Part shown: one piece after another, positions 1 to 49,323 of the stretch
How the letters are laid out: each line of letters starts with the position of its first letter
Numbering within the stretch: the stretch's first letter is position 1
Assembly (NCBI GenBank): GCA_017504785.1
Contig: JAFVQL010000002.1
Span: 1 to 49,323 of the forward strand
Reading direction: 5' to 3'
DNA from: Clostridia bacterium
GTDB lineage: Bacteria; Bacillota; Clostridia; Oscillospirales; CAG-272
DNA length: 49,323 nucleotides
The notes under the pieces: model-generated
What the model saw: the letters and a program-made list of their open reading frames with translations, nothing else
What the model was told of the DNA's origin: nothing
Database searches by the model: none
Position numbers and translations under genes: made by a program

Positions 1-417
1 GCGCAAACGGACAAGATCGGTAAAATTTCTAAGCCCCACTCGCAAAAGTACCGTCTGCGGGGCGACGAAATTTTAGGCGTATTTGGTTGCGTTTGAGCGA
101 AGCCGCAGACGACTTCGGTGAGAGCGCAAACGAACAAGATCGGCAAAATTTCCAAGCACACTCGCAAAAGCACCGTCTGCGGGGCGACGAAATTTTAGGC
201 GCATTTGGTTGCGTGTGAGCGAAGCCATAGATGGCTACGGTGAGAGCCCAACCGAGCAAAGACGCCAAAAGTTCTAAGCCCCACTCGCAAAAGCACCGTC
301 TGCGGGGCGACGAAATTTTAGGCGTATTTGGTTGAGTGTGAGCGAAGCCGTAGATGGCTACGGCGAGCGAGCAACCGAGCAAAGACGCCAAAAGTTCTAA
401 GCCCCACTCACCCCTTT
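1..417. repeat. Tandem array of ~122-bp palindromic repeats
   Basis: Three full copies and a partial one follow each other with a period of 122-123 bp; the landmark CCGTCTGCGGGGCGACGAAA starts at 51, 173 and 296. Each unit can fold into one long hairpin (AAAATTT...GCCCC paired with GGGGC...AAATTTT) and a second, shorter one around GAGCGAAGCC...GGCTACGG. The second stem differs between copies (for example AGCCAT/ATGGCT at about 224-237, GCCGTAG/CTACGGC at about 347-364) but stays paired. A minus-strand reading frame crosses the array (29-391), but it only echoes the repeat, has no ribosome site and is not called. The array runs up to the natural 3' end of the permease gene and continues off the left edge. 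No ordinary gene is seen in this stretch. Confidence 0.85.
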
Positions 418-455
418 ACGGAGCCGGAAGTTATCCCCTCTATCACGTAACGCTA
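408..455 (-). other. In-frame amber codon and orphaned C-terminal tail of the permease
   Basis: The stop of the permease is TAG (453-455). Reading on in the same frame gives RYVIEGITSGSVKG and then TGA at 408-410. This is the conserved C-terminal tail of MalG-type permeases, which commonly ends like Q-K-Y-F-V-K-G-x-T-x-G-A-V-K-G. The TAG therefore sits exactly where a Gln codon (CAG) would be expected. It is a nonsense mutation, a suppressed amber codon or a sequencing error. Confidence 0.8.
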
Positions 456-1241
456 TGCAAAAAGATAGAAAAAAAGGATGGGAAGGATGGCGAGAATGAG
501 CATCGCCATTAAACCGCCCAAATCGACGGAGCCGAACGCGCCTTGCATGGAAAGCTCGATGGCAACGGGAATGGTTTTTTCGCGGTTGCCGAGGACGAGA
601 TACGGGAGAAGATAGTCGTTCCATATCCACATACCGTTGAGGATCGCAACCGTGATCGCCGTCGGCGACAGGAGAGGGAAAACGATGCGAAAGAAGGTGG
701 CGAGCACGCCCGCACCATCGATTTGCGCGGCTTCCTCCAAGGCGGCGGGGAGCGTTTTTATAAACGCCGTATAGAGGAAAATCGACAGTCCCGCGCCGAA
801 GCCGAGATATACGGGGATCATGCCGAGCACGTTCGCAAGATGCACGCGGTCGATCAGATACGTAGCCGTATACATGATCATCGGAAAAGGCACGACCATA
901 CTGAAAACGAACGCGCCGTACAGAATGCGGCTGAACCTACTCGGCGTACGCACGAGAAACCATGCACACATCGCACAAAGCAGAACGATCACCACAACGG
1001 AAAGCACCGTGATGATGACGGAGCGGCCGACCGCGGCAAAAAATCCAACCGAGGAAAGCCCACGGCGGAAATTTTCAAGCCCGACGAAAAGCTCCCCCGT
1101 CGGAATCCTAAAGGGTTCGGTAGAGATATAGAATTTTGACTTAAATGCATTGATCAAAACAAGCACCACGGGAAACAGAAAAATGGCAGAAAGCAGAAAA
1201 AGAAGCGCATATATGACTACATTTGTTTTCTTTTTTATCAT
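453..1241 (-). CDS. Sugar ABC transporter permease, MalG type (cut short by an amber codon)
   Basis: Inner-membrane subunit of a carbohydrate importer of the MalFG class. The 262-residue product has an N-terminal membrane segment (about residues 9-31), further hydrophobic segments, and the EAA loop EEAAQIDGAG about 80 residues from the end, where the ATPase docks. The start ATG overlaps the stop of the upstream permease (ATGA), so the two are translationally coupled. The ribosome site lies inside the upstream gene. Translation ends at TAG after ...FFYLFA; the missing 14-residue tail is present in frame just downstream (408-452). The loss is small and outside the EAA loop, so the protein may still work. 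The operon has no ATPase gene; such importers often share an MsmX/MsiK-type ATPase encoded elsewhere. Confidence 0.9.
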   Translation of the reverse strand: MIKKKTNVVIYALLFLLSAIFLFPVVLVLINAFKSKFYISTEPFRIPTGELFVGLENFRRGLSSVGFFAAVGRSVIITVLSVVVIVLLCAMCAWFLVRTPSRFSRILYGAFVFSMVVPFPMIMYTATYLIDRVHLANVLGMIPVYLGFGAGLSIFLYTAFIKTLPAALEEAAQIDGAGVLATFFRIVFPLLSPTAITVAILNGMWIWNDYLLPYLVLGNREKTIPVAIELSMQGAFGSVDLGGLMAMLILAILPILFFYLFA

Positions 1242-2086
1242 ATTCTCTCCCTTTTCTCGCGAGTGAAATAGAGTTGCAACGCGCTAACGACCGCAACGAT
1301 GATAAAGAACAAGACCGCCTTCGCCTGCCCGACGCCCTGCCAACCAACGCGCCCGTAGAAGGTGCGGAAGATATGCAGAGCGAGCATTTCGGTCTCTCGG
1401 TTTGGCGCACCCTGCGTCAAGGCAAGGTTTTGGTCAAACATTTTAAAGGTGTTCGTCAGCGTTAAGAATACGCAGACGGCAATGGACGGAAGGATCTGCG
1501 GCAGCTTTACGAAGCGGAGCATCTGAAAGGGGGTGGCTCCGTCCACCAGCGCGGCTTGCTCGGTCTCCTTCGGGATCGAGGTCAGCGCGGCGATATAAAT
1601 GACCATCATATACCCCGAGAGCTGCCATACCGAGAGAAGGAGAAGCCCCAAAAATCCGAGAGATGCATAGTAGGTGATATCCAAGCCGAAATAAGAGAGT
1701 ACGCCGCCAAGCAAAAGATTCCAGATATAACCGAGCACGATGCCTCCGATCAGATTCGGCAGAAAGAACACGCCGCGGAAAAGCGCCGTCATACGCAGCT
1801 TTCTCGTCAAGAGCAGGGCGAGCGCGAGTGCCACGAGATTCACCGCCGCAACGACCGAGAGCGCAAGCAACGAAGTAAAACCAAGGGAGCGAAGAAAACC
1901 GTCTGTCGCGGTGAAGGCGAGCCGATAATTTTGGAGCCCGACGAAGGTAACGCTCTCGATCGTGGAAAACTGTGCAAACGAAAGGATCACGCCCATCACG
2001 AACGGAATGACGAAAACGAGAAGAAAGCAAAGGAGCGTGGGCAATACGAAGATAGGAAAATAACGTTTCAGAGCGCCGACCTTCAT
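1238..2086 (-). CDS. Sugar ABC transporter permease, MalF type
   Basis: Second membrane subunit of the carbohydrate importer, 282 residues, with about six hydrophobic segments beginning at residues 11-34. The EAA loop reads EQAALVDGATPFQMLRFVKL, the usual ATPase contact. Start ATG at 2086 is preceded by GAGGTG at good spacing. It lies 16 bp downstream of the binding-protein gene and overlaps the next permease by four bases, so the three form one operon. Family membership is clear; the sugar carried cannot be told from sequence. Confidence 0.92.
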   Translation of the reverse strand: MKVGALKRYFPIFVLPTLLCFLLVFVIPFVMGVILSFAQFSTIESVTFVGLQNYRLAFTATDGFLRSLGFTSLLALSVVAAVNLVALALALLLTRKLRMTALFRGVFFLPNLIGGIVLGYIWNLLLGGVLSYFGLDITYYASLGFLGLLLLSVWQLSGYMMVIYIAALTSIPKETEQAALVDGATPFQMLRFVKLPQILPSIAVCVFLTLTNTFKMFDQNLALTQGAPNRETEMLALHIFRTFYGRVGWQGVGQAKAVLFFIIVAVVSALQLYFTREKRERI

Positions 2087-2102
2087 TTTTTCACCTCATT
2101 TT

Positions 2103-3431
2103 TTACATGCTTTCGTTTTTCCAGCCCGCCTTGAGATCCGAAACCACCGAGCCAAAGCTCTTTTTTCCCTGTGCATAGGAGAGAAGCGCCGCGCCAAAGT
2201 CCTCCTTCCACCTTAAGGACGGAATGACGGAGAATCGCCAAGGCACGTTTTCATGCGTATCAGACTGCATAAAGCGAAGAACCTCCTTGGCAAGAGGATC
2301 GTTCGGCACGTCACCCTCCGCGAAGGTATCAAAGGGGGCGATGAAGCCGAGCTCCTCGCGCACGAACTGCTTTCCGCGCTCGGAGGAATAGAGCCACCAA
2401 AGAAAATCCTCGGCCGCCTTTTTCTCCTCTGCGGAAGCCTTTGCGTTGATGGCGTAATAATTCTCCGTGCCGATGCAGATGCCCTGCGTTTCTTCCCCCG
2501 GTCCGCCCATATACAAGGGCAAAAATCCGACGTCCTCCGCCTTTACCTTGTTGCCGGCCTCGGAGGCGATCTGGGCATACGCCCAGCTTCCGTTTTGCAC
2601 CATGGCGCATTTTTCAAGCGCAAACTCCGCCATGGAATCGGCTACGGTCTTTGTGCCGAGGGTGTTTTTGGGGGTGGTGGAATTTTCAATATACAGATCG
2701 AAAAGCCGCTTGAAGCTTTCGCTGTGCAAAAACTCAAAATCCTTATAATCCGAGGCGGTCTCGTCCACCTTCTTCTCGTCCAGCTCATAGGAAAGCGGGA
2801 GATTGAAAAGGTGCGTCTGCCATCGCCAATCCTCGCCGCTCTTCAAGGAGGTCGCGGCGAAAACGCCGTCGATGCCGAGGGCGGCTTTGTTTTTTTGCAT
2901 ATCCCTCACCACCGCGGAAAGCGCATCGAAGCTCTTGATCTCTTCGACGGATTTATAGGGCGTTTGCTTTTGTGCGAACGAAAAATAACGCTCCATCAGC
3001 TTTTTATTGTAAATGATACCGTAGCCCTCTACAACGTAAGGGACCCCGTACACCTTCCCATCCTTTTCGAGTGCCAGGGACGGATCGGAAAGATGCTTAT
3101 AGAGCTCTGTTCCCTTCAGATCCGAAAGATAATCCTTAAAGGAAGAAAAGCTGCGCGGCCCGTTGATCTGAAAGATGGTGGGCGCATCGCTCGTTGGCAG
3201 GCGGGAAAGAAGGGTCTGCTCGTAGGTATTCGCCGCGGCGGTATCGATCACCAAGCGCACGCCCGTTTCTCTCTCGTATTCCTTCGCGATCGCCTCGTAT
3301 TTTCCCGCGACCTCGGGCTTAAAATTAAGATAGCGCACCGTGACGCCCTTGCCTCTGCCGCATGAAGCGAGCGAAAGAAGCGAGAATGCCAGAACGGAAA
3401 GCACCGCCAAAAAAGATATAATTCGTTTCAT
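2103..3431 (-). CDS. Extracellular sugar-binding lipoprotein of the ABC importer
   Basis: Solute-binding protein of family 1 (MalE/MsmE-like), 442 residues. The N-terminus is a lipoprotein signal: basic MKR, a hydrophobic stretch, then the lipobox LASC with the lipidated Cys at residue 24. The mature part has the usual features of the family, including the TIFQINGPRS segment near residue 85 and the WAYAQIASEAG region near residue 285. It should be tethered outside the membrane and deliver a sugar or oligosaccharide to the two permeases downstream. It is the first gene of the operon; GAGAAGGTG precedes the start. A short hairpin and a possible cre site lie upstream. Confidence 0.93.
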   Translation of the reverse strand: MKRIISFLAVLSVLAFSLLSLASCGRGKGVTVRYLNFKPEVAGKYEAIAKEYERETGVRLVIDTAAANTYEQTLLSRLPTSDAPTIFQINGPRSFSSFKDYLSDLKGTELYKHLSDPSLALEKDGKVYGVPYVVEGYGIIYNKKLMERYFSFAQKQTPYKSVEEIKSFDALSAVVRDMQKNKAALGIDGVFAATSLKSGEDWRWQTHLFNLPLSYELDEKKVDETASDYKDFEFLHSESFKRLFDLYIENSTTPKNTLGTKTVADSMAEFALEKCAMVQNGSWAYAQIASEAGNKVKAEDVGFLPLYMGGPGEETQGICIGTENYYAINAKASAEEKKAAEDFLWWLYSSERGKQFVREELGFIAPFDTFAEGDVPNDPLAKEVLRFMQSDTHENVPWRFSVIPSLRWKEDFGAALLSYAQGKKSFGSVVSDLKAGWKNESM

Positions 3432-3443
3432 TTTTCACCTTCT

Positions 3444-3463
3444 CGAGCCATAAAAGCGGCTCG
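3444..3463 (-). promoter_or_regulatory. Hairpin in the leader of the sugar ABC operon
   Basis: CGAGCC (minus strand) pairs with GGCTCG across an 8-nt loop. The 3' arm runs directly into the GAGAAGGTG ribosome site of the binding-protein gene. It could affect access to that site or protect the 5' end of the mRNA. A similar GAGCC/GGCTC hairpin occurs in the leader of the lipoprotein gene at 15572-17479. The function is a guess. Confidence 0.4.
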
Positions 3464-3577
3464 TTAACTTTATATTCGTAAATATTTATTTGCATATTCG
3501 TGCTTTTTTCGCATCAGTCACGCCGTTTTAATCTATGACGAAAGCGCAAAAAAAGCACCTTGCTTTTATTTTCTTCT

Positions 3578-3591
3578 TGAAAACGCTTTTT
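3578..3591. promoter_or_regulatory. Possible cre (CcpA) site upstream of the sugar importer
   Basis: TGAAAACGCTTTTT matches the catabolite-responsive consensus TGWAANCGNTNWCA at 12 of 14 positions. It lies about 150 bp upstream of the sugar-binding protein gene, where carbon catabolite control is expected. With two mismatches and AT-rich surroundings it may be chance. The rest of 3432-3656 holds no gene. Confidence 0.3.
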
Positions 3592-3656
3592 ATTCTTCCC
3601 TTTTTAAAAGGATCTCTCCGTCACACAATATTTAAAATATTTTCTTAATAATGATA

Positions 3657-3685
3657 TTTACAAATGAAAGAAATTGTGGTAAAAT
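3657..3685 (+). promoter_or_regulatory. Promoter for rsuA
   Basis: TTTACA (3657-3662) and TAAAAT (3680-3685) are separated by 17 bp, a good sigma-A type promoter. It points at rsuA and probably also serves tex, since only a small GCCCGCAAGCGGGC hairpin lies between the two genes. Confidence 0.7.
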
Positions 3686-3756
3686 AAGTATCGTGGAAAT
3701 TTATGCCGCGAAATTTTCAAGGCACGAATGAACGATTTTTGGAAGGGAGAAGGACG

Positions 3757-4467
3757 TTGCGAATCGATAAATTTCTTTCCGAATGCGGCCTTGCATCCCG
3801 CAAGGAAGCCGCCAAGGCCGCAAAATGCGGCGGCGTTACGGTAAACGGCGAAACGGTCAAGGATCTTTCAAGGCATATCGATCCCGAGAGTGCCCGCGTC
3901 ACCTTTCTCGGACGCGAGGTGAATTACCGAAAATTCGTTTATATCCTTCTCAACAAGCCCGAGGGCTACGTGAGCGCGACCGAGGATAAGGAGCACCCCT
4001 TCGTCACCGAGCTTTTGCCCGAGGAGTACAGGCGCATGGGGCTCTTCCCCGTCGGCCGTCTTGACAAGGATACCGTGGGACTGATGCTTCTGACCAACGA
4101 CGGGCAAAACGCGCACCGCCTGCTTTCCCCGAAGCATCACGTGGAAAAGGAATACCGCTTCACCTGCAAGGTCCCCCTCGCTCCCAATACGGAGGAAATT
4201 TTCAAAAACGGCATCACGCTTTCGGACGGCTATGAATGCAAAAGCGCAGCCCTAATTTCGGACGAGGACCGTCTCGGCGGCCGCATCACTCTGACCGAGG
4301 GCAAGTACCATCAGATCAAGCGCATGCTCGCCGCGATCGACAACCGCATTCTCACCCTGGAGCGCATCCGCTTTGCATCCATCCCCCTGCCCGACACGCT
4401 CGCGCGCGGCGAATGGCGGCATCTTTCAAGGGATGAGATCGACTCGCTTTTTTCAAAGGAAGGCTGA
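3757..4467 (+). CDS. rsuA: 16S rRNA pseudouridine synthase, RsuA family
   Basis: Predicted to isomerise a uridine of 16S rRNA (U516 in E. coli) to pseudouridine. The product of 236 residues has an N-terminal S4 RNA-binding domain (IDKFLSECGLASRKEAAKA) and a catalytic domain with NKPEGYVSA near residue 70 and the active-site motif GRLDKDTVGLMLLTNDG near residue 105, whose Asp is the nucleophile. I chose the TTG at 3757 because GGGAGAAGG lies 4-12 bases before it and the protein then begins like other family members; an upstream ATG at 3703 would add an unrelated 18 residues without a ribosome site. Another RsuA/RluB/E/F-type target cannot be excluded. Confidence 0.9.
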   Translation: MRIDKFLSECGLASRKEAAKAAKCGGVTVNGETVKDLSRHIDPESARVTFLGREVNYRKFVYILLNKPEGYVSATEDKEHPFVTELLPEEYRRMGLFPVGRLDKDTVGLMLLTNDGQNAHRLLSPKHHVEKEYRFTCKVPLAPNTEEIFKNGITLSDGYECKSAALISDEDRLGGRITLTEGKYHQIKRMLAAIDNRILTLERIRFASIPLPDTLARGEWRHLSRDEIDSLFSKEG

Positions 4468-4523
4468 TTTTTTAAACTCTGTATTTTTTTGCCCGCAAGC
4501 GGGCTTACTATTAAGGAGACACT

Positions 4524-6701
4524 ATGGATATTATCGCAACTTTAGCAAAAGAACTCGGACTCGACAAGGAAAAGGTGGAAAAGACCGTCGCTCTCATTGA
4601 TGAGGGCAACACCATCCCCTTCATCTCCCGTTACCGTAAGGAGGTTACGGGAAGCATGGACGACACCACGCTCCGCGCGCTGGATGACCGCCTTCAGTAC
4701 CTGCGAAAGATGGACGAGCGCCGCCAGGAGATCGCCGCCCTCATCGCCTCGCAGGAAAAACTGACTCCCGAGATCGAGGCCGCTCTCAATATGGCAAAGA
4801 CGCTTGTGGAGCTGGAGGATATCTACCGTCCCTTCAAGCCCAAGAGAACCACCCGCGCATCCATTGCAAGAGCCAAGGGACTGGAGCCTCTGGCGCAGTA
4901 CATTCTCGAGCAGAGGGATGCATACGATCCCGCGATCGAGGTATACGCCGAGAGCTTTATCTCTAGCGAGGAGGGCAAGGAGGTTCCCGACGCCAAGGCC
5001 GCTCTGCAGGGCGCATCGGACATCATCGCAGAGGACGTTTCCAACGATGCGGAGATCCGCAAAAACCTGCGTGCATTCACGATGCAGCACGGCGCGCTGA
5101 CCACCAAGGCGGCAAAGGATGAGCCGTCCGTTTACGAAAACTATTACGATTTCTCCGAGCCGATCAAGAAGCTGCGCGGCCACCGCGTGCTTGCCATCAA
5201 CCGCGGCGAGAAGGAGGATTTTTTGAAGGTGAGCGTCACCGTCGAGCAGGCGGATGCGCTTGCACAGCTCGAGGCAAAGGTGATCACCAACAAGAAGTCG
5301 CCCGCGCTTCCCTACCTTATGGCAACGCTGACGGATGCTTACGAGCGTTTGCTCTTCCCTGCCATCGAGCGCGAGGTACGCACCTCTCTCTTTGATGATG
5401 CATCCGAGGGTGCACTTAAGGTATTCAGCGAGAACCTTCGCAACCTTCTCTTGGTTGCGCCCCTTAAGGGCAAGACCGTGCTCGGCTACGACCCCGGCTT
5501 CCGTACCGGCTGTAAGCTCGCCGTCGTGGATAAGACGGGCAAGGTGCTTGACACCGGCGTGATCTACCCCACCGAGCCTCGCAACGATATCGAGGGCTCG
5601 AAGAAAAAGGTTTTGCAGCTCGTGAAAAAATACGGCATCGACGTTATCTCCATCGGTAACGGAACGGCCTCCCGCGAATCCGAAAGATTCATTGCGGACA
5701 CCCTGCGCGATCCCGCATGCCCCAAGGGCGTGAAATATACCATCGTTTCCGAGGCGGGTGCTTCGGTGTACTCCGCGTCCAAGCTCGGCGCAGAGGAATT
5801 CCCGGACTTCGACGTTACCCAGAGAAGTGCCGTTTCGATCGCGAGAAGACTGCAGGATCCCCTTGCGGAGCTCGTTAAGATCGAGCCCAAGGCCATCGGT
5901 GTCGGCCAATATCAGCACGACATGAAGCAGGCAAGACTGACCGAGGCACTCGGCGGCGTCGTTGAGGACTGCGTAAACGGCGTTGGCGTGGATATCAACA
6001 CCGCATCCTATTCTCTGCTTTCCTACGTTTCGGGCATCAACGCGACCGCAGCGAAGAACATCGTTGCTTACCGAGAAGCAAACGGCGAGTTCAAGACCCG
6101 CCGCCAGATCCTCAAGGTGCCGAAGATCGGCGAAAAGGCATTCGTGCAGTGCGCGGGCTTCCTTCGCATCCACGATGCAAAGGACGTTTTGGATTCCACG
6201 GGCGTGCACCCCGAGTCCTACGCCATTGCCGAGGATCTTCTCAAGAGATTTGATTACACGCACGACGACGTAAGACGCGGCGAGCTCGATCTGCTTCGCT
6301 TCAAGGCGGAGCAGTACGGCAAGGCAAAGCTTGCAAAGGAGCTTGGCTGCGGCGAGCCCACGCTTGAGGACATCATCAAGGAGCTTGAAAAGCCCGGCCG
6401 CGATATCCGCGAGGATGCGCCCGCTCCCGTGCTTTCCACCGAGGTGCTTGAGATCACGGATCTGAAGCCCGATATGCTTCTGAAGGGCACGGTGCGTAAC
6501 GTGGTGGACTTCGGCTGCTTCGTTGACATCGGCGTGCATCACGACGGCCTTCTTCACATTTCCGAGATGAGCGACCGCTATATCAAGCATCCCGCAGATC
6601 TCTTCGCCGTTGGCGACGTGATCGAGGTCCGCATCAAGGACGTAGACGTGAAAAAGCAAAGAATCTCCCTCTCCCGCAAGGGCATGAAGGATAAGGCGTA
6701 A
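4524..6701 (+). CDS. tex: Tex family RNA-binding transcription accessory protein
   Basis: Tex/YqgF-like protein of 725 residues, a usual length. Order of parts: helical N-terminal region containing IPFISRYRKEVTG (residues about 32-44), a YqgF/RNase H-like domain with VLGYDPGFRTGCKLAVVD near residue 320, helix-hairpin-helix repeats (GVDINTASYSLLSYVSGIN near residue 490), and a C-terminal S1 domain (LLKGTVRNVVDFGCFVDIG, about residues 650-720). Tex proteins bind nucleic acid and affect transcription and RNA handling; the exact role is poorly defined. AAGGAG precedes the ATG. The TAA stop shares its last A with the ATG of the next gene, so translation is coupled. It leads a packed run of genes up to pgsA. 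Confidence 0.95.
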   Translation: MDIIATLAKELGLDKEKVEKTVALIDEGNTIPFISRYRKEVTGSMDDTTLRALDDRLQYLRKMDERRQEIAALIASQEKLTPEIEAALNMAKTLVELEDIYRPFKPKRTTRASIARAKGLEPLAQYILEQRDAYDPAIEVYAESFISSEEGKEVPDAKAALQGASDIIAEDVSNDAEIRKNLRAFTMQHGALTTKAAKDEPSVYENYYDFSEPIKKLRGHRVLAINRGEKEDFLKVSVTVEQADALAQLEAKVITNKKSPALPYLMATLTDAYERLLFPAIEREVRTSLFDDASEGALKVFSENLRNLLLVAPLKGKTVLGYDPGFRTGCKLAVVDKTGKVLDTGVIYPTEPRNDIEGSKKKVLQLVKKYGIDVISIGNGTASRESERFIADTLRDPACPKGVKYTIVSEAGASVYSASKLGAEEFPDFDVTQRSAVSIARRLQDPLAELVKIEPKAIGVGQYQHDMKQARLTEALGGVVEDCVNGVGVDINTASYSLLSYVSGINATAAKNIVAYREANGEFKTRRQILKVPKIGEKAFVQCAGFLRIHDAKDVLDSTGVHPESYAIAEDLLKRFDYTHDDVRRGELDLLRFKAEQYGKAKLAKELGCGEPTLEDIIKELEKPGRDIREDAPAPVLSTEVLEITDLKPDMLLKGTVRNVVDFGCFVDIGVHHDGLLHISEMSDRYIKHPADLFAVGDVIEVRIKDVDVKKQRISLSRKGMKDKA

Positions 6702-7585
6702 TGTTCGGCTTCGTCAAGCCTGAGCAGGGATCTCTGCTCGTGAAGGAATACGCCTTCTATAAAGCCACCTACTGCGGCATCTGCCGCCAGATGAAGGCGC
6801 ATACCGGTGCGCTTTCTCCCATATTCTTAACCTATGACAGCGTTTTTCTTGCGCTGGTCCGCATGGTGTTTGAGGACAAAAAAGAGATCGGCGTGAAAAA
6901 AGGGAGATGCCTTGCACACCCCATCAAATCCCGCCCGATGCTTCTTCCCAACCCCGCCACCGAATATACCGCAAAGGTTTTCGCCCTTCTTTCCTACTAT
7001 AAAATGAAGGACGATCTTGCGGACGAGGGCGCGCTCACGCGTATCGGGCTTTTGCCCGCAAGACCCGTGCTTGCAAGAGCAAGAAAAAAGGCAGGCGAAT
7101 ACGCGCCTCTCGAGGCCGTGATCGAAGAAAAGCTTTCCGAGATCGCAAGGCTTGAAAAGGAAGGGTGCAAAAGCGTTGACACCTGCGCGCACCCCTTCGG
7201 CGAGCTTCTCGGCGCACTCTTTTCCTACGGGCTTTCGGGGGAGGACGCGCTCGTCACGCGCGAGCTCGGCTATCACCTCGGCAAGTTTATCTACGCCGCC
7301 GATGCGGCAGCGGACTACGACGAGGATCTGAAAAAGGGCCGCTTTAACCCTTACGTCCTCTCTTACGATAAAAAGCCGCTGACGAAGGAAAACAAAGAAG
7401 TGATCCGCACCGCCCTCGTGCTGGAATGCACGCGCATGGAGGCCGCCGTGAATCTGCTCGATTTCCGCGGCAGTCTGACCTTGGAGGCGCTGATCCGCAA
7501 CATTATTTACAACGGACTTTTAAACCGCATTGATTTTTTAAGCGAAAAGCCGCCCGCAGAGGATCTGCTCGGCAAGGCGGAATAA
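6701..7585 (+). CDS. DUF5685 family protein
   Basis: A 294-residue cytoplasmic protein with the DUF5685 signature: MFGFVKPEQGSLLVKEYAFY, then YCGICRQMK (CxxC, residues about 26-29), KKGRCLAHP and ADYDEDLKKGRFNPY near residue 207. Conserved Cys, His and Asp residues suggest metal binding, but no function is established. The helical pattern with an AADAAADYDEDLKKG segment distantly recalls polyprenyl-synthase-like folds; this is inference. It overlaps tex by one base and precedes the DnaJ-like gene by 15 bp, a partnership that I recall from other Clostridia. Confidence 0.85.
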   Translation: MFGFVKPEQGSLLVKEYAFYKATYCGICRQMKAHTGALSPIFLTYDSVFLALVRMVFEDKKEIGVKKGRCLAHPIKSRPMLLPNPATEYTAKVFALLSYYKMKDDLADEGALTRIGLLPARPVLARARKKAGEYAPLEAVIEEKLSEIARLEKEGCKSVDTCAHPFGELLGALFSYGLSGEDALVTRELGYHLGKFIYAADAAADYDEDLKKGRFNPYVLSYDKKPLTKENKEVIRTALVLECTRMEAAVNLLDFRGSLTLEALIRNIIYNGLLNRIDFLSEKPPAEDLLGKAE

Positions 7586-7600
7586 CACGGAGGTATCCAA

Positions 7601-8230
7601 ATGAAAGATCCCTATTCGATTCTCGGCGTCAGCCACGACGCGAGCGACGACGAGGTAAAGGAAGCATACCGCAACCTCGTGAGAAAGTATCATCCCGACA
7701 ACTACACCGACGATAACCCCTTGAAGGATCTCGCGAACGAGAAGATGCAAGAGGTGAACGAGGCGTACGATCAGATCGTGAAAATGCGCGAGGACGCAAA
7801 GAGCGGAACGGAGAGCAACACGGGCTATACCTCGTCCTCCTATCAATCCGATCCGCGCTACGGCGAGATCCGCCGCCTTTTAAACGCGCGCCGCTTTTCC
7901 GAGGCAGAAAGAAAGCTCAATATGTTCTCGGAATACGACTGCGGTGCGGAATGGCATTACCTCAAGAGCGTCGTGCTCATGCACAGAGGCCTTGTGAACG
8001 ATGCCATGCGCGAGCTGGAGACCGCTTGCATGATGGACCCCTCTAACCTTGAATACCAGAAGGCAAAGCAAATGTTCAACAGCCAGGCAAGAGGCTACGG
8101 CAGCACCTATTACGGACCGGCAAGCAACCGCCGCTCCTCCTCGGCCGAGGCATGCGACTGCTGTGCGAACCTCATTTGCATGGACTGCCTTTGTGAATGC
8201 ATGGGCGGCGACCTCATCCCCTGCTTATGA
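7601..8230 (+). CDS. J-domain protein with Cys-rich C-terminal tail
   Basis: A 209-residue protein beginning with a J domain: PYSILGVSHDASDDEVKEAY, then the HPD motif in RKYHPDNY (residues 29-36), so it can stimulate a DnaK ATPase. A middle helical part (RRLLNARRFSEAERKLNMF) looks TPR-like. The last 28 residues are Cys-rich (CDCCANL, CMDCLCECMGGD) and could bind metal or be lipidated or membrane-associated. It lacks the G/F-rich linker and zinc domain of true DnaJ. CGGAGG lies at good spacing. The stop overlaps the start of the next gene (ATGA). Confidence 0.9.
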   Translation: MKDPYSILGVSHDASDDEVKEAYRNLVRKYHPDNYTDDNPLKDLANEKMQEVNEAYDQIVKMREDAKSGTESNTGYTSSSYQSDPRYGEIRRLLNARRFSEAERKLNMFSEYDCGAEWHYLKSVVLMHRGLVNDAMRELETACMMDPSNLEYQKAKQMFNSQARGYGSTYYGPASNRRSSSAEACDCCANLICMDCLCECMGGDLIPCL

Positions 8231-8790
8231 GATCCACGAAAAAGATCACGATCAGTGCCATGATGTGCGCGCTTTCGGTCGTGATATTGGCACTCGGCGC
8301 AGTTTTTGAAGCACTGGATCTGACGGCGGCGGCACTCGCCTCCATCTGTATCGCGTTCGTTTATATTGAGGTGGGTGCGCCCTATACCTTCATCGCATGG
8401 ATCTGCACCACGCTTCTCTCCTTTCTCTTCTTTCCGCAAAGCCTTCTTTGGATCGAATATCTGCTCCTTTTCGGTCTGTATCCGATCTTAAAGGGCTATA
8501 TCGAGCGGTTGCCAAGACTTCTTTGGTGGCCAATCAAGATCCCGCTTTATAACCTCTGCCTCTTCTTGATGGCCGAGGGCATGAGCTTTATTTTGGGCGT
8601 GGATTTCTTCGGTATCGGCGGCGACTGGAGCAATATTTTCTCTATGGGAAGCGCGATCTGGTGGGAAAGCCCTCTGATCCTTTGGATCGTTGCCAACGTT
8701 GCTTTTTTGGCATATGACCTTTTCCTCACGATGATCGTGCGCGTTTATATGCTGAAGTACAGACCTAAATTACAAAAATACTTAAAATAA
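8227..8790 (+). CDS. Multi-pass membrane protein, ECF S-component-like
   Basis: A 187-residue, very hydrophobic protein with about five to six membrane segments. The N-terminus (RSTKKITISAMMCALSVVIL) resembles S-components of energy-coupling factor vitamin transporters, and the gene order next to DUF5685 and J-domain genes supports a conserved local unit. No substrate signature is seen. The start at 8227 overlaps the previous stop by four bases; there is no separate strong ribosome site, in keeping with translational coupling. It could equally be a membrane protein of unrelated function. Confidence 0.7.
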   Translation: MRSTKKITISAMMCALSVVILALGAVFEALDLTAAALASICIAFVYIEVGAPYTFIAWICTTLLSFLFFPQSLLWIEYLLLFGLYPILKGYIERLPRLLWWPIKIPLYNLCLFLMAEGMSFILGVDFFGIGGDWSNIFSMGSAIWWESPLILWIVANVAFLAYDLFLTMIVRVYMLKYRPKLQKYLK

Positions 8791-8803
8791 GACGGGAAAC
8801 GCT

Positions 8804-10135
8804 ATGACGAAAGTTGGATTCGTGTCCCTCGGATGTGCAAAAAACCTTACCGACACCGAGGTGATGCTTCGCAAGCTGCATGACGCTGGCTATGAGATCA
8901 CGCCCGAAGAAACCGAGGCAGAGATCATCGTGATCAACACCTGCGGCTTTATCGAAAGCGCAAAGCAAGAGTCGATCGATAATATTTTGGACCTTGCTTG
9001 GCTCAAAAAGAATGGAAAATGTAAACATATCATTGCAACAGGCTGCCTTGTTGAGCGCTATCGCGAGGAAGTCATGCAGGAAATGCCCGAGGTGGATGCG
9101 CTGATCGGCGTCGGCAGTCTTGTCGATATCGTGGATGCCGTGCGCGCCGTGGAAAGAGGCGAAAAATACACCTCCTTCCGCGATAAGAATACTTCCTCTC
9201 TTTCCGAGGATCGCCTGCTCACGACCCCCGAGCACACCGCGTATTTAAAGATCGCGGAGGGCTGCGACAACCTTTGCACCTATTGCGCCATTCCCTCGAT
9301 CCGCGGCAAATTCAGAAGCCGCACGGTGGAGGATATCGTCAGAGAAGCGAAGGAGCTGGAGGCTCTCGGTGTGAAGGAGCTGAACCTCATCGCCCAGGAT
9401 ACCACGCGCTACGGACTCGATATTTACGGCGAATACAGCCTTGCCCGCCTCGTGCGCGCACTGACCGCGGAAACGAAGATCCCGTGGATCCGCCTGCTCT
9501 ACTGCTATCCCGACAAGATCACCGACGAGCTGATCGGCGAGCTGCGGGACAATCCCCGCCTCGTCAAATACATGGACATTCCCATTCAGCACATATCGGA
9601 TAAGATCCTTCGCGCCATGAACCGCCACGGCGGGCAGGCATTGATCAGAAAAACCGTTGAAAAGCTGCGCCGCGAGGTGCCGGGCATCGTGCTTCGCACG
9701 ACCGCCATGGTAGGCTTCCCCGGCGAGAATGAAAACGACTTCGAACAGCTTTGCCGCTTCGTGAAGGAAGCGAGATTCGATCGCTTCGGTGCATTCACCT
9801 TCTCCCCCGAGGAGGGAACGCCCGCCGCAGAGATGGACGGACAGATCGACGAGCAGACGAAGCAGGATCGCTACGATATTCTGATGCAGACACAGCTCAC
9901 CATCACCGAGGAGCAGAACGCACAAAAGATCGGCAAGACAGTCGAGGTGATCTGCGAGGGCTTTGACACCGTGGCAGAGATCCACTACGGCAGAAGCGCC
10001 GCCGATGCCCCCGACGTGGACGGCAAGGTATACTTCTGTGCGAAGAAGAGGATCGGCGCGGGCCGCTTCGTCAAGGTGAAAATTTCCGAGGCACTTGATT
10101 ACGATCTGGTGGGCGAAGCCACCGAGATCTTATAA
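8804..10135 (+). CDS. rimO: Ribosomal protein S12 methylthiotransferase RimO
   Basis: Radical SAM enzyme that adds a methylthio group to a conserved Asp of ribosomal protein S12. The 443 residues show the N-terminal MTTase domain with three cluster Cys (SLGCAKN at residue 11, INTCGF near 47, ATGCLVERY near 81), the radical SAM motif CDNLCTYCAIP near residue 153, and a C-terminal TRAM domain. The N-terminal segment VGFVSLGCAKNLTDTEVML is typical of RimO and differs from MiaB. It starts 13 bp after the membrane protein gene and is followed by pgsA, a common order in Clostridia. Confidence 0.96.
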   Translation: MTKVGFVSLGCAKNLTDTEVMLRKLHDAGYEITPEETEAEIIVINTCGFIESAKQESIDNILDLAWLKKNGKCKHIIATGCLVERYREEVMQEMPEVDALIGVGSLVDIVDAVRAVERGEKYTSFRDKNTSSLSEDRLLTTPEHTAYLKIAEGCDNLCTYCAIPSIRGKFRSRTVEDIVREAKELEALGVKELNLIAQDTTRYGLDIYGEYSLARLVRALTAETKIPWIRLLYCYPDKITDELIGELRDNPRLVKYMDIPIQHISDKILRAMNRHGGQALIRKTVEKLRREVPGIVLRTTAMVGFPGENENDFEQLCRFVKEARFDRFGAFTFSPEEGTPAAEMDGQIDEQTKQDRYDILMQTQLTITEEQNAQKIGKTVEVICEGFDTVAEIHYGRSAADAPDVDGKVYFCAKKRIGAGRFVKVKISEALDYDLVGEATEIL

Positions 10136-10148
10136 AAGGAGAATGAAA

Positions 10149-10751
10149 ATGAAAAAATCTTCCATGAATCTTCCGAACACCCTTTCGCTCCTTCGCTGCG
10201 CGCTCGTTCCCGTTTTCGTGGTAACGCTGTTTTTAATGCGCGAGATCCCGCTTTGGGGGCGCATCGTTCCCGCGATCGTATATCTCATCACAGGACTGAC
10301 GGATATGCTCGACGGCAAGATCGCAAGAAAATACAATCTCGTCACCGACTTCGGCAAATTCATCGACCCGCTTGCCGATAAGTTTATGGTGCTCGGCTCG
10401 CTGATCGCCATTCTGACGCTGATCCTCATCGAGGGCGAGACCGTGATGGGACTCGTTTTCTGCGCCGTGGTGCTGATCCTTCTTCTGCGCGAGCTTGGCG
10501 TGACGAGCCTTCGCCTCGTGGTTGCGGGCAAGAGCGGCATCGTGGTTGCCGCAAGCATGTTTGGCAAGCTGAAGACCGTTTCGCAGATGGCGGGCACACT
10601 CGTTATCCTTCTTGAGCCGGTGGTCTTCCCCTTCTGTGCACAAAACCATATCGCTTCCTATATCGCCATGGCGATCATGGCGGTGACGACGGTGGCATCC
10701 GGCCTCGATTACTTAAAGGCTTACATGCCCTACATCGACTCGAACTCCTAA
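10149..10751 (+). CDS. pgsA: CDP-diacylglycerol-glycerol-3-phosphate 3-phosphatidyltransferase
   Basis: Membrane enzyme making phosphatidylglycerophosphate, the first committed step of phosphatidylglycerol synthesis. The 200-residue protein opens with NLPNTLSLLRCALVP and carries the CDP-alcohol phosphotransferase motif DMLDGKIARKYNLVTDFGKF followed by IDPLADK (residues about 56-82), with all metal-binding Asp in place. Several membrane segments follow. I chose ATG 10149 because AAAGGAG (10135-10141) lies seven bases before it; ATG 10143 would be too close. It ends the packed plus-strand operon. Confidence 0.94.
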   Translation: MKKSSMNLPNTLSLLRCALVPVFVVTLFLMREIPLWGRIVPAIVYLITGLTDMLDGKIARKYNLVTDFGKFIDPLADKFMVLGSLIAILTLILIEGETVMGLVFCAVVLILLLRELGVTSLRLVVAGKSGIVVAASMFGKLKTVSQMAGTLVILLEPVVFPFCAQNHIASYIAMAIMAVTTVASGLDYLKAYMPYIDSNS

Positions 10752-10877
10752 CGAAATTCATATAAATTCAAAAAACCACATTCAAATGTAAACAATTCCT
10801 TCCATTTCTTTCATGGAATAACAAAAGTGCAGGGGTGAAAAAATAAATATACCCCCGATCTATGAAAGGAGAAAAGG

Positions 10878-11072
10878 ATGAAGGAACGCAAAAACGAGAA
10901 TGCGCCCATCGAGGAATTTCCTACGGTGAATCTGCCGCACGTGGATGCGCCCATTGGCGATCCGCCCGTGCCCAACCGCGCCCACACCGAAATGCGCTTG
11001 GATGCAGGCATCGACGTGCTGACCGAGGCAGAAAAGGCAAAGCTCTATTTTAACAAAGGTATGGATATATAA
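10878..11072 (+). CDS. Small hypothetical protein (64 residues)
   Basis: A 64-residue acidic, proline-rich peptide (NLPHVDAPIGDPPVPNRAH in the middle) without membrane segment or known motif. AAAGGAG stands before the ATG and a strong terminator follows at once, so it looks like a real single-gene transcript. I do not recognise a family. Confidence 0.6.
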   Translation: MKERKNENAPIEEFPTVNLPHVDAPIGDPPVPNRAHTEMRLDAGIDVLTEAEKAKLYFNKGMDI

Positions 11073-11110
11073 AAAAAGAGCAAAACGGATCTTCCGTTTT
11101 GCTCTTTTTT
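11073..11110. terminator. Bidirectional intrinsic terminator
   Basis: AAAAAAGAGCAAAACGGA pairs with TCCGTTTTGCTCTTTTTT around a 2-nt loop. The A-run and T-run make it work on both strands, between the small gene and the Sel1-repeat gene that converges on it. Confidence 0.9.
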
Positions 11111-11152
11111 ATCGTATTCGGCAAGCCGCCGAGGAAAAGCACCGAATTCCCC

Positions 11153-12910
11153 TTATCGCGCGGCCGCCTCGCTTTTTTGATTTTTCAGATGCAGCATCTT
11201 CAGGATCACGGACTTATATCTTGCGCGCGTATCCGCAAAGCCCTGCGCCTGTGCTTCGTGATAGGTGGCAAACGCGAGATCGCGCATGACCGCACCGCCC
11301 ACACCGAATTCATAAAAGCAACCGAGCACGTACGTGGCGCGTGGAAGCCCGAGCGCGGAGGCTCTTTCGATCATACTGCGCGCTGCCTCGTATTTCCCTT
11401 GATACAAAAGGCGCATGCCGAGCGAATAGAGCGAGCGAAGCATTTTCTTTCGACGGCGCTCCAGCATTTCAAAAAGGTCTTTGCGTGCATCCTCGATGCC
11501 CTGCGCGGCGGCACGGCGCAAAAGCTTATGTGCCTCGGCGAAATTGCGATTGATGCCGATGCCGTAAAAATATGCGCGGCCAAGACGATAGAGTGCCATC
11601 GTCTCCTGCTCCTTTGCCGCACGCTCGTACCACAAGAAGGCACGGCGGCGGTCCATCGCAACGCCAAGCCCCTCTTCATAGCAAAATCCGAGCGCAACGG
11701 CGGCAGGCGCATATCCCATGGAGGCGGAAAGCGCAAAGCTGCGATACGCATCCTCGCCATCGTTCGGCAAATACGCCTTTCCCTGCATATAAAGGCTCTC
11801 GCGCTTTTCTTCGATGGCGCGCGCCTTGTCTGCCCCCTCGCGCGAGCCGAGCGCAAGCGCTTCCTTATACATCAGATACGCATACGGAACGTTCGGGCTT
11901 TCCTCGGCGGTATACATATCTCCGAGACGCACGCAGGCAGCAGCAGACCCCAAGGCCTTCGCGGCGTGGAAGCACTCGATCGCACCGGCGCGCGATACGG
12001 GCAGATGCTCTCCCGAAAGATAGGCATCGCCAAGAAAAAGATAGGCATCGGCATTTCCGCCCTTGCCGTAATAAAGCAAGACCTCGCGGGCGCGCTTCGG
12101 ATCGCTTGCGCCGAGGTACCCCTCAAGATACAAAGCACCGAGGCGGCACTGCGCCGCCTTATCACCGCGCGTGGCAAGCATCTGCGTAAGATTTAAATAC
12201 AGCTTTTTAAGCCCCCTCTTTTCCGCCTCGACTCGAAGCTCGGCGATCAGCGCGCCTACGTGCGGCAGGGCGGGAAGCGGCGGTTCCTTTGGCTCTATGC
12301 GGCGCAAGCGAAGCGAGAGCGGCCATGCATGGGGCGGCAGAGGTGCGGCCGCCGAGAGATACCATTTTGCGATCGCGGGATCCTTTTTCTCCATGCGGCG
12401 CGCTAAAGAGAGCGCGGCGGTGCGATCCCCCTCCTTCGCGGCAAGGGCAAGGTATGCGGCGCCATCCGATTCGCGGCCGATCGAGAAGAAGATCTCGGCA
12501 GCAGGGACGTACGCCTGCCCGTGCCCAAGAAGTGCGGCGTACAGAAGAAAAAAGTCTCCCGCCGCGTCCCCGCGCTCCGAAAGCGCCTTTCCGTAAAAGA
12601 ACGCGCCCAAGGCGTCTCCCTCCTTTGCAGAAAATGAGAGATATTCCATGGCGGCGCGTACGTTTTCCACTACGCCGTCACCCTCGTAGAGCATACGGCC
12701 GTACGCCGCGGCGGCGGCAGGCTTCCCCGCATCCGCAAGGATATGTGCAAGCTCCGCGGCACTTTCGTACGCACCGTCGGAAAGTGCAAGGCGGTAATCC
12801 TCCTCGATTTTGGCGATATCGTCTGCCGAAAGCGAGAACGCCGCGCGGCACTGCGGGCAAAGCCGCCCCTCGTACACGCCCTCATATCCGCATTCTTTAC
12901 ATAAAATCAT
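11153..12910 (-). CDS. Sel1-repeat protein with N-terminal zinc ribbon
   Basis: A 585-residue protein. It opens with a zinc ribbon (ILCKECGYEGVYEGRLCPQC), followed by many Sel1/TPR-like repeats of about 36 residues, for example AAMEYLSFSAKEGDALGAFF, AVALGFCYEEGLGVAMDRRR and LGRAYFYGIGINRNFAEAHK. Sel1 repeats form superhelical scaffolds for protein contacts; the partner is unknown. I start it at ATG 12910, which has GGAG six bases upstream and puts the zinc ribbon at residue 3; an in-frame extension to 13039 lacks a ribosome site. No signal peptide is seen, so it should be cytoplasmic. Confidence 0.85.
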   Translation of the reverse strand: MILCKECGYEGVYEGRLCPQCRAAFSLSADDIAKIEEDYRLALSDGAYESAAELAHILADAGKPAAAAAYGRMLYEGDGVVENVRAAMEYLSFSAKEGDALGAFFYGKALSERGDAAGDFFLLYAALLGHGQAYVPAAEIFFSIGRESDGAAYLALAAKEGDRTAALSLARRMEKKDPAIAKWYLSAAAPLPPHAWPLSLRLRRIEPKEPPLPALPHVGALIAELRVEAEKRGLKKLYLNLTQMLATRGDKAAQCRLGALYLEGYLGASDPKRAREVLLYYGKGGNADAYLFLGDAYLSGEHLPVSRAGAIECFHAAKALGSAAACVRLGDMYTAEESPNVPYAYLMYKEALALGSREGADKARAIEEKRESLYMQGKAYLPNDGEDAYRSFALSASMGYAPAAVALGFCYEEGLGVAMDRRRAFLWYERAAKEQETMALYRLGRAYFYGIGINRNFAEAHKLLRRAAAQGIEDARKDLFEMLERRRKKMLRSLYSLGMRLLYQGKYEAARSMIERASALGLPRATYVLGCFYEFGVGGAVMRDLAFATYHEAQAQGFADTRARYKSVILKMLHLKNQKSEAAAR

Positions 12911-12990
12911 AGGCTTCTCCAAAGACTTACATAATTTTAAAGCAAGCGGAAAAACTATTATCGATAAAACTCTGAGAAAGGATTTATCGT

Positions 12991-13188
12991 ATGCTGTTTT
13001 CCAAAAGAGAAAGAAGAAAGCGCCATCCCGTTTTAGCAATCTCCGTTGCCGCTCTGGCGGTGCTCGGTCTCTCCGGTCTTTTTTCCGCTTCTAAGAATAT
13101 GATAACGGAAAAATGCGAAAAAATCAAGCATTTTTTCTGCAAAATGAAGAAAAAAGACGGTTGCACCTGTGGGGACGAAAAAAACTGA
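12991..13188 (+). CDS. Small membrane-anchored protein (65 residues)
   Basis: The product starts with a basic stretch (FSKRERRKRH), one membrane segment (about residues 13-33), and a charged tail with four Cys (KCEKIKHFFCKMKK, then GCTCGDEKN). GAGAAAGGA lies about nine bases before the ATG. It is read divergently from the Sel1-repeat gene. Family not recognised; resembles the short single-pass proteins of the YtxH type in layout. Confidence 0.6.
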   Translation: MLFSKRERRKRHPVLAISVAALAVLGLSGLFSASKNMITEKCEKIKHFFCKMKKKDGCTCGDEKN

Positions 13189-13217
13189 CAGATAACGACG
13201 GTTTCTTTTAAAAAACG

Positions 13218-13247
13218 AGGGTGTCTCGGCTTCTGCCGAGACACCCT
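13218..13247. terminator. Intrinsic terminator between convergent genes
   Basis: AGGGTGTCTCGGC pairs perfectly with GCCGAGACACCCT around TTCT. On the minus strand it is followed by CGTTTTTT, so it ends the rnhA/isomerase transcript; it may also stop plus-strand reading after the small gene. Confidence 0.85.
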
Positions 13248-13283
13248 TATGCTGTTTTAGGGACCATGCGATCCCCTTTTTAT

Positions 13284-14975
13284 TTAATCGTGGCCCTTAC
13301 CCAAATAAGTGATCTTGGAAAGCTGCAAAAGCTTCTCGAAGCCGAAATTATAATACGCGCTCTCGAGGAAATATTCCTCGCCGCGGATCCTTAAAAGCTC
13401 CGCCTTCGTTTCCTCGACCTCGGCAAGATAGGTCTCGTACGCTTCCTTTTTCTGCCCAGGATCGCTGATATTCTCGTAGTAGCTTTCGTCCAGAAGAGAG
13501 TTCATCTGTGCGTATTCGAGAAGGATCTGCTCATACGCTTCCTTAAGCTCGCTCTCGCTCGGCATCACGCCGCAGACCTCGATCGCATAGAAGAAGATCA
13601 TCTTCTCGCTTGCCGCTTGCTTTGCGATCCTCCAAACCTCTTTCTTATAGCTCTTTCCCTTTTCGATCTGCAAATAGTCGCGCGCAAAGGTCTTGAAGGG
13701 ATAGATCGTCTCCGTCAAATCCATGCTTTCCAGATAATCCTCGTAGGTGGCATCCAGATTCAGCATATATTCGTCGTAAAACTCCTTCGTAGCGGCGACA
13801 GGCACGCGCCTTACCTCTACGAGCTCGGAAAGTGCCGACCAAAAGCTCTCCTCGCAGGCGGTGAATAGGGTCTGGCGGTAGTTTTCCGCCAGCGTTTCTC
13901 GCACGTAGGTCTTATACTTTTCTACAAGGCTATCGCCCTCGTAATCCGCAAGCTTTTCGGGAAGAATGCCCAGTGTGTCCGTAAAGAACGCATCGTTTGC
14001 CTCGGGCAAAAGGAATACGGTGTTGCTCTTGACGTACACGTCAAAATACGCGGTCACCCCCTGCAATGTCTCTTCTTCGTAATCCATGGGGAAATAGGTC
14101 TCGACCGTGTGGCTCTTGCCGCCCTCGGTTCTGAAAACGGCGCGGATATTCGTGTAAACGAAATCGCCTTCGTTTTCGTCGCCACCCGGCAAAATGAGCG
14201 TTTTATTCAAGAGATCTTCTCCGATCTCGCTCCCGACGAGAAGCTCGAAAAATCCCTCTCCGTACACGGCGTCAAGCGCGGGGGTCAGCTCGATCGGCAT
14301 GCCATACTGCTCGATCGTTTCGCCGTTCGGATGGAAGCCCCTTACGTTTATATACACCGTATCACCCTCGGAGAGCACGCCGCTCTTAACGATCTTGGGG
14401 ATCTCGGTATCCGACGGGCGAAGGCCGATAAGGCCCTCTTCAAAGCCGGGAACAAAGGTTCCCGAGCCGATCACGAGCTCATTCGGCGTGGAGGCAAGAT
14501 TCGATCCGCCGCTAAAATATACCTTTTCTCCGCTCTTTGAAAGCGTGTAGCCGATAAAATACAGCTCGACCGCGCTTCCGTTTACGATGGGAGCATCCGG
14601 ATCGTCTGCCATTCCCTCCGGGCGGTATTTGTGCTCGACTTGCAGCGCGATAAGATTTTGCTCCACGTCCTTTTCCGTGGGTTTATCCACGCGCACGGTG
14701 AGGCTGACGTTCTCTATTACCTCGGGCGAAAGCTTCACGTAGCGGGAAAGCTTTGCATCCATATAATCAAAGCCCGCATTCACGCGCGCGATATAGATGC
14801 CCGTAGCGCCCGCACAGAGAACGAAGATCGCGATCAGACCGATCAGCACCCCGCGCAGGGCTGCCTTCGGGATCGGCTTTCTCTCCCTTTTTTGGCGCGA
14901 CGGCGCGACAGGCTTTGCTGCCGAGGGCGCGGTGCCCTTTTTCGCCGCAAGGCTTTTCTTTTTGTTATTTGACAT
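13284..14975 (-). CDS. Membrane-anchored trigger-factor-like peptidyl-prolyl isomerase
   Basis: A 563-residue protein: basic, Ala/Lys-rich N-terminus (residues 1-35), one membrane segment (about 40-62), a trigger-factor-like N-terminal part, then an FKBP-type core with VELYFIGYTLSKSGEKVYFS and ELVIGSGTFVPGFEEGLIGL (near residue 180), and a long helical C-terminal domain similar to the arms of trigger factor and SurA. The outside-facing topology suggests a folding helper for secreted proteins. I start it at ATG 14975, with GGAG nine bases upstream. The gene begins 14 bp after rnhA. True trigger factor lacks a membrane anchor, so this is a relative, not Tig itself. Confidence 0.75.
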   Translation of the reverse strand: MSNNKKKSLAAKKGTAPSAAKPVAPSRQKRERKPIPKAALRGVLIGLIAIFVLCAGATGIYIARVNAGFDYMDAKLSRYVKLSPEVIENVSLTVRVDKPTEKDVEQNLIALQVEHKYRPEGMADDPDAPIVNGSAVELYFIGYTLSKSGEKVYFSGGSNLASTPNELVIGSGTFVPGFEEGLIGLRPSDTEIPKIVKSGVLSEGDTVYINVRGFHPNGETIEQYGMPIELTPALDAVYGEGFFELLVGSEIGEDLLNKTLILPGGDENEGDFVYTNIRAVFRTEGGKSHTVETYFPMDYEEETLQGVTAYFDVYVKSNTVFLLPEANDAFFTDTLGILPEKLADYEGDSLVEKYKTYVRETLAENYRQTLFTACEESFWSALSELVEVRRVPVAATKEFYDEYMLNLDATYEDYLESMDLTETIYPFKTFARDYLQIEKGKSYKKEVWRIAKQAASEKMIFFYAIEVCGVMPSESELKEAYEQILLEYAQMNSLLDESYYENISDPGQKKEAYETYLAEVEETKAELLRIRGEEYFLESAYYNFGFEKLLQLSKITYLGKGHD

Positions 14976-14989
14976 ATATTTTTTCTCCA

Positions 14990-15427
14990 TCAAAGAAATG
15001 AATCGGCAAACGCCGTGGCCAATCGGTCGCAACGCTCGTTATAGGCATGCCCATCATGCCCCTTGACCCAGATGAAGCGCACCTTGTGCAGATCGCAAAG
15101 CGCGATCAGGCGCTCCCAAAGATCGGGATTTTTCACCTCGTCCTTTTTTCCGCGGCGAAAATTCTCTCTTTGCCAGCCCTGCACCCATCCCTGCACGAAT
15201 GCATCCACGAGATACCTCGAATCCGAATACAGATCCACCTCACAGGGTTCCTTCAGTGCGGAAAGCCCTTCAATGGCCGCGAGAAGCTCCATACGGTTAT
15301 TCGTCGTCATCGGATCGCCGCCGGAAAGCTCTCTTTCGTATTTTCCGTAAACCAGAACGGCGCCCCAACCGCCGCGGCCGGGATTGCCGCGGCAGGCGCC
15401 GTCTGTATAAAGCTCTACTTTTTTCAA
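14990..15427 (-). CDS. rnhA: Ribonuclease HI
   Basis: Cleaves RNA in RNA-DNA hybrids. All catalytic residues are visible in the 145-residue product: Asp in [12 protein letters not shown], Glu in [13 protein letters not shown], Asp in [10 protein letters not shown], and the C-terminal [14 protein letters not shown] with His and Asp. Length fits the bacterial enzyme (about 155). No ATG lies close by; I start it at TTG 15427 because AAGGA stands eight bases before it and the protein then begins directly at the first beta strand. Longer frames upstream run through a terminator and are unlikely. Confidence 0.93.
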
Positions 15428-15504
15428 ATCTCTTTTCCTTATATGAAAATAAGTCGTTTTCTGCACGGCGCGATCCTTGCGAACGCTGCGGTGCGAGAAG
15501 AAAA

Positions 15505-15537
15505 GAGGACAGAGAACGCAATAAATTCTCTGTCCTT
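15505..15537 (-). terminator. Intrinsic terminator after the large lipoprotein gene
   Basis: AGGACAGAGAA pairs with TTCTCTGTCCT around a 9-nt loop; on the minus strand CTCTTTTCTT follows. It lies between the lipoprotein gene and rnhA. No clear separate promoter for rnhA is seen downstream of it, so some reading through is possible. Confidence 0.75.
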
Positions 15538-15571
15538 TTCTGAAGTGCTCACTCTGCAAAAATGCAAAGAA

Positions 15572-17479
15572 TTATTTTACGCTGAACTGGATCTTCACGT
15601 ACTGAACGTGCGCCGCATTCTTCTGTACGTCAGCCGCATCCTCTGCAAGCTTTGCACCGGTATCATCCACAAGCTCCGTCTCGAGAACGTAATTCAGGAT
15701 ATTATCCATCGTCAGAGCCGCGCGAAGTGCGGTATCACCGTAGGTTTCGCGGATCGCCTTGGGATAGGTGCTCGCAGGAGGCGTCATGCCGAACTGATAG
15801 TAAATGTTCTGCATCTGTGCGCTCAAACGGTCTACGTAGATCGCGATATCGCTGTTTCTAACCTTATCGATCTCGCCCTTGTAAAGCTCTGCAAGTGCGT
15901 AAACGCGAACAAGCTCCTTCACCTCTGCCTTTGCGGTGGCTTCGATCTGTTCGTCAGCGTTTGCATCCTTGTAAGCAACCTGTGCAAGGTACTCGTCAAA
16001 GGTCTTGTACTTATCCACGTAAGGGATCTGCTCCGAGCTGCTCGTGCTGCCGGAGGGGCTGTAAGTGCCGGTGTAGTAATCGTTCTTATGACCTGCAAGG
16101 ATGCGATTCTTCGCTTCCTTCACAGCAGACTTGGGAAGCACGTCGGAAACGGTGATATTCTTCTCTGCCCAAGCCCAGATCGCAGCAGTCAGCTGCTCAA
16201 GGATCTCGGCATCGTAGGTGCTTTCAAGCGTATCGTAAACCGACAGCTTGTAGTCGAACATGATAACGTCTGCCGCGCCGGACTTTACGGTGGCAAGCTT
16301 TGTGGGAAGCTGCTCAAGAGCGGTGTTATACGCCTTCTCGGCATCTTCCTTCGCCGTCTTCAGCGCGTCGGAATCCTTGTTATTGTTGTACGCAGTCTCT
16401 GCGGCGGACTTTTTCTCCTTGAGATCGAGAACATTCTCGATCAGCTCCTTCATGCCGGTGTCACCAAAGCAAGGAAGCGAGGAGGTCGTGATGTTCTCGC
16501 CGTAGATCAGCTCAACCACGTTCTCTGCGGTCTGCGCGGGGAATGCCTTTGCATCTACGGGATATACGAAATAGGTCACCTTTTCATCCTTGGCAATGGT
16601 GATCTCCGCACCGAAGATATCCTTTACCTTCTTCTCTGCGGGAACGGTGAACTCTACGGGGATCTTTTCACCCTTGGAAACGAAGTGCACGGAGATGCTG
16701 TTTACGGAGCATTCGATCTCACCGTTCATAAAGGTAAGAGGAGAATCGGCAGTCGCCTTCACCTCGGAGATCTTCTTGCCGCCGATCAGCTCGGCAATGC
16801 AGGTAGCCTTCGCGCCCTCTGCAAGCACCTTTGCCTCGATGGGCTCGTAATCCGCAGTCACGGTCTTCTTGCTTCCGCCCTCGGTCTCCGTGTAGGAGTA
16901 GCTATAGGTAACGAATACGAGATCGCCTTCCTTGATCTCGGTGGTGGCGGCGGTTTCGGTCTTGTATGCGTAATCCTTTGCGAGCTTATCCGTAAGAGCG
17001 GCAAAGATCGCCTTGGTCAGATCGTCCGCACCCTTCAGCTCCTGGGTCGCCTCGCCATCCTTGTATACGGGGATCGCATTCAGCGTCTGCACCTTGTCGG
17101 AGGCAGTGCTCATCTTCGTGGTATCGAAAATGTAGGTCACGCCGTCCTTCTCATAGGTCCAATAGGAGGAGTAGGTGATCTTCTGGCGAAGACCGAAGTT
17201 AACGTCCTCAAGCTTAGCAGCATCGGTCTTGATCTTGCCGGAGAGCGCACTGTCGATCTCCTCAAGCACCTTGTCCTTACGCGCCTGATCGCCATTCTTA
17301 TCGAAGGGGCCGAAGGCACTTCCCTCGATCTCAATGCTCGTAAGGAAAGCCTCGAAAGCCGCGGCATCCACGCTTGCAAGCTTGGACATATTCTTTTTGT
17401 CGTAACGGTAGGCACAACCGGTCAAAGCCAGCACGAGAGTGACAACGACCAGAGCCAATGCAAGAATTCTCTTCTTCAT
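15572..17479 (-). CDS. Large lipoprotein, trigger-factor-like in layout
   Basis: A 635-residue exported lipoprotein: signal MKKRILALALVVVTLVLAL and lipobox ALTGC with the lipidated Cys at residue 22. The body resembles the protein at 13284-14975 in order: an N-terminal domain, a beta-rich middle with EIKEGDLVFVTYSYSY (near residue 180), a coiled segment rich in Ala/Lys/Glu (ENVLDLKEKKSAAETAYNN), and a helical C-terminus. The FKBP core is much less clear than in the neighbour, so isomerase activity is uncertain. It has its own promoter (17546-17574) and terminator. Calling it a chaperone is inference from layout and neighbourhood. Confidence 0.65.
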   Translation of the reverse strand: MKKRILALALVVVTLVLALTGCAYRYDKKNMSKLASVDAAAFEAFLTSIEIEGSAFGPFDKNGDQARKDKVLEEIDSALSGKIKTDAAKLEDVNFGLRQKITYSSYWTYEKDGVTYIFDTTKMSTASDKVQTLNAIPVYKDGEATQELKGADDLTKAIFAALTDKLAKDYAYKTETAATTEIKEGDLVFVTYSYSYTETEGGSKKTVTADYEPIEAKVLAEGAKATCIAELIGGKKISEVKATADSPLTFMNGEIECSVNSISVHFVSKGEKIPVEFTVPAEKKVKDIFGAEITIAKDEKVTYFVYPVDAKAFPAQTAENVVELIYGENITTSSLPCFGDTGMKELIENVLDLKEKKSAAETAYNNNKDSDALKTAKEDAEKAYNTALEQLPTKLATVKSGAADVIMFDYKLSVYDTLESTYDAEILEQLTAAIWAWAEKNITVSDVLPKSAVKEAKNRILAGHKNDYYTGTYSPSGSTSSSEQIPYVDKYKTFDEYLAQVAYKDANADEQIEATAKAEVKELVRVYALAELYKGEIDKVRNSDIAIYVDRLSAQMQNIYYQFGMTPPASTYPKAIRETYGDTALRAALTMDNILNYVLETELVDDTGAKLAEDAADVQKNAAHVQYVKIQFSVK

Positions 17480-17503
17480 CTGTTTTTCCTCTTTGTTTTA
17501 GTC

Positions 17504-17526
17504 TGAAATACCGAGCCATGAGGCTC
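17504..17526 (-). promoter_or_regulatory. GAGCC/GGCTC leader hairpin
   Basis: In the leader of the lipoprotein gene, GAGCC and GGCTC (minus strand) pair around TCAT, about 30 bases before the ribosome site GAGG. It recalls the hairpin at 3444-3463. No T-run follows, so it is not a terminator. Confidence 0.35.
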
Positions 17527-17545
17527 TTTTGCATGTATCGTGATT

Positions 17546-17574
17546 ATTATATCACAACACGCAAAAAAATGCAA
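17546..17574 (-). promoter_or_regulatory. Promoter of the large lipoprotein gene
   Basis: On the minus strand TTGCAT (17569-17574) and TATAAT (17546-17551) are 17 bp apart. It lies about 70 bp before the start codon of the gene at 15572-17479. Confidence 0.75.
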
Positions 17575-17616
17575 CTGCTTTTTTAATATTTATTTTATAA
17601 AGTTGATTTTGGAGGT

Positions 17617-20517
17617 TCAATCGAAGTAGGGCTCGTCGGTATTGACCTCTTGTGCATTCAAAATCGCGTTAAATCCGCCCATAAACTTCTTGAAGGTGGA
17701 GGTGGAGATCGCAAAATCCGCCACGTATCCGGTTCTCTCGCCGGCGGGAGACTCCTGATAGATCTTCACGAGCACGCGGCGGTCGGATGCACGGTAGAAC
17801 TCGTACACGTACTTATACGACTGCCCCTTCAGCGTGAAGCAAAGGCGCGCAAGATGCTCGCCCGCAAGGATCGCATCCTGCTCCTCTTTTTCGTAGGTAT
17901 CCACGTACATGGTGGTATACAGGATGCCGAGCACCTCCTTGAAGAAATAGGTTCCCGTGTAATCGTTACCGATATGGGAAATGAAGTTCATTTCCTCATC
18001 CTTATACTTATCCGGACCGAGCACGTTATAGAGGATCGCAAGGGATTGCTCCTTCGAGCCGTCGGGCGCGTTGTTATTCTGCTTCATGAAATTCACGAGC
18101 GCATTCTCAAAGGTCTGTGCACCGGGGGTGACGAGAAGCAGGATCCGATCCTTTCCCTCGCCCGCGGAAACAGAATGCAGCCTGAAGCCGAAATCACCCA
18201 TCTTATCCGCGAAGTTGAAGGAAACGTCCACCTTTGCGATATCGTCGATATCCACGCTGACGAGGATCCTTCTCGCCCAGAAATCCACGAAGCTGAGATC
18301 CACAAAATCCAGCTTTTCGTCCCGCACGAGAACGACGACGCCGTAAAGATCCGAGGCCATATAGCGGCTTCCGTCCGCATGCTTATCGCTGATATATACG
18401 GTGAAGCCGAGGGTGTTCTTCCAGGTGTAATCGTCCATCTCGCCGTCATCGGCGGTCTCGTTACCGTCCAGACCGTCAATGCCTCTGGGAAGCTCGTAGT
18501 AGATCGTGTTGGCATACAGACCGTACTTACGCATGATCTCGGGCGTGAGTCCCACGGCGACCGTCTCAATGCCGGCATAGCCGTTCGAGCTCTGCGTGCT
18601 CGTGCCCGCACCGCCAAGGTGCAAAAGCACGCTCTCGCAAGAGGAGTTGTTCAGTCCGTACAGCGCGCGCTCGTCCTCAAGAAGATTGTCGTAGATGCTC
18701 TCTCCGTAGAAGGGATCGCGCTGCGAATAGTTGAGGAACTTGAAGTGCACGATCTCCTTGCTGATGACCATATAGGGGATCGCATCGATCTTATAGGAGA
18801 TATAGTCCTGCACCACGTCAAAATATTCGGTATAGGTGTCAATTTTTTTATCAAGGCCCTCGCTCTTGCCGCCGATGCCGAGGAAGAGCGCCTGATTGGC
18901 GGCATCCATATTGGAGACCAGATCCATCGCCGTGTGATACTCCTCCAGCTTCTGGCCGTTGACCACAAGGTAATAACGGTAAGAAACGTAAGAGTCCTTG
19001 GTGATCGTCGTGGTAGCCTTGCCGTTTTTATCATAGATCGCAATGATATCCGAAAGATAGAGGTCTATGACCTTCTTATGAATGTCCGCGGTATTTTCCT
19101 GATCAAATACGATCTCAAGTCTACTAACGTTTACATTTCCGACGCTTTGAGCGCGAATTTCGCTGACCCAATCGGCAGGCAAGCGGCTATCCGTCAAGGA
19201 GATAACGCCATAAAGATCCTCTGCATTGGACCTTTGTGCGCCCCCGTCCTTATAGAGATCGTAGCGCACGCGGATGGCGATTGCATCCTCGCCCACGGAG
19301 CCGTCTGTGCGCTCCGAATCCTCGGTGATCACCGAGAGGATCTCGCATATCTCGTACGACTGCGTGAGCACCGTTTTATCCTTACCGAAGGAAAGCAGGC
19401 GTCCCTCGGTCGTGAGGGTGATATAAAGGGTGGCGGGCAGAGTGGGATAGATCTCGTTTCCGTCCCCGTCCTTTTCAATTCCCGTCAGCTTTTGGTTTTT
19501 CAAAAGCTCGATCAAACGGCTGTACTGCGAGATGCCCTTCAGGTCCCGCAGGTGGAAGGCAGTGCTCTCCTCGCTGACGATCAGACCGCCCGCGGAGGGA
19601 TCGGCAGGGAGAGAGACCTCGCCCTTCACGATCACCTGTGCATCCTCGGGGATCACGGTGTCTTTTTCGGAGATAAGTTCGTTCTTCCACTGGCGGTAGT
19701 CGCTGATGAGATACGGCTCGTACGCCGCATCCGAGGCAAGACCCGCGGAGATGACCGCAGGATTGATATAATAGGTGTAAGGCTGCAATGCATAGCCGAT
19801 CTGGCTGTTTTTGGTAGCGTAGATATAAGGATGGCCGTCGATCTTGACGTAATAGCCGTTCTCGGATACGTTTTTGCCGCCAACCCAGATCTGATGGAAA
19901 TCGGTGTTTTTTCCGTCCTCGTCGATCTTTCCGTAGTTGACGATGACGCCGAGCTGCTTATCGTCAGCGTCGGTCGCATAATCGCCGTAATCCATGAAGC
20001 CGAATTCTTCCTCATAGCTCATTCTCTCGTATTCGGTCAGCCCCTCGAGAGGAATGCGCTCAGCGAAATACATCGTCGTGATGGCAACGCGGAGGTAATA
20101 CAGTCTTGCGACCTTGCCCTGACCGAAGGAATCCGTTGCATAAAGCGAAGAATGGTTGAAGGAGGGATCCGCCGAAATGATGGCGGGATTATATTCCATC
20201 AATCGGTCCGAGGTCTTGTCGGGACGATACCAAAGCGAATACGCGCCGTCCTCGGCTTCCATGAAGCCGTAGCTTGCGTGCTCCATGCCCGCCGTGGCGT
20301 TTAAGGTGATATAATCCACCGTCGTGGTGTCCACGTCGGGGAATACGCGCTGCCCCGAGGCTTCCCAAGCAAGCTGCTCGTACTTCGGCGGCGTGCTTTC
20401 GCCGCCCCTTTCGGGCAAGAGGTTTACCAGCAGAAAATATCCCGCGATCAGCACCGCCATCACAGCGGAAAGAACGATAAGGAGCTTGGTTTTGCTTTTT
20501 TTCTTAATATGGATCAT
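17617..20517 (-). CDS. DUF4340 domain protein of the Gld-like ABC operon
   Basis: A 966-residue protein with one N-terminal membrane segment (about residues 12-34, LLIVLSAVMAVLIAGYFLL) and a very large outside part rich in beta structure. Repeated blocks such as DLYGVISLTDSRLPADWVS and DLYGVVVLVRDEKLDFVDLS look like tandem copies of the DUF4340 fold. DUF4340 proteins regularly accompany GldG-like ABC systems; their job is unknown. AAAGGAG stands six bases before the ATG. The gene follows the first GldG-like gene by 15 bp and ends the operon. Confidence 0.8.
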   Translation of the reverse strand: MIHIKKKSKTKLLIVLSAVMAVLIAGYFLLVNLLPERGGESTPPKYEQLAWEASGQRVFPDVDTTTVDYITLNATAGMEHASYGFMEAEDGAYSLWYRPDKTSDRLMEYNPAIISADPSFNHSSLYATDSFGQGKVARLYYLRVAITTMYFAERIPLEGLTEYERMSYEEEFGFMDYGDYATDADDKQLGVIVNYGKIDEDGKNTDFHQIWVGGKNVSENGYYVKIDGHPYIYATKNSQIGYALQPYTYYINPAVISAGLASDAAYEPYLISDYRQWKNELISEKDTVIPEDAQVIVKGEVSLPADPSAGGLIVSEESTAFHLRDLKGISQYSRLIELLKNQKLTGIEKDGDGNEIYPTLPATLYITLTTEGRLLSFGKDKTVLTQSYEICEILSVITEDSERTDGSVGEDAIAIRVRYDLYKDGGAQRSNAEDLYGVISLTDSRLPADWVSEIRAQSVGNVNVSRLEIVFDQENTADIHKKVIDLYLSDIIAIYDKNGKATTTITKDSYVSYRYYLVVNGQKLEEYHTAMDLVSNMDAANQALFLGIGGKSEGLDKKIDTYTEYFDVVQDYISYKIDAIPYMVISKEIVHFKFLNYSQRDPFYGESIYDNLLEDERALYGLNNSSCESVLLHLGGAGTSTQSSNGYAGIETVAVGLTPEIMRKYGLYANTIYYELPRGIDGLDGNETADDGEMDDYTWKNTLGFTVYISDKHADGSRYMASDLYGVVVLVRDEKLDFVDLSFVDFWARRILVSVDIDDIAKVDVSFNFADKMGDFGFRLHSVSAGEGKDRILLLVTPGAQTFENALVNFMKQNNNAPDGSKEQSLAILYNVLGPDKYKDEEMNFISHIGNDYTGTYFFKEVLGILYTTMYVDTYEKEEQDAILAGEHLARLCFTLKGQSYKYVYEFYRASDRRVLVKIYQESPAGERTGYVADFAISTSTFKKFMGGFNAILNAQEVNTDEPYFD

Positions 20518-20532
20518 CTTTTGCTCCTTTCA

Positions 20533-22209
20533 TTAGCGGAATCTGCGGCGCAGATGGATGAAAATGCCTGCGGCCGCAACGCCGAAGGGGATCACGAGTG
20601 CCACGGTGATCACAAGTGCCTTTGCACCCGCCGTGATCGGCAGATTGGTTTTTACAACGCTTCCGTCACTGGCGTGGATCTCCGTGATCGCGGTGGCAAT
20701 GGCTTCCTTTTGCAATCTCTTACCGCCGTAAGAGGAGGAGTTCAGCGAAGCGCCGCCGAGATCCATAGAAGCGTATACGTCCTCGCGGGAGATGTTCTCC
20801 ACGAGAGCGCTCGTCACGTCAAAGTTTGCAAAGGAGGGGTTGCCGAGCGTTTGCTCGGAGAAGAAGCTTGCGCTGTTGGCGCAGAAAACGTAGGAATAGG
20901 AATAGGCAAGCGTTTCGGAATCCACGCCGTGGCGAAGTCCGATGGCGCAGATGTCGCGCACGCCCGCAATCGATGCGGCATTTCCCTCCTCGTCACGCAG
21001 CGTGCCCGCCGCCGTGGTGGAGAAGAAGGGTGCATAGTAGCGCGAGGTGGTGTTGCTTCCGGGCTCGGGCGTTCCCGTACCCAGATCGTACGCGCACTTC
21101 ACCTCTCCCGCATCGCTTACAACGAATCGGGGGGAGGAGGGGAGCGATGCGTACGCGCCGTAGATCGCGTATGCATAGGTGTTTTCCTCCGTGATATACT
21201 GGCCGACGAGGTTGGAATAATCGGGGCTGCCGTCCTTATTGGTGGCGGCAAGGCTTGCGTCCTTATCCGTCAGCTGCTTATCTCCAAGCTCAAAGCCCCA
21301 CTCAAAGAGGAACTCTTTTAGGTTCTTAAGCTCTGCGTTTTTCTTATAATCCACGGCGATCATCAAAGAGCCCTGCTCGCGCACGAGATAGCGGTCGAGC
21401 ATCTCGGTCTCGCTGATATAGGCGTACTGATCGCCCTTGCTCGCATCATAACCGTAATCCGAGGTGGGATTGTTGATCACGAGCAGCGCGCAGTCCGCAG
21501 GGATATCGCTGACCTTGGAAAGATCCAGGGTTTTCACGTTGAGCCCGCGCTCGAGAAGAAGCTGATACAAGGAATAAGCGTCCTTATTGCCGGGACGGTC
21601 GGGATTTTCGGGATCATAATAGGTCTCGCCGTGGTTGGTGATGAAATACGCCACGGGGCTGTTGCGCGAGGTCAGCGAATGGAAGAGGGTCGCCATCTTA
21701 TATTCGCCGTTATAGGAGAAGATCTCGTCTTCCGTTTCTCCGCTCGTCCAAAACGCATCGGCAGAAATAATGCGGAAGCTTTGACCGTAGGAAACGATCA
21801 CGTCCGTGGAAACGATCTCGGAAAGCGAGGTCGTTTTATACGCATTCACGGCGGTGGGGTTCGTTTTTAGATTGACGGTCTCGATCTTCAGCGAGGGGTA
21901 CACCTTCTGGAGCGCAAGGCACATGAAATATACCACGCGGGTACGCACGCTGCCGCGCAGGGCGTCGGGATCGGCGCAGAAGGTGATCTTCAGCTCCTTT
22001 TCAAGAGTCGGAAGATACTCGCACTCCTTCACCATCTTATCGGTAAGGGTGTAAAGGCCTTCGCTCGTCAGATCCACGAAAAGCTGCTTTTTCTCCGCAA
22101 ATCCCGCAAACCAAAGCTGGAACAGGAAGATAAGCACGAAGGCAATGGGAAGGATCACGGACAAAAGACGACGATGCCCGAGTTTTCCCTTGAACATATC
22201 TTTTTTCAT
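20533..22209 (-). CDS. GldG-like auxiliary protein of an ABC transporter (copy 1)
   Basis: A 558-residue protein anchored at both ends: membrane segments at about residues 14-34 and 532-552, the last followed by a basic tail (RRRFR). The part between carries the GldG/IFT52-like fold seen as YFITNHGE near residue 190 and CALLVINNPTSDYG. In gliding Bacteroidota GldG works with GldA and GldF; here it sits in a Clostridia-type genome, so gliding is not implied. It is the second GldG-like gene in the row, 18 bp after the first. Confidence 0.8.
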   Translation of the reverse strand: MKKDMFKGKLGHRRLLSVILPIAFVLIFLFQLWFAGFAEKKQLFVDLTSEGLYTLTDKMVKECEYLPTLEKELKITFCADPDALRGSVRTRVVYFMCLALQKVYPSLKIETVNLKTNPTAVNAYKTTSLSEIVSTDVIVSYGQSFRIISADAFWTSGETEDEIFSYNGEYKMATLFHSLTSRNSPVAYFITNHGETYYDPENPDRPGNKDAYSLYQLLLERGLNVKTLDLSKVSDIPADCALLVINNPTSDYGYDASKGDQYAYISETEMLDRYLVREQGSLMIAVDYKKNAELKNLKEFLFEWGFELGDKQLTDKDASLAATNKDGSPDYSNLVGQYITEENTYAYAIYGAYASLPSSPRFVVSDAGEVKCAYDLGTGTPEPGSNTTSRYYAPFFSTTAAGTLRDEEGNAASIAGVRDICAIGLRHGVDSETLAYSYSYVFCANSASFFSEQTLGNPSFANFDVTSALVENISREDVYASMDLGGASLNSSSYGGKRLQKEAIATAITEIHASDGSVVKTNLPITAGAKALVITVALVIPFGVAAAGIFIHLRRRFR

Positions 22210-22227
22210 TTATGAAGGAATCCTTTC

Positions 22228-23727
22228 TCAGCGATTTCTGCGGCGGCGAAGAAGAACGAAGCCGCACACAGCAAGCGCCGTGGGAATCATGAAGATCACG
22301 ATGGAGTAGATCCTTGCCGCGCGCGCGGTGAGGTTCTCAAGCACGTCCGTCATGAGATTGACGGTACGGCAGCCGTAGGGCAGATCTTCGCCGCCGTAAA
22401 GCGTTTCGATCATGCCGTAAACGAAGGAGCGGTTAGAATAGGAGTTGGAGGTCATGGCGTCCGTTGCGGTCAAATAAACGCTGGGAATGACCACGATATC
22501 GCCGCCGCCCTGCAGCTCGCTCATAGCGGAAAGCACGTAAGAGCCCGCGCGGTCCACCGTTTTACCGTTTGCCTCCAGCGTTGCGGCGGGAGAAGCGGTA
22601 AGAAGAGGCTTGGCATTGCCCGAAACCTTCAAGGCCGCCGTCTCGGTCAGCACCACGCCACCGCGATCGGCAAGGCGGGGCGCAAGCACTTTATAAACGT
22701 CGCTGTCGGCGTAAGACGCCACCAGCGTATAGGAATCCGTGGGAATCGAGTCGGCCGTATCCTTCACGATCGCAGTGATCCCGTCCTCGCGAATGAAGGA
22801 GATCCCGTTTTCGGAAAGGAACTGATCGAGATTCTTAAGGGGCGCTTTCAAATAGGCGTGCGTGCTTACGAAAAGATGGCCGCCGTTTTGCACGTAAGTC
22901 TTAAGACGCTCGATCTCGGTGATAACGCCGCTGCCCTTTTCAAAATCCGTCTGCGGTGCGCTGATCACGAGAAGATCGCAGTCCTCGGGAACATCCTGAT
23001 CGCGCAGATTGAGAACGTCGATATTATAGCCCGCACAGAGCAGAAGGGTGGTCATCGAAACATCCACCACCTCGCCGTGATACTGCGTGAAATACGCCTT
23101 CTTCGGCGCCTTCGCCGTGGTGAGAACGCTCATGGCGGTGAGGATCTCCTCGCCGTGATACGCCAGCGCGTTACCCGATGCGTCCAGCATGAAGAAGGTG
23201 GCAAAGCCGGCACTCGTATTGTCGGTCAGAACGCGGTAGCTCTTCTGCCCTGCCGCGGAGGTATACGTGAATACCACGGAGGTATCGCGCAGCACCTCGC
23301 CCTCGGCGAGCGTTTCTTTATACTTCTCCATCTCCTCCGAGCGATTCTTCATATCCGAATCGACCTTCGTGAGAATATTCATATATTTTACGGTAACCAC
23401 GTCCTCATAGCGCTCTGCCATCTGGGTCGCGGTGTGGTGAACGAAGGCACCCGTATCGTGGCGCATCACGTCCTCCTGTGACATGCAGAAAAGGTTCTCC
23501 ACCTTGCGGCTCTGCTGTGCCATCTTTTGAAAGATCTCGTCGGGCGCATCCGAAAGTGCCACGCTCGACATATCCTTCGAATACAGATAAAGCCCGAAAT
23601 AATTCGTCAATGCGTACACAATGCCGTTGAAGGCAATGAGTATCGCCAAAAGCACTGCCGTGAATACCGGGGGAAAGCGCCCCTCGGTCACGACGGCGGC
23701 CTTTGCTTTGTTCCAAATATTTTTCAT
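22228..23727 (-). CDS. GldG-like auxiliary protein of an ABC transporter (copy 2)
   Basis: A 499-residue protein with the same plan as its downstream neighbour: membrane segment at about residues 22-45, a long outside region with KKAYFTQYHGE near residue 210 and CDLLVISAPQTDF near 250, a GGHLFVSTHAYL strand, and a C-terminal membrane segment ending in RRRRNR. The two are clearly related in design but diverged. GAGG precedes the ATG. It lies 18 bp after the permease gene. Confidence 0.8.
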   Translation of the reverse strand: MKNIWNKAKAAVVTEGRFPPVFTAVLLAILIAFNGIVYALTNYFGLYLYSKDMSSVALSDAPDEIFQKMAQQSRKVENLFCMSQEDVMRHDTGAFVHHTATQMAERYEDVVTVKYMNILTKVDSDMKNRSEEMEKYKETLAEGEVLRDTSVVFTYTSAAGQKSYRVLTDNTSAGFATFFMLDASGNALAYHGEEILTAMSVLTTAKAPKKAYFTQYHGEVVDVSMTTLLLCAGYNIDVLNLRDQDVPEDCDLLVISAPQTDFEKGSGVITEIERLKTYVQNGGHLFVSTHAYLKAPLKNLDQFLSENGISFIREDGITAIVKDTADSIPTDSYTLVASYADSDVYKVLAPRLADRGGVVLTETAALKVSGNAKPLLTASPAATLEANGKTVDRAGSYVLSAMSELQGGGDIVVIPSVYLTATDAMTSNSYSNRSFVYGMIETLYGGEDLPYGCRTVNLMTDVLENLTARAARIYSIVIFMIPTALAVCGFVLLRRRRNR

Positions 23728-23745
23728 GCGACGTAGCCCTCGCTT

Positions 23746-24456
23746 TTAACCGTGATAACGGCGGCGCTCATACACGCGCACGGTGAAATACAGGAAGACA
23801 GCAGTGACGGAAATATAATACAGAAGCGATGCAAAATCAAAATATCCGCTCGTATAGGTCTGGAAGCGGGAGAAGATCGAGATGCAGTCGAATACGTAGC
23901 GCAGCCAGTATCCCGCGGGAAGGATCGAGTTCACAAGACCGATGCCGAGGAACACGAGGATGATGGCGATCGTTCCGATGGCGGCGGCGAGCTGATTCTC
24001 GGTCAAAGAGGAAACGAAAAGACCGATCGCGATAAACACCATACCGACCAGAAGAAGCGCGATCAAATTGCCGAGAAGGATCGCAAGCTTGACAAGCGCA
24101 TAAGGGGTCAAAAAGATAAAGTAAAGGGAATTTACGAGGATCGCGCCGGAGAACATCGTCAGCGCCGCGAAGAACTTACCGAGCACCATACCGTAAAGCG
24201 GAACGGGTGCCGTCAAAAGCAGCGACTCGGTGCGGATCTTTCTTTCCTCGGAAAAGGACTTCATCGTCAAGATCGGCAGGATCAGACCCGAGAAGAGCAT
24301 CATGTAAAGATAGAAGCTCGTGGGATCGGCCGACATGGAATACAGCGTGGAGAAGCAGAAGAGCGCACCGCCGACGCCAAGATACAGAACCAAAAATACA
24401 TAACCGATGGTGCTCGTGAAATACGAGCGCATTTCTCTTTTATAAATTGCCAGCAT
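23746..24456 (-). CDS. ABC-2 type permease, GldF-like
   Basis: Integral membrane subunit of 236 residues with six hydrophobic segments. The N-terminus (MLAIYKREMRSYFTSTIGYV) and the motif LTMKSFSEERKIRTESLLLT (about residues 62-81) are typical of GldF/NosY-like permeases. GGGAGG lies nine bases before the ATG. It follows the ATPase gene by 17 bp. The substrate is unknown. Confidence 0.88.
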   Translation of the reverse strand: MLAIYKREMRSYFTSTIGYVFLVLYLGVGGALFCFSTLYSMSADPTSFYLYMMLFSGLILPILTMKSFSEERKIRTESLLLTAPVPLYGMVLGKFFAALTMFSGAILVNSLYFIFLTPYALVKLAILLGNLIALLLVGMVFIAIGLFVSSLTENQLAAAIGTIAIILVFLGIGLVNSILPAGYWLRYVFDCISIFSRFQTYTSGYFDFASLLYYISVTAVFLYFTVRVYERRRYHG

Positions 24457-24473
24457 TTAAATTTTCCTCCCGA

Positions 24474-25436
24474 TCATTTGCGTACGCCCGTACGGTTGCC
24501 CGCATCGGATTTCTCAACCAAGCGAATGAAGATAGACTCAAGATCCGTGCCCGTGGGTGCAAGCTCCATCAAGGGATAGTTTGCATTCGCGAGAAGACGG
24601 AATAGGGGCTTGCGGATATCCACGCCGCGCGCACCCTCCAAAAGATAAACAGTCGCATCCGCCTCCTTCTCGCTTGTCGGCGTAACGGTCTTCATGCCGT
24701 TCATGCCGCGAAGTGCGGAGAGGACCTCGCGCTCGGGACCTGCGATCTTCGCGCGGTAAATGACGGTATCCTCGAGGGTACGGGCAAGCTCGTCCGTACG
24801 CTTGTCCGCGATCAGATGGCCGCGGTTGATGATCAGCACGCGCTGGCATACCGACTGCACCTCTGCAAGAATGTGCGTCGAAAGAATGATCGTATGATTC
24901 TTCGAGAGCGAACGGATCAGGTTTCTCACCTCGAGGATCTGCTTCGGGTCAAGACCGACGGTAGGCTCGTCGAAGATCACGACCTTGGGATCTCCCACCA
25001 GAGCCTGCGCGATACCGACGCGCTGCTTATAGCCCTTGGAAAGGTTGCGGATCAGTCGGCTCTTCACGTCACCGAGCTTGACGACGGACATGATCTCGTC
25101 AAGATGCGGGATACGCTCCAGGGTACAGCCCTTCAGCTCATATACGAAATTCAGATACTCCTCCACCGTCATATCGGGATAAAGCGGAGGCTGCTCGGGC
25201 AGATAGCCGATCATGCGCTTTGCTTCGATCGGATCCTCTCGGATATCCACGCCGCCGATCGTTGCCGTACCGGAGGTAGCCGCCAAAAAGCCCGTCAGAA
25301 TATTCATCGTCGTACTCTTGCCCGCGCCGTTCGGTCCAAGAAGACCGACGACCTCGCCCTCGCCGATTTCAAACGAAACGTCGTTCAACGCATAGTTCGC
25401 GCCGTAGCGCTTCACCAAATTCTCAACTTTTATCAT
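24474..25436 (-). CDS. ABC transporter ATPase, GldA-like
   Basis: A 320-residue ATPase. Walker A GPNGAGKST at residues 34-42, signature LSKGYKQRVG near 133, Walker B VVIFDEPTVG near 155, H-loop in ILSTHILAEV. The C-terminal 100 residues form the extension usual in GldA/NatA-like subunits. It is the first gene of the five-gene operon with the permease, two GldG-like and the DUF4340 proteins. The strong ribosome site AAAGGAGGG lies unusually far (about 25 bases) upstream of the ATG, with a small hairpin between. Confidence 0.94.
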   Translation of the reverse strand: MIKVENLVKRYGANYALNDVSFEIGEGEVVGLLGPNGAGKSTTMNILTGFLAATSGTATIGGVDIREDPIEAKRMIGYLPEQPPLYPDMTVEEYLNFVYELKGCTLERIPHLDEIMSVVKLGDVKSRLIRNLSKGYKQRVGIAQALVGDPKVVIFDEPTVGLDPKQILEVRNLIRSLSKNHTIILSTHILAEVQSVCQRVLIINRGHLIADKRTDELARTLEDTVIYRAKIAGPEREVLSALRGMNGMKTVTPTSEKEADATVYLLEGARGVDIRKPLFRLLANANYPLMELAPTGTDLESIFIRLVEKSDAGNRTGVRK

Positions 25437-25469
25437 AATTTTTAAGACCTAACGAATAGGCCCTCCTTT
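25437..25469 (-). promoter_or_regulatory. Distant ribosome site bridged by a small hairpin
   Basis: On the minus strand AAAGGAGGG is followed by GGCCTA-TTCGT-TAGGTC, able to form a 6-bp stem, then TTAAAAATT and the ATG of the ATPase gene. Folding of the hairpin would shorten the gap from ribosome site to start codon to about nine bases. Confidence 0.5.
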
Positions 25470-25516
25470 CCAAGATGCTAAAGGTGCACACGCACACTGA
25501 AAAATTATAACATATA

Positions 25517-25544
25517 TTTATATATAAATTATGAACAAAGTCAA
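25517..25544 (-). promoter_or_regulatory. Promoter of the Gld-like ABC operon
   Basis: Minus strand TTGACT (25539-25544) and TATAAA (25517-25522) with 16 bp between, in a very AT-rich stretch. It is about 80 bp upstream of the ATPase gene. Alternative -10 hexamers overlap (TATAAT lies 10 bp further on). Confidence 0.65.
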
Positions 25545-25570
25545 CTACTTTATAAAATAATTTAAAAAAA

Positions 25571-25608
25571 GAGATGTCATGGGTGTAAACTCAACCCAAT
25601 GACACCTC
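25571..25608 (-). terminator. Terminator overlapping the end of the RNase M5-like gene
   Basis: On the minus strand GAGGTGTCATTGGGT pairs with ACCCATGACATCTC (imperfect) and a run of seven T follows. The stem contains the last codons and the TGA of the gene at 25591-26199. Confidence 0.8.
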
Positions 25609-26199
25609 TTTTTGTGAAAGCAAGGCCTCAGCGTAGCGCAAAAACGCCTCTCGGGAGTAAAGAAGATTGACGGCGGCGAGCAGCGGCCCCGCCCCCATGC
25701 CGCGCGGCAGGGAGAGGGAGACGGCAAGCGCATCGCGCCGCTCGGACGCATTGTCCTTTCCCGTCAAGCCCAAGAAATAAAAATCGGTTTTTGTGATCGG
25801 CTCGCCCTTCTCTCTCGGCGCTCCGTCCGACAAAGGCAAAAACAGATCGTATAAAAGATCGGCATCCATGCCCTCCACGCCGAGCGTTCCGCTTTTCGAG
25901 GGCGCGCTCTTTCTATGCTCCTTGCCCTTGATCTCGGGGATATACAGGGGATGGATCGCTTCCTTTGGCAGGATCGAGGAAAGAAAGGCGCGGATCTGGC
26001 GGCCGCCGCCGTCCGAATCCGTCAGCACGATCGCGCCGTCCTTGCAAAGGCGGCGAAGCAGGGCTTGCTTTTCCTTTGAATTGAAGACGGAAAATCCGCC
26101 CGTTGTCAAGATCGTGGCGTCCAAGACCTGCGACAGCGTGTTTTTATCGTATTTCCCTTCCACGTTCACGGGAAGCGAAACGCGCAATTTTTCTCGCAT
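25591..26199 (-). CDS. rnmV: Toprim/DUF4093 protein, ribonuclease M5-like
   Basis: A 202-residue protein with a toprim domain: LPVNVEGKYDKNTL (catalytic-type Glu near residue 14) and VLTDSDGGGRQIRAF (DxD near residue 60), followed by a DUF4093 region with GVEGMDADLL. In B. subtilis RNase M5 trims the 5S rRNA precursor in double-stranded regions. ATG 26199 is chosen because AGGAGG stands five bases before it. It is the last gene of the U32-maf-nth run, 32 bp after nth. It is possible that it is a toprim relative with a different target. Confidence 0.8.
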   Translation of the reverse strand: MREKLRVSLPVNVEGKYDKNTLSQVLDATILTTGGFSVFNSKEKQALLRRLCKDGAIVLTDSDGGGRQIRAFLSSILPKEAIHPLYIPEIKGKEHRKSAPSKSGTLGVEGMDADLLYDLFLPLSDGAPREKGEPITKTDFYFLGLTGKDNASERRDALAVSLSLPRGMGAGPLLAAVNLLYSREAFLRYAEALLSQKEVSLG

Positions 26200-26231
26200 A
26201 GGGTCCTCCTTGTTTTTCAAAAACGGTGCGC

Positions 26232-26897
26232 TTATTTTTTCTCTTGCAAATAATGCGTGCAGTGCGCGGACAGAGGGCATTGCTCGCATTTCGGCGATCG
26301 CGCGGTGCAGACCTCGCGCCCGAACCAGACGATGCGGTGGCAAAAATCGCTTCCTTCCTCGGGCGGCAGGATCTTTTTCAAGATCTCTTCGATGCGGGCG
26401 GGATCCTTCAGGCTTTCGGGATACATACCGAGGCGGCCGCAGATGCGAATGCAATGCGTGTCGCAAACCACGGCGGGAAGCCCAAAAATATCGCCCAAAA
26501 GCAAATTTGCGATCTTCCTTCCCACGCCGGGAAAGCGAAGGAGCGCATCCATATCCGAGGGCAGATCGCCGCCGTACTCCCGCGAGAGCATGTGCGATGC
26601 GTCTTTTAGGTTTTTCGCCTTCATTTTGTAGAGTCCGCACGAGCGTATGATCCTCTCGATATCCTCTACCTTTGCCGCCGCCATTTCGTCACAATTCTTG
26701 TATTTTGCAAATAATTCTTTGCAAACCTCGTTCACTCTTTCGTCCGTGCACTGCGCGGAGAGGCGGCCCATCACCAAAAGCTTCCATGGGTCACCCTCGT
26801 ATTTTAACGCACATTCCGCCGAGGGGTAGCGCGCCTTCAAAAGCTCGATGATCTCGGTCATGCGGCGGCGCTTTTCGCCTATATTCGCGATCTTCAT
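26232..26897 (-). CDS. nth: Endonuclease III
   Basis: DNA glycosylase/AP lyase that removes oxidised pyrimidines. The 221 residues include the helix-hairpin-helix LLRFPGVGRKIANLLLGD with the catalytic Lys, the catalytic Asp in VVCDTHC, and the C-terminal [4Fe-4S] loop with spacing C-x6-C-x2-C-x5-C (CTARSPKCEQCPLSAHC). The substrate helix reads LSAQCTDE where LSAQTTD is usual. Its ATG overlaps the stop of maf (ATGA). Confidence 0.94.
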   Translation of the reverse strand: MKIANIGEKRRRMTEIIELLKARYPSAECALKYEGDPWKLLVMGRLSAQCTDERVNEVCKELFAKYKNCDEMAAAKVEDIERIIRSCGLYKMKAKNLKDASHMLSREYGGDLPSDMDALLRFPGVGRKIANLLLGDIFGLPAVVCDTHCIRICGRLGMYPESLKDPARIEEILKKILPPEEGSDFCHRIVWFGREVCTARSPKCEQCPLSAHCTHYLQEKK

Positions 26898-27466
26898 TTT
26901 CCTGCCTCCGCATCGGAAAGCAGCTTTTTCACAAGACGGCTGCTGAGGCCGACGACCGTATCGAAATCCCCCTCGATCCTCGAAACGAACGCCCCTGCCG
27001 CGCCCTGAATGCCGTACGCCCCTGCCTTATCCATAGGCGCGCCGCTTGCCACGTAAAGCCCGATCTCCTCCTTTGAGAGGGGGCGAAAATGCACGGCGGT
27101 GGTATCCGTTTCAGCATAGCATTTTCCTTTATAATGAATGCAAACACCGGTATGCACGTAATGCACCGATCCCGAGAGTGCGGAAAGCATCCGCACGGCG
27201 TCGGCGGCATCGACGGGCTTGCCGAGCGGCTCGCCGTCAAGCTCCACGAGCGTATCGGCGGAAAGCACGGGGATCGCATCCCCGATCTCGGAAACGACCG
27301 CCGCTCCCTTTTTGATCGCAAGAAGGCGCACGCCATCATAAGGTGAGGTGCCGATCGGAAGGCTCTCGTCCACCTCTTTCGTCTTTACCGTCAGAGCAAA
27401 GCCCATGTCGGTCAAAATTTCTTTTCGCCGCGGAGAGCCCGAGGCGAGGATCAGTTCTTTTTTCAT
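26894..27466 (-). CDS. maf: Maf family nucleotide pyrophosphatase
   Basis: A 190-residue Maf/YhdE protein, house-cleaning nucleoside triphosphate pyrophosphatase for dTTP/UTP or modified nucleotides. Motifs: LASGSPRRKEIL (residues 7-18), VDESLP, SADTLVELDG and the lid GKPVDAADAVRML. AYGIQGAAGAFVSRIEGDFD matches the C-terminal half. It overlaps both neighbours (ATGA on either side), so U32, maf and nth are tightly coupled. Confidence 0.94.
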   Translation of the reverse strand: MKKELILASGSPRRKEILTDMGFALTVKTKEVDESLPIGTSPYDGVRLLAIKKGAAVVSEIGDAIPVLSADTLVELDGEPLGKPVDAADAVRMLSALSGSVHYVHTGVCIHYKGKCYAETDTTAVHFRPLSKEEIGLYVASGAPMDKAGAYGIQGAAGAFVSRIEGDFDTVVGLSSRLVKKLLSDAEAGK

Positions 27467-29664
27467 CTGTGCTTCTTCCCGTCCGTCTTTTTCTTTTTAT
27501 GAAGCGGCCCGTTTTCGTGCGGTGCTTTTTTCACCGAGGGCGGTGCGCTTCTTTTCGGAGCATGCGTTTTTTTCGGCATTTCAGCTCTTCCTTGCTTCGC
27601 TATGTCGGGGCGTGCTTTTTTCGCCGCGGTGCTTTCCGCCTCGCCGTACACACGCGCCTCGGAAACGCCGATACGGCGCACCTTCATATCCAGCGGTGCA
27701 CCCGCAAGATAGGCCTCCAAAACGCGGCGGATCTCCCTTGCACTCTCGACCGAGAAAATAAAATGTCTGTGCAAAAGGCGGTGGCGGGCAAGCTCGCCCG
27801 TTTTATCTCCCATATACGTGGGAACCGAATTGAAGATCAGGTTGCGGTGCTCGTACTCGCGCATCACGGGAAAGCGCATACCGCGCCGATCCGTAAAGGC
27901 GAAGCTGCCGCAAGCCGCACAGCCTGCATTTTCCTTGACGAAGCATCGCTCGGTCAGCATCAGGGGCGCTCTGCCGTACACCAGCACGCCGCCGACGCCT
28001 CTTGCGCGCGGCGCGGTCAGTTCAAGCGAGCAAAGCGAGCGCGACGCCCCCATAGAGGCAAGGCTCTCAGCCGCATAAGGATTATAGAGATTCATACGAA
28101 AATCCCCGATCGGGATCAGCCCCGCCTCGCGGCAGAGCGCAAAATGTGAAAGATTGGAGATAAGACCGTATTTTGCCCCCTTCGATGCGGCAGAGGCAAG
28201 CCGCGCGCGCACCGCACGAAGCTCGCGCTCCATAATAACGGGCGGAAGCGCTACGCCGTTCTCGCCCGAAAGATCCGCGTAATAGGTCAAGGGAACGAAA
28301 CGGATATCAAAGATCGCCTTTTCCTCGGCGGAAAGCGAATACAGCACCGAAGGCTCGTAAAAGACCGCGGTGGTCAAGGGCGTTTCTTCTTCCCTCTGCG
28401 GCACTTCGATCTGCGCCGCGGGGGGCATTTCCCTGCCGCTGCCTTCCATCGCCTCTGCCGCCGCGCGGCGAAGCGCGTTGATCGCGGCGACGGAGAGGTT
28501 GATCCCCTCGTCCATCGAAACGGCGATCGCCGCCTCGGGAAGCGAAAGGAAGGTGTTTCCCATTTTGGAGAGCCGCTCCTTCAAGGCGGCCTCGGTAAGG
28601 GGCGCATTCACCGCAGGAGCGGGGGTCTCGCCATAGACCGTAACGCGCTTATTCGCCGCCGTTAAAGTGAGGCGCGCGGGCTTGCCGAGCAAAAATTCCG
28701 CCTCGGCAGAAACGGGAACGCGCTGTGGCAAAAATTCGCCCTTTTCAAGCGCGCGGCTCTCCGCCTTCGCCTCCTCGGAGCGCACGCCGGTCATGCCGCC
28801 GAGCCGTCCCGTAAAATAACCGTCGGAAAATCCGCCGCGCGAAAAGAGAGAGGCGAGCGCGCGCTCCTCTTCCTCGGTCGCATTTCTTCCTTCGTCCAGA
28901 AGGCGGCGGTAGATGCGCGTCACGCCGTATACGTAATCGGGGCTCTTCATGCGCCCCTCGATCTTCAAGGAAGCCACGCCGATCTCACAAAGCTCGGTGA
29001 TATGGCGCGCAAGCGAAAGATCCTTCAGCGAAAGAGGATACGCGCCGTCCCCGTAGGGCAAGCGGCAGGGCTGGGCGCATTCGCCGCGGTTGCCGCTTCG
29101 GCCGCCGACCAGCGAGGAAAAGAGGCATTGCCCCGAATGACAAACGCAGAGCGCACCGTGCAAGAACACCTCAAGCTCGATCGGCGTTCTCTCGATCATG
29201 TCGCGCAGATCGGCAAGCGAGCATTCGCGCGCCACCACGGCGCGGCAAAAGCCGAGCGACTCGGCGACCTTAACACCCTCGCTGTTATGCAGTCCCATCT
29301 GCGTGGACGCATGGATCTCCATATCGGGAAGATGCTTTTTAAGAAGCGAAATGCCGCCGAGGTCGGTGGCGATCAGCGCATCCACGCCCATTGCATAAAG
29401 CGAGCGGCAGAAATCCAGCCACGCGGGCAGCTCTCGCTCGTAAACGAGCGTATTTACCGTGACGTAAAGGCGAACGCCGTGCAAATGGCAGTACGCTACC
29501 GCGCGAGAGAGCGCCTGCTCGTCAAAATTCTTTGCGAAGGCACGCGCGCCAAAGGCCTTGCCACCAAGGTATACGGCATCTGCGCCCGCAGCTACCGCCG
29601 CGTACAGAGCCTCGATCGAGCCTGCGGGGGCTAAAAGCTCGGGAAGTGCTGTTTTTCTTCTCAC
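27463..29664 (-). CDS. U32 family peptidase-like RNA hydroxylation protein
   Basis: U32/DUF3656 protein of the RlhA-TrhP class. Relatives hydroxylate C2501 of 23S rRNA (RlhA) or the wobble uridine of tRNA (TrhP). Seen in the 733 residues: ELLAPAGSIEALYAAVAAGA at the N-terminus, VFLHGALCVCHSGQCLFSSL and GNRGECAQPCRLPY (conserved Cys, near residues 180-205), and a later DUF3656 part. The last 55 residues are Lys/Arg/Pro-rich, as in RNA-binding tails, and are not part of the family. The start is GTG at 29664 or 29670; 29664 has the better distance (nine bases) to AAAGGAG. First gene of the operon with maf, nth and rnmV. Confidence 0.85.
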   Translation of the reverse strand: MRRKTALPELLAPAGSIEALYAAVAAGADAVYLGGKAFGARAFAKNFDEQALSRAVAYCHLHGVRLYVTVNTLVYERELPAWLDFCRSLYAMGVDALIATDLGGISLLKKHLPDMEIHASTQMGLHNSEGVKVAESLGFCRAVVARECSLADLRDMIERTPIELEVFLHGALCVCHSGQCLFSSLVGGRSGNRGECAQPCRLPYGDGAYPLSLKDLSLARHITELCEIGVASLKIEGRMKSPDYVYGVTRIYRRLLDEGRNATEEEERALASLFSRGGFSDGYFTGRLGGMTGVRSEEAKAESRALEKGEFLPQRVPVSAEAEFLLGKPARLTLTAANKRVTVYGETPAPAVNAPLTEAALKERLSKMGNTFLSLPEAAIAVSMDEGINLSVAAINALRRAAAEAMEGSGREMPPAAQIEVPQREEETPLTTAVFYEPSVLYSLSAEEKAIFDIRFVPLTYYADLSGENGVALPPVIMERELRAVRARLASAASKGAKYGLISNLSHFALCREAGLIPIGDFRMNLYNPYAAESLASMGASRSLCSLELTAPRARGVGGVLVYGRAPLMLTERCFVKENAGCAACGSFAFTDRRGMRFPVMREYEHRNLIFNSVPTYMGDKTGELARHRLLHRHFIFSVESAREIRRVLEAYLAGAPLDMKVRRIGVSEARVYGEAESTAAKKARPDIAKQGRAEMPKKTHAPKRSAPPSVKKAPHENGPLHKKKKTDGKKHR

Positions 29665-29748
29665 TTTCACGTGCTCCTTTCTCCGATGATACGGCCGCTT
29701 CTCAAGACGTGAGTGCAAAACCGTCTTATTCTTTTCATTATATAATTT

Positions 29749-29777
29749 ATTATATAAAACTTTTTTCCGCTTGTCAA
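29749..29777 (-). promoter_or_regulatory. Promoter of the U32-maf-nth-rnmV operon
   Basis: Minus strand TTGACA (29772-29777) and TATAAT (29749-29754) at 17 bp, a perfect consensus. Start of the first gene is about 85 bp downstream. Confidence 0.88.
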
Positions 29778-29858
29778 GTCGGGACTTTCGAAGCACTGCC
29801 GCCTTTTCGATGTTCATTCCTTAAAAACAAGAAAAAGATCGCATACGTGAATAAAAAA

Positions 29859-29888
29859 ACAAGGGCATCGTCAACGCAACGCCCTTGT
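29859..29888 (-). terminator. Intrinsic terminator after the acyltransferase gene
   Basis: Minus strand ACAAGGGC pairs with GCCCTTGT around a 14-nt loop and TTTTTTTATT follows. It lies 20 bp after the stop of the acyltransferase gene. Confidence 0.85.
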
Positions 29889-29908
29889 AATGTATTGTTT
29901 TGCAAATA

Positions 29909-31312
29909 TTAGTTTACTAAACTTTCGTTTTTTTCGATTTTTGCGAGTTCTTGCTCCAGCTTTTCAAAATCCGAATACAGTTTTATATTCCGATCGCTTT
30001 TTTCGCGCAAAATATCCCAAAGCATCGACCATTTTGCACAAACGTTACGGTTTTCGGGATAGAAGAAATGAAGCTCTTTCCCCACATAGAACTGAAAATG
30101 CTTCTCTTCGGTATAGATCAGCGCCTGAAGCTCTTCAGGCGTTTTTTCGTACCGCACCTCGCTTCCATCCTTTGTGCCCTCGTAAACGATACCGGTTTCA
30201 TCGAAGCGGCAAACACCGCTACCGCGCTCCGTCATCACACCGCGGCGCTGATCGAAGCAATATAACGATACCTTTTCTTCAAAATGATAATCCTTCAGAT
30301 TTTTCAGATATTTCATCTGCTCGGCATGCAGATCCGAGATCGTTTTCCCATCGGAAAGATAATTCTTATCGAAAATATGCTCGTGACCGCAAGCGGTGCA
30401 ATGCAGGCGGTTTTTCTTGGTTTCACCCTCAAATTCCGCGCCGCAAAGCGAGCATCGGAACAAAAACCGCTCCAGCCCCTCTACGTTCGCGCGTCTGTCC
30501 GGCTTTTTCAGCGATATGTAGCGGCGGCACTCATCGTAAGATATAGCCGCCTCGATCTTTGCATGCAGGACCTCGTCACTCATCACGGCAAGCTCTTCCG
30601 CGCTGATGATCTTATGAAGGTGGATGTCCACGGGTGTTTTACGAAGTCCGATACCCCATTTAGGTTTGCAGAAGTAACCGCCAACGGTGTGATACTCATA
30701 GACGTCCATTCCCATATGGCGAACCAGTGAAACCGTGTCTCCCACCATAGGAAAACTCGTTCCCGCCGCGGAAAGGCGCCCCTCAGGGAACAAGACCACC
30801 GAGCACCCTTCTCTCTTCGCCGCCATCAGCTTTTTTGCGGTTTCGAGATCCGGCGAAAAGAGCCGCTTGGGAATGCATCCGAGATGTGCCATCAACCAGC
30901 GCACGATACGCGCCTCAAAGTAAAAACGGTTCACAACAAAGGTCAATCGGCGCGGGTACATCGCCTTTGCCGCAAAATAGAAATCAAAGAAGCAGGTATG
31001 GCTTCCGAGAATCAGCACCGGACGCCCTTTAGGAGGCGTTTCGCAATTTTTGCGGCTAATGCGAACATAGAGAGAGGCAAAAAGCGTTACAAACGGAACG
31101 ACCAGATGGTAAAGGAAAGGGTTCGGCCTCTCCATCGCGTGCACGTCATAGAATTCGTGCTTGATCCATCCGCCGACAATCAGGCACAGCACAGCCAAAA
31201 TGCACGCGATCAGCAGGAAGATCAGAATTCCCGTGATACGTGAGGAAAATTCACCAAGGAAATGGTAAATATAGCTGCCGAGCAAATTCGAGCAAAAGAT
31301 CGTTGGCAGCAT
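29909..31312 (-). CDS. PlsC-like acyltransferase with zinc ribbon (3' part of a frameshifted gene)
   Basis: The 467 residues start inside a VTT (TVP38/DedA) membrane domain (LLGSYIYHFLGEF and a membrane segment at about 28-48). Then comes an acyltransferase domain with the catalytic HTCFFDFYF (HX4D, near residue 104) and VVLFPEGRLSAAG (near residue 172), a C-terminal zinc ribbon (CSLCGAEF...CTACGHEH) and a terminal domain of unknown type. Relatives acylate lysophosphatidic acid or similar lipids at the membrane. The frame extends upstream of the ATG as SYRRYILTCTIG, the missing piece of the VTT protein encoded just before. The two were most likely one gene, now separated by a one-base shift near 31354-31357. 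Start at ATG 31312 is formal. Confidence 0.8.
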   Translation of the reverse strand: MLPTIFCSNLLGSYIYHFLGEFSSRITGILIFLLIACILAVLCLIVGGWIKHEFYDVHAMERPNPFLYHLVVPFVTLFASLYVRISRKNCETPPKGRPVLILGSHTCFFDFYFAAKAMYPRRLTFVVNRFYFEARIVRWLMAHLGCIPKRLFSPDLETAKKLMAAKREGCSVVLFPEGRLSAAGTSFPMVGDTVSLVRHMGMDVYEYHTVGGYFCKPKWGIGLRKTPVDIHLHKIISAEELAVMSDEVLHAKIEAAISYDECRRYISLKKPDRRANVEGLERFLFRCSLCGAEFEGETKKNRLHCTACGHEHIFDKNYLSDGKTISDLHAEQMKYLKNLKDYHFEEKVSLYCFDQRRGVMTERGSGVCRFDETGIVYEGTKDGSEVRYEKTPEELQALIYTEEKHFQFYVGKELHFFYPENRNVCAKWSMLWDILREKSDRNIKLYSDFEKLEQELAKIEKNESLVN

Positions 31313-31326
31313 GCCGATCGTGCAAG

Positions 31327-31860
31327 TCAGGATATACCGGCGGTAGGAGATCGCTTATTCGCGCCGTAATACGCCACCGCGCCAAAGGGGATCAGCGGCA
31401 TCACAAGCCAAAGGCACATAGCCGCCATGGTCGCATTCTTGTGATTCATTCTGCCCTCGGCCTTTTCCACGCGATGCACCCTTTTTTCCAGCATCACGGA
31501 TCGCCAGTGCAGCTGTCTTACCAGCAAAAAAACCAAGCTTGCACCCGCAAGCGAGGCAACAAGCATCAGCGGGATCGCGATATACGTGGGAAGCACCGCG
31601 CCGATGGGAACCAGGAGCAGCTCGGGCGGCACAAAGGCAAGCATCATCGTGAGCGCCTGCAAAACAAACAGGAAGGGAATGCTGATCGCGCGATTGCCGC
31701 GAAGGTAGGATTTCGCCTCTTCAAAGTATCCGCTTTCCTCGAGGCGAAGAATATCCGCCACCCGATCCGAAATGGATATATATATAAGAATGATGGCCAT
31801 TGCCACCAATGCGAGCAGGACGATCTCCAGCGCGCGAAAGATTTTTTGCTTACTTGTCAT
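31327..31860 (-). pseudogene. VTT/TVP38-domain membrane protein, 5' part of a frameshifted gene
   Basis: The 177-residue product has the start of a VTT (SNARE-associated, DedA-like) domain: an N-terminal membrane segment, PFLFVLQALTMMLAFVPPEL, and further segments up to LVMPLIPFGAVAYYGANK. After this the sequence (RSPTAGIS, stop) no longer fits. Reading in the next frame from about 31354 gives AISYRRYILTCTIGMLP, the expected continuation, which runs without a stop into the acyltransferase. One base is thus missing, by mutation or sequencing error. Start ATG 31860 has GGAG eight bases upstream; the promoter is at 31894-31922. If joined, the protein would be a VTT-acyltransferase of about 650 residues. 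Confidence 0.8.
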
Positions 31861-31893
31861 AATGCTTCTCCGAACACAGGGGGATTTTTGCCC

Positions 31894-31922
31894 ATTATAC
31901 CACAAACCCCGTCCAATTGCAA
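31894..31922 (-). promoter_or_regulatory. Promoter of the VTT-acyltransferase gene
   Basis: Minus strand TTGCAA (31917-31922) and TATAAT (31894-31899), 17 bp apart, about 35 bp before the start codon. Confidence 0.8.
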
Positions 31923-32012
31923 GCAAAAAGCAAGACAAACCGCTCGCAGAGCGAAATCAAATGGCCATAGTTCACAAAAAAACAAGCCGCACTTTGTGAT
32001 GTTTCAATAAAA

Positions 32013-32843
32013 TTAATCCTTACGCACCGACCGAGCCGAAGAACGCTCCATGCGGCGGGCGATCCATATAGCCACAACAAAAATCAGAATTCCCGCAAGC
32101 GTGATGAGCGCAACTCTGCCCCACGGAACGAGCGCAAAGCCCGCGATCGCAAGCTCACCCGTCGCCTGCAATGCGCTAAAGATCACAATTACGTCGTACA
32201 CGGCGGCAGCGAGTAGCAAAACGCCGCCCGAAAGCACGGTAGCAAAGGATGCCGCCGAAATCTTCTGCGCGCGTACCACACGGCGCGGCGTGGGCGAGGA
32301 GAAATCCATCGCCTCGGAAATATAGAAGAGCACGAGAAGAAGGATCAGCGTTTCGGGGATCATGTAGGTGGCGTTATACGCCAGCGAGCCGACGAGCACC
32401 GCAGAGGTGGGGATCGTCAGTCCTGCCCAAACGGTAGCGCCGGATACCACATGACAAATATAACGCAAAACAGATGCAAGCGCCGCGCCCGAAACGAGCG
32501 CAAGGCTCTGGCTCATACCGCTCTTGCGGAACACGCCGCCAAGACCAAGCACCGCAAACGCGATCACGTAGTCAAGCAAGATCACCGCCAAAACCGATAC
32601 AAAGCCCGTCACGTAAGAGAGCGTTCTGAGGCCGAGAAGCTGCTGGATCACGCCGTATACCGTACCCGCGGCAAGTCCGTATTTTGCTCCGTGGCGGTAA
32701 GCGATCAAAACGATCGGGAGCATCGAGGCGAAGGTGACCGAGCCGCCCGCAGGCAGGTCCGCCAGCTTTAAAAGGCTCAAAACCGAGGCGAGCGCGATCA
32801 TCACGGCACTCTCCACGAGAGCCAAGGTTTTTTTGTTTTCCAT
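32013..32843 (-). CDS. thiT: Thiamine ECF transporter S-component ThiT
   Basis: Membrane protein that binds thiamine and works with a shared EcfA/A'/T module. The 276 residues hold the ThiT pattern: LVESAVMIALASVLSLLKL at the N-terminus, PIVLIAYRHGAKYGLAAGTV, and YICHVVSGATVWAG. The assignment is backed by the TPP riboswitch in its leader. An extra stretch of about 80 residues with two more membrane segments follows the usual end (family length is about 190). I start it at ATG 32843, with AGGAGG about eight bases upstream; an in-frame ATG at 32876 lies in the terminator region. Confidence 0.92.
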   Translation of the reverse strand: MENKKTLALVESAVMIALASVLSLLKLADLPAGGSVTFASMLPIVLIAYRHGAKYGLAAGTVYGVIQQLLGLRTLSYVTGFVSVLAVILLDYVIAFAVLGLGGVFRKSGMSQSLALVSGAALASVLRYICHVVSGATVWAGLTIPTSAVLVGSLAYNATYMIPETLILLLVLFYISEAMDFSSPTPRRVVRAQKISAASFATVLSGGVLLLAAAVYDVIVIFSALQATGELAIAGFALVPWGRVALITLAGILIFVVAIWIARRMERSSARSVRKD

Positions 32844-32860
32844 TTCGAAAAACCTCCTAT

Positions 32861-32895
32861 AAAAAATTCGCCACACAGAAAATATCCGTGTGGCG
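32861..32895 (-). terminator. Riboswitch-controlled terminator of thiT
   Basis: Minus strand CGCCACACGGAT pairs with TGTGTGGCG (imperfect) and AATTTTTTAT follows. It lies between the TPP aptamer and the ribosome site, so transcription of thiT would stop when thiamine pyrophosphate is bound. Confidence 0.85.
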
Positions 32896-32908
32896 AGTCT
32901 TTTATAGC

Positions 32909-32987
32909 ATCTTCCTACGACGGCATTATCCGTATCAGGTATAAGGGTTTGGAAGGTTCCATCTCAGCCTTGCGGCACCCCTGATAT
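32909..32987 (-). promoter_or_regulatory. TPP riboswitch (THI element)
   Basis: On the minus strand the conserved core is present in order: ATCAGGGGTGCC, GGCTGAGAT, ACCCTTATACCTGATACGG, ATAATGCCGTCGTAGGAAG. These are the pyrimidine- and pyrophosphate-sensing parts of the THI aptamer. It is preceded by a promoter (33011-33039) and followed by a terminator. Confidence 0.96.
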
Positions 32988-33010
32988 TATTCTGTTGTCA
33001 GCGTGATGAC

Positions 33011-33039
33011 AGTATAGCACCAAAATTTCGCTTTGTCAA
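33011..33039 (-). promoter_or_regulatory. Promoter of the thiT transcript
   Basis: Minus strand TTGACA (33034-33039) and TATACT (33011-33016), 17 bp apart, about 25 bp before the riboswitch. Confidence 0.85.
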
Positions 33040-33301
33040 GCGGTTTTTTGATTTTTTCGGTTCTGCCGCTCTTTACCTTCGGTAATTTTTTTCAGAGCAA
33101 CCCCTTTTTCGCTATATCGGCAATACAGGTATCGCAAAGGCGAAACGGCACGCCCGATCGGAGGCTTTCTCCACACAGAGCGCAAATTTCTTCGATCGGT
33201 TCAAGATAAATCCCCCGATCTAATGAGGAAAATACGATCTTACTCCCTTCTTTGATACCAAGCCGCTTTCTGTATTCGCTCGGAATCACAACGCGCCCCA
33301 A

Positions 33302-33632
33302 CGGCGACCTGCGATAAAGCAGGTCTGCCGAACGATGTTTGCCCTTACGGGCAAGTGATGTTGCCTTCGGCAATGATGTATACTGCGTAAATGATGTTAC
33401 GCCTGACGGCGTAGTGGGCAAACATCACATCGTTGCGACCATCGGGAGCAACATCATTATGAGCGAAGCGAATAACATCACTTTTTCGCAAGCAAAAACA
33501 TCATTCTTTTACCGCCCGAAAGTAAAAGGAAGTATAACACACTACACCTTGCAGGCAAGGAAGTGTGCAAAAAGGACGAGGCTTTCCTCGTCCTTTTTGA
33601 GTTGAACATAAAACTGCTTTACGGTAGGTACA
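33302..33632. mobile_element. Small non-coding MITE-like element with a nested hairpin array
   Basis: About 330 bp separate the two parts of the AbrB-type gene. The ends carry imperfect inverted repeats: ACCTGCGATAAAGCAG (33307-33322) against ACCTACCGTAAAGCAG (reverse of 33614-33629), 13 of 16 alike. CCAA flanks both sides (33298-33301 and 33633-33636), a possible 4-bp target duplication. Inside are four GATGTT/GATGTA boxes (33334, 33357, 33374, 33393) and then four AACATC boxes (33421, 33450, 33474, 33497) arranged almost symmetrically, with a different small hairpin between most neighbours (TGCC/GGGCA, GCC/GGC, ACGCC/GGCGT, CTTTTAC/GTAAAAG). No transposase is present. Confidence 0.65.
33568..33598. 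terminator. Terminator-like hairpin inside the inserted element
   Basis: AAAAAGGACGAGG pairs with CCTCGTCCTTTTT around CTTT, with A- and T-runs on both sides. It would stop transcription from the AbrB promoter before it reaches the rest of the gene, and also reading in the other direction. Confidence 0.8.
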
Positions 33633-33694
33633 CCAAACGGTCCACTTCTTTTTCTATTCCCTTCATTTTTGCGCCTCTTTCCCATTTTTTTTCT

Positions 33695-33723
33695 ATCATA
33701 TCACAAATTTTCTCCAATGTCAA
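33695..33723 (-). promoter_or_regulatory. Promoter of the interrupted AbrB-type gene
   Basis: Minus strand TTGACA (33718-33723) and TATGAT (33695-33700) with 17 bp between, about 30 bp before the ATG at 33666. The -35 box touches the operator at 33722. Confidence 0.8.
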
Positions 33724-33758
33724 CTCTTTTGAGTTAATCTTTTTAATTCAAAAGAGTT
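33722..33758. promoter_or_regulatory. Twin operators between the AbrB-type and XRE genes
   Basis: AACTCTTTTGAGTT (33722-33735) is a perfect dyad, and AATTCAAAAGAGTT (33745-33758) is a near copy of it with one change in one arm. The centres are 23 bp apart. They overlap the -35 box of the AbrB-type gene and precede the XRE gene, as expected for control of both by the XRE protein. Binding is inferred. Confidence 0.6.
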
Positions 33759-33785
33759 AATATATAAAAGAAAGGATGTGATATC

Positions 33786-34028
33786 ATGACCATAGGCGAG
33801 GCATGCCGCCAAAGAATTCGGCAGCTCTGTGAGGAAAGAAATATTACGCTGAACAAGCTTGCGATCCTATCCGGGATCACACAATCCACGCTGAACAACA
33901 TCGTGGGCGGAAGAAATCACAGCGTCACAGTTTCCACCCTGCAAAAGATTTGCGACGGTTTAGAGATCACAATCCGAGACTTCTTCGCCGCGCCGCTTTT
34001 TTCGGATCTCGAGCAGGAGATTAAGTAA
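33786..34028 (+). CDS. XRE family transcription regulator (80 residues)
   Basis: A single helix-turn-helix domain protein of the Cro/CI class: LCEERNITLNKLAILSGITQ, STLNNIVGGRNHSVTVSTLQ, and LEITIRDFFAAPLFSD. Such small proteins act as DNA-binding repressors, often of their own gene. AAAGGA lies nine bases before the ATG. It is read away from the AbrB-type gene, with twin operators between them and a terminator directly after. It may belong to a small mobile or stress locus; no partner toxin is seen. Confidence 0.9.
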   Translation: MTIGEACRQRIRQLCEERNITLNKLAILSGITQSTLNNIVGGRNHSVTVSTLQKICDGLEITIRDFFAAPLFSDLEQEIK

Positions 34029-34050
34029 TAAAGCATCCTACCTAAAAATA

Positions 34051-34089
34051 AAAACGGGATAGCACCGTATTGCGGCTCTATCCCGTTTT
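34051..34089. terminator. Bidirectional terminator between XRE and thiamine pyrophosphokinase genes
   Basis: AAAACGGGATAG pairs with CTATCCCGTTTT around a 15-nt loop, followed by T-runs on either strand. Confidence 0.85.
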
Positions 34090-34112
34090 TTGTTCGTTTT
34101 TTAAGGCAATTT

Positions 34113-34730
34113 TTAAGAGGAAAGCACGAGCAGAAGCACGCCGCGCTTCACCGAAACCGTGACGGACGAGCCGAGCGCGGTATTGGAAACACCGAGGGGA
34201 AAATCGTTTTTCAGCGTACCGTTTTCCAAGGGATACGCCGCCCCCTCGATCGAAACACCCTCGCTGATCTCGGAGAGCGAAAATACGCCGAGTGCCTGCC
34301 CCGCAAGGGTATTTAAGGTCACTTCCCCATCGGAAAACGCGATCATTTTCGCATTCGCACCGATCAGGGCGGCGCGTTTTCCTTCCTTTGCGATACGGTA
34401 AAGCAGTTGCAGATTGGCAACCGTGTGATCCGCGCGGCCGCCGAGACCGCCGTAAATTGCAAAGCGCGTATATCCACGCTTTACGCCCTCAAGATAGGCA
34501 AGATAGGTATCCGTTTCGTCCTTTTTCACGGGAAAGCGGACGAGGGGAATATCGGGCGGCAGGGCTTCGGCAAGGGAATCCAGATCCCCCACCAAAAGGT
34601 GCGGTGCCTTGCCCTCGGCAAGGCAAAGGGAAAGCCCTCCGTCCACCGCGATCAAAAGATCGTTTTCTCCAATCGGCGGAAGCGCACAGCGCTCGCCCGC
34701 GCCCACAAGATAGCAGATATTTTCCTTCAT
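34113..34730 (-). CDS. thiN: Thiamine pyrophosphokinase
   Basis: Transfers pyrophosphate from ATP to thiamine, giving the cofactor TPP. The 205 residues include LLIAVDGGLSLCLAEG, LLVGDLDSL (Asp pair), FPVKKDETDTYLAYLEGVKR and IYGGLGGRADHTVANLQLL, the catalytic and nucleotide-binding segments of the family, then a C-terminal beta domain. Together with ThiT 1.3 kb away this is a scavenging route for thiamine, though this gene is not under the riboswitch. Start ATG 34730; a GTG nine bases earlier is an alternative. Ribosome site is weak; the gene follows its neighbour by 13 bp and is probably coupled. Confidence 0.92.
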   Translation of the reverse strand: MKENICYLVGAGERCALPPIGENDLLIAVDGGLSLCLAEGKAPHLLVGDLDSLAEALPPDIPLVRFPVKKDETDTYLAYLEGVKRGYTRFAIYGGLGGRADHTVANLQLLYRIAKEGKRAALIGANAKMIAFSDGEVTLNTLAGQALGVFSLSEISEGVSIEGAAYPLENGTLKNDFPLGVSNTALGSSVTVSVKRGVLLLVLSS

Positions 34731-34743
34731 AGCAAGCACCGCT

Positions 34744-36000
34744 TTAGTTTTTCAGCATTTCGTCCAGCGCGGTCATAACGCCGAGCTTTCCGTATTCATA
34801 GGTAAGACCGCCCTGCATATACGCGGTGTAAGGCGGGGTGAGAGGTCCGTCGCAGGAAAGCTCGTTGGTCGCGCCCGTCACGAAGGTGCCTGCCGCCATG
34901 ATCTCCTCGTGCGGATAGCCGGGCATCTCGCCGGGCTCGGGCACACAGTAGGCCTCGACGGGCGATCCCATCTGAATGCCGCGGCAGAAGCGAATGAGGT
35001 TTTCGGCCGTTCCGAGATCCAAGGTCTGCACGATATCGGTGCGGATCTCGTCGTAGCGGGGAGAAACCGAGGAAAATCCCGCAAGCTCCAAAATTCTCGC
35101 GGCAAACGCCATGGATTTCAGGGTGGAGCAAACGGCCGCGGGTGCCATAAAGAAGCCCTTATAGAAGGATGCAAGCTGATTGAAGTTTGCGCCGAGGCTC
35201 TTTCCGACGCAGGGTGCGGAAAAGCGCTCCGCAATATCCTCGATCACGTCGCGACGGCCAACGCAGTACGCACCGCTGACGGCAAAGCCCGCGCCGAGAT
35301 TTTTCATCATTGAGCCAACGAATACGTCCGCTCCCACCTCGGTCGGCTCGCGATCCTCGCAGAATTCGCCATAGCAGTTATCCACCATGATCACGGTTTC
35401 GGGCGATACGCGCTTGATGAGAGCGATGACGCGCTCGATCTTATCCATCGTCAAGCTCTTTCTCTGCGAATAACCGCGGCTTCTCTGAATGGCCGCCACG
35501 CGCACAAAGCTCTCCGAAAGTCTTTTTTCGATCGCGGCGTAATCAAAATCGTTATCCACGAGGTCGATCTCCTCGTAGCGTACGCCACAGGCGATCAGCG
35601 AGTTGCGGCTCTCCCCCGCCGTGCCGATAACCGAGCGAAGCGTATCGTAAGGCTCGCCCGAGATATAAAGCAGGGTCTGCCCGTATTTTAAAAGTCCGCC
35701 CAGTGTGACAGCGAGCGCATGCGTGCCCGACATCAGCTGCGGGCGCACGAGCGCGTCCTCCGCGCCGAAAACTCTCGCGTAAAGCGCCTCCAGCTTATCG
35801 CGCCCGTCGTCCGTATAGCCGTAGCCCGTCACCTCAAGAAAATCCGTTGTGGAAACGCGGCAATCGCGGAAGGCGGCAAGCACCTTTGCGGACCATTTCA
35901 TGCAGTTTTCTTCAAGCTTTGCAAACACTTCTTTGCAATCCTGCTCGGCTCTCGCGGCAAGATCGATCACTCTTTGACTGAAATTATGTCCTTCGTACAT
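34744..36000 (-). CDS. Methionine gamma-lyase family PLP protein (YnbB-like)
   Basis: A 418-residue PLP enzyme of fold type I in the group often labelled aluminium resistance protein or YnbB. Seen: LVRPQLMSGTHALAVTLGGL (near residue 85), IMVDNCYGEFCE with the PLP-binding Asp (near 205), and GSMMKNLGAGFA with the Schiff-base Lys (near 233). The C-terminal half carries GATNELSCDGPL and YMQGGLTYEYGK. Gamma- or beta-elimination on a sulphur amino acid is likely but unproved. It begins 10 bp after the HAD gene; TGAGG precedes the ATG. Confidence 0.85.
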   Translation of the reverse strand: MYEGHNFSQRVIDLAARAEQDCKEVFAKLEENCMKWSAKVLAAFRDCRVSTTDFLEVTGYGYTDDGRDKLEALYARVFGAEDALVRPQLMSGTHALAVTLGGLLKYGQTLLYISGEPYDTLRSVIGTAGESRNSLIACGVRYEEIDLVDNDFDYAAIEKRLSESFVRVAAIQRSRGYSQRKSLTMDKIERVIALIKRVSPETVIMVDNCYGEFCEDREPTEVGADVFVGSMMKNLGAGFAVSGAYCVGRRDVIEDIAERFSAPCVGKSLGANFNQLASFYKGFFMAPAAVCSTLKSMAFAARILELAGFSSVSPRYDEIRTDIVQTLDLGTAENLIRFCRGIQMGSPVEAYCVPEPGEMPGYPHEEIMAAGTFVTGATNELSCDGPLTPPYTAYMQGGLTYEYGKLGVMTALDEMLKN

Positions 36001-36010
36001 TTTATATTCC

Positions 36011-36694
36011 TCACATTTTTTCTAATATGGAGGGAAGCTCGGAAAGCGTCCCGATCTCAAAGTCGGGCTGAATATCTCCCTTATTTTCAAGCCCCTTCGG
36101 GTTAAACCAAACCGTCTTGATCCCCGCGGTCTTTCCGCCCTTGATATCCGAGGTCAGGCTGTCACCGACGATGACGGCATTCTCTGCGGAGAAGCCCTCG
36201 ATGGCTTTAAAGCAAGCGTCAAAATATTCCTTCGAGGGCTTGTTGAAGCCAACCTCCTCGGAAACGAAGCGGGCGGCAAAATACCGGGCGATCCCCGCCG
36301 ATGCCACACGCCCCGCCTGCACGGCGGCTATGCCGTTCGTGGCAAGATACAGAGAATACTTCTTATACAGCATATCCAAAAGCGCCTCTGCGCCGGGGAT
36401 AAAATAATGCCCCTGCGAAAGATAATTCTCATACACGGCGGGAGCGCGCTCCGCGCCCGTCGCGCCGATCGCCTCAAAGAAACGCTCAAAGCGCAAAAGG
36501 CGAAGCGCTCCGCGCGTGATCTCGCCGCGCTCAAGCGCCTCCCAGCAGCCCTTATTGATCTTGCTGTAAAGCGCCTTGTTCTCCGCCGTCGCGGGAATGG
36601 AAAACGCTTTGAGCGTCTTTTCTATCGCTACGTCCTCGGCCTTATGAAAATCGAGGATCGTATCATCCAGATCCAAAAATACGTATTTGATCAT
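36011..36694 (-). CDS. HAD superfamily phosphatase, YjjG type
   Basis: A 227-residue HAD hydrolase. Motif I DLDDTILDF (residues 7-15, both Asp), motif II in LYLATNG, motif III Lys in VGFNKPSKEYFD, motif IV VGDSLTSDIKGGKTAGIKTV. The family includes the nucleotidase YjjG, which removes phosphate from non-canonical nucleotides. ATG 36694 is chosen because AAGGA lies seven bases before it. First gene of a three-gene run with the PLP enzyme and thiN. Confidence 0.92.
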   Translation of the reverse strand: MIKYVFLDLDDTILDFHKAEDVAIEKTLKAFSIPATAENKALYSKINKGCWEALERGEITRGALRLLRFERFFEAIGATGAERAPAVYENYLSQGHYFIPGAEALLDMLYKKYSLYLATNGIAAVQAGRVASAGIARYFAARFVSEEVGFNKPSKEYFDACFKAIEGFSAENAVIVGDSLTSDIKGGKTAGIKTVWFNPKGLENKGDIQPDFEIGTLSELPSILEKM

Positions 36695-36719
36695 GTTGTC
36701 TTCCTTTTTTCGTAAACAG

Positions 36720-36744
36720 AGCCGCCGCAACCAATGCGGCGGCT
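36720..36744 (-). terminator. GC-rich hairpin between the phosphoesterase and HAD genes
   Basis: AGCCGCCGC pairs perfectly with GCGGCGGCT around a 7-nt loop. On the minus strand only CTGTTT follows, a weak T-run, so it may be a leaky terminator of the upstream gene. Nothing else is seen in 36745-36889. Confidence 0.6.
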
Positions 36745-36889
36745 GATATTTTATGCATTGCACACTTAAAAGGTTCCGTCTGCGCGGTGCTTTAAAATTT
36801 CAGCAAGGCTCGCTTTTTTCTCCGATGCTGTACGAGGGTACTGCGAGGAGAAATGCGGCGAGGATTGCAAAATTTTATTCATCGCACTA

Positions 36890-38044
36890 TCATATTTCGG
36901 CTTCGCGGTTTTCAAGAGCCGCCAACGCTACGCGGAATGCCCTCGCGCCCGTAAGGCGTTCTTCCTCGCTCTCGGAGCGAAGAAGGGGCAGAAGCTTGCG
37001 GTAGACCTCGCCTGCGGCGTTCATATCTCTTTCAAAATGCTCTGCGCCGTAGAGCGGCATCGTCTTATCCACGAGATCAAAATAATAAAGACCGAATGCA
37101 TCGTATTCCAGATTCTTCGGAACGAAAAAGCGCGGCGGGATATTGCCCACGAGCTGCACGCGAAGCGCGGTCTCCATGCCGTATCTCTTATCGGAGATCA
37201 GCCCCGTGATGCGGTTGATGATCTCGTTTCCGCTGTCCACGCCCGTGATATCGATCGTTTCGGTCACGAAGCGCATGCGGCCGAAGGAAAGCTTCTTGAC
37301 GTCGATGGAAAGCTCGCCGTCTTGATAATCGACAACGATGAGGTTGGCACCGCCGATGCCTGCGTCCTCAAAGCCCGTGCATTCGAGAGCGCCGCAATAG
37401 CTGTAAATGCTCGAATCTCCGATCTTCATGAAATCCCCTGCCTCGTGGCGAGAGCCGAGGGCGTAATAATCCGCACCAAACTTCTTCAGCTCATTTTCGG
37501 AGAGAGGACAAATATCCGACTCGATGCTGCCGCCGAGATCGCCGTATCCACAGACGAGGTTGATGCGAGAGGCATCGTCCACCGTTTTCTCATACAGCGG
37601 GCTTTCGTTCATCGCATCGTTCATAAACGCCCAGCCGTACACCGTCACGTTGAACTGCTCGAAATCGAAGCGCGAAAGCGTATCCTTCGAGAAAACGTAC
37701 ACGTTCGAGGGAAGGCGGCCCGAGGTATAGATCGGGTTATTCTCATAGTAATCGGATTTACCGGGAGAGATGATAAACACGGTATCGGAGCAGTTACGGA
37801 ATTCGCGGATCAGGACCTCCGCCGTGGTATTGGTGGCGTACCTGTTATCAAAAAGATCGCCGCTGATCAGCACCACGTTTACGCCGCGATCGCGCACGTA
37901 CTGCATCATGCGCATGAAGGAGGTGCGTAGCTCTCTGCGCCTCTCGTCGCATTTCTCTGCCGTAAGTCCCACCGTGGGCGTGTCCAAATGGATATCCGAG
38001 CAATGCAGAAACCGAAGATGCGTATTTTTACTGTTTTCGCTCAT
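36890..38044 (-). CDS. SbcD/YhaO-like metallophosphoesterase with degenerate active site
   Basis: A 384-residue relative of the DNA repair exonuclease SbcD/Mre11. Metal motifs I and II are intact: HCSDIHLDTP (D-x-H, residues about 14-23) and VLISGDLFDNR (near 60). Motif III, normally GNHD, reads SPGKSDYY; the next His motif reads VCGYGDLGG; the last, normally GHxH, reads ALGSRHEA. Several metal ligands are thus missing. No SbcC/YhaN-type ATPase gene is next to it. It may be non-catalytic, or a new variant. It is read away from the methylase gene; the promoter is at 38109-38137. Confidence 0.85.
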   Translation of the reverse strand: MSENSKNTHLRFLHCSDIHLDTPTVGLTAEKCDERRRELRTSFMRMMQYVRDRGVNVVLISGDLFDNRYATNTTAEVLIREFRNCSDTVFIISPGKSDYYENNPIYTSGRLPSNVYVFSKDTLSRFDFEQFNVTVYGWAFMNDAMNESPLYEKTVDDASRINLVCGYGDLGGSIESDICPLSENELKKFGADYYALGSRHEAGDFMKIGDSSIYSYCGALECTGFEDAGIGGANLIVVDYQDGELSIDVKKLSFGRMRFVTETIDITGVDSGNEIINRITGLISDKRYGMETALRVQLVGNIPPRFFVPKNLEYDAFGLYYFDLVDKTMPLYGAEHFERDMNAAGEVYRKLLPLLRSESEEERLTGARAFRVALAALENREAEI

Positions 38045-38108
38045 GCGTTTTCACATCCTTTTCTCCGGCCGAGGCCGAAAATTGTGTTTTTATCTTTAAA
38101 TTATAATT

Positions 38109-38137
38109 ATTATAACATTTTTATTTTCGTTTTGCAA
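38109..38137 (-). promoter_or_regulatory. Promoter of the phosphoesterase gene
   Basis: Minus strand TTGCAA (38132-38137) and TATAAT (38109-38114), 17 bp apart. Confidence 0.8.
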
Positions 38138-38167
38138 TTGTTTTTGCAAAAAAACTTACAAAATCTA

Positions 38168-38196
38168 TTGCAAGAAGAGAAAAAATGTGATAAAAT
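38168..38196 (+). promoter_or_regulatory. Promoter of the methylase gene
   Basis: TTGCAA (38168-38173) and TAAAAT (38191-38196), 17 bp apart. It is divergent from the phosphoesterase promoter, with 30 bp between the two -35 boxes. Confidence 0.75.
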
Positions 38197-38237
38197 AAGG
38201 TTACAAAAAACAAGGCAGAAATTTTGGAGGTACTGTC

Positions 38238-39749
38238 ATGCTGAATTTAGCGTGCAGAAATACGGCAAAGCTCGTGCGAGCCAAGGTGGACAGCGACAAC
38301 GTGCGTCTCGGCCGTTTATTCACAAAAAAGGACACCGCGCGGCGCATGGCGGCGATGTTCGACCTCAATGCGGAGAGCAACGCCTGCACCATTCTCGACC
38401 CCGGCGCGGGTACGGGCATCCTTTCGGCGGCGCTGATCGAGCGCATCTGCAAGGAAGCGCCGCGGTGCAAGCAGATCTTCCTCACCTGCTATGAAAGCAA
38501 TACGGACTTTTTGCCCATGCTGAAGGACAACCTTGAGCGCATTCGCAAAAAATGCCGCCACGACTACGACGTGCGCCTCTTCGTCACCGTGTACGAGGAA
38601 AACTACGTCACCCAGTCGAAGGAGCACTACACCATGCATTTCTTCTCGCGCGTGGAGGATACCTTTGACTATATCATTTCCAATCCCCCGAAGGAGCTTT
38701 ACGAGAAGGGCTCCGAGGAGGCGAATGCCATCGGCGGCATCAGCACCGTGAAGGCGCACAGCGCGCTGGTGTTTGCCGAGACCGCAAAGCGGCATCTCGA
38801 TGAGGGCGGTCAGCTCGTTATCATGATGCCGACCACGATCGCATCCGCCACCGAGCAACGCCCCTTCCGCCTTTCGCTCTTCGGTGCTATGCCCCTGACG
38901 GCGGTGCATCTTTTCATCGGCAAGCAGAAGAACGAGCGCCGCGCCGTTCCGCTCAAAAAGGAATGCATCCTCGCGATGCGTAAGGGCGAAGCCCCCGAAA
39001 AGGTGCAGATCTACGCATCGGCAGATCACGGCGCACATACGAACGCACTTCCCCTGCTTGACTACGGCTTCGTCGTTGACAAGGAAGGCCGCGGACTGAC
39101 GCTGCCCAAGAGCGTGGAGGATGCAAAGATCGTGCACTACATTTCGGATTTCCCCGAAACGCTCGACAGCCTGGGGCTCAAGATGCGAACGGGACTCGTG
39201 CTCGATAATCGCTCGGGCGGTATGCTCTTCAACGATCCCGTGAAGGGAACGATCCCCCTCATTCGCCCCGCCGCCATCGAAAGAGGCATGGTGCATTTCC
39301 CTGCCGCCGTGCCAAAGCAATACATTGCGCCGCTTTCGCAAAGCCTCTTCCAGCCCAACAAAAATATGATCATGATCAAGCGCGTGCCCGCCAAGCGTGA
39401 CGAGCGCTTCGTGAATGCGGGCGTGCATCTTTCCTCTCGCATGCCGACCTACCGCTTCATCAGCACGCACAACAAGCTTAACTTCATCGATACGAAGGAA
39501 AAGGGCGGCGAGATCTGTGCAAGACTGCTTTACGGTCTTTTCGCGCTTCTCAACTCCACGATCTACGATCGCTATATTTCCATCGTTTCAAAATCCAAGC
39601 AGATCAACGCCAAGGAGTTTTCGGATCTGCCGCTCCCGCCCCGCAACATCATTGAAAATATGGGTATGCGCCTTCTCGAGCTTCGCGCCACCGACGTGCG
39701 TACTTGCGACTCTATTGTAAACCCAACTTTACATATTAAGGAAAGATGA
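38238..39749 (+). CDS. Eco57I-type N6-adenine DNA methylase, orphan
   Basis: A 503-residue SAM-dependent methylase. Motif I ILDPGAGTGILSAALIER (near residue 53) binds SAM; motif IV reads IISNPPKELYEKG (near residue 146), where NPPY/F is usual, so the aromatic residue that stacks on the flipped base is replaced by Lys. The C-terminal third (SLFQPNKNMIMIKRVPAKRD, FALLNSTIYDRYI, KEFSDLPLP) looks like the target-recognition part of Eco57I/BREX PglX-like enzymes. GGAGG precedes the ATG. No restriction enzyme gene lies nearby. Activity on adenine is likely but not certain given the Lys. Confidence 0.85.
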   Translation: MLNLACRNTAKLVRAKVDSDNVRLGRLFTKKDTARRMAAMFDLNAESNACTILDPGAGTGILSAALIERICKEAPRCKQIFLTCYESNTDFLPMLKDNLERIRKKCRHDYDVRLFVTVYEENYVTQSKEHYTMHFFSRVEDTFDYIISNPPKELYEKGSEEANAIGGISTVKAHSALVFAETAKRHLDEGGQLVIMMPTTIASATEQRPFRLSLFGAMPLTAVHLFIGKQKNERRAVPLKKECILAMRKGEAPEKVQIYASADHGAHTNALPLLDYGFVVDKEGRGLTLPKSVEDAKIVHYISDFPETLDSLGLKMRTGLVLDNRSGGMLFNDPVKGTIPLIRPAAIERGMVHFPAAVPKQYIAPLSQSLFQPNKNMIMIKRVPAKRDERFVNAGVHLSSRMPTYRFISTHNKLNFIDTKEKGGEICARLLYGLFALLNSTIYDRYISIVSKSKQINAKEFSDLPLPPRNIIENMGMRLLELRATDVRTCDSIVNPTLHIKER

Positions 39750-39771
39750 TCCAAAAGAATGAAAAAACAAG

Positions 39772-39801
39772 AGCGAGGATACCCGTCGGGATATCCTCGC
39801 T
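39772..39801 (+). terminator. Intrinsic terminator after the methylase gene
   Basis: AGCGAGGATA pairs with TATCCTCGCT around a 10-nt loop; TTTTCT follows. From here to 39988 no gene or clear motif is seen. Confidence 0.88.
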
Positions 39802-39988
39802 TTTTCTATTCTTTTTTCAGTGCTTGTGCTATGCTTTTTACTCTTCTTTTCGCTATGCTGGCGGCTATAGCTTTGCCGTATTTTGCAAGCTTTTTGCTGT
39901 GATTTGAAAAGCTTTATCTTACCTTGCATCCAGCCCTTTTATATTTTAGACGATGCCTTTGACTATACTTTTGCTTTGGATCCTTGCT

Positions 39989-41023
39989 TTATTTGACGAC
40001 ATAGTTTTCGGTGCCGCCGGTATAAAAGACCTCTCCGTTTTGCAAGATCCAGACCGCCTCATAGCCGTCAAGACTTTCAATGAGCGCCTCGCCCGCTTCT
40101 TTTTCCATGACAAAAAGCGCGGTGCTCAAGGCATCGCAAATCCCGCTGTCCTTACCGCGCACGGAGACCGAAACGAACCTTTCTGCGGGGCGCGCACTTT
40201 CGGGATCGATCAAATGATGATAACGCTTGCCCTCGATCTCAAAATAGCGAAAATAACTGCCCGAGGTGACCAAGGCGCAATCATCCAGCGATAAAAGAAG
40301 CGCGTAATTTCCGAGCGCATCCTGCAAGGGATCGTGGATACCCGAGGTGAAGGGCACGCCGTCCCCACGGTTTCCGATCACGCGCAGATTGCCGCCGAAA
40401 TCCAAAACGAAGCCGTCCCTTACGCCGCATTCCCGAAGATACTCCGCCACGCGCTCTGCGGCATAGCCCTTGCCGAAGGCACCGACGTCTAAGGACGCCG
40501 CGGGATCCTTGATATACGCCGTGCCGTTCTCCCGATCCAAAACGAGGCTTTCGATCGCGGTATGCTTTTTCGCCTCGGCAAGCGCCGCCTCCGAGGGGAG
40601 CGCCGCGGCACCGTCCTGCGCGTTTTCCCGCGCAGTGTTCCAAAGCGAGGTAACGGACCCCATCATAACGTTCATATACCCGCCCGTGACCTCATGCAGT
40701 GCCACCGCGGTGCAAAGAAAATCAAAAAGCCTCGAATCGATCGGCACGGGCACACCCTTACCTGCCGCCAGATTGACCGTGCGAAGATTGTTCATCCCCG
40801 CATACTCGTGATATATATCAAAGAGCCTGTGATAGGTGGATATTTCCTTCTCTGCCCCCTCGGCATAGCTTTCAAAATCCGCACGCGCCATAGAGGTGGC
40901 AGAGAGAGTGATGACCGTATCAAAATATTGATAATAGCTCACCTCTCTCGATCGCGAGCAGGAAGAAAGCGAAAGAGTCACTGCGGCAAAAACAAGAAGA
41001 AATGCACCGATTCTTTTGAGCAT
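39989..41023 (-). CDS. apbE: FAD:protein FMN transferase ApbE, lipoprotein
   Basis: Attaches FMN covalently to a Thr/Ser of target proteins outside the membrane, for example Rnf or extracellular electron transfer subunits. The 344 residues start with a lipoprotein signal and lipobox LSSC (Cys near residue 22). Motifs: YQYFDTVITL, MNVMMGSVTSLW, LDVGAFGKGYAAERV, GNLRVIGNR, and RYHHLIDPESARPA for metal and FAD binding. ATG 41023 has AAAGGA about ten bases upstream. It lies after nifJ with a terminator between. Its target is not in the window. Confidence 0.94.
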   Translation of the reverse strand: MLKRIGAFLLVFAAVTLSLSSCSRSREVSYYQYFDTVITLSATSMARADFESYAEGAEKEISTYHRLFDIYHEYAGMNNLRTVNLAAGKGVPVPIDSRLFDFLCTAVALHEVTGGYMNVMMGSVTSLWNTARENAQDGAAALPSEAALAEAKKHTAIESLVLDRENGTAYIKDPAASLDVGAFGKGYAAERVAEYLRECGVRDGFVLDFGGNLRVIGNRGDGVPFTSGIHDPLQDALGNYALLLSLDDCALVTSGSYFRYFEIEGKRYHHLIDPESARPAERFVSVSVRGKDSGICDALSTALFVMEKEAGEALIESLDGYEAVWILQNGEVFYTGGTENYVVK

Positions 41024-41080
41024 TGGACAACTTTCCTTTACATTTTTCATTTTTATAAGGAAAAAAGCGCTTTATATATC

Positions 41081-41116
41081 GAGGGTAGCTCAAGTCAAAA
41101 GGCTCGAGCTACCCTC
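41081..41116 (-). terminator. Hairpin terminator after nifJ
   Basis: GAGGGTAGCTC and GAGCTACCCTC pair around a 14-nt loop that itself can pair partly. The T-run on the minus strand is weak (GATATATAAAG), so some reading into apbE is possible. Confidence 0.65.
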
Positions 41117-41137
41117 TTATTTATTGCTTAAGAAAAA

Positions 41138-44100
41138 TTACTTGTTGTAGAACTCAACGAGGTTAACAAGTTTCTCGTACTTCGCCTTTGCGGTTGCCTC
41201 TGCCTTTGCAAACAGCTCCTGTGCTCTCTCGGGGAACTGCTGTGCAAGACGGGTGTAACGCGCCTCGTTTGTGATGAAGTCCTGATAATTTCCGGTAGGC
41301 TCCTTGGAATCGAGGGAGAAGGGATTCTTGCCCTCTGCCTTCAATGCGGGATTGAAGCGGAACATATGCCAGTAGCCGCTCTCCACAGCCTTCTTCATCT
41401 CTGCCTGGCAGTTTGCCATACCGCCCTTGATGGAGTGCATCTCACAAGGAGCGTAGCCGATGATGAGCGAGGGTCCGGGATATGCCTCAGCCTCGGCAAT
41501 TGCCTTCAGCGTCTGATTCATATCAGCGCCCATAGCGATCTGTGCAACGTAAACGTAGCCGTAGGACATAGCGATCTCTGCAAGGTTCTTCTTGCCGATT
41601 GCCTTACCTGCCGCAGCGAACTGCGCTACCTGACCGATGTTGGAGGCCTTGGAAGCCTGTCCGCCGGTATTGGAGTAAACCTCGGTATCGAATACCATTA
41701 CGTTTACGTCCTCGCCGGATGCAAGCACGTGGTCAAGACCGCCGAAGCCGATATCGTATGCCCAACCGTCACCGCCGAAGATCCAAACGGCCTTCTTGGA
41801 GAGGTACTGCTTCTCGGCAAGGATCTTGGGAGCCACGGGGCATCCTGCCTTCTCTGCCTTTTCAAGCTCTGCAACGAGTGCCTTGGTAGCCGCCTCGTTT
41901 GCCTTACCGTCATTCTTGGTTGCGAGGTAGTTCTCGGCAGCCGCCTTAAACTCGGCGGAAGCCTTCTCGGACTGCGCCATTTCCTCAACCATGCCGATCA
42001 GCCTCTCGCGGATCGTCTTCTGACCGACGTACATACCGAGACCGTGCTCTGCGTTATCCTCGAAGAGGGAGTTTGCCCAAGCGGGACCGCGGCCGCTTTC
42101 CTTATTTACGGTGTAAGGCGTTGCGGGAGCGGAGCCACCCCAAATAGAGGAGCAGCCGGTAGCGTTGGAGATATACATTCTCTCACCGAAGAGCTGGGTG
42201 ATAAGACGAGCGTAAGAGGTCTCTGCACAACCTGCACAAGAGCCGGAGTACTCAAGCAGAGGCTGCTTGAACTGGGAGCCCTTCACGGTGGTGGCAACGA
42301 GCTCGCTCTTTTCGGAAACGGATGCAACCGCATAGTCGTATGCAGCCTGCTGGAACAGACCCTGTGCCTGTGCCACCATGGTAAGAGCGGACTTGGGAGC
42401 GGCAAGCTTTGCAGCTTCCTTTGCGGCCTTCTTGGGATCGTCCGGATACTGCTCCTTGCAAGCGGCGGTAGCATCCTTCAGAGCCTTCGCGGTTACGGGA
42501 CAAGCCTTCACGCAAAGCGTGCATCCCATACAGTCGAGCGCGCTGACGCCGATCATGAATTTATAGTTGGTCTTAAGAACGGGCTTCGCGGTGAACTTTG
42601 CATCTGCGGGAGCGGCAGCAGCCTCCTCCTCGGTCATAGCAAAGGCGCGGATACAAGCGTGGGGACAAACGAACGCACAGTTGTTACACTGAATGCAGTT
42701 TGCCTCGTTCCAAAGCGGAACGGTTACGGCAACGCCGCGCTTCTCATAAGCGGCAGAGCCCTGGGGGAAGGTGCCGTCGGCATATTTCGCGAAGGTAGCA
42801 ACCGAGAGGCTGTCACCCTTCATTGCGCCAACGGGCACAACGATGTCGTTAACGAAATCAACGAGGTCGGCTCTCTTGCCGCTTACCTTTGCTGCGGGAG
42901 CAGTCTCGCCTGCATTTGCCCATGCGGCGGGAACTTCGATCGCATTCAGCGCGTCCTTACCTGCATCGATCGCGGCGTAGTTGAGGTCAACGATCGCCTG
43001 TCCCTTCTTGATATAGGACTTGTATGCAGCCTTTTTCATATACTCGATCGCTTCGTCGATGGGAAGGATCTTCGCAAGGGTGAAGAATGCGGACTGAAGC
43101 ACGGTGTTCTTAACCTTTGCGTTACCGAGGTCGATCGCGATCTTGGTTGCGTTGATGGTGTAGAACTTAATGCCGTTCTTTGCGATATAGGTCTTCACGG
43201 ATGCGGGAAGGTGCTGATCCAGCTCCTCTGCGCTCCAGGGGCAGTCAAGCAGGAAGGTACCGCCGGGCTTGACGTCGGAGATCATATCGTACTTGGTAAG
43301 ATATGCGTTGTTGTGGCAAGCAACGAAATCTGCCTTATTGATATAGTAAGAAGCCTTGATGGGGCTGTCACCGAAGCGCAGGTGCGAGATGGTGATACCG
43401 CCGGTCTTCTTGGAGTCATACTGGAAGTATGCCTGAATGAACTTATCGGTGTGGTCACCGATGATCTTGATGGAGTTCTTGTTTGCACCAACCGTACCGT
43501 CACCGCCAAGACCCCAGAACTTGCACTGGATCATATCCACGGGAGCCGTATCGGGAGCCGCCTCCTCTGCAAGAGAATGGCCGGTCAGATCGTCCACGAT
43601 ACCGATGGTGAAGTGTGCCTTGGGCTTGTCCTCTGCGAGGTTCTTATAAACCGCGAAGATGGAAGCGGGCGTGGTATCCTTCGAGCCGAGACCGTAACGG
43701 CCGCCGACAACGCGAACACCGCTGACACCCTCTTCGTTGAGAGCCGCGATCACGTCAAGATACAGAGGCTCGCCAAGCGCGCCGGGCTCCTTGGTTCTGT
43801 CAAGAACGGCGATCTTCTTACATGTTTCGGGAATAGCCTCAGCAAGCTTAGCAGCTACGAAGGGTCTGTAGAGACGAACCTTTACGAGACCAACCTTCTC
43901 GCCTGCCGCGAGCATATAGTCGATAACTTCCTCTGCTACGTCGCAAACAGAGCCCATCGCAACGATCACGCGCTCTGCATCGGGTGCGCCGTAGTAGTTG
44001 AAGAGCTTATAATCGGTACCGAGCTTCTCGTTTACCTTGCCCATGTACTCCTCAACGATCGCGGGAAGCGCATCGTAGTAGGGGTTACACGCCTCTCTGT

Positions 44101-44806
44101 GCTGGAAGAAGATATCTCCGTTCTCAGCAGAGCCGCGAAGCGCGGGCTTCTCGGGATTCAGGGAGCGATCGCGGAATGCCTTAACGGCATCGAAATCCAC
44201 CATATCGGCAAGATCCTTATAATCCCAAGCGGCAACCTTCTGGATCTCGTGAGAGGTACGGAAGCCGTCGAAGAAGTTAAGGAAAGGAACTCTTCCCTTA
44301 ATGGTTGCAAGGTGAGCAACGGCACCGAGATCCATGATCTCCTGCGCGTTGGTCTCCGCCATCATGGCAAAGCCGGTCTGGCGGCATGCGTATACGTCGG
44401 AATGGTCACCGAAAATGTTAAGCGCGTGGGAAGCTACGCATCTTGCGGATACGTGGATCACGCAAGGAAGCAGCTCTCCTGCGATCTTATACATATTGGG
44501 AATCATAAGAAGCAGACCCTGCGACGCGGTGTAGGTGGTGGTGAGAGCGCCTGCGGCGAGAGAGCCGTGTACGGTACCGGCGGCGCCGGCCTCGGACTGC
44601 ATCTCCACAACCTTTACGTTCTGGCCAAAGATGTTCTTGGCGGGCGCGCCGAAGATGTTTTTATCGGACGCCGACCAGGTGTCGGTCACCTCTGCCATAG
44701 GGCTGGAAGGGGTGATGGGGTAGATAGCGGCAACTTCCGTGAACGCATACGATACGTGTGCGGCGGCAGTGTTACCATCCATAGAAATTTTCTTTCTTTC
44801 TACCAT
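41138..44806 (-). CDS. nifJ: Pyruvate:ferredoxin (flavodoxin) oxidoreductase
   Basis: Single-chain PFOR, 1222 residues, turning pyruvate and CoA into acetyl-CoA and CO2 with reduction of ferredoxin. Order: pyrimidine-binding domain (AYFTEVAAI-like start, [11 protein letters not shown] at about residue 30), gamma domain with [13 protein letters not shown], a two-cluster ferredoxin domain ([17 protein letters not shown] near 705, [13 protein letters not shown] near 760), and the TPP domain ([35 protein letters not shown] near 1010, [11 protein letters not shown]). All cluster Cys are present. ATG 44806 is chosen since GGAGG stands eight bases before it. This marks an anaerobic fermentative metabolism. 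Confidence 0.97.
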   Translation of the reverse strand: [1222 protein letters not shown]

Positions 44807-44874
44807 TGGTTTTTCCTCCATATATGAATTAATTTAATAAGCATTTTATTCGGTGCGATCCAGCACCAAAGCTT

Positions 44875-44903
44875 ATTATAACACAAAACATTACGAAAGT
44901 AAA
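44875..44903 (-). promoter_or_regulatory. Promoter of nifJ
   Basis: Minus strand TTTACT (44898-44903) and TATAAT (44875-44880), 17 bp apart, about 70 bp before the start codon. Confidence 0.8.
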
Positions 44904-45025
44904 TATATACATATAAAAAAAATATATTTTTTAAGGATTTTCGGTATTTTCCCGCCGCCGCGCGCGAGGCAGATGAAAAAAACGGCTTTTTTTACGTTTT
45001 TTGCCGCGAAAAGCCTCGTACCGAC

Positions 45026-45054
45026 TTGACAAAGCGGCGGTGCGGTTGTATAAT
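45026..45054 (+). promoter_or_regulatory. Promoter of trpS
   Basis: TTGACA (45026-45031) and TATAAT (45049-45054) at 17 bp, a perfect consensus, 37 bp before the start. The leader is too short for a T-box, so no tRNA-sensing control is seen. Confidence 0.9.
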
Positions 45055-45091
45055 TAAAAGATGAAAATGAACTCTCGAAAGGACCTTTTTT

Positions 45092-46087
45092 ATGAACGGC
45101 GATAAGAAAACCGTATTCTCCGGGGTGCAGCCCTCGGGCAACCTCACCATAGGAAATTATCTGGGCGCGATCAAAAACTTCTCGCGCTTTTCCGATGAAT
45201 ATAAAACCTTCTACTGCGTGGTGGATATGCACGCGATCACCGTGCGCCAGGTACCCGCAGAGCTTCGCCGCCGCACCTACGAAACGCTGGCTCTTTACAT
45301 GGCATGCGGCCTCGATGAAAAGAAGAATACCCTCTTCGTGCAGTCGCACGTGCCCGCGCACGCAGAGCTTGGCTGGATCCTCGATTGCTACACGATGCAC
45401 GGCGAGCTTTCCCGCATGACGCAGTTTAAGGATAAAAGCGCGAAAAACGCACAGAATATCAATGCGGGCCTCTTCACCTACCCCACCCTGATGGCGGCCG
45501 ACATCCTTCTTTACCAGACCGACCTCGTCCCCGTCGGCATCGACCAAAAGCAGCACCTTGAGCTTGCGCGCGACATCGCCATGCGCTTCAATCAAATTTA
45601 CAGCGATACCTTCACCGTGCCCGACGGATATATCCCAACCGATACGATGAAGATCATGTCGCTCGCCGCACCGACGCAGAAGATGTCCAAGTCCGACGAG
45701 AATGCAAACGCCGTGGTCTATATCCTCGATTCCAAGGACGATATGATCCGCAAATTCAAAAAGGCAGTGACCGACTCGGAAGCCGAGGTGCGCTACGCGC
45801 CCGGCAAGGACGGCGTCAACAACCTGATGACGATCTACCGCGCCTTCACCGGCAAGAGCTACGAGGAGATCGAAAGAGATTTCGCCGGCAAGGGCTACGG
45901 CGAATTTAAGCTTGCCGTCGGCGAAGCGTGTGCCGATGGGCTTGCTCCCGTGCGCGCAGAGTTTGACCGCCTCATGGCAGACAAGGCATTCCTCGAATCC
46001 GTTATGAAAAACGGCGCAGAGGAAGCGGTGTACTACGCAAGAAAAACCATGTCCAAGGTAAGAAGAAAGATTGGTTTTGTAAATTAA
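45092..46087 (+). CDS. trpS: Tryptophanyl-tRNA synthetase
   Basis: Class I aminoacyl-tRNA synthetase of 331 residues, the usual length. The HIGH-like motif is TIGN in VQPSGNLTIGNYLGAIKN (residues 12-29); KMSKS lies near residue 198 (PTQKMSKSDENA). DLVPVGIDQKQHLELARDIA holds the family's tryptophan-site segment. AAAGGA stands before the ATG. It has its own promoter and terminator. Confidence 0.97.
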   Translation: MNGDKKTVFSGVQPSGNLTIGNYLGAIKNFSRFSDEYKTFYCVVDMHAITVRQVPAELRRRTYETLALYMACGLDEKKNTLFVQSHVPAHAELGWILDCYTMHGELSRMTQFKDKSAKNAQNINAGLFTYPTLMAADILLYQTDLVPVGIDQKQHLELARDIAMRFNQIYSDTFTVPDGYIPTDTMKIMSLAAPTQKMSKSDENANAVVYILDSKDDMIRKFKKAVTDSEAEVRYAPGKDGVNNLMTIYRAFTGKSYEEIERDFAGKGYGEFKLAVGEACADGLAPVRAEFDRLMADKAFLESVMKNGAEEAVYYARKTMSKVRRKIGFVN

Positions 46088-46111
46088 TATTTACATATTA
46101 AAAGAAAGACA

Positions 46112-46146
46112 GTGGAAGAGAGGTTGACTATCTCTTCCACTTTTTT
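46112..46146 (+). terminator. Intrinsic terminator after trpS
   Basis: GTGGAAGAGA pairs perfectly with TCTCTTCCAC around a 9-nt loop and TTTTTTATT follows. The next gene starts only 8 bases after this. Confidence 0.9.
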
Positions 46147-46153
46147 ATTGCCA

Positions 46154-47074
46154 ATGAAATATTTATTCTTCTTTTTTGTTGCGTTTTTTTTCTCCGCAGC
46201 CCTCATGCCCATCGCGCGCCGCGCGGGGCTCGTGCTCGGTGCTCTGGACATTCCGGACACCGGCCGCCACCGCCACAAAAGGCCGACGGTGCGCTTCGGC
46301 GGCGCGGGGATCTTTCTTTCCTTCTTTCTCTGCACGCTTCTTTTTTGCCGCCCGCTCGGGAAAACGGCGGCCGCGCTTTTGCTTGGCGGCGGCATCATTT
46401 TTCTTTGCGGCGTGCTGGACGACACGCGCGGACTCTCGCCGCCGGCAAAGCTTATTTTTCAGCTGATCGCCGCCCTCGCCGCTCTGCCCGTGCTCGGCAT
46501 TCCCGCCGAATTTTCCTTGCTTTCATTCTCACTTCCCTTGCCCCCGCTTCTCGGCTACGGCTACGGCATTTACCGCTTTCTTCTCTATATGAACGGCGTG
46601 AATTTCACCGACGGGATCGACGGACTCTGCGCCTCTTCCTCCATCGTTGCGCTTTTTGCCTTCGGGGCCGTCTTTTTTTATCACGGCATGTCAGACGCGG
46701 GCATCCTTGCCTTTTTGCTTCTTTTCTGCCTGCTCGGCTTTCTCCCCTTCAATCTGTCCCCCGCCTCGCTTTTCATGGGGGACTCGGGCGCGCAGCTGCT
46801 CGGATTTTCGCTCGCCGTCTTTGCCATGACGCCGATCGGGGGAAGGCTCTGCACGGAATTTTCCTTTTTTCTTGCCCTTCCCGCGATCGACACCTTCGTT
46901 TCGGTGGGGCGGCGCATTCTGCAAGGAAAAAGCCCCTTTCGCGCGGATCGCGGCCACCTGCATCATCTGCTTTTGCGGGCGGGGCTTTCGCCGAAAAGGG
47001 CTTGCAAAATTCTCGTATTCTTTTCTATGGGAGCGGCGGCCGTTGGGCTTCTTCTTTTATTGCCGCCCGCATAG
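46154..47074 (+). CDS. WecA/TagO-type undecaprenyl-phosphate glycosyl-1-phosphate transferase
   Basis: Polytopic enzyme of the MraY/WecA group that loads a sugar phosphate on the lipid carrier for wall polymers. Visible in the 306 residues: DIPDTGRHRHKRPTVRFGG (about 32-50), GVLDDTRGLSPPAKL with the metal-binding Asp pair (near 85), MNGVNFTDGIDGLCA (near 145), SLFMGDSGAQLLGF (near 205) and the cytoplasmic loop RADRGHLHHLLLRAG (His motif of the WecA branch, near 275). ATG 46154 fits the family start, but no ribosome site is seen and the gene sits right behind the trpS terminator. It ends in TAG, the only intact gene here that does. Confidence 0.9.
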   Translation: MKYLFFFFVAFFFSAALMPIARRAGLVLGALDIPDTGRHRHKRPTVRFGGAGIFLSFFLCTLLFCRPLGKTAAALLLGGGIIFLCGVLDDTRGLSPPAKLIFQLIAALAALPVLGIPAEFSLLSFSLPLPPLLGYGYGIYRFLLYMNGVNFTDGIDGLCASSSIVALFAFGAVFFYHGMSDAGILAFLLLFCLLGFLPFNLSPASLFMGDSGAQLLGFSLAVFAMTPIGGRLCTEFSFFLALPAIDTFVSVGRRILQGKSPFRADRGHLHHLLLRAGLSPKRACKILVFFSMGAAAVGLLLLLPPA

Positions 47075-47108
47075 ATCATACACCGAAAAAGTCTTGTAAT
47101 ATCCGCAA

Positions 47109-48524
47109 TCAACGCGCGGTATCGTCGCGGTATTTGGGCTGAATATGGTAAAAATCCAAAAGGCAGATCAAGATCAGAGCCGTGAGCCCCGCCGTAAAGC
47201 CGCCGTTATAAAGCACGAAGCCGCCGTGCATCTCGGCGGTCACCGTGCAAATGGTTGCGCCGAGGAAGCCCGCCAGCATGCCGAAGCGCTTGCCGTATTT
47301 TCCCGCGAAGGGGCAAAGTCCTGTAGCGAACGCAAATCCGTTCACGTAGCTCTGCGTGCCGAGCGTCCATGCCACGGGGCGGCCAAGTGCCACACATCCG
47401 AGCGCGCAAAGCGCGAAAAGCGAAAAATATCCAAGGGCGATCGGCGCGATATTACGCACGTGCTGACCGTCCGCCGAGAAAGAGAGTGCCGCAAACACGA
47501 CACCGACCGTCGGCCCCGTGAAGCACGCCGCGGCGGGCAAGCCCGGGATCAAAAGCGGAAGCGCAAACACGGCGTTGAGATATGCGAGCAAAGCAAGACC
47601 GTATACGCCGAAATTCACAAAGCAGAGCGGCACGCCCATCAGATGATAGAAATCCGTTCCGCGGCCGCTGGCGCGGATCAGATCGCGGTAGCCGCGAAAG
47701 CTTTTTCCATTCAGGAAAAAGCCAAGCAAAAGGGCCGTGGCGAAGAGAAAAGCAAGACAGCCCTCGGCAAAAAGCCCCTCGGCGCAAAAGAGTGTCGGCT
47801 TCGGTGCATTCTCCGTCAGGGACGGTGCGGGCGCGGGGATCCCGAGGCTCGGATACAAAAACGAATAAAGGAAAAGGCCGAGAAGACCGAGCGCAAGCCC
47901 TGCCTTATACATATTGTAGCCGCGGTGCATAGCCGAGGTTCCGGGAAGGACCGCGGGGGCAAAGAAGCCCGAAAAGATCGAAAGCAGAACCGAAAGCACA
48001 AGACCGATCACCGAGAAGCCGAGCGCATCCCGATCCGGCAAGGGATAAGCGAAAAGCAGATCGCTCACGAACGGGGCAAGCGCGGTGCAAAAGAGCATCA
48101 GATGTGCATTCTCCGCAATACTGCAACGGCGCACGAGGCAATACAGAAGCACGCCGAGCATCGGCAGCCAAAGATTGAGAAAATTGAGTCCGTAAAAGCC
48201 GTGTGCCACCACCAAAAGATAAGCGGCAACCGCCGTTGCGTTGACGGGCATTTTGGAAAGAAGGATCACCGCGTTGGCGATCAGACCGCAAACGCCGACG
48301 TTAAAGAAGGTGACCGCAATGCCCGCAAGCGCAAAATAATCCGTCACCAATCGGCTCGGCGCGCACAGCATGCGAAAAAGCGAGGGAAAGAAATCCCCTT
48401 CCTTTAAGATAAGATGCGCGCAAAGCGAGCAAAGCAGGAAATACGCGCTCAAAAAAAGCAAGAAGCAAAGCATGCGAACGTCATCTTGCGTGCGCTGTGC
48501 TTCATTTTTATTTTTTTCTGTCAT
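47109..48524 (-). CDS. DUF1576 family membrane protein
   Basis: A 471-residue protein with about a dozen hydrophobic segments. The C-terminal part (TVTAEMHGGFVLYNGGFTAG) carries the DUF1576 signature, and TSAMHRGYNMYKAGLALGLL in the middle gives an internal echo (MHxG...YN.G/A), hinting at two related halves. Function unknown; a transporter-like role is plausible. CGGAG precedes the ATG; it has its own promoter. It converges with the glycosyltransferase gene, the stops being 34 bp apart with no clear terminator. Confidence 0.85.
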   Translation of the reverse strand: MTEKNKNEAQRTQDDVRMLCFLLFLSAYFLLCSLCAHLILKEGDFFPSLFRMLCAPSRLVTDYFALAGIAVTFFNVGVCGLIANAVILLSKMPVNATAVAAYLLVVAHGFYGLNFLNLWLPMLGVLLYCLVRRCSIAENAHLMLFCTALAPFVSDLLFAYPLPDRDALGFSVIGLVLSVLLSIFSGFFAPAVLPGTSAMHRGYNMYKAGLALGLLGLFLYSFLYPSLGIPAPAPSLTENAPKPTLFCAEGLFAEGCLAFLFATALLLGFFLNGKSFRGYRDLIRASGRGTDFYHLMGVPLCFVNFGVYGLALLAYLNAVFALPLLIPGLPAAACFTGPTVGVVFAALSFSADGQHVRNIAPIALGYFSLFALCALGCVALGRPVAWTLGTQSYVNGFAFATGLCPFAGKYGKRFGMLAGFLGATICTVTAEMHGGFVLYNGGFTAGLTALILICLLDFYHIQPKYRDDTAR

Positions 48525-48554
48525 TTTTTCACTCCGTTTTTGACGTACCTTAAT

Positions 48555-48583
48555 ATTTTACTACGATTTCTTAAAAAAATCAA
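48555..48583 (-). promoter_or_regulatory. Promoter of the DUF1576 gene
   Basis: Minus strand TTGATT (48578-48583) and TAAAAT (48555-48560), 17 bp apart, 30 bp before the start codon. Confidence 0.7.
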
Positions 48584-48703
48584 GAGGAAAACGACAGTTT
48601 TTGCGCTTCGTTCCGTTATGATAAAAAATCCGCGTTTTCGCTGTCAAGATCCGTACAAAAAAGCGAGGAAGAAAACCGACTTCAATTTTTTTTGAAAAAC
48701 CTC

Positions 48704-48732
48704 TTGACAAACGCCGAGGAATTTGTTATAAT
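48704..48732 (+). promoter_or_regulatory. Promoter of tRNA-Thr
   Basis: TTGACA (48704-48709) and TATAAT (48727-48732) at 17 bp, perfect consensus, 27 bp before the tRNA. Confidence 0.92.
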
Positions 48733-48759
48733 AACTTTCGTCCGTAACGGATATAGGTT

Positions 48760-48835
48760 GCTGCTATGGCTCAGTTGGTAGAGCACATCCTTGGTAAGGA
48801 TGAGGTCCCCAGTTCGAATCTGGGTAGCAGCTCCA
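48760..48835 (+). tRNA. tRNA-Thr (anticodon GGT)
   Basis: Full cloverleaf: acceptor GCTGCTA/TAGCAGC, D arm GCTC-AGTTGGTA-GAGC, anticodon arm CATCC-TTGGTAA-GGATG with anticodon GGT, T arm CCCAG-TTCGAAT-CTGGG, discriminator T and encoded CCA. Own promoter upstream, terminator directly after. Confidence 0.97.
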
Positions 48836-48842
48836 AAAAGAA

Positions 48843-48870
48843 AAACACCCTCGCAATAGCGGGGGTGTTT
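48843..48870 (+). terminator. Terminator after tRNA-Thr
   Basis: AAACACCC pairs with GGGTGTTT, continued by CGC/GCG inside the loop region; CTCTTTTC follows. Confidence 0.85.
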
Positions 48871-48884
48871 CTCTTTTCAGCGCC

Positions 48885-49323
48885 GCTCCCCATCAATTCT
48901 CACCGGGTTTTTGCGCTTTGCGCAAAATCCAGTTCGGTTACCCCGCCCGAAGATCGGGGTGCTTGCACACCAGGCGCAGGGCGTGGGTATTTTCGCCTTT
49001 GGCGAATACCTGGGTAGCAACGCCCAATAGGGGTGCTTTTTTCATTTCTTGGAGCTGCTACCTTCGATACAAACCGGGTTTTTGCGCCATTGGCGCAAAA
49101 TTCAGTTCAGGTAGCCGTAAGAGAGTCGAACGCACAAGCCCTACGGCGATAACTTTCCGCCGTTTTTGCCGTATTTCTCCTCATAAAGTCAGCACTTGAC
49201 TTCGTCAAAATCCGACAAAATCAACCGAAAATTTATTTGCCGTATGGTGCGAAGCAGTTTCGAAGTAGCGGATTTTTTCATAGACGAGCCAATTTTTTTG
49301 AGAAATATGCGGATATTTAAGAA
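48885..49323. repeat. Gene-free hairpin-rich tail behind tRNA-Thr
   Basis: No gene can be supported here. Two related units lie at 48902-48937 and 49073-49108: ACCGGGT, then a hairpin (TTTTGCGC-TTT-GCGCAAAA in the first, TTTTGCGCC-ATT-GGCGCAAAA in the second), then T(C/T)CAGTTC. A third hairpin, GGTATT...AATACC, is at 48986-49010, and CCCCG/CGGGG pair at 48941-48959. Pieces of the tRNA 3' end recur: CTGGGTAGCA at 49010-49019 in direct orientation and GGTAGCAGCTCCAA inverted at 49049-49062. Nothing is recognised in 49131-49323. Confidence 0.6.

Follow-up and report, generated by a model that had tools for sequence, protein, structure and literature searches.

A dispersed repeat of 333 bp splits an AbrB-type gene in the window, i.e. 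the whole analysed stretch of 49,323 nucleotides from a Clostridia bacterium. The repeat is probably a gene-free, non-autonomous satellite of serine-recombinase integrative mobilizable elements. Sequence comparison points to this reading through dispersed copies with defined ends, a shared core, a target preference, the resemblance of one segment to an oriT, the frame restored at the emptied site, a half-site adjoining recombinase genes, and a kinship with the Rfam family Gut-1. The element comprises, in this order, a left half-site hairpin, a ladder of boxes (33334-33502), an oriT-like sequence on the minus strand, a terminator-like hairpin and a right half-site (Table 1). The longest ORF entirely within the 333 bp has 88 aa, and neither a recombinase gene nor any other gene was recognised inside it.

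Table 1. Positions of the element, its parts and the split gene in the window.
Feature	Position	Strand	Basis
Whole element	33302..33634	+	Ends set by 18 end pairs; copies in own genome and relatives
Core dinucleotide AA, left copy	33300..33301	n/a	End-pair comparison
Core dinucleotide AA, right copy	33635..33636	n/a	End-pair comparison
Left attachment half-site, CGGCG + ACCTGCGATAAAGCAG (33307-33322), forms hairpin	33302..33330	+	
Right attachment half-site, inverted, CTGCTTTACGGTAGGT + ACACC	33614..33634	+	
Helix P1, 5' strand GATGTTTGCCC	33334..33344	+	Pairing across 27 ladders
Helix P1, 3' strand GGGCAAACATC, hinge of ladder	33416..33426	+	
Ladder left half, divergent Rfam RF01706 Gut-1 match	33330..33402	+	Covariance model
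Left boxes GATGTT 33357-33362, GATGTA 33375-33380, GATGTT 33393-33398, with hairpin spacers in between	33357..33398	+	
Right boxes AACATC 33421, 33450, 33474, 33497, with spacers	33421..33502	+	
MobV-type oriT-like sequence	33532..33568	-	Alignment to pMV158 oriT
Terminator-like symmetric hairpin, A-run on one side, T-run on the other	33568..33599	n/a	
Split AbrB-type gene, N-terminal piece (MKGIEKEVDR)	33637..33666	-	
Split AbrB-type gene, C-terminal piece, Pfam PF04014 (MazE_antitoxin / AbrB-like)	33092..33299	-	

The initial annotation had described a mobile, non-autonomous and strongly structured insertion in an AbrB-type gene. This description holds, and many copies with the same ends were found. 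All eight reported boxes are present, the four GATGTT-type boxes starting at 33334, 33357, 33375 (GATGTA) and 33393 and the four AACATC boxes following in inverted orientation. The midpoints of the box pairs lie at about 33410-33418, in agreement with the proposed near-symmetry. The inverted repeats at the ends are real, and the hairpin taken for the element's own terminator is a perfect 14-bp inverted repeat. Folding of 33302-33632 as RNA, terminator included, gave a z of -9.1 against shuffles; for 33331-33540 alone, folded as DNA, z was -3.9 on either strand. The heptamer TGATGTT occurs nine times in the window (3.94 expected), with six of the nine within the element stretch.

Removal of the element had been predicted to restore an AbrB reading frame. 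Excision of the 333 bp together with one core indeed yields a single open frame, MKGIEKEVDRLGRVVIPSEYRKRLG.... A homologue from the same genus (L506) reads MNGIEKEIDGLGRVVIPIEYRKRLG across the insertion point; the suggested comparison with an intact gene was possible with a homologue, rather than with an empty site at the same locus. In the window, Rfam models at their gathering thresholds detected a TPP riboswitch and a tRNA only. The Gut-1 match emerged solely under an E-value threshold, together with a microRNA match on the terminator hairpin (E 0.13), which corresponds to chance level. The TPP riboswitch (32895-32992, minus strand) is located 5' of a thiamine transporter gene (32013-32876), and a thiamin pyrophosphokinase gene (34113-34739) lies on the other side of the element.

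Ends, core and insertion targets

Eighteen distinct end pairs were collected with one pattern. In 17 of 18 pairs, the dinucleotides located 5 nt outward from the left and from the right half-site are identical, compared with an agreement in 0-2 of 18 at each of 12 other offsets. The exception, L117, is perhaps a chimera. For the CCAA duplication of the initial annotation, a 2-bp AA core is the better interpretation, since what is duplicated at a constant position is the central dinucleotide. An earlier end pattern had yielded 19 copies, partly overlapping the 18-pair set. Among its copies outside the 18, L095, L236 and L270 fit the core rule and L012 and L082 break it, as judged by eye; a further copy from this pattern (L183) runs into a contig end.

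The site follows the geometry half-site, 5 nt, NN, 5 nt, half-site, with half-sites that are inverted copies of each other (ACCTGCGATAAAGCAG; inverted, CTGCTTTACGGTAGGT). Consequently, a closed circle would carry a symmetric site about the 2-bp core. Of 89 distinct half-sites, a set that includes internal and solo ones, 57 have TT or AA as the core, and A accounts for 57-78% at positions -13 to -9. The base at the right end tracks the duplicated dinucleotide: C precedes AA in 8/8 cases, and T or G precedes CA in 5/5. A core that moves along with the element would produce this pattern. Inverted half-sites around a central dinucleotide were thus found, an arrangement that suggests a serine recombinase.

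In its short length, lack of recognised genes, inverted ends and dispersed copies, the element resembles miniature elements of the MITE type. An ordinary MITE would depend on a DDE transposase that cuts and pastes it and leaves short target duplications, and its oriT would be present by chance or as a vestige. This explanation is very unlikely: for the ends and the 2-bp core, a serine recombinase is a better match than a DDE transposase, the right-end base varies together with the duplicated dinucleotide, and an oriT-like sequence is present. The initial proposal of a non-autonomous transposon was correct as to mobility and dependence; it had missed the oriT-like sequence and the better fit of the ends to serine-recombinase half-sites.

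Insertion targets were reconstructed by joining the flanks with one core. Hairpins of at least 10 bp formed in 10/18 targets versus 16/306 flank-swapped combinations, and hairpins of at least 6 bp in 13/18 versus 90/306. Stems stayed below 6 bp in 5/18 targets. With their A- and T-runs, the target hairpins resemble intrinsic terminators. The window copy departs from this: its target, inside the AbrB-type gene, has a stem of 3 bp and is no terminator. The 2-bp core raised the question of RNA-guided insertion of the IS110 type; this was rejected, as by eye the targets have only A/T runs and stems in common and no sequence beyond them. Targeting in the manner of group IIC introns was discarded, since insertion falls in the terminator loops. 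IS200/IS605 elements and REP sequences are not known to have inverted ends or a duplicated core; the inverted ends and the duplicated dinucleotide core of the element set it apart from both.

Copies and candidate recombinases

In the own genome (1.52 Mb, 77% complete), 26 full or partial matches were detected, including the window copy and its terminator read backwards. Together with 39 relatives, 25 of 40 genomes contain matches. Genomes with the element belong to several GTDB families. A copy in G035, a member of another GTDB family, shares 92.5% nucleotide identity with the window copy over 334 aligned positions. One protein, encoded at 34744-36000, was used as a yardstick for transfer. Its identity is 45% in G035, 46% in the same-genus genome G008 and 80% in G007. 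The similar values of G035 and G008 leave a recent transfer not proven; the protein may not be orthologous throughout all compared genomes, and a binning error of a contig possibly accounts for the G035 copy. No match to the element was found in the plasmid collection searched. Titles and abstract openings of the literature, in partial coverage, described no such element, no terminator-targeting large serine recombinase and no oriT-bearing MITE.

A search of 394 genomes of the order for the end motif yielded matches in 36 genomes. Ends among the listed loci L391-L419 lead in some cases to ladders and in others to regulator-like genes or TnpV (identified by Pfam for one locus, by eye for the others). 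The initial annotation had proposed a search for copies next to a transposase with the same ends. Genes adjoining the half-site were found, and they encode serine recombinases; no DDE transposase was noticed beside these ends in a by-eye reading of ORF starts among the loci listed. The adjoining recombinase genes weigh further against a MITE. In L432, L433, L470 and L471, a large serine recombinase gene or a piece of one ends with its stop codon 50-60 nt before the same half-site. Pfam assigned the domains Resolvase, Recombinase, Zn_ribbon_recom and DUF4368 in L432 and L470. The L432 recombinase is a piece after an in-frame stop; the L470 frame stays open for 558 aa. Identity between the L471 and L432 pieces is 97%, and the L433 piece is similar by eye. 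The other end was not seen on the same contig at these loci, and in no locus examined did a single contig show an intact recombinase gene flanked by both ends. In L432, an exact oriT motif precedes a Mob_Pre ORF by about 0.5 kb. DUF4368 is common in a clade of multi-targeting recombinases, one example of which has a TT core and T/A-rich ends (PMC10083194).

The same ends also enclose cargo in L436, L196, L422 and L437, with no recombinase noticed. L436 and L196 have about 1.6 kb each and carry one similar helix-turn-helix regulator (HTH_3 by Pfam in L436). By Pfam, L422 encodes a MerR regulator; it also has ORFs that by eye look lipoprotein-like.

The L432 recombinase piece, used as query, matched 23/59 genomes at E 1e-20. 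In the own genome, this one query identified no intact helper recombinase and one partial match of 28% identity. Truncated copies and solo end hairpins were observed by eye (L004, L005, L106, L125). The solo left-end hairpins of L106, L125 and L394 lie inside terminator-like sequences, with no ladder or right end seen, and are perhaps remnants or a minimal insertion. Such copies and the missing intact helper match in the own genome would agree with a decayed relic, what is left of a deleted mobilizable element, with ends and an oriT that have lost their function. A relic is nonetheless highly improbable, as many copies at unrelated sites keep a length near 330 bp, both ends and the oriT, and as the element is present across several GTDB families.

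The oriT-like sequence and the ladder

The minus strand of the oriT-like stretch reads CACACTT...GCAAGGTGTAGTGTG/TTATACTT. Its local alignment to the pMV158 oriT scores 39, and the best among 396 random 50-nt pieces of the window scores 26. A nick is predicted at TAGTGTG/TTATAC on the minus strand, between 33538 and 33537; the published nick of the MobV/pMV158 oriT is TAGTGTG/TTA (PMC5090054). The element thus appears to carry a recognisable oriT of the MobV (pMV158) type. The core TATAACACAC was invariant across 11 copies chosen for alignment, an observation that disfavors the chance or vestigial oriT of a MITE. Copies with other box types diverge just past TATAACACAC. Among 42 distinct oriT matches (at most 2 mismatches), the ladder is downstream of the predicted nick in 26 and upstream in none, and 16 have no ladder by the rule used. 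From this position downstream of the nick, the ladder would lead the transferred strand into the recipient cell.

The boxes had been proposed to pair as the rungs of one long stem. Another fold has better support. Compensating changes mark a helix, P1, between 33334-33344 and 33416-33426, i.e. between the first segment and the hinge, which comprises 11 bp in the window. P1 was compared across 27 ladders that follow a left end, 26 of them with an end of the first type and one with an end of the second. It reached at least 10 bp in 24, whereas 300 shuffled partners averaged 5.5 bp with a maximum of 9. The pairing is held by differing sequences, such as GATGTTTGCCC, GATGCTTGCCC, GAAATTTGCCCA, TAAGTTTGCCC and TCTATTCGCCT. 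The box type varies jointly within a copy (GATGT, GATAT, GAAAT, GAAGT), all boxes being changed together in other copies with the long-range helix still kept. Spacer palindromes with a stem of at least 4 bp were counted in 28/70 distinct spacers versus 118/1400 shuffles, a result weaker than the impression by eye because mismatched stems remain uncounted.

The initial annotation had assigned the design to no known type. It can be related to Rfam RF01706 (Gut-1), since the left half of the ladder matches this family divergently. The match has 37.8 bits (E 5e-6), which is below the gathering cut-off of 50; the alignment spans model positions 1-77 of 77, and the three-hairpin architecture is present. 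A scan of 20 ladder loci gave matches at E 0.01 or better in 13 and none at this level in the other 7. Copies of the GAAAT type (L068 and L399) reach 66.1 and 62.5 bits, and both ladder arms match in L068, L396, L399 and L404. Judged by these matches, the ladder is a pair of inverted Gut-1-like arms. RF01706 was detected at E 0.001 or better in 163/394 genomes of the order, above the cut-off in 128. A control of 14 named genomes gave one detection, none above the cut-off. Weinberg et al. list Gut-1 among likely noncoding RNAs, found in human gut only (PMC2864571).

These results bear on a further explanation, in which the ladder is a Gut-1-type structured noncoding RNA gene that acts as RNA and only rides on mobile DNA or lies inserted beside it. 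The Rfam kinship, the listing of Gut-1 as a likely RNA (PMC2864571) and the survival of P1 pairing under sequence change would agree with it. In all 20 strong Gut-1 loci (L514-L533), neither of the two oriT motifs and neither end type was detected within the stretch tested; this also counts against a strict link between ladder and transfer. Opposed to an RNA gene are the inverted pair of arms and the occurrence of the ladder in multiple copies within genomes, with different families of ends and oriT-like sequences. On balance, an RNA gene is regarded as unlikely.

The loci L514-L533 are mostly located directly after a terminator, often that of a tRNA-like gene (by eye). In L523, a GAAAT-type ladder adjoins a GATAT-type ladder with similar tails. 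A conserved tail near GTAAGAGTTCGAATTCATACG gave 11 distinct matches, each with boxes upstream, and is possibly another end or oriT. In L139 (G153:C3), about nine TGATG-hairpin units follow one another in the same orientation as a tandem array with recurring sub-blocks, which suggests module shuffling at the boxes. Scans for a triple-box pattern gave at least 116 stretches in genome_contigs and 117 in viral_contigs, 80 of each being listed. Hairpin spacers occur in 33 of these 160 listed loci, several of low complexity and 5 of the 33 viral. Among the matches listed, most named records that contain hairpin ladders belong to Clostridia, and ruminant guts are the source of many.

A second family of ladders has a left end TAGCGTGATACTCTTAACGGAGTAT and a right end AATTCTCCGCTAAGGACATCACCC, both unlike those of the first type. 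Several of its insertions lie in terminator-like loops (by eye). The motif AAAGTGCAAGCATCGCATTTG is common to its ladders. A search with at most 2 mismatches found it in 19 of 394 genomes of the order, at 30 loci, a few of which resemble chance matches within genes. One of the 30, L473 (1 mismatch), has the motif immediately ahead of genes for MobC/NikA and a PF03432 relaxase. From the context of this one locus, AAAGTGCAAGCATCGCATTTG is a possible oriT of a second relaxase system.

Proposed mechanism and relation to known systems

The mechanism proposed for the satellite involves two proteins made elsewhere. A DUF4368-type large serine recombinase from another element would act in trans and recombine the inverted half-sites about the 2-bp core, so that the element would be excised as a small circle. 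The circle would then insert at A-tract/T-tract sites, often intrinsic terminators; here, the landing site would have been the AbrB-type gene and not a terminator. A MobV relaxase made elsewhere would nick the oriT in trans, and one strand would enter another cell, ladder first. As a weakly supported guess, the ladder may be a folded single-stranded leading-region module serving the protection, priming or processing of the entering strand.

A broader reading is doubtful and offered as a tentative idea. The Gut-1 ladder would be a single-strand entry module common to gene-free satellites of at least two conjugation systems (MobV; MobC and relaxase) and of two end types. Such a module might prime the complementary strand, protect the incoming strand or deliver it to the recombinase, and the joint change of all boxes might mark specificity for a partner protein.

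Integrative elements with an oriT and without a relaxase have been termed iOriT (PMC11389934). The element resembles them in being integrated, in carrying a predicted oriT and in its predicted dependence on the relaxase of another element. It differs in its MITE-like size of 333 bp and the additional lack of a recombinase or any recognised gene. With Tn4451-type serine-recombinase mobilizable elements it shares a 2-bp identical core and low-specificity insertion (PMC5704250), and its gene-bearing relatives contain Mob_Pre or TnpV genes; the 333-bp element itself encodes none of the Tn4451-type proteins. Multi-targeting DUF4368 recombinases offer a TT core in one example, T/A-rich target ends and many sites, but the main text describing them names no terminators as targets (0 word occurrences; PMC10083194). 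Gut-1 likewise has three hairpins separated by a repeated box, of the UGAAAU type (PMC2864571). In contrast, the element has an inverted pair of arms with the box GATGTT, is mobile and probably oriT-bearing, and scores below the family cut-off.

If the satellite reading is true, handles for both integration and conjugation would be combined on 333 bp without a gene. Intrinsic terminators would be added as a preferred target class of multi-targeting serine recombinases, and the orphan Rfam family Gut-1 would be tied to mobile DNA. The entry-module reading, if true, would help to explain the abundance of orphan Gut-1 'RNA' in this order.
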